Positions 1 to 38,773 of a stretch of DNA of 38,773 nt are shown here, piece by piece. Within the stretch, counting starts at the first letter, position 1. The number at the start of each line of letters is the position of its first letter. Source of the stretch: a virus; the IMG/VR virus record IMGVR_UViG_3300036715_000804, positions 1 to 38,773 of that record, one strand, 5' to 3'. Below the pieces are notes generated by a model. That model was not told where the DNA came from, searched no databases, and saw only the letters and a program-made list of their open reading frames with translations. The position numbers were made by a program, and so were the translations under genes.

Positions 1-139
1 GGGAATACAACCGACGGTTGCCAGCTTTGCTGTTTTGGTTGCCAGATAAAGGGTGCTGGCAACCTGGGATGTCAAAGCGTAAGTGCTTGTTTTACATGGC
101 AAAGGGGTGAATCGGGTTGCCAGAGGTTGCCAGGTTGCC
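1..139. repeat. Terminal redundancy, left copy
   Basis: Positions 1-119 are identical to 38635-38753; the last 20 bases of the right copy then diverge with mostly C-to-G, A-to-T and T-to-G changes. The exact overlap means the sequence closes on itself at a unit length of about 38,634 bp. The decay of the right copy looks like low-quality read ends rather than biology. The sequence alone cannot tell a circularly permuted genome, a short direct terminal repeat and an assembler overlap apart. Confidence 0.9.
16..64. repeat. Iteron cluster B (3 x GGTTGCCAG)
   Basis: Two forward copies of GGTTGCCAG at 16-24 and 37-45, and one reverse copy at 56-64. They lie between cluster A (38513-38580) and cluster C (115-270) on the circular map. 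Confidence 0.8.
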
Positions 140-270
140 AGTTTTTACTAAATTTAATATGTACACTAATATCAGTTCATACCTCCCATATAGAGGTAAA
201 TATATGGGTAAAATGCTGCGTATATATGGGGGTATACAAAAAGCTGGCAACCTGGCAACCTCTGGCAACC
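115..270. repeat. 27-bp inverted repeat of triple iterons
   Basis: Three forward iterons (115-123, 125-133, 133-141) are mirrored by three reverse iterons (244-252, 252-260, 262-270) with the same spacings, 10 and 8. The two 27-bp arms, 115-141 and 244-270, are perfect reverse complements. The 102-bp spacer (142-243) is AT-rich and contains a small stem, TACCTC (180-185) with GAGGTA (193-198). Symmetric iterons around an easily melted centre resemble a replication origin. A large operator or a terminase site is also possible. Confidence 0.75.
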
Positions 271-439
271 TGGGGTCAAACCGCAGCCTCAAATCATGTT
301 CCTTTCTACCCTACTTCAAGCTGTTCACCGCCCACTTAAAACCTGTCAAATCCGGGCTGGTCGGCTGACTCTCTGGAATAATCAGACCTTCGAGTTTCCC
401 TTCCCGTTTCGCATTCCACGACTCCCCGATTTCAATGAA

Positions 440-511
440 TCGATGAAGCTCTGTGGATCTTAGAAGCTCTGTGGATCTAATGAAGTCTGTGGATCTAATG
501 AAGTCTGTAGA
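440..511. repeat. 18-bp tandem repeat x4
   Basis: Four consecutive 18-bp units at 440-457, 458-475, 476-493 and 494-511 share the pattern tctaatgaagtctgtgga, with a few substitutions. A divergent fifth copy lies near 547-564. Each of the first three contains TGTGGAT, which resembles part of a DnaA box (TTATCCACA on the other strand) without matching it fully. Nearby, ccgagtcgggga occurs at 517 and 605. Confidence 0.75.
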
Positions 512-680
512 AGTCGCCGAGTCGGGGAAGTCCTGGAGCTCTATACATCTGTAGAAGTCAATAGACTCTGGGAGCTCGGAGAGTTCTCTGTTCCCCAGAT
601 CAGACCGAGTCGGGGAGCTCGTCCCTCCGTTTCTCGCCCTCGGCGTGAAGCTGGAAGCGCAGAGGCCCGGGAGGTGGTGC

Positions 681-740
681 CAATAGCTGCCCGTGCAATA
701 ACTGCCCGTGCAATAGCTGCCCGTGCAATAACTGCCTAGG
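681..740. repeat. 15-bp tandem repeat x4
   Basis: Four units of caata(g/a)ctgcccgtg at 681-695, 696-710, 711-725 and 726-740 (last one degenerate) alternate g, a, g, a at the variable base, so the array may have grown by doubling a 30-bp unit. It runs into the 12-bp palindrome CTGCCTAGGCAG (732-743). Its role is unknown; it lies in the putative origin region. Confidence 0.75.
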
Positions 741-775
741 CAGCAAAGTTGCCGCCTAGCACGTTTGCCAGGCTA

Positions 776-795
776 ATGCAAATTTATTTTTGCAT
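776..795. repeat. Short inverted repeat
   Basis: ATGCAAA (776-782), a six-base loop, then TTTGCAT (789-795), followed by AAAAA. The stem is AT-rich and has no U-tract on the plus strand, so it is not a convincing rightward terminator. It lies upstream of the first rightward small gene. Confidence 0.4.
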
Positions 796-858
796 AAAAA
801 CCGCGCCGCTTGCACCCCCCAAGTTATTGGTACAGTGGCGCGCATTTTGGTGTAATAC

Positions 859-874
859 ATGCCCCCGGGGGCAT
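859..874. repeat. 16-bp perfect palindrome upstream of the first small gene
   Basis: ATGCCCCCGGGGGCAT is perfectly self-complementary and lies 37 bp before the start at 912. It could be an operator or a strong mRNA stem in the leader. No promoter with good spacing is clear nearby. Confidence 0.5.
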
Positions 875-911
875 ACCGCAGCCGGGCACAAGTAACAAGT
901 GGTACATACAA

Positions 912-1280
912 ATGGCAAAGCAAACCAACAAACCCGCAACCAAACCCGCAGCACCTATAGCAAGGGTGCCCGCAGCCGCACCAGCAGCAGCACCAGCAGC
1001 CGCACCAGCAGCAGCACCAGCAGCCGCGCAAGCACCAGTAGTAACCGTACTGCGCCAGCCGGCCAAGCCGTTTAGGCAGGGCAGCGCGCGCGCCTTATAT
1101 TGGGCAGCGGTGCAGCAGTACGCGGGCCAGCCGTACCCCGCGCTGCAAGCGGGCATTGCGGCCGCCGTGCCAAGCACGCCTAAGCGTGGCAAACTGGCTG
1201 GGCAGCAGGAGCCGCTTACTGGCTGGGTGGCATGGTTTAAAGCACAGGGCTTGCTGGTAGTGGGCGCAACGCAGGGTTAA
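912..1280 (+). CDS. Small Ala/Pro-rich protein of unknown function
   Basis: A 122-residue protein beginning MAKQTNKPATKP. I chose ATG 912 over the upstream in-frame ATG at 810 because the extra residues cover the palindrome at 859-874 and look non-coding. Residues 20-43 form a PAAA-repeat linker, encoded by 12-bp tandem repeats (about 972-1027). The C-terminal part (residues 44-122) is Trp/Gln-containing and probably globular. The upstream ribosome site is weak. It is the first gene after the putative origin and is followed by a strong stem-loop. I do not recognise the family. Confidence 0.6.
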   Translation: MAKQTNKPATKPAAPIARVPAAAPAAAPAAAPAAAPAAAQAPVVTVLRQPAKPFRQGSARALYWAAVQQYAGQPYPALQAGIAAAVPSTPKRGKLAGQQEPLTGWVAWFKAQGLLVVGATQG

Positions 1281-1288
1281 CTCAAACA

Positions 1289-1310
1289 GGGGGCGGCACG
1301 CGCCGCCCCC
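1289..1310 (+). promoter_or_regulatory. Strong stem-loop between two small genes
   Basis: GGGGGCGGC (1289-1297), loop ACGC, GCCGCCCCC (1302-1310): a perfect 9-bp GC stem with no U-tract after it, so it may protect or pause the transcript rather than terminate it. Its 3' arm could instead pair CCCC (1307-1310) with GGGG (1314-1317) at the ribosome site of the next gene. Confidence 0.55.
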
Positions 1311-1324
1311 ACTAGGGGTGCAAC

Positions 1325-1540
1325 ATGGCTAAGAAAACCAACGAACAGAACGCCACCGAATTTTATGCGGCGGCGCACAAAAACTACGAAACGTGGGGAC
1401 ATTGGGTGTACGAAACTGAAAGTGTGGCAACGCTGGCCGAGGCCTTTGCGGCAGGCCAATACAAGAGCGTAGCCGACGCAGTGCGGCAAGCCAAGCAATA
1501 CGCCGAGTACGCAGCGGACATACAGGCTACCGCTTGGTAG
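1325..1540 (+). CDS. Small protein of unknown function
   Basis: A 71-residue protein beginning MAKKTNEQNATEFYAAA, rich in Ala, Tyr and Glu and probably helical, with no membrane segment. A GGGGTG ribosome-binding sequence lies 5 bases before the ATG. It follows the 122-residue gene after a strong stem-loop, so the two may share a transcript. No family recognised. Confidence 0.6.
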   Translation: MAKKTNEQNATEFYAAAHKNYETWGHWVYETESVATLAEAFAAGQYKSVADAVRQAKQYAEYAADIQATAW

Positions 1541-1546
1541 CATACC

Positions 1547-1574
1547 AACCGAGGGTACCCAACCGAGGGTACCC
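1547..1574. repeat. 14-bp perfect tandem duplication
   Basis: AACCGAGGGTACCC occurs twice in a row (1547-1560 and 1561-1574); each copy contains the palindrome GGGTACCC. It lies in the 236-bp gap (1541-1776) before the endolysin gene. The gap also holds two copies of atttctgac (about 1626 and 1679). No promoter there scores well, although a CTGACA box near 1630 is a weak -35 candidate. The duplication could be a regulator site for late genes. Confidence 0.45.
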
Positions 1575-1776
1575 CCGGACGACTTTTAAAACAGCAACAA
1601 AAACACTTTCTCATCCCCCTCCAACATTTCTGACAGAATTATGACCGGAAATTGATAAGACGTTCTAGACCTATCGATATTTCTGACCAAAAACAGACCC
1701 CAAGCTCTAGATACTCCGCCTAGTAAATCCCCGCACGTGGGCGTATGCTATCGACCTCAAATATGAGGACGAACTG

Positions 1777-2208
1777 ATGTACCCGTACCCCATCACACCT
1801 GGAGATGAAGACATATGTATGCGAACCATCTGGATGGAAGCACGAGGGGAACCTTATGAAGGAAAAGTCGCAGTTGCTCACGTCATCCTTAATCGAGCCC
1901 TCTCCGGAAGAGATCGCTGGTGTACTCTTGCCAAAGTCTGTCTCGACCACATGCAGTTCTCAGGATGGAGAAAATCTGATCCCAATCTTATGGCAGCCCT
2001 CGTACTGGCTCTTTCCGATCTTCGGGTCCAGGATTGCCTACGTGCCTTCAGGTCAGTTCTTCTCACCCCATTCGACACCCGTATAGACCCAACCAAAAAC
2101 TCGTTGCATTATCTCAATCCGTCCATCGCTTCCCCAGCCTGGGCCGTGAATAAGACCCCCGCTTACATCGTGGGCGCTCACCACTTCTTCAACAACATAG
2201 CTTATTAG
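1777..2208 (+). CDS. SleB-like cell wall hydrolase (endolysin)
   Basis: A 143-residue protein with the signature of the SleB/Hydrolase_2 family (PF07486): TIWMEARGE (residues 17-25) carrying the predicted catalytic Glu21, then GKVAVAHVILNR (29-40) and QFSGW (60-64). The family cleaves the glycan strand of peptidoglycan. No signal peptide is seen, so it would need the holin encoded next. Ribosome site GAGGA lies about 8 bases before the ATG. The length is typical for a single-domain phage endolysin. It opens the rightward lysis-packaging-virion operon, an unusual but known position for lysis genes. Confidence 0.85.
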   Translation: MYPYPITPGDEDICMRTIWMEARGEPYEGKVAVAHVILNRALSGRDRWCTLAKVCLDHMQFSGWRKSDPNLMAALVLALSDLRVQDCLRAFRSVLLTPFDTRIDPTKNSLHYLNPSIASPAWAVNKTPAYIVGAHHFFNNIAY

Positions 2209-2218
2209 GACACCAACC

Positions 2219-2632
2219 ATGGGATGGGGAACCGCCGCTGAGTTTGCTATGCGCATCGTGGACAAGTTCGTCCCCGATCCCGCTGCGAAAGCCGCCAACG
2301 CGCTAGAAATACAGCGTATGCAGCAGGCAGGGGAGTTTAAGGAGATTGACACCGCTCTGCAAATGGCGCAGGTGCAGACTGATGTCAACAAAGTGGAGGC
2401 TGCTAATTCTAACATATTCGTGGCTGGATGGAGACCGCACATAGGGTGGGTGTGTGGATTTGCGTTCGGCGCGCACTTCATCTACTTCCCGTTCATCACC
2501 TGGGTGGCTGCGCTGAATGGGCACCCCATTGACTTTCCAAAGATAGACACTCAAGAGCTGTTCACACTCATGCTAGGCATGCTCGGTTTAAGCGGGATGC
2601 GCAGTTACGATAAGAAGCAGGGCAGCGCATGA
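2219..2632 (+). CDS. Holin, three-transmembrane family
   Basis: A 137-residue protein matching the pattern of the 3TM holin family (PF11351). It has an amphipathic, charged N-terminal half (residues 1-65), then GWRPHIGWVCGFAFGAHF, a hydrophobic FPFITWVAAL segment, and a final LFTLMLGMLGLSGMRSYDK. It should form inner-membrane lesions that release the endolysin encoded 10 bp upstream. The ribosome site is AGGA in the short intergenic gap. It overlaps the next gene by 4 bp (ATGA), which suggests translational coupling to terminase. Confidence 0.8.
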   Translation: MGWGTAAEFAMRIVDKFVPDPAAKAANALEIQRMQQAGEFKEIDTALQMAQVQTDVNKVEAANSNIFVAGWRPHIGWVCGFAFGAHFIYFPFITWVAALNGHPIDFPKIDTQELFTLMLGMLGLSGMRSYDKKQGSA

Positions 2633-3069
2633 CTAAGGAACTGCCCCAGGTGGATGAGCAGGAGGTTCCGTTAGATATTTCTCACCTAGCTGAGTTGTCT
2701 ATGAACACAGTTAAGGATGAGGACGGTAACAGCAACGTGGACATGGAACAGGTGTTCACCGTAATGAGTAACGCCCATGCACAAAGGCTCGCCATCCCGC
2801 GCTCGTCTGCCTTTTCACGTAAGCAGATCGTGGGTGCTTTTCACAGTGCGTTTGAACTCATCGGTGGGGTACCCCGTCTTGCGGCCTGGGCGCACACCCA
2901 CGAAACTGAGTTTTACAAATTGTACGCTCGTCTGCTGCCCAATCAAGCGCAGGTAGACTTTGGTAACGACGGAGTCCTAAAGATCGTGCATTCCCTGGCC
3001 CCCACTGCGCTGGACGGGCCACGTGAGGCCATAGAAGGCCAATCAATGAGGATGCCTGACGATGTCTAG
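2629..3069 (+). CDS. Putative terminase small subunit
   Basis: A 146-residue protein directly upstream of and overlapping the large terminase gene by 8 bp, the usual place for TerS. Residues 60-105 (RKQIVGAFHSAFELIGGVPR onward) look like a helical DNA-recognition domain found in podovirus proteins at this position; the N-terminus is acidic. TerS would bind the packaging site and load TerL. The assignment rests mainly on gene order and size, because no decisive motif is visible. Confidence 0.6.
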   Translation: MTKELPQVDEQEVPLDISHLAELSMNTVKDEDGNSNVDMEQVFTVMSNAHAQRLAIPRSSAFSRKQIVGAFHSAFELIGGVPRLAAWAHTHETEFYKLYARLLPNQAQVDFGNDGVLKIVHSLAPTALDGPREAIEGQSMRMPDDV

Positions 3070-4387
3070 CACCATAGAAATTGAGTATACGCCCCGTACT
3101 CAGTTCATACCATTCCATCAGAGGAATCAGCGATGGGCCGCGCTTATTGTACATCGCCGGGGTGGAAAGACTGTGGCGTGCGTCAACGACTTAGGCGCGC
3201 GAGCTATCTACACGCAGAAAGAGAACGCACGGTACGCCTATCTGGCCCCCTTCTACCGGCAAGCGAAGGACGTAGCCTGGGCGTATCTTAAGTACTACCT
3301 GAAGCCAGTAATAGCGAAGACTAGAGAATCTGAACTTCGCGTGGAGTTGATAAATGGAGCGTGGATTACGTTGTACGGAGCTGATAATCCTGACGCCCTT
3401 CGCGGCATTTATCTCGATGGAGTTATTCTGGATGAGTTTGGCGATTGTAGACCATCGCTTTGGGGACAAGTCATACTCCCGACTCTTGTCGATAGAGGAG
3501 GTTGGGCCGTATTTATCGGCACACCAAAAGGCAAGAATCATTTTTATAAGATCGCTCAACGATCCAAGTCTGAAGCGGGGTGGTTCAACCTTACCTTAAA
3601 AGCGAGTAAGTCCGGCATCATCGCGCCAAGCGAATTGGCGGAGATGAAGGCGCAGATGACGGAGGATGAGTATGAGCAGGAAATGGAGTGCTCGTTCGAA
3701 GCAGCGGTTAAGGGCACGTACTATGCTGATCTCATTAATCAGATCGAAGCAAAAGGACAGCTTGACGACACGCTCGTGTATGACCCTAAATTTCCCGTTT
3801 ACGCCTCAGCAGATCTTGGTTATTCAGACTCGTGCGCGTGGTGGTTCTGGCAGCTTCGCCCGGACGGCATTGCGATGGTGGATTACGAGGAGCACCAAGG
3901 CGAAGCGCTTGATTTTTACTTCAAGATGTTGAGAAAGAAGGGGTACAAGTATGAGAAGATTTACCTACCACATGATGCGAGAGCTAAGACTCTCCAGACC
4001 GGACGATCAACCGTTGAGCAATTTCTTGCGGAGGAACTCCCAGTTGAAATAGCACCCAAACTTGATGTCCAACATGGAATCGACGCAGCACGTTATATTC
4101 TACCCTCAGTGTGGTTTAATTCGGTTAAATGTGCTAACGGGCTCGAAGCTCTTAGATCGTATCGTAGATCATTTAACGAAATCACAAACGCCTTTTCAAA
4201 TAAACCCTTCCACGACTGGGCTAGTAACGGAGCTGATAGTTTTCGCTACTTCGCCCTTGTCACTAAAGCTAGCAGGGGTCATAAATCCGACGACCCACGA
4301 GTATGGATCCCCGACCTAGGGTTTACCCTGGAACAATTGTTTGAAGATAATGAGCGCGAAGATTACGCGGAAATATTGAGGATTTGA
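3062..4387 (+). CDS. Terminase large subunit (TerL)
   Basis: A 441-residue packaging motor. The N-terminal ATPase has Walker A HRRGGKT (31-37), Walker B GVILDE (Asp124-Glu125) and the coupling motif IGTPKGK (152-158). The C-terminal RNase-H-like nuclease has ASADLGYSD (Asp251), YLPHDAR (Asp305) and a late HDWASNGADSFRYF. It cuts concatemers and drives DNA into the prohead through the portal encoded next. The start overlaps the TerS gene and the end overlaps the portal gene by 4 bp. The length is somewhat short but complete for podovirus terminases. Confidence 0.95.
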   Translation: MSSTIEIEYTPRTQFIPFHQRNQRWAALIVHRRGGKTVACVNDLGARAIYTQKENARYAYLAPFYRQAKDVAWAYLKYYLKPVIAKTRESELRVELINGAWITLYGADNPDALRGIYLDGVILDEFGDCRPSLWGQVILPTLVDRGGWAVFIGTPKGKNHFYKIAQRSKSEAGWFNLTLKASKSGIIAPSELAEMKAQMTEDEYEQEMECSFEAAVKGTYYADLINQIEAKGQLDDTLVYDPKFPVYASADLGYSDSCAWWFWQLRPDGIAMVDYEEHQGEALDFYFKMLRKKGYKYEKIYLPHDARAKTLQTGRSTVEQFLAEELPVEIAPKLDVQHGIDAARYILPSVWFNSVKCANGLEALRSYRRSFNEITNAFSNKPFHDWASNGADSFRYFALVTKASRGHKSDDPRVWIPDLGFTLEQLFEDNEREDYAEILRI

Positions 4388-6414
4388 TGATGGAATTAGA
4401 AGCTGGTATGAAACCGCACGAGTTTTGGTCCAAGGAGATTGAAGCTGCGGAGAAGCGTCAGAAAGATTTCTGGAAAGATGGCGGTAAGATCGTTGAGAGG
4501 TTCCTAGATGAACGCAAAGAAGATGGCGGCGGTAATCGTCGCAACTCCGGCAACACGGTTATTCGTCTTAATCTATTCCATGCTAACGTCTCAACTCTTA
4601 TGTCTATGCTTTACGGCAAGGTTCCGGAGATTAGTAGCACCCGTCGTTTTGCCGACGCGGGGGACGACGTTGGCCGAATTGCGGCCGAAATGCAAGAGCG
4701 AATTCTCAATACCGACGTACAAACTCCTGGAGCATCTACCGGGGATATACTACGCGCGTGTCTTCAAGACAGACTTTTACCTGGACTGGGCACAGCTCGG
4801 GTAAGGTACGATTTCGGGACTAAGACTCACAAAGCTGAGGAGATGCATCCAGGCGAAGACGGTCAGATGGAATCGAAAGAAACTGAATACGAAGTTTTAG
4901 ACGATGAGGATGCCATCACGGATTATGTTCACTGGAGAGACTACCTGTGGGGGCACGCTCACATCTGGGCTGAGGTACCGTGGTCAGGATACAAGGTGTA
5001 TATGACCAAACCTGAGGCCATTGCACGATTCGGCACGGCGAAAACAGAGAAACTCCAGTTTAACCGTCGCAGCATAGAGACGAAAGAGGAAAATTCCACC
5101 AAAGAGCGCGCCCATCCATGGGATAAAGCCGAAGTTGTGGAAATCTGGTCGAAACCCGACAGAAAAGTCTATTGGTGGTCCAAGGATGCTGATGAATTAC
5201 TGGACGAACAGGAAGATCCATTGAAATTACGCGGCTTCTTCCCCAGTCCTGAGCCGATGATGGCTAACCCCACGACTACCCTGTGCTTGCCCCGCGCAGA
5301 TTTCAAAATTGCACAGGATTTGTACAACCAGATTGACATTCTGCAAACCCGCATCAGCATAATTACGCGAGCGGTGAAGGTTGTTGGCGTCTATAACAAA
5401 TCTTCCAAAGAAATTAAGAATATGTTCAACCAAGGCACTGAGAATGATCTCATTGCTGTGGATAGTTGGGCAGCGTTCGCCGAAAAGGGTGGGCTGAAAG
5501 GTCAAATTGACTGGCTTCCCATTGAAGAGATTGCAAACGTCCTTAAAACGCTGCAGGAAGTACGCGCACAGACTATAGAATTGCTCTATCAAGTCACGGG
5601 CATGGCCGACATACTGCGTGGGCAGAGTGATGAGTACGCAGCGGCCAGCAGCGACCAATTGAAAGCGAAATTTGCAAGTGTGCGAGTGCAGTGCTTGCAA
5701 GATGAGTTTGCTCGGTTTGCTAGCGACATAATGGGTTTGAAAGCTGAAATTATGCGTACCCACTTCGAAGTGGATACGATAATTAAGCACTCCAATGCCC
5801 ATTTCTTTCCTGAAGACCCCCAGGATGTTATGGCTGCGGCGCAGTTCCTGGTTGACCCCAGTAATGACATATTGTGGAGGGTTGAGATTAAGCCTGAGTC
5901 CATCGCTATGGTGGATTACGCTCAGTTAAAGTCCGAACGTACGGAGTTCCTTACAGCGATGGCTACATTCTTGCAGTCTTCTGCTCCTCTCATCGAAAAG
6001 GACCCCGCTGCCGCTCCATTCCTCATGGAGATGTTGAAGTGGTCCCTTGCAGGCTTCAAGGGTAGCCAGCAAATTGAAGGCATTATGGATAAGGCTATCA
6101 AGCAGATGATGGACAATCTCAAGCAACAGTCTGAGAACCCCCAACCTCCGCAGGACCCCCATTTGCAAGAAATTCAGGCCAAGGCTGCTGCAGAGCAACA
6201 GAAGATCGCAGCCAAGTCCCAGGCAGATATGAATAACATGATGCAGGACCACTACAACCAGCTCCAACAGATTACGGCTGAGACTGATATGAATAAGCAG
6301 AAAGAGCAGATGAACGCGTACTACAACGTGCTTGAAGCTCAACTCAAACATCACGCAACTTTGAAGGAGAAGAGTCATGAGGCGAACCTACGTCCAAAAC
6401 CCTCTAACGGGTAA
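4384..6414 (+). CDS. Portal protein
   Basis: A 676-residue protein immediately after TerL, the size of P22-type podovirus portals. It starts MMMELEAGMKPHEFW; residues 5-60 are charged helices. The middle is a typical portal body, including a stretch on residues 290-340 with NQIDILQTRISIITRA and QVTGMADILRG around 401-411. The last 90 residues are Gln- and Lys-rich and probably coiled coil (KAAAEQQKIAAKSQAD). The dodecameric ring forms the DNA channel and binds terminase during packaging and the tail adaptor later. Family-level identification rests on position, size and these patterns. Confidence 0.88.
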   Translation: MMMELEAGMKPHEFWSKEIEAAEKRQKDFWKDGGKIVERFLDERKEDGGGNRRNSGNTVIRLNLFHANVSTLMSMLYGKVPEISSTRRFADAGDDVGRIAAEMQERILNTDVQTPGASTGDILRACLQDRLLPGLGTARVRYDFGTKTHKAEEMHPGEDGQMESKETEYEVLDDEDAITDYVHWRDYLWGHAHIWAEVPWSGYKVYMTKPEAIARFGTAKTEKLQFNRRSIETKEENSTKERAHPWDKAEVVEIWSKPDRKVYWWSKDADELLDEQEDPLKLRGFFPSPEPMMANPTTTLCLPRADFKIAQDLYNQIDILQTRISIITRAVKVVGVYNKSSKEIKNMFNQGTENDLIAVDSWAAFAEKGGLKGQIDWLPIEEIANVLKTLQEVRAQTIELLYQVTGMADILRGQSDEYAAASSDQLKAKFASVRVQCLQDEFARFASDIMGLKAEIMRTHFEVDTIIKHSNAHFFPEDPQDVMAAAQFLVDPSNDILWRVEIKPESIAMVDYAQLKSERTEFLTAMATFLQSSAPLIEKDPAAAPFLMEMLKWSLAGFKGSQQIEGIMDKAIKQMMDNLKQQSENPQPPQDPHLQEIQAKAAAEQQKIAAKSQADMNNMMQDHYNQLQQITAETDMNKQKEQMNAYYNVLEAQLKHHATLKEKSHEANLRPKPSNG

Positions 6415-6703
6415 GTTTGAGGAAAAGAAGGAGCGGACACGCTTGGACTTGTATTATGTCCAAGATGACGTACAACCTTTCGTGTCTCCTGTGGACGGCA
6501 GCATAATCAATAGTAAGTCTGATCTTCGCAACCATAACGCTCGTAATGACGTAGTGAATTATCAGGAGTTTGGAGACGCCCACTTTGAGCGTAAACAGAA
6601 AGAACGAGATGACTTCTATCTTGGAAAGACTGGCAAAAAAGAACGATTAAATGATGTGGTACGAGCATTCAACGCAGAAGAAGATAAATTAAGGAGACGA
6701 TAA
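6377..6703 (+). CDS. Small conserved virion-module protein
   Basis: A 108-residue, highly charged protein (MRRTYVQNPLTGKFEEKKER at the N-terminus) that overlaps the portal gene by 38 bp in another frame and meets the scaffold start in a TAATG (1-bp overlap). It contains FVSPVDGSIINSKSDLRNHN, a pattern I associate with small proteins between portal and scaffold genes in related podoviruses. Role unknown; a minor head or assembly factor is a reasonable guess. Confidence 0.7.
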   Translation: MRRTYVQNPLTGKFEEKKERTRLDLYYVQDDVQPFVSPVDGSIINSKSDLRNHNARNDVVNYQEFGDAHFERKQKERDDFYLGKTGKKERLNDVVRAFNAEEDKLRRR

Positions 6704-7779
6704 TGAGTGACAGTATACGCGAGCAATTAGAGGCTGCTTTCGATGAACAAGAAAACGAAGAAAGCGGGGGATCCGGTTCGAACGCCAAGGAGCCCGTGGG
6801 GTCTACCGAAAAGATCACCACCCCCGGAGAAATCATCGACGGAGAAACTCCCAGTAAAACCGTTGAATCCGGAGAAGGAAACAAAGATGAGAAGGGTAGT
6901 GAAGAAAAGACCGCTGCTAAGGAGGAAGTTAGTGTAGACAAGACGGAACTTAAAGATGAGATCATTAAGTCTCCTGCGGGATGGTCGCCTGAAGCTCGTG
7001 AGGTATTTAAAGATCTTTCCCCTGTGGCTCAAAAGGAGATCATCAAGCGAGAGAAAGATTACGCAGTTGGTCTACAACGCAATGCGGAGACTAGCAAATT
7101 CGGGACCCGCATTAAAGACGTCCTTGCACCCTTTCAAGCTGTCATGCGGATGGAAGGCGCAGACGAAATAAGTGCTGTTGAAAGTTTAGCCTCCGTTGCA
7201 ACCACTCTTCGTATGGGCACTCCCATGGAGAAGGCTCGTGAGATAGCTCGTCTTATCGGAGGTTACGGCATTGATATTGCTACTCTAGACGACGTATTGT
7301 CCGGGCAGATAAAACAAGTTCCTGAAGAAGAGCAGCGGCTTACCGCACTGATGGAGAAACATCTCGCCCCGGTTCGTCAAATTCTTGGCGAAGTAGAACG
7401 CGGCAGGGCTGAAGTTGGTCAGCGGGTAATTGCAGATGTCGACAACGAAATAGCCCAGTTTGAGTCAAAAGCTGAGTTTATAGAAGACGTTCGTAACGAC
7501 ATGGCAGATTTTCTTGAGATGGCTGCTAAGAATGGCCGTAAACTGACTCTTCAGGAGGCGTACGACAAAGCCGTTACTCTTCGACCGGATCTAAGTAAAA
7601 TTATACAAGAGCGCAGCCGCGTGTCAAATCTCAAAGATGAAGGTAAACGCCTAGATGGAAAACGCAAAGCAGCATCCAGTGTTCACGGTTCCAGTGCGGG
7701 TACGGCCACTACTTACAAACCCGGCAGTGATCTTAAAAGAGATGTTGAAGCAGCGTGGGAAGCATCTGAAAGGCAGTAG
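6703..7779 (+). CDS. Head scaffolding protein
   Basis: A 358-residue protein between portal and major capsid genes. The first 90 residues are acidic and low-complexity (many Glu, Lys, Gly, Thr); then comes SPAGWSPEAREVFKDLSPVA, conserved in phage scaffolds. A long helical centre and a basic C-terminus (KRLDGKRKAASS, then RDVEAAWEASERQ) follow. It should guide assembly of the capsid shell and leave before DNA packaging. Ribosome site AAGGAG lies 8 bases before the ATG, which overlaps the upstream stop codon. Confidence 0.85.
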   Translation: MSDSIREQLEAAFDEQENEESGGSGSNAKEPVGSTEKITTPGEIIDGETPSKTVESGEGNKDEKGSEEKTAAKEEVSVDKTELKDEIIKSPAGWSPEAREVFKDLSPVAQKEIIKREKDYAVGLQRNAETSKFGTRIKDVLAPFQAVMRMEGADEISAVESLASVATTLRMGTPMEKAREIARLIGGYGIDIATLDDVLSGQIKQVPEEEQRLTALMEKHLAPVRQILGEVERGRAEVGQRVIADVDNEIAQFESKAEFIEDVRNDMADFLEMAAKNGRKLTLQEAYDKAVTLRPDLSKIIQERSRVSNLKDEGKRLDGKRKAASSVHGSSAGTATTYKPGSDLKRDVEAAWEASERQ

Positions 7780-7808
7780 TTGCGCAGTCTACAAAATGGG
7801 CGTATAGT
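7780..7808 (+). promoter_or_regulatory. Promoter for the major capsid gene
   Basis: TTGCGC (7780-7785), a 17-bp spacer, then TATAGT (7803-7808; five of six bases match TATAAT). It starts right after the scaffold stop codon and points at the capsid gene, giving a leader of about 235 nt. A dedicated sigma70-type promoter would explain the high capsid output from the middle of a long operon. Predicted from sequence only. Confidence 0.55.
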
Positions 7809-7823
7809 CTGTTCCTAGCACCA

Positions 7824-7932
7824 AGGTTCCCGAAAGCTCCAAGGTGTAGGAAAGACCCGCCAAAAGCCGTCATTTCTCCCCGACCAGTTAGTTTCCTCCG
7901 GGAACTAACTGGTCGGGAGTCTACGGGAACCT
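7824..7932 (+). promoter_or_regulatory. Nested stem-loop in the capsid mRNA leader
   Basis: An inner hairpin pairs 7879-7893 with 7903-7917 (15 perfect pairs around a short loop). An outer 9-bp stem pairs AGGTTCCCG (7824-7832) with CGGGAACCT (7924-7932) and encloses it. There is no U-tract after it, so it is not a standard terminator. It is more likely an mRNA stabiliser, a processing site or a regulatory structure. Confidence 0.65.
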
Positions 7933-8006
7933 CCAGGTATTTCAAGCAAGGCTTCGTGCCCCATGCTAATGTACGAGTGACTGAGGCCACCTACGGCCCC
8001 ACAGTT

Positions 8007-8039
8007 ATTGATGTACGAACTTATTCGTAATCCATCAAT
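8007..8039 (+). promoter_or_regulatory. Hairpin at the capsid ribosome-binding site
   Basis: ATTGATG (8007-8013) pairs with CATCAAT (8033-8039) and TACGAA (8014-8019) with TTCGTA (8024-8029); the loop is CTTA and there is a 3-base bulge. The stem ends just before the ribosome site GGAG (8042-8045). It leaves that site exposed and may protect the mRNA 5' side or tune initiation. Confidence 0.6.
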
Positions 8040-8051
8040 TCGGAGACTAGC

Positions 8052-9008
8052 ATGGCTTTTCCAAACGTATCAGATATTCTTGCGACTACGATCGAAAATC
8101 GATCGAAGACTATCGCAGACAACAACACGAACAACAACGCTATCCTGAAGAAATTGTCCATGAAGGGCAAGATGAAAACCTTCAGTGGCGGCACCAAGAT
8201 CTATCAGGAACTGTCGTTTGCTGACAACGCGAACGCGGGCTGGTACTCTGGATACGACATTCTCCCGGTGAATCCCGCTGACGTAATCAGCGCGGCTGAA
8301 TTTCCCATCAAGCAGGCTGCGGTGCCTATTATCATCTCCGGCCTTGAGCAACTTCAGAATGCTGGCAAGGAGCAGATGATTGATCTCATGGAAGCGCGCC
8401 TCAATATTGGCGAAAGCTCCATGGCTAACCTTATCGCTGTGGGCATGTATAGCGACGGTACAGGTAGCGGCGGCAAGCAGCTCGACGGTCTCAACGCGGC
8501 TGTGCCACTGGCTAATACTACGGGCACCTACGGCGGCATTAGCCGCGTCGCCTGGACTTTCTGGCGCAACAAGATTCGCGATGCTGCGAACACCACCACC
8601 CTCTTAGCCGACATGAACGCCCTCTGGGCACAGTTGGTCCGCGGCATGGATCGCCCGGACTTGATTATGGTTGACAACGTCATTTGGGCAGCGTATCAGG
8701 CTGCATTGCAGTTGCAGCAGAGGTTTACCGATCCGAAGGTTGGAGAGCTGGGATTCCCGTCCATCAAGTACATGGATGCTGACATGATCCTCGACGGCGG
8801 TATTGGCGGTCAGATCCCGACTGGTGTCGGCTTCTTCCTCAATACCAACTACTTGTTCTTCCGTCCGCACGCTCAGCGCAACATGGTTCCGCTCTCGCCG
8901 AACCGTCGCTATGCGACTAATCAGGATGCTGAGGTTCAGATTCTGGCTTTCGCAGGTAATGTTACCTGCTCCGGCCAGCAGTTCCAGGGTCGTCTGGACG
9001 TCAACTAA
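8052..9008 (+). CDS. Major capsid protein
   Basis: A 318-residue shell protein. The N-terminus MAFPNVSDILATTIENRSKT, followed by KGKMKTFSGGTKIYQELSF and YSGYDILPVNPADVISAAEF, is the typical pattern of an HK97-fold capsid family found in many podo- and siphophages. It follows the scaffold gene, has its own promoter and structured leader, and is followed by a strong terminator, as expected for the most abundant virion protein. Ribosome site GGAG lies 6 bases before the ATG. Confidence 0.93.
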   Translation: MAFPNVSDILATTIENRSKTIADNNTNNNAILKKLSMKGKMKTFSGGTKIYQELSFADNANAGWYSGYDILPVNPADVISAAEFPIKQAAVPIIISGLEQLQNAGKEQMIDLMEARLNIGESSMANLIAVGMYSDGTGSGGKQLDGLNAAVPLANTTGTYGGISRVAWTFWRNKIRDAANTTTLLADMNALWAQLVRGMDRPDLIMVDNVIWAAYQAALQLQQRFTDPKVGELGFPSIKYMDADMILDGGIGGQIPTGVGFFLNTNYLFFRPHAQRNMVPLSPNRRYATNQDAEVQILAFAGNVTCSGQQFQGRLDVN

Positions 9009-9014
9009 TCTTTA

Positions 9015-9041
9015 GGGCTGGCTGAGGCCAGCCCTCTTTTT
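9015..9041 (+). terminator. Intrinsic terminator after the major capsid gene
   Basis: GGGCTGGC (9015-9022), loop TGAG, GCCAGCCC (9027-9034), then TCTTTTT. A perfect 8-bp GC stem with U-tract. It would limit read-through so that downstream virion genes are made at lower levels than capsid. Confidence 0.9.
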
Positions 9042-9053
9042 GGAGAAATGAGC

Positions 9054-9533
9054 ATGGCCTATATCATTGGTATGAATTTGACTCAGGTGCGTACGAACGC
9101 CCTGGGTGCAGAGTTTAAACTTGGCACCATCGGCATGACGTCTGATGGTAAGATGTACAAGTACGTCCAGTATAACGCTGGTGCCGGCACTATCGCTGCT
9201 GTAGCGGGTAACGTAGTTGGATACTTTGCCCCTGCTGGCGACTTTGCTGCTGAGGGCTACACGAACAACAAGGTGACTTCCGACGTATCGGATGCCCTCG
9301 TTGCTGCGGGCGTACTCCAGGCTGTGATTGCTGATACTGGCTACGGCTGGATTCAGATTCGCGGCGCAGCCACCCTCACTACTGCCCTTGTGTCGGGCGC
9401 TGACGGCAATACTCTCGTATTGTCCACTACCACGGACGGCACTATGAAGGTGGCTGCTGCGGTTACGGACATAACGGGAGCCATCGCTCAGGATATTTCG
9501 GATAAGACGATTATCTGCAACTTCCCAATGTGA
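9054..9533 (+). CDS. Small virion protein, possible capsid decoration
   Basis: A 159-residue protein rich in Ala, Gly, Thr and Val, of the beta-rich composition typical of head decoration or stabilising proteins, encoded directly after the capsid protein. I chose ATG 9054 (MAYIIGMNL) rather than the in-frame ATG at 9048. The GGAG at 9042-9045 sits 8 bases before 9054 but only 2 before 9048. It is followed by its own terminator, so it may also be abundant. Function inferred from position only. Confidence 0.7.
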   Translation: MAYIIGMNLTQVRTNALGAEFKLGTIGMTSDGKMYKYVQYNAGAGTIAAVAGNVVGYFAPAGDFAAEGYTNNKVTSDVSDALVAAGVLQAVIADTGYGWIQIRGAATLTTALVSGADGNTLVLSTTTDGTMKVAAAVTDITGAIAQDISDKTIICNFPM

Positions 9534-9539
9534 TCCAAA

Positions 9540-9562
9540 GGGGCCGAGAGGCCCCTTCTTCT
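9540..9562 (+). terminator. Intrinsic terminator
   Basis: GGGGCC (9540-9545), loop GAGA, GGCCCC (9550-9555), then TTCTTCT. The second terminator within 550 bp after the capsid gene, giving a stepwise drop in expression. Confidence 0.85.
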
Positions 9563-9574
9563 AGGAGTACTGCG

Positions 9575-9928
9575 ATGGCTGTTTCTACGAAACAGGGTAT
9601 ACGGAAAGACGGGGATGACAATCAACTCGTTTCCGACACCTGTAACATTTCCGTAATAAGTAAGACTACTGCCGTAACGATAGGCGGAGGAGTTGCGGGA
9701 GATACGCGTCTTAAAGGTTTGCATATAATCACTGCCCTGGCAGGAACTTGTGTTATCTCCGGATTTGCAGATTCGGATGGTACAGCTCAGAGTATTACGT
9801 TTCCTGCTTTGACTCCCGCAGGGTTTAAAGATTTTCAGGGGGCTGTGAATTCTGCGGGGGCACTTACAATTACTTGTTCTACCGCCGGGGACGATAATTC
9901 AGTGTGCGCTCTTTGGAATTTAAACTGA
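9575..9928 (+). CDS. Small virion-module protein of unknown function
   Basis: A 117-residue protein beginning MAVSTKQGIRKDGDDNQ. ATG 9575 is preceded by AGGAG at 9563-9567; the longer in-frame start at 9530 would run through the terminator stem and is unlikely. Its composition (Thr, Ala, Gly, Ser; beta-rich) resembles a decoration or fibre-base protein: VISKTTAVTIGGGVAGDTRL, then ITALAGTCVISGFADSDGTA. No family recognised. Confidence 0.65.
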   Translation: MAVSTKQGIRKDGDDNQLVSDTCNISVISKTTAVTIGGGVAGDTRLKGLHIITALAGTCVISGFADSDGTAQSITFPALTPAGFKDFQGAVNSAGALTITCSTAGDDNSVCALWNLN

Positions 9929-9938
9929 GGGATTCATC

Positions 9939-11297
9939 ATGGTTGACGCAATAGGCGGCGCATTGGGGCAGCAGATCGGGTTTAATCCGATTGATCGCAG
10001 TGTCCCACGATTTTCTCGCAGGGGCATGTTTGCCCTCGCCAACACTGCCGGCGGTTCCGCCATAGCAACTCCATTTGTTAGTGATCGTACTTGGAATACT
10101 AAATTTCAAGTTCCTTGTGCCACGTTTTCAGCCGTCCGGGTAGGCATTAGGAATCAGCAGCCCAATCTGGTAAATTGTAAAGGGCTAGTTGGTTCCACTG
10201 AAACAGCAGACGTATCTACTATTTCTAATCAGACGGGTTGCATAGTAAATGGTCAGCGTGTTGATACCGTGGATAGTACGACGGATGCTACGGGTTGGCA
10301 GACCCTTAAGATCAACGGCAATGCTGCCATGGTACTGGCTGCTGGTGGGGGCGGAAATGGGTCCAGTCTTAATAGCAGCAAAATTACTTGGACAGATTGG
10401 GTTCCTATTCAATCTATTGCACGTGCAGATGGGGGCGTGGGTTCTCTGATTAATGTTCGTCTGTTCTATCAAGGCACTGTGACAAACTACGGGTTTTGCT
10501 CTAGCACAGCATCTCTTCAATCTTACTCCTCAGCAAATAGAGGTTTCTTGGCCCAGACAGCCTTCGTCGATGCTGATGCAGTAGCGGCTCCCTCAACAGC
10601 TATGGCTAACACTAACTCCTTTATGTGCCCAGTTATAATTGAGTTTATGTCTGATGACATTTTAGCTTCGGTGGGGGTTATTGGAGATTCTCACTCTGAC
10701 TCAGTAGGTTCTGTGGCCGATAATCGTTCTAACTGGCTGCTACGAGCTTGCGGAGATATTTCTAGTACTTCTGGGTTAGGCCCTAATTCTGCGGTTCTCC
10801 CAGTAAACATGGCTTGTAGTGGTTCTGTTGTGGACTTCTACTGGGGTCTTGCTCAAGAACACATGGAGTTATCTACTCCTGACATTCTTGTCTTCCAGGG
10901 GGTGAGCCTCAACGGAACTGGAGTCTTCTCGCCCACAGGCGCTCCATCTCTTCGGTACAAAGAAATGGCACTGTACAGGCAACAAATTCACAGTTTCCTG
11001 CGATTTTGTCGTTTGAACAACGTAGTGCCCATCATCATGACGGGCTGCGTAAATGAGGCGTATAACACAGTTGCGTGGGATGCTGAACGCAGAGCATTTC
11101 AAGCAGAACTTAATAGCATGGGTGTGCTGGTATTTGATTCTTGGCAGATGCTAGGTAATGGGGCATCCCCAGAAGTATATCAGCCCGCGTACCGACTTAG
11201 TTCTAATCACCCAAATGAAGTAGGTGTAGAGGCAATGGCGCAGGCATTTAAACCCGTGCTCATGAAGGCACTCCAGTATCGTGCTGGTATGCTATAA
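9939..11297 (+). CDS. Virion protein with SGNH/GDSL hydrolase domain
   Basis: A 452-residue protein. Residues 1-235 are beta-rich and look like a virion-attachment part. From 245 an SGNH hydrolase fold is suggested by GVIGDSHSDS (Ser251 as nucleophile, block I), ACSGSVVDF with Gly295 (block II), FQGVSLNG with Asn325 (block III) and SSNHPNEVG with His424 (block V). Such enzymes remove acyl groups, often O-acetyl groups from surface polysaccharide. It lies between capsid-proximal small proteins and tail genes, so it may sit on the head or collar. The block III variant (QGVSLN instead of GxND) makes the substrate and activity uncertain. Confidence 0.7.
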   Translation: MVDAIGGALGQQIGFNPIDRSVPRFSRRGMFALANTAGGSAIATPFVSDRTWNTKFQVPCATFSAVRVGIRNQQPNLVNCKGLVGSTETADVSTISNQTGCIVNGQRVDTVDSTTDATGWQTLKINGNAAMVLAAGGGGNGSSLNSSKITWTDWVPIQSIARADGGVGSLINVRLFYQGTVTNYGFCSSTASLQSYSSANRGFLAQTAFVDADAVAAPSTAMANTNSFMCPVIIEFMSDDILASVGVIGDSHSDSVGSVADNRSNWLLRACGDISSTSGLGPNSAVLPVNMACSGSVVDFYWGLAQEHMELSTPDILVFQGVSLNGTGVFSPTGAPSLRYKEMALYRQQIHSFLRFCRLNNVVPIIMTGCVNEAYNTVAWDAERRAFQAELNSMGVLVFDSWQMLGNGASPEVYQPAYRLSSNHPNEVGVEAMAQAFKPVLMKALQYRAGML

Positions 11298-11313
11298 CAA
11301 TTAGGAGAATGAA

Positions 11314-11973
11314 ATGAGTCTTACAGAAGCAGATTTGGAGTTAACTCAACTAGCGATGGCCGCGCAACCGACGAACCGCAGCATGTTGGAAGAGTTCGGA
11401 TTCGGTGAAACCTATGAACAGCAGAATTTTCAGGCTGATCCGGGCGATGCAGCGTTGTTCGTGCGTTTCTTTTTGTACCCCTGGCTGAATAAACAGGAAA
11501 GTACACAGCAGGGCCGGCCCATCTATTATGATCGTGAATTTATCGAAATCATCCAACCGGGTAACAAGGAAAGTATCATCAATCGTCCCGCTAGTGACAT
11601 TGATAAACGTCGATTCTCTAAGCAGTACGGCGCATTTAAGTCGCAAACCAGCCAGACTGCCGCAGTAGGCACTCCGCTGGAGCATTGGGCAGCGATGTCT
11701 CGTGCGCAGGTTGAAGAACTTAAATACTTCGGCTGCCACACAGTTGAGCAACTTGCTGTGATGTCCGACGGCATCACTGGTAAATTCATGGGTCTTCAGA
11801 GTTTTAAACTTCAGGCTCAGGCTTACCTGGAGAAATTGGGCACTTCAGCGGAGGGCAGTAAATTGGCTCATCAATTAGAAGAGCAGGCCAACGAGTTGGA
11901 AACTTTGAAGAACCAGATGAAGGATTTGTCTGACCAACTCGCTGCTGAGCGAGCCGCTGCTAAGAGAAAATAA
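11314..11973 (+). CDS. Conserved virion-module protein with coiled-coil tail
   Basis: A 219-residue protein beginning MSLTEADLELTQLAM. The N-terminal two thirds contain FVRFFLYPWLNKQ and GTPLEHWAAMSRAQVEELK plus TVEQLAVMSDG, a short helix-rich motif shared by proteins at this place in other phages. The last 50 residues (AHQLEEQANELETLKNQMK) are predicted coiled coil ending in a basic AAAKRK tail. The ribosome site AGGAG is well placed. Role unknown; a head or neck component is likely from gene order. Confidence 0.65.
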   Translation: MSLTEADLELTQLAMAAQPTNRSMLEEFGFGETYEQQNFQADPGDAALFVRFFLYPWLNKQESTQQGRPIYYDREFIEIIQPGNKESIINRPASDIDKRRFSKQYGAFKSQTSQTAAVGTPLEHWAAMSRAQVEELKYFGCHTVEQLAVMSDGITGKFMGLQSFKLQAQAYLEKLGTSAEGSKLAHQLEEQANELETLKNQMKDLSDQLAAERAAAKRK

Positions 11974-11974
11974 G

Positions 11975-12823
11975 ATGCTTCTACTTACTTCTTCCTCAGA
12001 CATACTTAGGGTCACAACGTCAGCGGCTATAACCACTGACGCCTATGCTGTCTGGGAAGAATTAGGTAGCCCCACTCTTGTCCCTAAAAGATTAGGGTCG
12101 CTGATAACTACCGCCGCTGATACGCAGATAGTTCCTTCCCCGTCTCCCACCATACCAATTTTGGTGCGGACGTTGTGTATCCGTAATCGCCACGCCAGTA
12201 CGTCCCAAGACGTGACGGTAAAGATGTATGATGGAACTAATACGTACGAACTCTACAAAGCGACTCTATTAGCAGGGGAATGCTTGCAGTATCAGGACGG
12301 GGCAGGGTTCTGGATTACAGATGCTTTGGGTCGCCCCAAGACAAGCGATAGTCTGTACAGTCCTGCAATAAATCAACTCACAGTAGTGGTCTTGGGAACT
12401 GACCAGATAAACAGCAACGGCGTCGCCAATACTTTAGAGGACGTAACAGGGCTCAGCTTTAACATTGTCGCAGGACAGCAGTATTGGTTTCGGACTAGCA
12501 TTGTTTACGATGCTGCGGCCACCACTACAGGCAGCCGATGGACTTGCTACACCACAGGAGGGGCTCCCACGGCTATCCGGTACAGGTCGGAGTACAGTTT
12601 GACTGGCACCACCGTGACTATTAACGAGGGCTTGGCGGGTGTGAATTTACCCGCTGCGAGTAACGCATCCAGTGCAGCTACAGGGAGTAACTTCGCATCA
12701 ATAGAAGGACTGTTCACTGCAGGAGCCAACGGAATTTTTCAGATAGCTCACGCAAGTGAAGTACTCTCCAGTGCGATCACGGCCAAAGCTGGCTCAATAT
12801 TAGAATGGTATAGGACGCTGTAA
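11975..12823 (+). CDS. Virion-module protein of unknown function
   Basis: A 282-residue protein rich in Thr, Ser, Ala and Val. Residues 55-110 (IPILVRTLCIRNRH, then VKMYDGTNTYELYK) look like a beta-sandwich with a small-ligand or fibre character. The C-terminal half contains GQQYWFRTSIVYDAAATTTG, a pattern seen in phage surface proteins. It starts 2 bp after the previous gene and overlaps the tail adaptor gene by 1 bp. Head fibre or decoration is a guess. Confidence 0.6.
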   Translation: MLLLTSSSDILRVTTSAAITTDAYAVWEELGSPTLVPKRLGSLITTAADTQIVPSPSPTIPILVRTLCIRNRHASTSQDVTVKMYDGTNTYELYKATLLAGECLQYQDGAGFWITDALGRPKTSDSLYSPAINQLTVVVLGTDQINSNGVANTLEDVTGLSFNIVAGQQYWFRTSIVYDAAATTTGSRWTCYTTGGAPTAIRYRSEYSLTGTTVTINEGLAGVNLPAASNASSAATGSNFASIEGLFTAGANGIFQIAHASEVLSSAITAKAGSILEWYRTL

Positions 12824-13551
12824 TGGCTCAGTTTAAGACAGTTCAGGAGATTGTAAACCAAGCTTCCGCTGAGCTTGGATTCACCCCTATAGTGGATGTC
12901 CTTTCCACAGGTAACTCAGTCTTCACCCAGTTTCGTTATCTGCTTAATGCAGTGGGTCAGGAACTTGTTTCCATGAATGACTGGGAGCAGCTTCAAGAGG
13001 AAGCCACGGTCACTACGGTAGTCGGTACTAGCGAGTACAACCTGCCCACTGACTTCGATCATATGATAGATCAGACAGGTTGGGACCGCACTAACTTGAA
13101 GCCCCTGGGCGGTTCTCTTTCTCCCCAGACGTGGCAGTACCTCAAAGGCAGTAGTCTTCTCAACGGAGCCATCTACGTTACTTTTCGAGTCAAGAAAAGC
13201 ATGTTTGCGGTTCTTCCAGACAACCCTGTCCCTGATGCTTTGGATATTCGCTACGAATACATTCGGAATACTTGGGTACTCAATAGTGATGGAGTAACCT
13301 ACCAGACTGAAGTAGTGACCAAAGACGACACCATCCTGTACCCGCCCTCTTTAGTGGTGAAATTTCTTAAAGTTAAGTACCTGGAGGCCAAGGGGTTCGA
13401 CAGTGAAAAAGCTCGTGATGATTTCGCAGGTATATTCGACTCCACTTCTGGCCAGAACATTCCTTCTGGCATACTGAACGCTGGCGGCGGCAGTGAACAG
13501 TTCCCGTATATCGACCCGTTCAACAACGTACCGGACACTGGATATGGTTGA
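12823..13551 (+). CDS. Head-tail adaptor / tail tubular protein A-like
   Basis: A 242-residue protein beginning MAQFKTVQEIVNQASAELGF, the helical start typical of P22 gp4 / T7 gp11-type adaptors. Then come TQFRYLLNAVGQELVSMNDW and YNLPTDFDHMIDQTGW, which match the family pattern. It should form the ring below the portal and bind the nozzle protein encoded next. It overlaps the nozzle gene by 8 bp. Confidence 0.8.
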   Translation: MAQFKTVQEIVNQASAELGFTPIVDVLSTGNSVFTQFRYLLNAVGQELVSMNDWEQLQEEATVTTVVGTSEYNLPTDFDHMIDQTGWDRTNLKPLGGSLSPQTWQYLKGSSLLNGAIYVTFRVKKSMFAVLPDNPVPDALDIRYEYIRNTWVLNSDGVTYQTEVVTKDDTILYPPSLVVKFLKVKYLEAKGFDSEKARDDFAGIFDSTSGQNIPSGILNAGGGSEQFPYIDPFNNVPDTGYG

Positions 13552-15160
13552 TTTTAATCGCGCAGTAGGGTCCAAGGCTCGCCCTGGCAAAGCCTCTGCA
13601 CAACCCATACCAATACCTGTTCCATATAGAGGGGTGAACACAACTTCTTCTCTTTCCATGCTCGCAGAAGATGAGTGCCACTATGCTTATAATATTCTCC
13701 CCAGCCAAGACGGATTCAAAACAAGACTCGGCACTTCTGAGTGGACGAATGGTGTCACGGGTTCCCCTAGGACTACTATTCCCTATCATGCTCTTTCTTC
13801 TACTGGGTCTGGTGATAAATTGTTCGTCACTGGTACTGACGGTATTTACGAAGTCACTACTAGTGGAGCAGGAGCAGCCACCAGAGTCTACAATTTCGTC
13901 ACCACCGGGGCAACTGCTGGGTACGGAAATTTTATCCAGTGGGGGACCGCTACCGGCGCTCAGTGGATTTTCTACGCAGACAGTGCCAACGGACTTTTAT
14001 CTTACGAAGCAGCTACGAACACCTGGTCTCCAGTTACAGGAATAACAGGGCTCAACGAATTAGATATTCGCTATGTGGCCATCCATAAACTTCGCATCTG
14101 GGTAATACTTAAAGATTCTCCTAACGGGTGGTACCTCCCCGGTGGCGCTATGGCGGGGGCGGCAACAGAATTCCAATTTGGCTCTAAATTCACTCACGGC
14201 GGTGATTTAGTAAGCGTACACACATTCACACGAGATTCTGGAAATGGGCCTGATGATTTATTTGTCGCTATTTCGCGTCAGGGTGACGTAATCATCTACC
14301 AAGGTGCAGACCCTTCTGCAGCAACTACGTTTTCAATCGTAGGAACGTGGTACGTTGGGGTGCTGCCTGATAGTCGTAAAGTCGCATTGGAATATTCTGG
14401 TGACATCTATATTTTGTCTATAAATGGGATTACTTCTCTTACGGAGTTGCTCCGCGGTACGGATGTTTCGGACAACTATAAGTCTGTCGTGGGTAAGATT
14501 ACCAATCTTCTGCGGTCACGTTTATCTACAGAATTATCTTCAGCAGGGTGGGAGTTGATCATGTTCCCCGCTGAGAATCTTCTTATCATTCAGTCCCCCA
14601 TACGCTCGGGGTCTACTGATCAATACTTACACTACTGTTTGAACACGGTGAACAAGGGATGGGGCTTCTTTCGTAACGTGCAATCTACTTCTATGGGGGT
14701 GCATAGAAATGAATTATTCTACACCCAGAGTAATGGAAGCGTGTGGCGCCTTAAAGAAGGTAACGATCAATGCACCATTACGAATCCTGTCGGAACTCCT
14801 GTTGAGTTTACGTTCCTTACTGCGTATTCAAACGCAGGCGCTCCAGGGGTTATGAAGATGCCTAGTCTTGCTCGCCCTGTATTCGTAGGCAGCCAAGCTC
14901 CTGAGTATGCTATTCAGGTTTTATTTGACTATGAACGGGGAGAGCTGAGTGTTTCTGGTTCTGGCGCTACTTCTGACTCTTCGTTGTGGGACACAGCCTT
15001 GTGGGATAGTGCTATATGGGGCGGTGATGAGGTGTTTGACGAAACACAGGGCGTCGGAGGCGTGGGCTACGCTATCGCCGTGGCTATGCGGGGCCGCACC
15101 ACAGCGCGCCTCACACTCGCTGAGATAACTCTGATAGGAATGGTTGGGGGATATCAGTGA
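13544..15160 (+). CDS. Tail nozzle / stabilisation protein (P22 gp10-like)
   Basis: A 538-residue protein. I place the start at ATG 13544 (MVDFNRAVGS) inside the ATGGTTGA overlap with the adaptor stop; the longer start at 13493 would read deep into the adaptor gene. Repeated beta-propeller-like segments (KLFVTGTDGIYEV at about 90-100, DLFVAISRQGDVIIYQG around 240) and TWYVGVLPDSRKVALEYSGD are typical of podovirus tail hub proteins. It should close the tail after packaging and carry the fibres. It overlaps the next gene by 4 bp. Confidence 0.8.
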   Translation: MVDFNRAVGSKARPGKASAQPIPIPVPYRGVNTTSSLSMLAEDECHYAYNILPSQDGFKTRLGTSEWTNGVTGSPRTTIPYHALSSTGSGDKLFVTGTDGIYEVTTSGAGAATRVYNFVTTGATAGYGNFIQWGTATGAQWIFYADSANGLLSYEAATNTWSPVTGITGLNELDIRYVAIHKLRIWVILKDSPNGWYLPGGAMAGAATEFQFGSKFTHGGDLVSVHTFTRDSGNGPDDLFVAISRQGDVIIYQGADPSAATTFSIVGTWYVGVLPDSRKVALEYSGDIYILSINGITSLTELLRGTDVSDNYKSVVGKITNLLRSRLSTELSSAGWELIMFPAENLLIIQSPIRSGSTDQYLHYCLNTVNKGWGFFRNVQSTSMGVHRNELFYTQSNGSVWRLKEGNDQCTITNPVGTPVEFTFLTAYSNAGAPGVMKMPSLARPVFVGSQAPEYAIQVLFDYERGELSVSGSGATSDSSLWDTALWDSAIWGGDEVFDETQGVGGVGYAIAVAMRGRTTARLTLAEITLIGMVGGYQ

Positions 15161-15603
15161 AGTTCAAAGCCTTTGACGTTATGGACTACGAACATGTTGA
15201 CTATTTCAAGAAAGGGGGTCTACATGGAAACCTCTACATTTCTTCTGGTACTCGCGGTATTGTTGCCTATACTGATTCTGGATTCATAATGGGCATGGTA
15301 TTGTTTGACAACTGGACCCACACCGCTGTTTTCGGGCACATTGTTGTCAGTAATCCAATGTGCCTTAAGCACGGGGGTTTGATTACTGAGGCTATGGATT
15401 TTGTTTTCAACACTCTTGGGTTACAGTATCTCATGGGGTCAGTACCCGCTAGCAAAGAGAAGGCTATTTCTTTTGAGAAGCGTATTGGATTCAAAGAAGT
15501 TTATCGTCTTAAAGATGGGTTCCAGAAAGGAACTGATTTGATTTTCATGCAGATGACTCGCGACCAAGCAGTCTTCCTGCCCAAAGAACAGAGGGCTGCG
15601 TAA
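15157..15603 (+). CDS. GNAT acetyltransferase-like virion-module protein
   Basis: A 148-residue protein with a GNAT-type pattern: FGHIVVSNPMCLKHGGLITEA as a reduced acetyl-CoA-binding loop and GSVPASKEKAISFEKRIGFKEV as the C-terminal strand-helix. The canonical RxxGxG loop is degenerate (NPMCLKHGGL), so catalysis is doubtful. Its position after the nozzle gene matches T7 gene 13, whose product is also GNAT-like and needed for internal core assembly. I infer an assembly role. Confidence 0.65.
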   Translation: MKFKAFDVMDYEHVDYFKKGGLHGNLYISSGTRGIVAYTDSGFIMGMVLFDNWTHTAVFGHIVVSNPMCLKHGGLITEAMDFVFNTLGLQYLMGSVPASKEKAISFEKRIGFKEVYRLKDGFQKGTDLIFMQMTRDQAVFLPKEQRAA

Positions 15604-16664
15604 TGAGTTCTGCACCTAAAGCTCCTGACTATGCCGCCGCTGCGGAGAAAACTGCTGCGGCCAGTCTGGAAGCCACTAAATACCAGACGATGGCGAATCG
15701 CCCGAACACCACTACCCCGTGGGGCACGGACACATGGACTACCGACCCCAACACAGGAGCCAGCACTCGCAGGATAACCCTAGATCCTGCAGAGCAGGCT
15801 GCGCTTGATGCCCAACAGGGTATGGATAAGACGCGTTCCCAGACCGCAGGGGGTATGATGAACCGGGTTAAGAGGGAGCTAGGCCGCTCCGTTGATTTTA
15901 GTAAATTTGAAAATTATGGCTCTTTGGGTGACCCCAACATTCGTCGCCAGCATCAAGAAGACGCCGCCTACGGCCGCGCCACTTCTCGGTTAGACCCCTA
16001 CTGGCATGATCAAGTTCAATCCACGGATGTAGAACTTCGTAATCAGGGGCTAAATCCCGGGGATGAAGCCTACGACAAAGCTATGGCGAACACTACCCGC
16101 GCTCGCACAGATGCTTACTCGGCAGCTCAAAATGATGCGGTTACGCAGGGCCGAGCAGAATCGGATCTAAGCTACGGGCAAGATCTTGGAACCGCCAATT
16201 ACTCTAATAATCTGCGCACTCAGCAGATAACTGAAGAGCTTCAGAAGAGGGGTTGGTCTTTAAACGAAATCAATGCTCTTGTATCTGGACAGCAGATAGG
16301 GATGCCGCAGGCTCCAAGCAACCAGCCGAATAGCACTGCTGCTCGGGCACAGAGTGCGGACTACAGCACGGCAGCGCAGCAGCAGTACCAGTCTAGTCTG
16401 GATAAGTTAAATGCTGAGCAGGCGGGTATACAGGGAATGTTCAGCGGCGCGGGCGGGATAGCCCAGGCATACATGATGTCAGATATGCGTCTTAAATCTA
16501 ACATCAAGCATGTTGGCATATTCAAGCACTACAATGTGTACGAATACGATATAGCCGGCACCCGCACCCCAGGCGTTATGGCCCAGGAAGTCTTACTCAC
16601 CAATCCAGAAGCTGTGTCCGAGCACGAGTCCGGCTACTTGATGGTCAATTACGGAGCGCTGTGA
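15603..16664 (+). CDS. Internal virion protein with C-terminal S74-type chaperone domain
   Basis: A 353-residue protein. Residues 1-290 are Ala, Gln and Asn-rich and helical, like T7 gp14-type ejection proteins. Residues 293-353 form an intramolecular chaperone / peptidase S74-like domain: SDMRLKSNIKHVG with the Ser-Lys pair (Ser293, Lys298), GVMAQEV and a final YLMVNYGAL. These domains usually trimerise fibres and then cut themselves off. Finding one on a gene placed among ejection proteins is unusual. Start and stop overlap both neighbours by about 1 bp. Confidence 0.7.
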   Translation: MSSAPKAPDYAAAAEKTAAASLEATKYQTMANRPNTTTPWGTDTWTTDPNTGASTRRITLDPAEQAALDAQQGMDKTRSQTAGGMMNRVKRELGRSVDFSKFENYGSLGDPNIRRQHQEDAAYGRATSRLDPYWHDQVQSTDVELRNQGLNPGDEAYDKAMANTTRARTDAYSAAQNDAVTQGRAESDLSYGQDLGTANYSNNLRTQQITEELQKRGWSLNEINALVSGQQIGMPQAPSNQPNSTAARAQSADYSTAAQQQYQSSLDKLNAEQAGIQGMFSGAGGIAQAYMMSDMRLKSNIKHVGIFKHYNVYEYDIAGTRTPGVMAQEVLLTNPEAVSEHESGYLMVNYGAL

Positions 16665-17077
16665 TGAACGAACAATCAGACCAAGAGAACCAGTACCAGC
16701 GTCTCATTGGCGAGGGCTACACGGAAGACCAGATCCGTATGATTCTCAGCCTGGGTGGGCTCAATGCTGAAACAGGTCAACTGGACAAACAACAGAAGTA
16801 CGCAGATAAGCTCCGGGGTACTGAGATTCCTGAAGGACGTCAAGTTGGTAACGTCTACGTGGCTGCCAACCCTCTTGAATTCATCGGCGCCGGTATGAAG
16901 CAGTACGCAGGTAAGCAACAGAACGACAATCTCATCCAGCAACAGAAACAATTGCAGGATGAGATGATGAAGCGTCGTCTTGAGTACCTCAAGGGTGGGG
17001 CCAATCCGGGTCTCCAGCAGAGCACCATCCCCGGCACCCCCATGTACGGTGGCGGCTACGAGGGCCAAATTGCATGA
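16664..17077 (+). CDS. Small internal virion protein
   Basis: A 137-residue protein beginning MNEQSDQENQYQRLIGEGY. ATG 16664 sits in a TGATG junction with the upstream stop; GTG 16661 is an alternative that adds one residue. It contains VGNVYVAANPLEFIGAGMKQ and a Gln-rich helix, with a Gly-rich tail. It lies between two ejection-protein candidates and overlaps the next gene by 4 bp. Function inferred from gene order. Confidence 0.65.
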   Translation: MNEQSDQENQYQRLIGEGYTEDQIRMILSLGGLNAETGQLDKQQKYADKLRGTEIPEGRQVGNVYVAANPLEFIGAGMKQYAGKQQNDNLIQQQKQLQDEMMKRRLEYLKGGANPGLQQSTIPGTPMYGGGYEGQIA

Positions 17078-18123
17078 ATCCGTATGAATTGATCATTGGT
17101 GCCCCCCCGTCTTCACAGGACCAGATCCGTGCGGCGGCTGCGCGACTGCGCGGCGCCGATGATCGTTCTGTGCTTGCTATGCTTTCGGGAGACCCCACGC
17201 TTCAAGGGGTGGGGCAGGCCACCTACGAATCTACCCAGCAGCAGGCTCAGGGGCTGGGTAAGGCTCGGGCAGCAACGGAGAACCGTGCGGCTCAACGTGA
17301 AATGGAAAATGCTCGTTTGGTACAGCAGAAACAGATTGCTGATAGCAATGATGAAATTCAGCGTAAGCAACTCGCCGCCACCATAGCTAATCAAAACGCT
17401 ATCCGCAGCCAAGCAGCGACTAGTGAAGCTGGGATGGCCGCCTACAGGGATTCTCTTACTCAGCAAGCTAAAGATGCTTTGGAAGAATCTAAGCGCAATC
17501 ACGATCTACAAGATAACCAGCGCAAAGAAACTGAAGAACAGCGTAAAGCTCAGCAGAAAGCTGTGGAAGATCGGTTCACGGATACTCAAACTCGTATGCT
17601 CTCAGCCAAACTCCAAGATGAAGGTGTTACTGATCTTGAAGGTGCTATCGGCATGGCTGATAAAGAAGTTGGGAAATACTTCGACCCAGAAACTGGCACC
17701 CGCGTAAAGGGTAAAACTGACATCCCTGGCTACGGTCTTGTAGAGAATATGGTTCCCACTATAATGGAGGGACAGGATTCTAAAACTCTTCGTACCTATC
17801 TGGCGGGTGTTTCTAATCGTATTTTGAAAGCTCGTTCTGGTTCAGCTGTCACTACTCCTGAAATGACTCGTTTAGCAACTGAACTTGGTGCCAACTTGGG
17901 ACAGGGTGAAGAACAAATGATTCAGGCGTACGTCAATCTTCGTAAAGGTTTGGCCCACACTAAGCAAGGAATTCTTTCTGGGTACGATCCAGAAGTACAG
18001 AACACGTTCCTTACTCGTATGAATGGGGGGCTGCCTAACCGTAAGCCGGATGCTATGGGCGCAGGCAGCACTACAGGGAAATTGACTACCCAGCGCGGTA
18101 CTTCAGTGGAGTTAATTCCGTGA
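17074..18123 (+). CDS. Internal/ejection protein, coiled-coil rich
   Basis: A 349-residue protein. Residues 40-180 are Gln, Lys, Glu and Ala-rich with a long predicted coiled coil (LVQQKQIADSNDEIQRKQLA, then SKRNHDLQDNQRKETEEQRK). The C-terminal third is globular (VTDLEGAIGMADKEVGKYFD). Composition and place match podovirus internal core or ejection proteins that leave the capsid with DNA and help span the cell envelope. It overlaps the next gene by 4 bp. Confidence 0.65.
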   Translation: MNPYELIIGAPPSSQDQIRAAAARLRGADDRSVLAMLSGDPTLQGVGQATYESTQQQAQGLGKARAATENRAAQREMENARLVQQKQIADSNDEIQRKQLAATIANQNAIRSQAATSEAGMAAYRDSLTQQAKDALEESKRNHDLQDNQRKETEEQRKAQQKAVEDRFTDTQTRMLSAKLQDEGVTDLEGAIGMADKEVGKYFDPETGTRVKGKTDIPGYGLVENMVPTIMEGQDSKTLRTYLAGVSNRILKARSGSAVTTPEMTRLATELGANLGQGEEQMIQAYVNLRKGLAHTKQGILSGYDPEVQNTFLTRMNGGLPNRKPDAMGAGSTTGKLTTQRGTSVELIP

Positions 18124-19829
18124 AAATACGTCTCCAACTGAGCGGAACTCCAATTACCCTGGCTGTACCCGAGGGAGTAGATCCTCAAGAATTTGCTTCC
18201 CGTGTAGAGGAAGCACACTACGCTCAAGAGAAACCGAGTGCCGCCAGCGATAGCAATCTAGAGAATTTCTCTGCTGGTGTGGGCCACGGTGCAGTGAACA
18301 TGGGTAAGCAGGCGCTGAACATGGCCTTGCCAGACCAACTTACCCCGGACTTCGCTAGCGATAAGTCCTTGGAAGAAGCTAAGGTCCGCGATGAAGGCCT
18401 CATGGGAACCAAGGCAGGTATGTTGGGCGACATGGTGGGCACTACCCTAGCCACGGCACCCGTGGGGAGCGCACTCGGAGTGGCGTCGAAGGTGGGCACT
18501 ACCCTAGCCACGGCACCCGTAGGGAGTGCGCTCGGAGTGGCGTCGAAGGTGGGCAACGTACTTGCCCGCACCTTGGCTAACCCTGCGGCCCGTGCTGCCG
18601 TCGACAACGCTGTTACGGGTGCCCTTGCAGCCGGCCCAGGAGACCGTATGAGCGGCGCAGTTACCGGAGCAGCGATAAGCGGTGCTTTCACAGGCGCAGG
18701 GAAAGTTCTCAAACGTACCCTGATGCGCCCGTGGGCTGAGAAGACAGCAGCGGCCAAATTTATTGAGGGTTCCACTGGTCATGAGATACCCCTGAGTCAG
18801 TCGGCTAAACCTGGGCTGATGAAACAGATTTACGAAGGTGTGGTGGCGAACATGCCTGGGTCTGCGGATAAGATACGCGGTCAGTACGACAATGCCCTGG
18901 AAGATTTCCGACATTTTATCGTTGAAGAAGCATCTCCTCCCGGTACAAATCGTATCCCCTCTGCGGGGGACGATATGCAAACTATCATGGGAAATCTTCG
19001 CAAGGCGTGGGAGGACCGATACGCCAGCCACGACTATCCGAATGCTCCCGTAGTAATGTTCAGTCACCTGTACAAGCCTCCGACTGGAGATTTTGGGAAG
19101 GAATTGGTAAAACGTCTTCCAGTAGGTGTGAGTCTTCCTAAGGTGGATTCCCAGATAACCGGGGCACGTATCCTTTCTACTAAAGATGCAGTGCAGAAAG
19201 TTATTGACGAACTTCCTGATAAGGAAACCATTCTTAAGTCTAAATTCTTAGAATTTAAGGACAATCTGGACCATGTACTCAAACAGAATATCGACCCCAG
19301 CGGGCGCGGAAAAGGACAGTGGGCTAGTGAGTTGCGAGATGTTGAAGCTCTCAAGCCGTACTATAGAAAATTTAAAGATATTGAAGCAGCAGCAGGGAAA
19401 GCTGCCCACGCCTCTGAGTTCTCACCTGCGAATCTTGAGGCTGCTACAACTCAGCGTGCGGGGAACAAAGGAATAGTAGGGGGCGGAGCATTTGCTGATG
19501 AAGCTAAACATTCTGTAGATGCTCTTCGTCCCTTCCCCAGCCGGCAGGGTATTTTCCAAACCCGAGCTGCTATGGCGGCGGGTGCGGGTACTGTGGGCGC
19601 TACCATCGGCGGAGTAGTCGCTGGTCCGATTGGAGCAGCGGTTGGAGGCGGAGCCCCCGTAGCCTTATCTAGAGTTTTGGCAAGTCCTAAAACTCAGCGT
19701 ATACTTACAGGCGATACTAAAACTCAGAAACTGATGGCAGCGGCTCTGCGTAGAAATAAAGATAAACTCAATGCTGCCAGTTCTGTCGCTAGAAAAGTTC
19801 TTACAATTGGAGCTACAGAGGATAGGTGA
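18120..19829 (+). CDS. Large ejection / internal virion protein
   Basis: A 569-residue protein. Residues 95-200 and 490-530 are Gly/Ala/Val-rich hydrophobic stretches (GTVGATIGGVVAGPIGAAVG), typical of phage ejection proteins that insert into membranes. The middle has charged helices, and the C-terminus is basic (LRRNKDKLNAASSVARK). Residues from about 106 carry a 19-residue exact tandem duplication (VGTTLATAPVGSALGVASK twice). It is the last and largest of the ejection module. Confidence 0.65.
   Translation: MKIRLQLSGTPITLAVPEGVDPQEFASRVEEAHYAQEKPSAASDSNLENFSAGVGHGAVNMGKQALNMALPDQLTPDFASDKSLEEAKVRDEGLMGTKAGMLGDMVGTTLATAPVGSALGVASKVGTTLATAPVGSALGVASKVGNVLARTLANPAARAAVDNAVTGALAAGPGDRMSGAVTGAAISGAFTGAGKVLKRTLMRPWAEKTAAAKFIEGSTGHEIPLSQSAKPGLMKQIYEGVVANMPGSADKIRGQYDNALEDFRHFIVEEASPPGTNRIPSAGDDMQTIMGNLRKAWEDRYASHDYPNAPVVMFSHLYKPPTGDFGKELVKRLPVGVSLPKVDSQITGARILSTKDAVQKVIDELPDKETILKSKFLEFKDNLDHVLKQNIDPSGRGKGQWASELRDVEALKPYYRKFKDIEAAAGKAAHASEFSPANLEAATTQRAGNKGIVGGGAFADEAKHSVDALRPFPSRQGIFQTRAAMAAGAGTVGATIGGVVAGPIGAAVGGGAPVALSRVLASPKTQRILTGDTKTQKLMAAALRRNKDKLNAASSVARKVLTIGATEDR
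18435..18548 (+). repeat. 57-bp in-frame tandem duplication
   Basis: Units 18435-18491 and 18492-18548 differ at three positions only (gtg/gta, agc/agt, gca/gcg), all third codon positions and all silent. The duplication adds 19 residues to a hydrophobic segment of the ejection protein. Confidence 0.9.
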
Positions 19830-20077
19830 TGGCGGGTGAAACGATTGAAGCTAGGATCGCAGTTATGGAAAATCAGCTAGCCCACGATAAAGAAGAACGT
19901 GAATGCCGACGTAAAGAATTAGACAAAAAGCTAGAGGCAATGACCCTAGCAGCGGACAATCTAGTTAAAGAAATTGGTCGGTACAAAGGATTCGTAGGCG
20001 GGATGTCTCTTATGGTGTCAATACTGTGGGCGGGCATAGCGTTTTTCAAAGAACAAATTATTAAAGCTCTGAGCTAG
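19829..20077 (+). CDS. Coiled-coil single-helix membrane protein (XhlA-like)
   Basis: An 82-residue protein: a charged coiled coil at residues 3-50 (IEARIAVMENQLAHDKEERE) followed by one transmembrane segment (FVGGMSLMVSILWAGIAFF, about 54-72) and a short tail. This layout matches haemolysin XhlA-type phage proteins that help lysis at the inner membrane, but a virion role is possible. ATG 19829 lies in a TGATG junction; GTG 19826 is an alternative. Confidence 0.6.
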   Translation: MAGETIEARIAVMENQLAHDKEERECRRKELDKKLEAMTLAADNLVKEIGRYKGFVGGMSLMVSILWAGIAFFKEQIIKALS

Positions 20078-20086
20078 GAGATTGCT

Positions 20087-21100
20087 ATGCCTCGTGATGG
20101 TGCAGGAAACTATACCCTCCCACTTGCAGACGTCGTCACTGGTACGACTATCCTTTCTGCCTGGGCGAACCCTACTATGGCAGATGTTAAGAGTGCTCTT
20201 ACTGCCAGCATAGCTAAGGATGGGCAGACTAATCCGTCAGCTAACCTCCCTATGAATGGCTTTAAGCATACCGGGGTAGGAGCAGCTTCGATGCGAACTG
20301 ACTATGCCAGCGTGGCTGATGTCCAAGATAGCCTGCCTAATTTCTGCGGAAATGCAGGCGGCACAGCAGATGCTCTAACTGTGCCTGCCCTCATGGCTCT
20401 GGCAGCGTATGTAGACGGCCAAATATTCTGGATTCGTGCAACTGCTACGAATACTACGACTGCCCCTACCCTCAAGGTGGGGGCACTCGCAGCCATTACG
20501 ATTAAGAAGGCTGGCGGGGTGGCCCTCGAAGCAGGAGGCATCACTACTGGCAGCATCTACGGTTTTATACGAGACGTCACCCAGGCTTGCTTCACTCTCA
20601 TAAATCCGGCAAAGCAGGGCGCGGGATATTGGTACCAGAACGGACCGTGTTTCGGCCAGTATCTAACATCGGACTTCAACACTCCTTCTGGTTCAACTAC
20701 TGAACTAGGTTCTGTTTTATCTGATTTTACTTCTAAAATAAGTGTCGGGTCAGGTATGGATTTGACCACAGGCAGGTTCACTGTGCCCGCTGGTCAAGGG
20801 GGTCTATACCGTGTTGATTTTCGGGCTGCCCTGGGTATTCTGTCTGCCAACGCCACTGAAGAATTCTTTGCGTGTCTGGGCAATGCTACTGTAGCGGACT
20901 ACTATGCTCTCGGCAGCGTACATTCAGGTCCTGTAGCAGGCGGGGCAGACACATACCTAGTTTCTACGGGTTCTAAAACTCTTGTTCTGGCTGCGGGCGA
21001 CGTTGTATCATTGTGGACTTCCCATACTACTGGAGCTACCAGAATGGTCCTTGGGGTGCTCCCACAGCTTACTAGTTGGGAAATAATGAGGATTGGTTGA
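20087..21100 (+). CDS. Tail fibre protein with C1q-like end
   Basis: A 337-residue protein. The N-terminus (MPRDGAGNYTLPLADVVTGT, then ANLPMNGFKHTGVGAASMRT) is a conserved virion-anchor pattern of phage tail fibres. The last 140 residues look like a C1q/TNF-type jelly roll, with GGLYRVDFRAALGI and LVLAAGDVVSLWTSH as core strands, which would bind the host surface as a trimer. Ribosome site AGGAG lies 7 bases before the start. Confidence 0.75.
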   Translation: MPRDGAGNYTLPLADVVTGTTILSAWANPTMADVKSALTASIAKDGQTNPSANLPMNGFKHTGVGAASMRTDYASVADVQDSLPNFCGNAGGTADALTVPALMALAAYVDGQIFWIRATATNTTTAPTLKVGALAAITIKKAGGVALEAGGITTGSIYGFIRDVTQACFTLINPAKQGAGYWYQNGPCFGQYLTSDFNTPSGSTTELGSVLSDFTSKISVGSGMDLTTGRFTVPAGQGGLYRVDFRAALGILSANATEEFFACLGNATVADYYALGSVHSGPVAGGADTYLVSTGSKTLVLAAGDVVSLWTSHTTGATRMVLGVLPQLTSWEIMRIG

Positions 21101-21555
21101 TGCCCCGCACCGTAACAGATGCGAGTAGAGATTTTGATGAGGTCCGCTACCATAGGATGCTAGCGGACCGTCTCAAACGGAAGGGTTCTATCAGCGCGGA
21201 GGAGTATTCAAATAGACAGCAGGAGCTAGCAGCAAAAGACCGCCGGTATTTTGCAGAAGTGGAGACTGCAAATAACCCGCTGATGGCACTACCCCTCCTA
21301 GGTGCAATCCCAATGGAATATCTGGCAAAACGTCTTCGTCTGACCCAGGGGCGTACACCAGCTGATTTAAATCAAATGGCAGAAGGTTATCGTGGTCTTG
21401 GGCAGGGTCTTGTAGATGCGTATCATCAAGCATTCTCAAACGCTCCTCAGCAAGCAGGTCCGCCCGCTGGTAGCGCTCCTGATAACTATGCCATGCCAGA
21501 ATACTTAAGCCCATCAGAACAAGAAACGCTCCGACTAAGGCGTTTGGGTCGCTAG
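21100..21555 (+). CDS. Small protein at the end of the late operon
   Basis: A 151-residue protein beginning MPRTVTDASRDFDEVRYHRM, read from ATG 21100 in a TGATG junction with the fibre stop. The first 60 residues are charged helix (RKGSISAEEYSNRQQELAAK); the C-terminus is Pro/Gln-rich. No membrane segment. It may be a fibre chaperone or minor tail protein by position. Part of its opposite strand also carries an open frame (21191-21568), discussed in the findings. Confidence 0.55.
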   Translation: MPRTVTDASRDFDEVRYHRMLADRLKRKGSISAEEYSNRQQELAAKDRRYFAEVETANNPLMALPLLGAIPMEYLAKRLRLTQGRTPADLNQMAEGYRGLGQGLVDAYHQAFSNAPQQAGPPAGSAPDNYAMPEYLSPSEQETLRLRRLGR

Positions 21556-21605
21556 TTTTCTTACTCATTTCTCTTCACCTGTAACCCTTTGTTTTATAAG
21601 GCAAC

Positions 21606-21691
21606 TACTCGAACGCGTCGGAGTAGGGGCATTTTGGGGCAATAGCAGTGCCAAGGTACCCCAAAATAAATGCGTCGAGCGCGTTCGAGTA
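21606..21691. terminator. Large inverted repeat between convergent operons
   Basis: TACTCGAACGCG (21606-21617) pairs with CGCGTTCGAGTA (21680-21691), and GCATTTTGGGG (21629-21639) pairs with CCCCAAAAT plus ATGC (21659-21673, small bulge). It sits exactly where the rightward late genes and the leftward early genes meet, so a bidirectional transcription stop is the likely role. U-tracts are weak in both directions. Confidence 0.55.
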
Positions 21692-21707
21692 AGGCCACTT
21701 TTAGCTC

Positions 21708-21983
21708 TTAACCGCCTAAATTGGGTGCCGCAGGCGCAGCGCCGTCCAACCAGTAGCTCTTCTCTACTTTGACGTCCCAGCCCAGCTTGTGCAGCTCCCT
21801 AAACAATGCCTGGGCCAGCAGCACCCTCTGCTTCGCCATAAGGTCGGGGTAATGCTTGGCCCAATCGTACTCCCCTGATTGGAGCCCTAGTATCTGCTCT
21901 ATCTTGGGGGTGGGGAGATTGACTAGGTAGTTCATTTCCAGCTCTGTAAACGGCGTCATCGCGTAATCTTCTACAGTTTTCAT
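21708..21983 (-). CDS. Small early protein of unknown function
   Basis: A 91-residue soluble protein beginning MKTVEDYAMTPFTELEMNYL, the last gene of the leftward operon. Excellent ribosome site AGGAG 7 bases before the ATG. It contains PTPKIEQILGLQSGEYDWAK and a final Ala/Pro tail. One base separates it from the stop of the upstream gene. No family recognised. Confidence 0.65.
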   Translation of the reverse strand: MKTVEDYAMTPFTELEMNYLVNLPTPKIEQILGLQSGEYDWAKHYPDLMAKQRVLLAQALFRELHKLGWDVKVEKSYWLDGAAPAAPNLGG

Positions 21984-21984
21984 G

Positions 21985-22224
21985 TCAATTCTCCTCGGTT
22001 ATTTCCATTGATTCAACAACTGGGAACAGGTCATACGTACCCATAGTGGCGATGAATCTATTCTTCACTAGCTCTTTTATATACTCGGGATTGTCGTGGG
22101 TGCTGTGTACAGAGCAGCTTGTATGAAACGTACCTCGTATCACCATAAAGTAGTGGTGCCCTTCATAGATCTTGATTGACGTACCCTGGGTGGGCTCTGG
22201 CGCACCAGGATGTATGTCTTCCAT
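21985..22224 (-). CDS. Small protein of unknown function
   Basis: A 79-residue protein beginning MEDIHPGAPEPTQGTSIKIY if started at ATG 22224. That start overlaps the DUF3310 gene by 62 bp and has no clear ribosome site. A later ATG at 22146 (MVIRGTFHTS) lies just after the DUF3310 stop and is the alternative. The strand IYEGHHYFMVIRGTFHTS runs across the later start, which favours the longer form. No family recognised. Confidence 0.5.
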   Translation of the reverse strand: MEDIHPGAPEPTQGTSIKIYEGHHYFMVIRGTFHTSCSVHSTHDNPEYIKELVKNRFIATMGTYDLFPVVESMEITEEN

Positions 22225-22585
22225 GGGGGTACTTGCAATCGGGGCACAAGATATCGAGGTGAGTACTCCCCACATCTTTCTGGCTATTTCTGAATAACTC
22301 AGTCGATTTAGGGTCTTGGTAGGGGCAGTTGGTTTCTTCCGGGTTACCAGCTCCACAATACGAGCAATTAGCTTCATTGGGGTACTCCAGTTCAATAAGT
22401 TTTTGGATAAAATGAGCGGCTTTCTCTAGATCCTGCCTACCATTCTTCTCCTTGTATCGTTCAATGTACTTAGTGGCCGATCCTATCAGGTAGCCCGGAC
22501 CGAACAGCCGGTATATTCTATCCCAGTGCTGTTCACCACCCTTCTGATAATGGCTTCCGCCTATCTGTGTTTCGTTTGCTGACAT
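22163..22585 (-). CDS. DUF3310 protein, nucleotide-kinase-like, with zinc ribbon
   Basis: A 140-residue protein. Residues 8-68 match the DUF3310 (PF11753) pattern: IGGSHYQKGGEQHWDRIYRL, then SATKYIERYKEKNGRQDLEKA. Phage annotation commonly links this family to T7 gp1.7, a kinase for dTMP and dGMP. The C-terminal half adds paired cysteines (CSYCG, CPYQ, then CPDC and a late SWC), probably a zinc ribbon. Given the base-modification genes upstream, it could phosphorylate a modified dUMP; that is inference. Ribosome site GGGAG lies 6 bases before the ATG, and a promoter and 5' stem-loop lie just upstream. Confidence 0.75.
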   Translation of the reverse strand: MSANETQIGGSHYQKGGEQHWDRIYRLFGPGYLIGSATKYIERYKEKNGRQDLEKAAHFIQKLIELEYPNEANCSYCGAGNPEETNCPYQDPKSTELFRNSQKDVGSTHLDILCPDCKYPHGRHTSWCARAHPGYVNQDL

Positions 22586-22597
22586 TTGCTACTCCCA

Positions 22598-22617
22598 GGG
22601 CTGGTAACGCCCAGCCC
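22598..22617 (-). promoter_or_regulatory. 5' stem-loop of the DUF3310 transcript
   Basis: GGGCTGG (22598-22604) and CCAGCCC (22611-22617) form a 7-bp stem. On the minus strand it begins at the predicted transcription start and ends before the GGGAG ribosome site. A stem at the very 5' end would protect the RNA. No U-tract follows it on the minus strand. Confidence 0.5.
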
Positions 22618-22618
22618 T

Positions 22619-22624
22619 ATTATA
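22619..22624 (-). promoter_or_regulatory. Extended -10 promoter for DUF3310 and the last genes
   Basis: On the minus strand the sequence reads TGGTATAAT, a perfect TATAAT with the TG extension, just downstream of the HD-domain gene's stop codon. The -35 region 17 bp away is poor, as is normal for extended -10 promoters. It would give the last three leftward genes their own transcription. Confidence 0.5.
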
Positions 22625-22635
22625 CCAGTTGAAAT

Positions 22636-23145
22636 TTAAATGAGTTGGGCGATTAAATCTTCAGCCTTCGCCCTAAACCTGCTATCTAGAGGCTGGTTCT
22701 TTAAATTATCCTCGGCGTGGCGGGCTATTTTATCAATAATATCCTCCACGGTTCGGTTCCCCATACTGCGCTCGTGCATACACTTTAGACCCAACTCCAC
22801 ACTGTCCGCAAACTTGAGTATGTTTACTTCGTCATTAGAAAGTATGTAATCGGGAAAATGAATGTTTGACTCTTCGTGCAGCAGCACTTCCATTTTTATG
22901 AGGGCTTTCTTCAGTTCAGGACTAACCCATTTAGCAGTCGCGGGCACGTCCCCCGTGCTTCGCTCGGCTACATCATGGCACAGCGCAGCGGCCAACAAAT
23001 TCCCGCTTGGTATCTCCGGGTAGTAGAGGTACATGATTATTCCTGCCACGTTCGCGCTATGGTGCCCGATGGTATCCTCCCGTATGAGGGACTCCGTATG
23101 GAACCGCTTCACGTTCATAGCCTCACGAAAATACTTTAAGTTCAC
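22636..23145 (-). CDS. HD-domain 5'-deoxynucleotidase (YfbR-like)
   Basis: A 169-residue HD-fold phosphohydrolase: GHHSANVAGI (His28/His29), CHDVAE (His57-Asp58-Glu61) and KFADSVE (Asp114) supply the metal ligands. YfbR-type enzymes remove phosphate from deoxynucleoside monophosphates. It starts at GTG 23145 with AAGGAG 7 bases upstream and overlaps the thymidylate-synthase-like gene (GTGA), so the two are co-translated. In this context it may hydrolyse dTMP so that a modified pyrimidine replaces thymine; substrate preference cannot be read from sequence. Confidence 0.82.
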   Translation of the reverse strand: MNLKYFREAMNVKRFHTESLIREDTIGHHSANVAGIIMYLYYPEIPSGNLLAAALCHDVAERSTGDVPATAKWVSPELKKALIKMEVLLHEESNIHFPDYILSNDEVNILKFADSVELGLKCMHERSMGNRTVEDIIDKIARHAEDNLKNQPLDSRFRAKAEDLIAQLI

Positions 23146-24128
23146 TTCATTCTCCTTTCAACCCATGCGTGACAGGCGCGTGCCCAGTCCGGCGATTGTA
23201 TTTGATCACAGTATTTTAAAGACTCTTTGTGTGCTCCTCCTTTGTAGCACTGCCACGCGCTGTACATGGGGACCGCCACCCGATTGAGGAATACGGTCTG
23301 TTTTGGGTAAATATCGGCTGGATTATTGCAGAATCGTCCCACATCCGCAAGAAATTGCTCGCTCTCTTCTGGTTGATCAAGCAACAGTTGGAAATCATCC
23401 CAGTCTGCTCCCTCGTACCATTCTTGGTCAGCTTTTGAATCCTCATACAGTTCAGTCAAAGTATTCTTTAAATTTTCGGGGTAGCAGTGAAAGTTGTTGC
23501 TGAGCGTGTACATGGCTCCCATATTCATACCAACAGAACGGGCAACAAACTCGTGTAGGAAGCTCATGTGTACGAAATTCGCACCGTACAGCCCCCAGAT
23601 GATATCGTTGGATCTGTTGCACACAGTCATATTCAACCCGTACGGATCTGGGTCAAAATAGATATGTGTGTTACAGGGGAAGTCTTTACCTTGTTTTCCC
23701 AGGTCAAAATCGCAGTCCCACATCTGCAGCACGCAGCGGCGGCTAGTGGGGTCGTACAGGAGAGTCTTGATTACCTCCTTAAGTTGATCTTGATGGAACC
23801 AGTTGCGCCAGCGGTGCCCGTATGCGCCGTGGAATTTAACCCCGTCATCGCTAAACGTAGATATGTGGCTGTTGAACTGCGCCACAAACTCTACATCTCT
23901 TCGGCCCGCTAGCATCCACATAGCCTCCATAAAATGGAAGAACGGGTTAGCACCTCGCAGAGGGCTGAATAGCACCCGTTGTCTAGGTTCCGTAATTTCA
24001 GTTACTACAGGACCACGTATTCGGTGAACTGGTCCGTTCCTGCTGTCCTGGGCGACTCCGTTATTTCTCATCACAGCCAGGGCTTGCGTGTACGCGTCGT
24101 TTACTCCAGTTCCGTATATCACCCTCAT
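23142..24128 (-). CDS. Thymidylate synthase homologue, probable dUMP hydroxymethylase
   Basis: A 328-residue protein of the ThyA superfamily (ThyA itself is about 264). Visible active-site residues are Cys152 in DFPCNTHIYF, Arg172-Ser173-Asn174-Asp175, Asn184 in WGLYGANF and His214/Tyr216 in NNFHCY. Asn184 favours dUMP over dCMP. Against ThyA the Asp-to-Asn spacing has one extra residue (DIIWGLYGAN), and PCH is PCN. This variant resembles phage enzymes thought to make 5-hydroxymethyl-dUMP. ATG 24128 follows the upstream stop by 1 bp with GGGGAAG as ribosome site. A plain thymidylate synthase is the alternative. Confidence 0.78.
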   Translation of the reverse strand: MRVIYGTGVNDAYTQALAVMRNNGVAQDSRNGPVHRIRGPVVTEITEPRQRVLFSPLRGANPFFHFMEAMWMLAGRRDVEFVAQFNSHISTFSDDGVKFHGAYGHRWRNWFHQDQLKEVIKTLLYDPTSRRCVLQMWDCDFDLGKQGKDFPCNTHIYFDPDPYGLNMTVCNRSNDIIWGLYGANFVHMSFLHEFVARSVGMNMGAMYTLSNNFHCYPENLKNTLTELYEDSKADQEWYEGADWDDFQLLLDQPEESEQFLADVGRFCNNPADIYPKQTVFLNRVAVPMYSAWQCYKGGAHKESLKYCDQIQSPDWARACHAWVERRMK

Positions 24129-24129
24129 C

Positions 24130-24999
24130 TCACTTCCCCCTATAAATTCGTTTGCTGCGCCCGGTGCCCTCTTTGATACGCATATACTTAGAGAATTCAC
24201 ACAGACAGTTTTGCAGGTCTTGGTTACAGATTAGCGGTACGTGTTGAAGCGCCCCCCCTCTATGGAATATCTCATTCCGTATGTAGTCTATGTTGTACGC
24301 AAAATCGCGCTCACTAATTGCTCGTTCCGGCGGCTGGCCGAACCAGTAGTTCATTCCCTTCTTGCTGCCTGGGCCGCTGGCTACGAATTTGTGCCAGTCG
24401 GCCGCGCCCGCTAACGGGTGGCCGATTGTGTTTTTCAAATCAGCAATCACCTGGGCGGCCAGGAAACTACCTAGGCCATCCGTCTTCATCAATCTAGCGT
24501 GCCACGCGCCGCAGGTAGTGGGGATGCCAATTTCCTCCACGTCTACCTTCGCCCACCCCTGCTTCCATACGTCGTTGGCTACGCGGAACACATAATCCAA
24601 CTTGTCCATCTTCACGCCGCAGGTGGTTATCAAGTAGGCCCCGCTGAATACCTGCTCGTTGTGCTGCCGTAGCTGCTCTACCACCGCTCGCATCCCTGGT
24701 ACGTCCCAGTCGTATGGGTAGCCCATAGCGCTCAGAGTTTCGGGCCTATTGAACATGCGGGCCAACACCAGGGCAGGCACTAGGTTGTCCGCTGCGGCTT
24801 TCTCCTTTATCTTTTTATACCCCACCCATTCGTCCCGTATGTACTTCGTAACTTTGTCGTCCTCCCGGCGCACATTGGTGAAGTACGTGTTTTGAAAGAT
24901 GGGGTCTTCTGACCAGGGCTTAGGTGCGCCCGTTGCTTTTTCACAGAAGATGTTCCACCGCTCTTCAATCCAGTACGTGAATAGTTCTTTGTTTGTCAC
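24130..24999 (-). CDS. 5-hmdU DNA kinase / thymine pyrophosphorylase family (HMUDK_hel-like)
   Basis: A 289-residue protein read from GTG 24999, which overlaps the glycosyltransferase stop (GTGA), with GAGGG upstream. The N-terminal pattern FTYWIEERWNIFCEK, then PWSEDPIFQ (28-36), then NVRREDDKVTKYI (42-54) is the hallmark of the alpha-glutamyl/putrescinyl thymine pyrophosphorylase group, whose members include 5-hydroxymethyl-dU DNA kinases. Later motifs are VFSGAYLITTCGVKMDK and GLGSFLAAQVIADLK. These enzymes activate hydroxymethyl-uracil in polymerised DNA with phosphate or pyrophosphate. Family identification is from memory of these motifs. Confidence 0.75.
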   Translation of the reverse strand: MTNKELFTYWIEERWNIFCEKATGAPKPWSEDPIFQNTYFTNVRREDDKVTKYIRDEWVGYKKIKEKAAADNLVPALVLARMFNRPETLSAMGYPYDWDVPGMRAVVEQLRQHNEQVFSGAYLITTCGVKMDKLDYVFRVANDVWKQGWAKVDVEEIGIPTTCGAWHARLMKTDGLGSFLAAQVIADLKNTIGHPLAGAADWHKFVASGPGSKKGMNYWFGQPPERAISERDFAYNIDYIRNEIFHRGGALQHVPLICNQDLQNCLCEFSKYMRIKEGTGRSKRIYRGK

Positions 25000-25796
25000 T
25001 GCACATCCCTCTTGGCTTTGCCAGCTTTGTACATCTGTTTCCACTGCACCCGCAGATCCACTCGTTCGTCCCCCATCCACTTAGCCTGTTTGGGGCGCTT
25101 AATAACTGCCTGGGCATAAGGGCCAAACTGCTGTGCGACCCATCGAACCGCTTCTTCCTGCATGGCAGGGGTACGGTATAGGCTGCACCCGCCCGGTGCT
25201 TGGCAGCTGCCGTGGTCCTGCACGTAGCTGGTCAGCAAGGCGTTGGGATACCCTTGGCTGAGCAGGGTGCAGTTGAGAATGACATCGGCCAGGATGGGGA
25301 ACTGGTCCACACGCGGAGCGGTCTTATTGGGGAATAGGTCCAGATTCACACCTTGTATGCAGATCACCTTTCCATTGGTCACGTACGGCAGCTTCGCTAG
25401 GTGCCCCATCTGGCGCGGGTGCATCCCCACCAGCGGGAAATCGTCCAACAGGTCTTCCATCATGGCCCACATACGAGCGAAATCTTCTTCGTCTGTCATT
25501 TTCAACAACTGTTGTGTTCCCACTACTCGTTTTGAAAACCATAAGTCGTCATCCATAATAATGAATTTACGGCTATCCCCTGCGCCTTGGTCTAGCAACC
25601 ATTGAAATTTCTGGCTGTAGTTAGTCACACTGGTTGGAGCTTCCATTACGTCGCACATGGCCCCGTAGTAATCTTCATATGATTGCTGCTCCCCCGCGCT
25701 GCATATAACCGTAACAGCAGGTCCTCTTTCCAAAGGTATGCTGTTCAAGGTGTGCACCTTGCCAGCGCGCCCCCGAGACATTATGTATATGTTCAT
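24996..25796 (-). CDS. Glycosyltransferase of the TET-associated type (TAGT-like)
   Basis: A 266-residue protein from ATG 25796, with GGAGG 7 bases upstream; the longer frame upstream crosses a terminator and is not used. The N-terminus MNIYIMSRGRAGKVHT and the DxD-containing motif KFIIMDDDLWFSKR (78-91) fit GT-A-fold enzymes of the TET-associated glycosyltransferase group, predicted to act on hydroxymethylated bases in phage DNA. A Cys-rich CQAPGGCSLYR occurs in the C-terminal third. It is the first gene of the modification cassette. The transferred sugar cannot be inferred. Confidence 0.7.
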   Translation of the reverse strand: MNIYIMSRGRAGKVHTLNSIPLERGPAVTVICSAGEQQSYEDYYGAMCDVMEAPTSVTNYSQKFQWLLDQGAGDSRKFIIMDDDLWFSKRVVGTQQLLKMTDEEDFARMWAMMEDLLDDFPLVGMHPRQMGHLAKLPYVTNGKVICIQGVNLDLFPNKTAPRVDQFPILADVILNCTLLSQGYPNALLTSYVQDHGSCQAPGGCSLYRTPAMQEEAVRWVAQQFGPYAQAVIKRPKQAKWMGDERVDLRVQWKQMYKAGKAKRDVQ

Positions 25797-25809
25797 GAAT
25801 CGATCCTCC

Positions 25810-25844
25810 AAAGAAAAAGCGGCGGGGTCATTAACCTCGCCGCT
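25810..25844 (-). terminator. Leftward intrinsic terminator before the modification cassette
   Basis: On the minus strand AGCGGCG (25844-25838) pairs with CGCCGCT (25824-25818), the loop holds AGG/CC pairs, and TTTTTCTTT follows. It lies after the 122-residue gene and directly ahead of the GGAGG of the glycosyltransferase gene. The cassette would therefore be expressed by read-through or from an unseen promoter, at lower level than the genes before it. Confidence 0.85.
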
Positions 25845-25869
25845 CTTGGGTGGCCCGTCAGTAAGATGG

Positions 25870-26238
25870 TTACTTCTTGCGCGCGACCTTGCTGGCGGGA
25901 GCCGGGGCTTCCTTCGCAGGCTTCTCTTCCTTTTCAGCCTTCGGCTTGGCTTCCGGCTTGCTGCCACCCGCTAGAGTAGCCGCACCGTCCTGCACGAAAA
26001 ACCGCAGCCAGCCGCGCGGGGGATCCCCTACGGGGCACGAATCGAAGAACTTCTCAATCGTCTTACCGTCAGCCTTCACCAACAGGTTGTAGTACTCCAG
26101 GCGCTTACCGCGATAGGTGTTCTCCTTGGCGACGATGGTGATCGTTGCGCCGGGGAGAAACCCGTAGTCCTGGCGCTGTGCGCGCTCTTTCTTCTCGCCT
26201 TCCGGGGCTTCCACTTCAACTGCATTTGCCTTAGCCAT
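25870..26238 (-). CDS. Small conserved protein with Lys/Ala/Pro tail
   Basis: A 122-residue protein from ATG 26238, chosen over ATG 26244 because AGGAG is 8 bases from the former and only 2 from the latter. The core, GFLPGATITIVAKENTYRGK followed by a FFDSCPVGDPPRGWLRFF-type segment (about residues 27-85), looks like a small beta-fold. The tail (about 92-122) is Lys/Glu/Ala/Pro-rich and ends VARKK. A dedicated terminator follows, suggesting an abundant product. A DNA-associated role is possible; no family recognised. Confidence 0.65.
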   Translation of the reverse strand: MAKANAVEVEAPEGEKKERAQRQDYGFLPGATITIVAKENTYRGKRLEYYNLLVKADGKTIEKFFDSCPVGDPPRGWLRFFVQDGAATLAGGSKPEAKPKAEKEEKPAKEAPAPASKVARKK

Positions 26239-26284
26239 GTTCATTCTCCTAATTATTGGGTGCCCATTTGAGGGCGTTCACTTA

Positions 26285-26327
26285 ACTTGCACAGCCACCT
26301 TACCACGGGAAGATAGGTCGTGCAAGT
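26285..26327. repeat. Inverted repeat upstream of the 122-residue gene
   Basis: ACTTGCAC (26285-26292) and GTGCAAGT (26320-26327) are perfect reverse complements, with ACCT/AGGT pairs inside. It lies in the 96-bp gap between the helicase stop and the next start, and could be an operator or a leader stem. No convincing promoter is seen here. Confidence 0.45.
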
Positions 26328-26334
26328 ACGATGA

Positions 26335-27732
26335 TTACACGGGTTTAATCAGTGCGTTATTCAATTGTTTCTGTGTCAATTCCTTACCCAATAGGACATC
26401 CAATACTTCTTCGTCTTTAGTTCCCCTGGCAACGATGTGATACACAAAAACTGATTTTCCTTTCTGTCCCTGTCGGTACACTCTTCTATTCGCTTGGTCA
26501 TAATATTCGAAATTCCAAGTAATGCCGAAGTGGCAGACGTGTTGACAACTTCCCTGTAGATTGAGACCGTGGCCCATACTAGCAGGATGCCCGACAAGCA
26601 TCCGTATACTACCTGCGTTAAAGTCTTTGACATATTGGCTCACCTTCTTTGGGCTTACCCCGTTCCCTATGAATGGGGTGTTGGGAAATCGTTTGAGTAT
26701 ACGCTCTAGGTCGTGTATAAACTCGTACAGCACCAACAGGGGCGCACCCTGTAGGCCGTCTACCAATTCTTCCAGAGCGTTCAGCTTCTCGTCGTGTAAG
26801 ATTTCGTAGTTGTGTTCAGCATCTATATACACCGCGCCGTTCGCTATCTGTCTACACTTCCCACCCGCTACCGCCGAATTCGCGGCCAGCACATAATTTT
26901 CCCCCACTGCCGCCACAAAGTCGTCGTTCACCGCCGCATAGATTTCCTGCACTTTGGGTGGGAGGGTAACGTATAGATTTCGGAACATGAGCTCCGGCAT
27001 CTTGAGATGGTCCTCAGCGTTGAGCTGGAGACACAGCGGGCTGATACGTTTGACAATCTCAGCGTGAGTGTCCTCGTTGGGAGCCCATTTGTATGGCTCG
27101 TACGCGGCGTTGGGCTGATAGAAGAAACTGCTGCGGTAATGTGTGATGTATCTACCCAATGCCCGCCCCCCGTCAAGTATGTACATCTGGCCGAATAGAT
27201 CCATGAGTCCATTAGGCACCACCGTTCCTGTTAAGATGTATCGTCGTACGAACTTAGGAAGCCACGCTTTGAGAAGTTTGAAGCGTTTTGTCGTAGCGTC
27301 TTTAAATTTAGTTGACTCGTCAATAAAGAGCGCTCCGGGTCCCCGTTTGAGCAGAGTTTTGATTGGGTACCCAGGTCCGAATAGCCAGGCCAGACCTTCA
27401 GGATTGATGATGTAAACATCGGCGGGCCAGTCGAGTTTTCTCTCTTTATCCTTGCCATGTAAGATTGCCCATTTTAGATCGCAGAAATTAGCCCATTTAT
27501 CTATCTCTGCCGGCCACACTTCGTAGACCGGGCGCAGGGGTGCTATCACTATACACCACTCAATATGCTTCGCCTTTTTAAGCAGCTTGTAGATCGCCAA
27601 ACTAATCGTTGTCTTCCCCAGTCCAGGATCTAACAGCAGGCCAGCCGCGCTCTGTTGTAGCCCGAGTTGGATGCCACGCTTTTGATACGGGTGGGGGACC
27701 CACTCCACCGGCTTCGTAATAGTTGACGACAT
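26335..27732 (-). CDS. SNF2-family DNA helicase/ATPase
   Basis: A 465-residue superfamily 2 protein: motif I LLDPGLGKT (about 33-41), motif II FIDESTKFK, motif III LTGTVVPN, motif V GHPASMGHGLNLQ and motif VI QANRRVYRQGQ, in that order. It is compact, as in phage SNF2 proteins, which act in recombination, repair or replication fork remodelling. The ATG is preceded by GGAAGGGAAG. It overlaps the VRR-NUC gene by 131 bp in another frame, an unusually long overlap; the N-terminal HPYQKRGIQ motif shows that this start is needed. Confidence 0.9.
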   Translation of the reverse strand: MSSTITKPVEWVPHPYQKRGIQLGLQQSAAGLLLDPGLGKTTISLAIYKLLKKAKHIEWCIVIAPLRPVYEVWPAEIDKWANFCDLKWAILHGKDKERKLDWPADVYIINPEGLAWLFGPGYPIKTLLKRGPGALFIDESTKFKDATTKRFKLLKAWLPKFVRRYILTGTVVPNGLMDLFGQMYILDGGRALGRYITHYRSSFFYQPNAAYEPYKWAPNEDTHAEIVKRISPLCLQLNAEDHLKMPELMFRNLYVTLPPKVQEIYAAVNDDFVAAVGENYVLAANSAVAGGKCRQIANGAVYIDAEHNYEILHDEKLNALEELVDGLQGAPLLVLYEFIHDLERILKRFPNTPFIGNGVSPKKVSQYVKDFNAGSIRMLVGHPASMGHGLNLQGSCQHVCHFGITWNFEYYDQANRRVYRQGQKGKSVFVYHIVARGTKDEEVLDVLLGKELTQKQLNNALIKPV

Positions 27733-27997
27733 TCTTCCCTTCCTCTATGGTATCAACAACAAATACGGCGCACGAACTTGCAATGAGGGCGCCAATTCTA
27801 ATTCGTTGTAATGCTCTGGGTATTTGTCCGCCCCGTTTAAATTCAATGTAATAGTGCAGCCCGGATTTTGTAACAAGAAGTCTGTCTGGCCAACCCCCTG
27901 AGGCAGAATTATTAAGTTTGAATACCAGATGCTGTAGCGCCTTTGCGTGCGAACATACCGCTGCTTCAATGCGGGATTCAAGTGGGTCATGCCTCAT
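27602..27997 (-). CDS. VRR-NUC domain nuclease
   Basis: A 131-residue protein. Residues 7-70 carry the PD-(D/E)XK nuclease pattern of the VRR-NUC family: ESRIEAAVCSHAKA, GGWPDRLLV (Asp38), YYIEFKRGG (Glu52, Lys54) and IPRALQRIRIGAL. Such phage enzymes cut branched DNA and often neighbour SNF2 helicases, as here. The last 40 residues are Pro/Gly-rich and encoded within the overlap with the helicase gene; they may be dispensable. The start overlaps the upstream stop (ATGA). Confidence 0.85.
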   Translation of the reverse strand: MRHDPLESRIEAAVCSHAKALQHLVFKLNNSASGGWPDRLLVTKSGLHYYIEFKRGGQIPRALQRIRIGALIASSCAVFVVDTIEEGKNVVNYYEAGGVGPPPVSKAWHPTRATTERGWPAVRSWTGEDND

Positions 27998-28188
27998 TTC
28001 TCCCTCTTCAGCACGATGTTCTTAAGAAACTGCAACTCCCAGCGACGGGCTACTGTTTCCGCACGCTGTTCATCTCTAATCCACGCAGCTTCTTTTCTTT
28101 CTAATTCTTTGTAAAATTCATCTTCCTGGTCCATCCAATCTTCATACAACATCGCTTGCTCGGCATAATAGTCCTCTATATCTCCCAT
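27994..28188 (-). CDS. Small acidic protein
   Basis: A 64-residue protein from ATG 28188 (MGDIEDYYAEQAMLYEDWMD) with GAGGTGG about 5 bases upstream. It is strongly acidic in the first half, then Arg/Glu-rich helix. Encoded between two nuclease genes and coupled to the VRR-NUC gene by ATGA. It could be a partner or inhibitor of either nuclease; no family recognised. Confidence 0.6.
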   Translation of the reverse strand: MGDIEDYYAEQAMLYEDWMDQEDEFYKELERKEAAWIRDEQRAETVARRWELQFLKNIVLKREK

Positions 28189-28213
28189 TTCGACCACCTC
28201 GCGTTCCGCGCAT

Positions 28214-28861
28214 TTAAAATCGGCAGGGACCTTGTTTAGCTGCGCTAAAATCGCAGTACCTGCACATGAAAGTCGGGTTAGGGTTGAAATTTTTGTCACG
28301 TTCAAGCCTCTTGAATCTGTCCTGCCACGTCATCTTCATGATAGACAGGTCTGCCCGGCTGTGTTCGTCCGGCGGGGGCTGCTGTTTCTGGTCAAAGTAT
28401 ACGCCCGTTACCGTTACGCTATTGTATGCCGGGAACAATACAAGAGCTACTGTCGCGTACAGATGTTTTTGATAGGCGTGCTCTTCGTACACCTTGCCGG
28501 TCTTCCACTCTTTGATTTCAAGTAGATCCGGAGCCTGTACCCGCAAGTCAAACTTGCCTCGCGCCCATGCTTTGCTGTCGTTGAATGGGACCGGCAACCA
28601 TTTCTTATTCACAGCCCATTCTTCTTCCGGAAAACAGTCGTACTGTAGCAGGGGCTCCACGTACATTCCCCACTTCTTGTGTATGTCCGGATGCATACGC
28701 GGTGCCTTCCCCAGCACGTAGTTGTCCACACTCTCATGTATGTCGGTACCTCGCTGGCCTGCGGGGCCAATGGGAGTGCGTGGCAGCTTAAGATTGTAAG
28801 AGTAGTTGTACTTCGCAGGACATTGATGCCAAGTGAGCCATTTGCTGTAGCTATGAACCAT
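28214..28861 (-). CDS. Cas4/RecB-like PD-(D/E)XK nuclease with Fe-S cysteines
   Basis: A 215-residue protein with nuclease motifs GTDIHESV (His42), RGKFDLRV (Asp105), LLEIKEWKTGK (Glu115, Lys117) and AYQKHLY (Gln131). Four cysteines have the Cas4/AddB arrangement: Cys14 near the start, then Cys200, Cys203 and Cys213 at the end, which should bind a 4Fe-4S cluster. It probably resects DNA ends for recombination or replication. Ribosome site AAGGGG lies 8 bases before the ATG. There is no CRISPR array in the window, so an adaptation role is unlikely. Confidence 0.85.
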   Translation of the reverse strand: MVHSYSKWLTWHQCPAKYNYSYNLKLPRTPIGPAGQRGTDIHESVDNYVLGKAPRMHPDIHKKWGMYVEPLLQYDCFPEEEWAVNKKWLPVPFNDSKAWARGKFDLRVQAPDLLEIKEWKTGKVYEEHAYQKHLYATVALVLFPAYNSVTVTGVYFDQKQQPPPDEHSRADLSIMKMTWQDRFKRLERDKNFNPNPTFMCRYCDFSAAKQGPCRF

Positions 28862-28928
28862 AATCGGAACCCCTTCGAGCGTTTGTTTTGCATGGCGGGC
28901 AACTAGGGTGCCGCCAACGGTTAGTTAT

Positions 28929-28950
28929 GCGCTCGAGGGCCTTCGAGCGC
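28929..28950. repeat. Hairpin between polymerase and Cas4-like genes
   Basis: GCGCTCGA (28929-28936), a six-base loop, TCGAGCGC (28943-28950): a perfect 8-bp stem in the 138-bp gap after the polymerase stop. No U-tract on either strand. The sequence CGCTCGAAGG recurs at the ribosome site of the Cas4-like gene. Possible processing or pause site. Confidence 0.45.
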
Positions 28951-28999
28951 AGCTCCATATACAGATTTTACCCCTGTTTTGGCGCACCTGGGCCACTGG

Positions 29000-30808
29000 C
29001 TAGGCGCACGCCTCCAAATCAAACCAGTTCGCCCCTACAAAGCCCTCACTTCGCATGGGGCAGTCACACACTTCTTTGTCCATGGCCTCTCGAAGGATAG
29101 CCATGCTGCCTTCCCAATTATCTTCTGGGGCGCTTTCGTTGATTTCGTCGTGAACGGTAGCCAGGAACACATCGTCGGGGGCTTTGTTGTCCCACCACGC
29201 ACAGATGCTATCTTTCGTTTGGTCCGCGCTGCTGCCTTGGATAAGATAGTTTAGCAGCTTATACGCGAACTCCACCCTGCGCCCGTTAATGATCTTGGGT
29301 GGTTCCACGTAGTATTCCCGCCCACCCCACGTCCGTATGCTTTGTCCGGACTTACCCCTGCGGTTCACTAATTTCTGTAGCTTCTCTACATCAGGGAATG
29401 CTTTAAGGTAGCCCGACTTAATCAGGGCTGCTTCGTGGTTAGGTCTGCCAAGCTGCTCTGCCAAGCTATTGACCCCGCTGCCGTACACGATGGAGAAGGC
29501 TGTTATCTTAACGTCCTTGCGGGGAAAGAGAATGTTGACGAGTTCCTCAATGAGGAGCATAGCTGCCTCGTGGGGATCCAAGCCTGGGTTGTCCTTGTAC
29601 GCTTGTAGCAGCACACCGTCAGCAAAGTGTGCCAGCCACCTTACCTCCTGGCTGGAATAGTCCCGCTTGAGCCAGCGGTGTCCTAACTCAGGCAGCAGAT
29701 ACCGGCGCATGAGCGGGGGCGGGGGCAGTCCTTTGGGAATAACTATCTTCAGCTCGTTAGTCACGTTCATTAAGGATGGTTTACTCGCCGATAGACGACC
29801 TGTACGACTACCTCTACTGTCTCCCCCCTCGCGGTCATGTGTTCTAACTTGATTCCAGGAAGTGTGCAGTCTGCCGTCCGAATTTGACAGCGAAGCCCAC
29901 GGTCTTGCAAATGTTTGGAGACAGCCTGCCATAGCTCCCCGGTATCGAAGAAGGGCGAGGATTGCTGGGTCATTTATTGCTTTCTCCAAATTGTCTTTGC
30001 TGGTGCTTCGTCTTCCGGTGGCAGTGAGAACCCACTGACCAACGAGGCCAGCAGCTTCAAGTGCATCCGCAAGCTCGGCGGTTTTTCCGAAGTCAATACT
30101 GTCTCGCTTAAGTTTCTTAAGAAGCATTTTCTCAACTTTGACCAATGCTTTTTCGTATGCTGCCAAATCTTTTCCGAGGCGTTCAACATCTACCCGCACT
30201 CCTTTAAGCTCGCTGTAGTACGTTATCGGCATCAGCCGCTGCTCGCGCTGGTACGCATCCCACATAAGGTTCTTACCGATTTGTGGAGCCAGCAACTCAA
30301 ACAATCCCCAAGTACGGTCTGTGTCACTACAAGCATATTCCCCCACTAAGTCGCCCGGCGCAGCGTATATCCACGCCCCTGCTTCTTTACGGCTGGAGCA
30401 TGGGGTGTGTTCCATAATCCAATCTTGCAGCCGGTCCTGTTCTTCTGGGGGCAGATTGAGCAGCCGCTCCGAGTTAGGTTTCAGGCTCAGGTTGTCACTG
30501 TACGGATCGTTAAGAAACAGAAGATACATGGTGTCGTGTATCTTTTCCCAGTCCGGCATGGGGAAGTCGAACCATTTGAGCGCCACGCTGATGTCAAACT
30601 TGGCATTGTGCATCAACAAGTCTTTGTCCCACACTGCGGCCAGGGCAGCGCGGGCTTGGTCAAACGTGCAGTTGTTCTTGGTGGGGTGCCCCCATGCGTA
30701 ATACTTACTCTTACCTTTCCCTTTTTTAATTGACACACCCACAGGTTTGGGTGGATTAAACGAAGTGTTGCCGTTGATCGGCATAGTTTCAAAGTCTACT
30801 GTAATCAT
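29000..30808 (-). CDS. Family A DNA polymerase
   Basis: A 602-residue replicative polymerase. The 3'-5' exonuclease has VDFET (Asp5, Glu7), HNAKFD (67-72) and YACSDTD (Asp162). The polymerase domain has TGRLSASKP (336-344), motif A KRDYSSQE (Asp383), motif B RKDVKITAFSIVYG (Arg430, Lys434, Phe438, Tyr442) and motif C TVHDE (His553, Asp554, Glu555). Phe438 matches E. coli Phe762, a residue associated with virulent phages. There is no 5' nuclease domain. The ATG overlaps the small upstream gene's stop (ATGA). Length is a little under T7 gp5 (704). Confidence 0.95.
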   Translation of the reverse strand: MITVDFETMPINGNTSFNPPKPVGVSIKKGKGKSKYYAWGHPTKNNCTFDQARAALAAVWDKDLLMHNAKFDISVALKWFDFPMPDWEKIHDTMYLLFLNDPYSDNLSLKPNSERLLNLPPEEQDRLQDWIMEHTPCSSRKEAGAWIYAAPGDLVGEYACSDTDRTWGLFELLAPQIGKNLMWDAYQREQRLMPITYYSELKGVRVDVERLGKDLAAYEKALVKVEKMLLKKLKRDSIDFGKTAELADALEAAGLVGQWVLTATGRRSTSKDNLEKAINDPAILALLRYRGAMAGCLQTFARPWASLSNSDGRLHTSWNQVRTHDREGGDSRGSRTGRLSASKPSLMNVTNELKIVIPKGLPPPPLMRRYLLPELGHRWLKRDYSSQEVRWLAHFADGVLLQAYKDNPGLDPHEAAMLLIEELVNILFPRKDVKITAFSIVYGSGVNSLAEQLGRPNHEAALIKSGYLKAFPDVEKLQKLVNRRGKSGQSIRTWGGREYYVEPPKIINGRRVEFAYKLLNYLIQGSSADQTKDSICAWWDNKAPDDVFLATVHDEINESAPEDNWEGSMAILREAMDKEVCDCPMRSEGFVGANWFDLEACA

Positions 30809-30993
30809 GACGGCTCAATAGCGGACTTCATAGGGATGCATTGTACTTGACTATTGAAAGCTGTGCCAAGCATAGGTCCTGATAACACAATTTTCTTAGC
30901 AACTTCACAAGCGTATAAGCTGGGAAATGTTTGACCCCACATGGCGGTGCCCGCGCTCGAAGTAAGAGCTATAAATAAGAGATACATATTCAT
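30805..30993 (-). CDS. Small exported protein
   Basis: A 62-residue protein beginning MNMYLLFIALTSSAGTAMWG, which looks like a cleavable signal peptide, followed by a short domain with two cysteines (YACEV and VQCIP) that could form a disulfide in the periplasm. GGAGG lies 8 bases before the ATG. It overlaps the ligase stop and the polymerase start by 4 bp each, so it is a real coupled member of the replication operon. A superinfection-exclusion or envelope role is plausible but unproven. Confidence 0.6.
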   Translation of the reverse strand: MNMYLLFIALTSSAGTAMWGQTFPSLYACEVAKKIVLSGPMLGTAFNSQVQCIPMKSAIEPS

Positions 30994-31904
30994 TTATCGA
31001 ACCTCCAACCTTTGAATACGGGGAACCTTGGTACGTCCTTAACTCCAAAGGGCTGGTACTTAAACGTTACTGTTCTACCTTGGTACATCCCACGGTTGAC
31101 CCACACATCTAATCGTTCAGCATCGGTAAACCCGGTGCCTACGTTTATTGTACCCCAAGAGGTTTTCAAGACCAAGGCCCCGAGCGTTCCCATAGGCTCC
31201 ATGTTTGCCTTGTGGCTACTACGCTCGGCTAGTCCAAACGCATCGTAGGTCTGCTCGTTGGCATTGTGCAGCTTCTCCTGAAAATCGATTACTATGCCCT
31301 CAGCATCTGCAAACTCCTTCCACTTTACGAGCCACCCTTGGCGTAGCGTGCTGCGGCCCTCCTTGTAGGTGCCCATCTGTGCGCGGTACATCGCTCCTTC
31401 ATAGCCGCTCTCCAAACAAGCCTGGGCGTAGGCTATGAATTGGTCTGGGTCACGCAGTTGTACGTGCTCAACCAGCTTGTATCGTCGCTGATACAGCGGA
31501 TTCACCCGCGCTATTTGTCCTCGGGCGCACATGAGTCTATCAATGAAGGGCGCTTCTGGCTCCGCAAATGAATCAAATACCATGAACGCCCAGTCGGGAA
31601 TACCTTCGTGGGACATTACTTTTGACTGTATAGTGTTGAAGTCGTCAATCTTGTCATTAGTGAACGTTACCAGCTCACCGTCAAGATAGGGTATGTCACA
31701 ATCAACGGGGGATAGTACCCCACGTATGGATGCATTCGGAATGGGTTTGAAGTTGCGGCTTACAGCGCCGAGAGAGGGGTGGGTGAGGCAGCGTATGCCG
31801 TCTAGCTTCGGGCTGGCTAAGACTACTCCCGGCCAGTGATTCTTGAGGTGGTGTACATTCTCCGCCGTGGCGGCTAGCATTGGTCGTTTGATCGTATCGA
31901 TCAT
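30990..31904 (-). CDS. ATP-dependent DNA ligase
   Basis: A 304-residue ligase of the compact phage type: motif I SPKLDGIR with the adenylated Lys33, motif III YLDGELV, motif IV SGYEGAMYR and motif V GWLVKWKEF, followed by an OB-like C-terminus (GTLGALVLKTSWGTINVGTG). It seals nicks during replication and repair. Ribosome site AAGGAG lies 8 bases before the ATG. A 115-bp gap (31905-32019) precedes it; nothing convincing is seen there. Confidence 0.92.
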   Translation of the reverse strand: MIDTIKRPMLAATAENVHHLKNHWPGVVLASPKLDGIRCLTHPSLGAVSRNFKPIPNASIRGVLSPVDCDIPYLDGELVTFTNDKIDDFNTIQSKVMSHEGIPDWAFMVFDSFAEPEAPFIDRLMCARGQIARVNPLYQRRYKLVEHVQLRDPDQFIAYAQACLESGYEGAMYRAQMGTYKEGRSTLRQGWLVKWKEFADAEGIVIDFQEKLHNANEQTYDAFGLAERSSHKANMEPMGTLGALVLKTSWGTINVGTGFTDAERLDVWVNRGMYQGRTVTFKYQPFGVKDVPRFPVFKGWRFDK

Positions 31905-32019
31905 TGTCCGTTCTCCTTAGGGGATGGTGGTAAGCCTAGTGGACAGTTTAGCCGCATGCCCAGGCGGGGGTCTAGCAGTCTCCCCAGTGTGGTGCTAGGG
32001 CTGAAGGGGCGACTTCCTG

Positions 32020-32214
32020 CTAGAAACCTGCTTTACCGAGAAGTTCCAGTACCTCAGACACACCTGGGTTATTATCCAATGCGTCAAGAGCTGCGCGCAC
32101 TTTATTGAGCTGAGACTGTAGTTCGACCTCCTGTTGGTTCAGTCGCTCTCTCACGGTAAGCGGGTGACACGGAGTGCCGTAGCCGTGAATAGTCAGTTCT
32201 TTTTGGTCGTACAT
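32020..32214 (-). CDS. Small protein of unknown function
   Basis: A 64-residue protein beginning MYDQKELTIHGYGTPCHPLT, with a helical, probably coiled-coil second half (QQEVELQSQLNKVRAALDAL). GGAG lies about 10 bases before the ATG. It sits alone between two gaps of about 120 bp. No family recognised. Confidence 0.55.
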   Translation of the reverse strand: MYDQKELTIHGYGTPCHPLTVRERLNQQEVELQSQLNKVRAALDALDNNPGVSEVLELLGKAGF

Positions 32215-32273
32215 ATTCGTTGTTCTCCAGAAAATTTGTGTTTAGATCTGGGTATGTCAAATATTTCCCATCC

Positions 32274-32335
32274 CAGAGATTCTCTGTTGGGGAAGGCGAT
32301 GCCTGCGCCCTCCCCCTTTGTTTCGTAGCCCCAAC
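32274..32335 (-). promoter_or_regulatory. Structured gap upstream of the 64-residue gene
   Basis: GTTGGGG (32286-32292) pairs with CCCCAAC (32329-32335), enclosing AGGC/GCCT pairs. Next to it CAGAGA (32274-32279) pairs with TCTCTG (32281-32286) around one base. On the minus strand these follow the ssDNA-binding gene. A TTGACA box lies farther downstream (minus strand) but lacks a good -10. It may be a processing or partial termination site. Confidence 0.4.
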
Positions 32336-32340
32336 ATGAC

Positions 32341-33168
32341 TCAATACTTAGCCTTCCGACCTTTGGTCGGCTTGACCTCTTCCTCCTCTTCATCAGGAGG
32401 CGTCATGTCAAACGGTGCCATCAGCAGGGTGTTGCAGCTTTCGCTCAACTCATACAGTGCGCTGAGAGCGTTGGGCGGCACCAAGTCCACGTGCTCAAAG
32501 TGAGCCATGTACTGGAACCGTGCGTGAGGCTTGAGGGCAATGTTTGTCACCACTCCAAACGCAGGGCGTTGGAAGCGCGCCGCAATGGTGTTCACGTACT
32601 TGCCCCAATTTTCCACGCTGGTAGGCATCACCTTGAGCACGGCAAGATCAGCGCTGGGAATCTCCTCCGGGTCGTTAACGACACCAGCGGGCACCAGGGC
32701 TAACCGTCGGCGCACGCTGCATGCTCGTCCTTTCCCGTTGTCAGCGGATTTGAAGGCATGCTTCGGGCATAGGCGGCACACCGTCACAGGCTTACCGTCC
32801 GCACCCAACGGACGGTTCTCAATGGGTACGTGCTCATGCGGCACCATTTCATCGTCCAGACTGCCTACGCCGAAGCAGCGCGGCGGCACGATACGGTCGC
32901 GGTCAAACTTGACGTCGTACCAACTGTGCTCAACTGCGGAGCCCAACACGACTACGTCCATGTTGTTGTTCGGCACAGGGTCCCCACCGTAGGACATGAT
33001 GCCACCTTGAAGGGAGAAGGAAGCCCCGCTTACCCGCTCCTGCTTGGCGTTGGCCACAGCCATTTCCGCCATCTTCTCTTCCCAGTTTACCAGCTCCTTG
33101 CCAGTGCTAACTTCTTCCTCTTCGTCCTGCTCTACAACAGGGGGTGCGATCACTTTTGCTCTAGCCAT
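32341..33168 (-). CDS. Putative ssDNA-binding protein
   Basis: A 275-residue protein. I chose ATG 33168 (MARAKVIAPP), with GAGAG 6 bases upstream; GTG 33180 is the alternative. The N-terminal 30 residues are acidic, and residues about 125-160 hold CRLCPKHAF plus a nearby Cys/His, a possible zinc site. The C-terminus is an acidic run (PDEEEEEVKP) ending KGRKAKY. Place, size and acidic tail resemble phage ssDNA-binding proteins such as T7 gp2.5, but the final basic residues differ. Assignment by context. Confidence 0.55.
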   Translation of the reverse strand: MARAKVIAPPVVEQDEEEEVSTGKELVNWEEKMAEMAVANAKQERVSGASFSLQGGIMSYGGDPVPNNNMDVVVLGSAVEHSWYDVKFDRDRIVPPRCFGVGSLDDEMVPHEHVPIENRPLGADGKPVTVCRLCPKHAFKSADNGKGRACSVRRRLALVPAGVVNDPEEIPSADLAVLKVMPTSVENWGKYVNTIAARFQRPAFGVVTNIALKPHARFQYMAHFEHVDLVPPNALSALYELSESCNTLLMAPFDMTPPDEEEEEVKPTKGRKAKY

Positions 33169-33176
33169 GTTTGCTC

Positions 33177-33557
33177 TCACTTCTTTACTTGCGAATAGGA
33201 GAAGTCTTCCACTTCGATGGCTTCAACTCCCGGTATGGTTTTCTTCTCATCCCAACGGGCGGCTACTGCGGCCTCGCCTACGCGGCGCTGCAACAGATCC
33301 CAACCTTTGGTTTTTGCGATGTACGCATAGAACTTGGGCCAGTCCACCACGTTGGGCTTCTTTTTTGGCTTGTATTCTACGGTTACGAGTTTGCCACCAA
33401 TGGCCCCTACATCGTCTTTTTTCATGGCGAGTAGGATGGTAGCTTTGAGGGCCGATTCCTTGGCTTTGAGTTCAGCGGCCTTCTTGTCTGCTGTTAGGCG
33501 GGCAGCGCGTGCTTTCCACCAATCATCACTCAACTTTGCCAGCTCTTTACTATTCAC
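33177..33557 (-). CDS. Conserved phage protein, coiled-coil start
   Basis: A 126-residue protein from GTG 33557 with AAGGAG 6 bases upstream. The first 45 residues are a Lys/Ala/Glu coiled coil (LTADKKAAELKAKESALKAT). It continues with KPNVVDWPKFYAYIAKTKGW, LLQRRVGEAAVAARW and PGVEAIEVEDFS, a pattern I recognise from proteins next to phage ssDNA-binding genes. It overlaps the next gene's possible GTG start. It may work with the recombination genes. Confidence 0.6.
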   Translation of the reverse strand: MNSKELAKLSDDWWKARAARLTADKKAAELKAKESALKATILLAMKKDDVGAIGGKLVTVEYKPKKKPNVVDWPKFYAYIAKTKGWDLLQRRVGEAAVAARWDEKKTIPGVEAIEVEDFSYSQVKK

Positions 33558-33588
33558 TTTGTGCTCCTTACTTGCTAATGCTGCCGGT

Positions 33589-33638
33589 GCGCCCCGCCCC
33601 TACTCGGCACAGGTCGAGGGGGCACAGGGACGGGGCGC
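33589..33638. repeat. GC-rich stem in the gap before the coiled-coil gene
   Basis: GCGCCCCG (33589-33596) pairs with CGGGGCGC (33631-33638), with additional CCCC/GGGG pairs inside. It fills much of the 123-bp gap 33558-33680. No U-tract. A transcription pause or mRNA end-protection element is possible. Confidence 0.45.
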
Positions 33639-33680
33639 GCGGGCCAGCCATTGCATTATATGGCTTGCATTTGCCGAGTG

Positions 33681-34058
33681 CTAGCAGCGCCAATCTCCAA
33701 TACCATCCCATGCAAACTCCAACATTCGTCCATCACTGGGGTGAGCGTAGTGCGGCGCGGCGATTTCAGCTATCGCCTGCATCAGCCGAAAGCCCCCCAA
33801 CTCATTGGCTCGCTTGCCGATGCCCTCTATCTGCTTCTTCTTCATGGGGTCGAGAAAGGACTGACGATTTTCAGTCCTGTCTGTGTCGTTTACACTAATG
33901 TGTACCAGCTCACACGCCAGTGCCAGCACCTCAAGACGAAGGAAGGTGTCCGTCTTTATCGCTTCCCACAAGGCATCCCTTTCCTGCTTGTAGTTGGGGT
34001 CGGTGTTGATTTGCACAAAGTCAAGGCCCAACGACTTGGCGAGTTCTTCATTATTCAT
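33681..34058 (-). CDS. Small early protein of unknown function
   Basis: A 125-residue protein from ATG 34058 ([20 protein letters not shown]), with GAGG 9 bases upstream; two longer in-frame ATGs would put this site inside the gene. Mostly helical (FLRLEVLALACELVHISVND, then GIGKRANELGGFRLMQAIAE). The start overlaps the end of the zinc-ribbon gene by 8 bp. No family recognised. Confidence 0.6.
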   Translation of the reverse strand: MNNEELAKSLGLDFVQINTDPNYKQERDALWEAIKTDTFLRLEVLALACELVHISVNDTDRTENRQSFLDPMKKKQIEGIGKRANELGGFRLMQAIAEIAAPHYAHPSDGRMLEFAWDGIGDWRC

Positions 34059-34257
34059 CGTCTTCATCCTCAATTACGTTCACACGCTCGTTAAACACCA
34101 GCAGCGCAGGGCCCGTGACGGCGCGGCATCCGCATTCAATACAGGCGTACCCCTCAGCATCAGGTTCCACCCCCGGCTGGTTGTACCCGCAATTGAGGCA
34201 GTACCCGCTGCACTCATCATCTGCTTTTTCTAGCTGAGACACAGACAGTGTAATCAT
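34051..34257 (-). CDS. Zinc-ribbon small protein
   Basis: A 68-residue protein from ATG 34257, in an ATGA overlap with the pentapeptide gene. Four conserved cysteines, CLNC and CIEC, spaced as in a zinc ribbon, lie at about residues 20-43; a strongly acidic tail (NVIEDEDDE) follows. It could bind a nucleic acid or a host polymerase subunit. Specific function unknown. Confidence 0.65.
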
Positions 34258-34976
34258 TTCCACCACCCCTTTAGCTTCACTATCGTGCGCAACATATCCA
34301 GCCGCGCTAAACATTCCATCCGATCTCCGTTACTTTCGTAATTTTCTCCGTACCACGCCGTAGCTTCGTTGAAATCAGTCCATTCGTGGCAGCCAGCCCG
34401 ATACACTACCCCACTTTCTTTCTGCCACGCCCAAAATCTGTAGCCGCGTTCATCTTGTCCAGCGTCTATTATATAGTCCCCATACAGATCGGCCTTAGAC
34501 AGATTGGCCCCAGACAGATCGGCCCCATACAGATTGGCCCCAGACAGATTGGCCCCATACAGATTGGCCTTAGACAGATCGGCCCCATGCAGATTGGCCC
34601 TAGACAGATCGGCCCTAGACAGATCGGCCCTAGACAGATCGGCCCTATACAGATTGGCCCCAGACAGATTGGCCCCAGATAGATCGGCCTTAGACAGATC
34701 GGCCTTAGACAGATTGGCCCCAAACAGATCGGCCCCAAACAGATTGGCCCCAGATAGATCGGCCTTAGATAGATCGGCCTTAGACAGATTGGCCCCAAAC
34801 AGATTGGCCCTATACAGATTGGCCCCAGACAGATTGGCCCCAGATAGATCGGCCTTAGACAGATCGGCCCCAGACAGATCGGCCTTAGACAGATCGGCCT
34901 CAGACAGATTGGCCCCAGACAGATTGGCCCCCGGCACTTCTAAAAATAGAGTACCGTCTATTTTGTATATTTTCAT
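34254..34976 (-). CDS. Pentapeptide repeat protein
   Basis: A 240-residue protein from ATG 34976 ([15 protein letters not shown]). Residues 16-165 are 30 consecutive pentapeptides of the form A(N/D)LSx, giving a right-handed quadrilateral beta-helix. Such rods can mimic DNA and bind gyrase (as Qnr and MfpA do); here an anti-host or protective role is inference only. A conserved C-terminal domain follows ([20 protein letters not shown], then [20 protein letters not shown]). The start overlaps the upstream stop (ATGA). No signal peptide is seen, so it should act in the cytoplasm. Confidence 0.85.
34482..34931. repeat. 15-bp tandem repeats encoding the pentapeptides
   Basis: About 30 copies of a 15-bp unit (agacagat(c/t)ggcc plus two or three variable bases), almost identical at DNA level. 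Such an array can gain or lose units by slippage. It also keeps several other frames open, so overlapping open frames here are not evidence of genes. Confidence 0.9.
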
Positions 34977-35155
34977 TCTGATTTCTGCCTCACTATGCTT
35001 ACGATTTGGGATGCCCAAATGACTGGGCTAGGGTGCGCCGCGCGATAGTCTGTAAAAGCGTCAAACGGATTACGTCCTTCCATTTCTATCGTGTATTCCT
35101 GCCAGTTGGCGCCGATGTAGGTACGATACACTGCCACATACTTATGTTTTCGCAT
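34973..35155 (-). CDS. Small early protein of unknown function
   Basis: A 60-residue protein from ATG 35155 ([20 protein letters not shown]), with GGAG 6 bases upstream. A small alpha/beta domain with a basic start. It overlaps the upstream 58-residue gene by 14 bp and the pentapeptide gene by 4 bp. Together the two short genes look like host-takeover proteins, by position only. Confidence 0.6.
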
Positions 35156-35318
35156 GGAGGAGCTCCACAATGGTAATCTTCACAACCGGGGTTATGCCGT
35201 GATAGAACTCTACCAGACGGGCCATAACCGCAAACGAATCTGTAGCCACCACTATAAAATGGGTTTCATTTCCTTCGTCATCTATCTGATCACTAAACGT
35301 GACGCTGTACTTCTTCAT
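35142..35318 (-). CDS. Small early protein, 58 residues
   Basis: A 58-residue frame from ATG 35318 to TAA 35142, beginning MKKYSVTFSDQIDDEGNETH and ending [18 protein letters not shown] lies 7 bases before the ATG, and the frame overlaps the next gene's start. It is the first gene of the leftward operon, about 100 bp from its predicted promoter. Its beta-alpha-beta pattern (VTFSDQ, FIVVATDSFAVMARLVEF, VKITIVEL) resembles the start of the neighbouring 60-residue protein. Function unknown. Confidence 0.65.
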   Translation of the reverse strand: MKKYSVTFSDQIDDEGNETHFIVVATDSFAVMARLVEFYHGITPVVKITIVELLHAKT

Positions 35319-35419
35319 CTCGTTCTCCCACTGCTGTTATTCACTTGTAGGCGCTGTGCCTAGGGTTAATGTACTGTAGGAAGTTTTCGTATACAAGCAG
35401 GATTTGCGGCCTGGGCGTG

Positions 35420-35433
35420 CCCCTATAGTAATG
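35420..35433 (-). promoter_or_regulatory. Leftward promoter candidate (CATTACTATAGGGG)
   Basis: On the minus strand CATTACTATAGGGG holds a TACTAT -10-like box, and the same 14-mer occurs at 37679-37692 on the plus strand upstream of the next rightward gene. It lies 102 bp before the first leftward gene. The -35 region (GAACTG, 17 bp away) is poor, so an activator or extended recognition may be needed. It probably starts the early leftward transcript. Confidence 0.5.
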
Positions 35434-35493
35434 CTTAGAAAGTGCGGCAGTTCGTGCTGTGCGGAATGGGGCCGGGGGCTATACTGGGGGTGC

Positions 35494-35511
35494 CTGGGCC
35501 ACATAGCCCAG
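35494..35511 (+). ncRNA. Stem-loop of a possible small RNA or leader
   Basis: CTGGGC (35494-35499), loop CACATA, GCCCAG (35506-35511), followed after eight bases by an intrinsic terminator (35520-35546). No open frame precedes this terminator on the plus strand, so the transcript would be a small RNA or an attenuated leader of the primase gene. The start point and promoter are not identified. Confidence 0.3.
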
Positions 35512-35519
35512 ATAAAGGG

Positions 35520-35546
35520 ACGCCCGCATTGCGCGGGCGTTCTTTT
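35520..35546 (+). terminator. Intrinsic terminator upstream of the primase gene
   Basis: ACGCCCGC (35520-35527), loop ATTGC, GCGGGCGT (35533-35540), then TCTTTT. A strong rightward terminator with no coding gene ahead of it on this strand; it may attenuate primase transcription or end a small RNA. Confidence 0.85.
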
Positions 35547-35623
35547 CATTAGGGCTGTTGGGGTGGAGCTAACACCCGTAACAATCGGCCCTTGAATTAT
35601 AACCCTAGCGGGTGGGGATAACA

Positions 35624-37651
35624 ATGGCGAATAATGTGAGCTTGATAGATGAACACTTTTCCGAGCAACGAGACTATCTTAGCAAGCGAGGAATCTTACC
35701 TAATCTGATTACGCAGCTTGGTCTTCAGTTCTGCGGTCCTGGGATGCTTGGTGAAGAAGGAATTACGTGGAAAGGAGTTAGCAAAGGAATTCTCTGGCGC
35801 ATACGCGACTTTAATGGAGAAGAGACTGGAGCAATCGGCGCTAGAGTATGGTATCAGGAGACATTTGGCAAACTGGACCGCCCAAAATTCGCCACCCCAA
35901 AAGATCAAACCCCTCGCTTATACCATTCACCTCTCTGTGATTGGACGAAGCTCGAATACGGGCAGACAATCGTACTGTGTGAATCATACCTTAAGGCCGA
36001 TGTCGCTGCACTCTGTGGATTCCATGCTATCGGCATTAGCGGGGTGTGGGGATGGAGCCACAAAAAGGCAATCATTGATGACTTCAGCCGCATCCCCTGG
36101 AAAGACCTGGGGCTCAAACTGGTTGTCTCCTTTGACTCCAACGTGGGTCCAGGAGGAAATGAACTCCTTACACTTGCAGTTGAGCGGCTTGCAGCAGAAA
36201 TGGACCGTCTGGACGGACGAACTCTCGCCGCCTACTTGCCTAAACCTAGCGGCGGCGGAGATTGGGGGCTCGACGACTACTACGTAGCTAACGGACGCGG
36301 GGCCACAGCGGATCTGTTGACTAATACGCAGGTTAGAGTGCACAGCGGCATTACTCAACACATGCTAGTAATGAACCGCGAAGTAGCTGTGGTGCAGCAG
36401 TTGACTAAGATAGTAGACATAGAGACCGGCGTGTTGATGACTCGCGGTGACTTTATGAACATCGCCTATGCTCCCCGCAAAGCATGGGGAGAGGACGGCA
36501 AACCAATATCAATAGCAAAGTGCTGGTTGGAGTGGTCCGACCGGACGGAGGTGGACCGTGTCGTATTCAAACCTGGAAAAGAAAGACTTATTGACGGCAA
36601 CTATAACATCTGGCGAGGGATGGGTTGTGATCCTGGTGTGTCCTCGGAAATTGGGCTGTGGGAAGAATGGCTTGAATGTGCCTTTCCTAGAGACAGTGAA
36701 CGACATTGGTTCTGCTCTTGGTGGGCAAGTCAATTGCAGAATCTCGGAATCAAGCTTACTACTTCGCTTGTCCTTGTGGGTGTGTCGGGCGTTGGTAAGG
36801 GCTGGGTCAGCTCTATAATGAAGCGGATCTTTGGCCGGGATAATTGTGCAAATGCAGACCTTATGAGTTTAGGGGGTAGGTTCAACTCGGACTATGCGAT
36901 GAAGCAGCTGCTCATTGTTGAAGAAAGCGAGCTCCCTGGCTGGAACGGGGACATGATATACAATAAGGTCAAGGATCTTATTACCAACGAGCAGATACGT
37001 GTGGAGCCCAAGGGCGTGAACGCTTACATGGTTGACAACTGTGTGAATATAATGTTACAGGGGAACAAAGTTGATATCTTTAAACTGGATGAATTTGACC
37101 GTCGCATGGCTGTTTTGGAACTTAACGGTGACGTTATTGCTAATAACGATAGCTTTTGGGAAAGCAGGTGGAGTGTGTTGGATGACGGCCTCTGTTCTGG
37201 TATTTATCAATGGCTGCTTGATTACGATACAGGTGGCTTCAATCCTTTCGGTATGGCTCCAATGACAGCGGCCAAAGAGGCCATGATCGAGACAACCCAC
37301 GCTCCCAGAGAACAGTGGATTAGTGAACTTCGAACGGATGCGGGAAGTATAATGAATGTGCTGGGAGTGGACGTGGACTGTAGTGTGGCGACGGCTAAGG
37401 AGCTGGAGTACGTTTATCAAGGTGGGACGGTACCACTTTGGGACATCGATAAGAAGTCATCAGATGCTATGAGCAGGGCGCTACGATCTGCACGATTCCC
37501 AATGGCACACGACGGGGCTAAGATTAAGGTGGGAGGTGTGAGTAGTAGGTATTTCTTATTGAACTTTGGCTACGCTGGCAGGACCAATTGGGCTGAGCTT
37601 GTGGAGGGCCGCAAGTTTTGGAAGCAGCTTATGAAGGGCAGCAAGGTGTAG
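35624..37651 (+). CDS. Primase-helicase with superfamily 3 helicase
   Basis: A 675-residue protein from ATG 35624 (MANNVSLIDEHFSEQRDYLS), with GGGG about 7 bases upstream. Residues 50-220 are a TOPRIM/DUF3854-like primase part (TIVLCESYLKADVAAL at 115-130, KLVVSFDSNVG at 165-175, DWGLDDYY at 213-220). Residues 340-520 are an SF3/DUF5906 helicase with Walker A GVSGVGKGW (386-394) and Walker B LLIVEESE (429-436). It should unwind DNA and make primers for the polymerase. It is transcribed away from the leftward operon and toward the iteron region, so it could load there. Confidence 0.85.
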   Translation: MANNVSLIDEHFSEQRDYLSKRGILPNLITQLGLQFCGPGMLGEEGITWKGVSKGILWRIRDFNGEETGAIGARVWYQETFGKLDRPKFATPKDQTPRLYHSPLCDWTKLEYGQTIVLCESYLKADVAALCGFHAIGISGVWGWSHKKAIIDDFSRIPWKDLGLKLVVSFDSNVGPGGNELLTLAVERLAAEMDRLDGRTLAAYLPKPSGGGDWGLDDYYVANGRGATADLLTNTQVRVHSGITQHMLVMNREVAVVQQLTKIVDIETGVLMTRGDFMNIAYAPRKAWGEDGKPISIAKCWLEWSDRTEVDRVVFKPGKERLIDGNYNIWRGMGCDPGVSSEIGLWEEWLECAFPRDSERHWFCSWWASQLQNLGIKLTTSLVLVGVSGVGKGWVSSIMKRIFGRDNCANADLMSLGGRFNSDYAMKQLLIVEESELPGWNGDMIYNKVKDLITNEQIRVEPKGVNAYMVDNCVNIMLQGNKVDIFKLDEFDRRMAVLELNGDVIANNDSFWESRWSVLDDGLCSGIYQWLLDYDTGGFNPFGMAPMTAAKEAMIETTHAPREQWISELRTDAGSIMNVLGVDVDCSVATAKELEYVYQGGTVPLWDIDKKSSDAMSRALRSARFPMAHDGAKIKVGGVSSRYFLLNFGYAGRTNWAELVEGRKFWKQLMKGSKV

Positions 37652-37658
37652 TTCATAG

Positions 37659-37692
37659 TTGCATCCGTTTAGGTCAAACATTACTATAGGGG
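37659..37692 (+). promoter_or_regulatory. Rightward promoter with shared CATTACTATAGGGG motif
   Basis: TTGCAT (37659-37664), a 17-bp spacer, TACTAT (37682-37687), then AGGGG. The 14-mer at 37679-37692 is identical to the one at 35420-35433 on the other strand. It lies 48 bp before the next start codon and should drive the three small genes and perhaps transcription through the iterons. Confidence 0.55.
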
Positions 37693-37739
37693 TGTGGGCG
37701 CAATGCCGCGCACCACACAAGTGAAAAGTGGAGAATGAG

Positions 37740-37970
37740 ATGGACACACCTTGTACTGACCCCACCGGAATCACGCCCCACGAGATGGTACACATCTGGC
37801 GCGTGGCGTTGTACGACTATTTGCAAGCCAGCACATCCAATGTTGAACGTACCCTTGTTGAGCAAGATGGCATTGTGTACGTTGAGCTAGAGCCCGGAGT
37901 CTGGATGGACTTCACCCGCCCGGAAGTCAGCAAAGGCCCGGACACTACCCGCCTAGTCAAACCGTGGTAG
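37740..37970 (+). CDS. Small protein between primase and iterons
   Basis: A 76-residue protein from ATG 37740 (MDTPCTDPTGITPHEMVHIW), with GGAG 6 bases upstream; an in-frame GTG at 37728 would use up that ribosome site. Middle part HIWRVALYDYLQAST is helical, then a small beta section (GIVYVELEPGVWMDF). Possible regulator or iteron-binding protein by position. No family recognised. Confidence 0.6.
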   Translation: MDTPCTDPTGITPHEMVHIWRVALYDYLQASTSNVERTLVEQDGIVYVELEPGVWMDFTRPEVSKGPDTTRLVKPW

Positions 37971-37975
37971 CCGCC

Positions 37976-38233
37976 ATGCCCGCATACATGACACGGGAGT
38001 ACAAGAAGCGTTACCGCGACTTGTACTACCGAATCACTGGAGTTACCTTACCCACCCCACCACGGGAGGCAGCGGTACACTACGTGAATAGCCTGTATGA
38101 TCATGTGCAGGCATCGGGCCTGCATTATCCACTTGTAATGAAACTTGGCAAGAACGCGACATGGGCGGCCATCGTAGGTCGTACGCGTGGGCTGGGCCGT
38201 GCAATGGGAAAGGTGAATTTATATGAATACTGA
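37976..38233 (+). CDS. Small protein, paralogue of the next gene
   Basis: An 85-residue protein from ATG 37976 (MPAYMTREYKKRYRDLYYRI); GTG 37964 and ATG 37988 are other possible starts, as the ribosome site is weak. It is basic. Residues 34-75 (REAAVHYVNSLYDHVQASGL, then ATWAAIVGRTRGL) align with residues 36-82 of the following protein. It overlaps that gene by 11 bp. Basic charge and location suggest DNA binding, without proof. Confidence 0.6.
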   Translation: MPAYMTREYKKRYRDLYYRITGVTLPTPPREAAVHYVNSLYDHVQASGLHYPLVMKLGKNATWAAIVGRTRGLGRAMGKVNLYEY

Positions 38234-38489
38234 AAAGAAATGGGTTGACTATTTGGCTGAGTTCTGCACGTATCATGCTCGTATGCAGGCTCACATTGGA
38301 CACTTGCCCCGCAAGGACCTAGGCAAAGAAGGGGCTATTGAGTATTTGAACTGGATGGTTACGAGCTGTATGCAAGTCTGCAAACCCGAGTCGGTGCCTG
38401 AGTTCCGCAGACTCCTTGTCAACTCCCAAAGCGTTACATGGAGGAGTCTGGCAGCGCGCATAAAACAACTGTGTGAGCTGTGGATTTAG
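38223..38489 (+). CDS. Small protein, last gene before the iterons
   Basis: An 88-residue protein beginning MNTEKKWVDYLAEFCTYHAR, with AAAGGTG upstream of the ATG. Residues 36-82 (KEGAIEYLNWMVTSC, then SVTWRSLAARIKQL) match the previous protein's core pattern, K/R-E-x-A-V/I-x-Y-V/L-N, ending in T-W and R-x-x-x-L. It ends 24 bp before the first iteron. Helical; function unknown. Confidence 0.6.
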   Translation: MNTEKKWVDYLAEFCTYHARMQAHIGHLPRKDLGKEGAIEYLNWMVTSCMQVCKPESVPEFRRLLVNSQSVTWRSLAARIKQLCELWI

Positions 38490-38506
38490 GCATGTTGCAG
38501 CGCAGC

Positions 38507-38586
38507 AAAACGGGTTGCCAGATGGGTTGCCAGGGCCTAAAATCGGTAAAAGCTGGCAACCTGGGGGCTTTCTGGCAACCCGTTTT
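38507..38586. repeat. Iteron cluster A (4 x GGTTGCCAG)
   Basis: Four exact copies of the 9-mer: forward at 38513-38521 and 38525-38533, reverse complement at 38553-38561 and 38572-38580. The outermost pair sits in a perfect 15-bp inverted repeat, 38507-38521 against 38572-38586. The cluster lies just after the last rightward small gene. With the copies at 16-270 across the circle junction it makes one array of 13 within about 390 bp. Likely a binding site for an initiator, a regulator or the packaging machinery. Confidence 0.8.
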
Positions 38587-38634
38587 GTCTTAAATCCTTA
38601 TGCAATAGGTGTGCCATTACAACAGACGTGTGGT

Positions 38635-38773
38635 GGGAATACAACCGACGGTTGCCAGCTTTGCTGTTTTGGTTGCCAGATAAAGGGTGCTGGCAACCTG
38701 GGATGTCAAAGCGTAAGTGCTTGTTTTACATGGCAAAGGGGTGAATCGGGTTGGCAGTGGTTGGCCCGGTGGG
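38635..38773. repeat. Terminal redundancy, right copy
   Basis: This is the second copy of the window start: offset 38,634, exact for 119 bases (to 38753), then about eight mismatches in 20 bases. It also duplicates the first three iterons (38650, 38671 and 38690), which should not be counted twice. Confidence 0.9.

Follow-up and report, generated by a model that had tools for sequence, protein, structure and literature searches.

A phage cassette predicted to glycosylate thymine in DNA, with an apparently exchangeable decorating enzyme

Introduction

Four adjacent leftward genes in an uncultured virus encode a glycosyltransferase of the TAGT family (TAGT), a helical protein of the HMUDK_hel (aG/PT-PPlase1) family (HEL), a homologue of thymidylate synthase (TS) and an HD phosphohydrolase (HD). 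Which base do they make, and is 5-hydroxymethyl-deoxyuridine (5hmdU) in the DNA decorated with a phosphate or with a sugar? The answer that we prefer, with a probability of roughly 60%, is that the cassette makes glycosylated 5hmdU (a base-J-like thymine) in virion DNA with no phosphorylated intermediate, HEL acting as a partner and the decorating enzyme being exchangeable. What was observed here is how the genes are laid out and how they vary among relatives; every catalytic step is one that we infer.

Results and discussion

The cassette and its genome

The window is the whole virus record, 38,773 bases long and classed as linear in IMG/VR. In an end-overlap comparison its first 129 bases resemble a stretch at the record's end (98% match). 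With overlapping ends the record probably spans the whole genome, which gives weight to absences. Its relevant features are collected in Table 1.

Table 1. Positions of the cassette genes and of other features discussed in the text
Feature	Coordinates	Strand	Remarks
TAGT-family glycosyltransferase gene	24996..25796	-	ATG start; open reading frame and profiles
HMUDK_hel (aG/PT-PPlase1; HEL) gene	24130..24999	-	GTG start; 4-nt GTGA overlap with TAGT
Thymidylate-synthase (TS) homologue gene	23142..24128	-	ATG start; 1-nt gap after HMUDK_hel
YfbR-like HD phosphohydrolase gene	22636..23145	-	GTG start; GTGA overlap with TS
DUF3310 protein gene	22163..22585	-	PF11753, 1.4e-8; directly downstream of the cassette
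Family A DNA polymerase (PolA) gene	29000..30808	-	PF00476, 1.1e-42; syntenic with the cassette
GNAT-like gene	15157-15603		phrog_4470; tail module, far from the cassette

The original prediction had described four translationally coupled genes. Their reading frames and junctions are exactly as it gave them, and the overlaps and the single-base gap support coupling. Its family assignments also held when profile searches were run, with PF20691, PF18723, PF00303, PF12917 and the PHROGs all matching. Divergent contigs repeat this gene order, for instance as TAGT-HEL-TS-HD with 52-64% identity for the first three (locus L012), so the array is not due to chance. The DUF3310 gene is a conserved neighbour, found in most relatives. 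The cassette region had no megablast match among INPHARED phages, and PADLOC assigned no defence family to HEL or HD and gave only a spurious weak match for TAGT.

Certain enzymes are conspicuous by their absence. Neither the P-loop 5hmdU DNA kinase (PF18748) nor the amino-acid:DNA transferase (PF18724) has a match in the genome at E<=10; profile searches do find PF18724 in YuA, Epa43, TM26, Vi01 and phiW-14. It had been claimed that radical SAM, PLP and acyl-transfer enzymes were all lacking. Among the proteins scanned with Pfam (cassette and replication module) there are indeed no radical SAM or PLP enzymes, nor any TET/JBP oxygenase, the structural and small open reading frames being covered by PHROGs at most. 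The acyl-transfer part of the claim does not strictly stand, given the GNAT-like gene of the tail module. The accompanying proposal that the final group differs from the known amino-acid-derived thymines is supported.

Probable supply of the modified nucleotide

The TS homologue matches PF00303 (Thymidylat_synt, 1.2e-20) and phrog_5131 (8e-105). Over its full length it is 45% identical to YuA gp17 and to the Clover synthase, and it is 27% identical to the ViI synthase; YuA is a relative of the hypermodified phage M6. In thymidylate synthase Asn177 is the residue that reads uracil, and T4-type dCMP hydroxymethylases have Asp there. The window's protein keeps the catalytic Cys (C152) and has N184 at the Asn177 position, where T4 gp42 differs from Asn; the Asp at the base-selecting position that marks the T4-type enzyme is thus replaced by Asn184. 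Its best match among solved structures is the CMP 5-hydroxymethylase MilA (1.6e-18), with true TS at 1.1e-9. The uracil-type Asn, the 45% identity to the YuA synthase and the match to MilA make it likely that this protein is a dUMP 5-hydroxymethylase. Judged by sequence, then, the window has the TS-fold dUMP 5-hydroxymethylase of an amino-acid-type thymine pathway, and the 5-hydroxymethyl-dUMP step of the original prediction is borne out by the Asn and by the relation to M6/ViI-type synthases.

The HD protein matches the YfbR-like family PF12917 (2.5e-15, 57.1 bits against a cut-off of 25.9) and phrog_6047 (2e-26). Aligned with YfbR (2paq), it keeps the HS, HD, E, GD and AD residues of a YfbR-like 5'-deoxynucleotidase. 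It is accordingly annotated as a predicted 5'-deoxynucleotidase, that is, a nucleotide-pool enzyme that might, for example, remove dTMP. Only part of the relatives have an HD protein like that of the window.

The predicted glycosyltransferase

TAGT matches PF20691 at 2.6e-6 with 28.0 bits, a margin of only 0.5 bit over the cut-off of 27.5, and phrog_842 at 2e-30. Its AF2 model (pLDDT 94.9) has GT-A folds as its matches, and also matches models of viral TAGT/beta-glucosyl-HMC-alpha-glucosyltransferases. Residues DDD (82-84), R10, GG 202-203 and R208 are invariant among 48 relatives. The protein thus combines the family profile with a GT-A fold and a DxD motif, and is predicted to transfer a sugar onto 5hmdU in DNA.

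HEL is a helical protein without a P-loop

HEL matches PF18723 as its sole Pfam family (1.2e-37, 130 bits against a cut-off of 25) and phrog_2396 (9e-45). The gene had been assigned to the HMUDK family. Of the two parts of a 5hmdU DNA kinase (HMUDK), the PF18723 helical protein is present and the PF18748 P-loop kinase domain is not, and the assignment is therefore narrowed to a stand-alone helical protein. (A P-loop hidden in the 316-aa open reading frame was considered and rejected, because PF18723 alone matches and there is no Walker motif.) In Pfam, kinase activity belongs to the separate P-loop family PF18748. YuA has both proteins, the PF18748 member gp13 overlapping the PF18723 protein gp14. 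A solved 5-PmdU glycinyltransferase shares its family (PUGT) with YuA gp10, so that the glycinyl-transfer step falls to a protein distinct from HEL.

What, then, does HEL do? Sequence searches of the PDB with the HEL profile, YuA gp14 and YuA gp13 returned nothing significant. In fold comparison (VIA) the HEL model (AF2, pLDDT 92.5) reaches Z 10.9 to the 5-PmdU glycinyltransferase gp46 of PaMx11 (8z2n) and Z up to 9.7 to 8-oxoG glycosylases, with 9.7 for an archaeal one, values of a size that can arise by chance with helical models; its best Foldseek E, 0.27, is not significant. From the model, a base-flipping fold like that of HhH-GPD glycosylases is plausible. An alignment of 39 kinase-linked with 101 other HELs has no class-specific columns. 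Conserved at >=95% in both groups are R14, F40, N42, R45, D48, R81, N84, A121, Y122, K133, F179, D187, D201, GPG 209-211, G215, C267, E268 and K271; K62-E66 were dropped as a gap artefact. The same core residues, with no column separating the classes, fit one constant HEL job beside an exchangeable catalyst. HEL is predicted to be a partner for recognition of DNA and 5hmdU that is shared among transferases.

The neighbour of HEL is exchanged

The phages nearest to the window have the order polA-nuclease-SNF2-X-HEL-TS-(HD)-DUF3310. X usually overlaps HEL and is of one of four kinds: TAGT, PF18748-like kinase, GT-B-like enzyme or member of a further family. HEL relatives were drawn from IMG/VR with three queries, best-first by profile, so that the class frequencies are not abundances: among 155 non-redundant HEL loci, a single transferase class is present at 141 (TAGT 91, kinase 40, GTB 7, GTB2 3), none of the four at 14, and two at no locus. 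GTB weakly matches the Pfam GT4/GT1 models; GTB2 looks GT-B-like by eye and has no meaningful Pfam match. Exclusion also holds in 52 whole records, of which 7 have PF18748 and 30 have PF20691, but not one has the two together. Genes of amino-acid pathways accompany 29 of the 40 kinase loci and none of the 101 others (Fisher p 2e-21, relatedness ignored).

Several of the 14 loci outside the four classes have other GT4-like or PIG-L genes, and at nine of them TS and transferase are both missing. Among related loci without the four classes, L131 has HEL next to genes of the GT4-like and PIG-L de-N-acetylase types, and L148 has APS kinase and sulfotransferase-like genes. A transferase is absent nearby at nine HEL loci of a second survey and at most of 16 on contigs of bacterial or archaeal genomes, which counts against the preferred reading.

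How often has the partner changed? A tree of 83 HELs calls for at least 14 class changes and one of 139 HELs for at least 16, at least six of them between kinase and the rest. Well-supported branches alone call for at least eight changes of the TAGT label and at least four of the kinase label. Partners differ between sister HELs: GTB and TAGT (L069/L099), kinase and TAGT (L098/L108), GTB2 and TAGT (L102/L105). In M6/YuA-type phages HEL sits with the P-loop 5hmdU kinase and elsewhere with other transferases, so that the decorating enzyme appears to be an exchangeable module. The pattern points to a plug-in scheme by which viruses disguise their DNA, the decorating enzyme being swapped next to a constant HEL.

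A predicted pathway and its alternatives

In the pathway that we prefer, the TS homologue would convert dUMP to 5hm-dUMP, judging by its family and active site. HD may deplete competing nucleotides, probably dTMP, although this step is weakly founded. Kinases outside the cassette, presumably the host's, would carry the product to 5hm-dUTP, and the phage PolA would incorporate it. TAGT, by its fold, DxD motif and family, would then move a sugar from a host NDP-sugar onto the 5-hydroxymethyl group in DNA, while HEL would bind the DNA and help to present 5hmdU to its partner transferase.

The original prediction had 5hmdU phosphorylated in DNA and then possibly glycosylated. That HMUDK_hel adjoins a kinase in M6/YuA-type phages speaks for phosphorylation, by a host or unrecognised kinase, followed by further modification; we nevertheless regard this as the least probable of the readings weighed here, since the genome has no PF18748 and not one of the loci and records examined combines a kinase with a TAGT. 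Of the two decorating steps, glycosylation, there a mere possibility, has the better support. Might the sugar go onto 5-hydroxymethylcytosine as in T-even phages, the TS homologue being a dCMP hydroxymethylase or an ordinary thymidylate synthase? The TAGT name does come from other modification systems, and the TAGT of T6-like phages is probably the enzyme that puts a second glucose on glucosyl-hmC (PMC13390438). Yet Asn184 is of the uracil type where T4 gp42 differs, the TS homologue groups with the YuA/ViI synthases and HMUDK_hel is tied to thymine hypermodification, so that we think the cytosine route very unlikely.

A stronger competitor, though still an unlikely one, makes HEL itself a transferase, in keeping with the 'pyrophosphorylase' idea: it would catalyze a reaction at the flipped base, before or after addition of the sugar or phosphate, much as the 5-PmdU glycinyltransferase does. 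Its best structural neighbour, PaMx11 gp46, is a catalytic enzyme of the pathway, and many of its invariant residues are polar (R14, N42, R45, D48, N84, K133, D187, D201, E268 and K271). Against this, a separate amino-acid transferase family (that of YuA gp10) already performs the glycinyl step, HEL has no detectable sequence relation to the PUGT family, and an enzyme with one product would hardly be expected beside both sugar and phosphate transferases without residues that mark the class. The partner idea faces an objection of its own. Preparations of 5hmdU DNA kinase phosphorylate DNA in vitro, including about 20% of the 5hmdU in SP8 DNA (PMC7653180; see also PMC6457204); as they are apparently active without a partner, HEL may be dispensable or catalytic.

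Returning to HEL as a recognition partner, a bolder version can be drawn, which we hold tentatively and at somewhat less than even odds. HEL would be a modular platform for hypermodification, a constant 5hmdU reader on which GT-A, GT-B-like and P-loop kinase enzymes dock interchangeably, so that the group on thymine is swapped with one gene. In the variants at L131 and L148 the sugar built on thymine would then be de-acetylated or sulfated.

On the preferred reading, a common group of environmental phages of about 40 kb would encode a base-J-like modification by a minimal set of genes, and a testable role would follow for the HMUDK_hel/aG/PT-PPlase1 family. It would also predict that phages alter the decoration of their DNA, and so its exposure to restriction enzymes, by exchange of a single gene.

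Comparison with known systems

The four gene families have already been reported together, in marine pelagiphages of the HTVC023P type, where TS, aG/PT-PPlase1 (HMUDK_hel), a 5'-deoxynucleotidase and a putative beta-glucosyl-HMC-alpha-glucosyltransferase lie in one region near the DNA polymerase (PMC9599517); the text of that report gives neither a mechanism nor partner exclusivity. Glycosylated 5hmdU in phage DNA was stated to be absent as of 2019 (PMC6449724), and the open papers searched held nothing on it or on partner exchange. Two other phages vary the arrangement. Brevibacterium phage LuckyBarnes, whose host is Brevibacterium iodinum, has TS-TAGT-TAGT-HMUDK_hel; its locus carries a second TAGT and lacks HD. 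Uncultured phage ctUhy936 has TAGT-TS-HD without HMUDK_hel, an observation that speaks against the pathway as drawn, for TAGT may not need HEL.

The M6/YuA-type phages (Pseudomonas M6, YuA, PaMx11) share with the window the TS-like dUMP hydroxymethylase (45%), HMUDK_hel, an HD phosphohydrolase (YuA gp18 carries the HD motif), the DUF3310 neighbour and a nearby PolA. The window differs in having a glycosyltransferase in place of a P-loop 5hmdU kinase and an amino-acid:DNA transferase, and in showing no PLP or radical SAM gene among its Pfam-scanned proteins. Base J of kinetoplastids is the same predicted type of product, a sugar on 5-hydroxymethyluracil in DNA. It is made by oxidation of T in DNA by JBP1/2, followed by glucosylation (PMC6449724), whereas the window's hydroxymethyl group is predicted to arise at the nucleotide level, no TET/JBP gene being among its Pfam-scanned cassette and replication proteins. 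Glucosylation of hydroxymethylcytosine in T-even phages (T6 TAGT) likewise uses the TAGT family on phage DNA. There the base is cytosine; in the window the substrate base is predicted to be of the uracil type, and the glycosyltransferase has HMUDK_hel as its partner.

Relatives of the cassette

A gene for a PIG-L-like de-N-acetylase adjoins that for the helical protein HEL (PF18723) in L126 and L131, and one for a PIG-L de-N-acetylase belongs to the HEL locus of L148 (table). The content of L148, in which the sulfotransferase-like gene matches PF13469 below the cut-off, suggests that a de-acetylated, sulfated sugar on thymine is possible. Four phages (L026, L067, L081 and L095; records of 38.7-41.2 kb) carry the 5hmdU DNA kinase, HEL and the thymidylate synthase homologue (TS). 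The amino-acid transferase PF18724 was not found in these four, and the phosphorylated base itself may therefore be their final modification. The cultured Brevibacterium phage LuckyBarnes (L002) has the locus TS-TAGT-TAGT-HEL, where TAGT is a glycosyltransferase; its TS has 517 aa, with an extra part on the C-terminal side. Being in culture with such a locus, it is a practical test subject.

Features of the window and of relatives
Feature	Position	Remarks
Matching ends	window 1-129, 38635-38763	98% over 129 bases
GNAT-like acyltransferase	window 15157-15603	phrog_4470; tail module
Pentapeptide-repeat protein	window 34254-35018	PF00805, 6.8e-60
HEL+TS locus	L148:3-3022	fragment that looks GT-B-like by eye, PIG-L de-N-acetylase (PF02585), APS kinase (PF01583), sulfotransferase-like gene
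PIG-L-like de-N-acetylase adjoining HEL	L126:2164-2901
PIG-L-like de-N-acetylase adjoining HEL	L131:3848-5510	GT4-like glycosyltransferase
Radical-SAM-like ORF	L068:4937-5995	one relative; between TAGT and HEL; CxxxCxxC-type motif by eye

Genome ends and divergent HELs

Since its two ends match, the window genome (about 38.6 kb; record classed as linear) is probably complete. Divergent HELs (L201-L211) are located on bacterial or archaeal genome contigs, and near almost all of these neither TS nor a transferase was found. A 5-hydroxymethyluracil kinase domain has been validated in defence, and an aGPT-Pplase domain has been predicted (2026 paper, PMC13092281).
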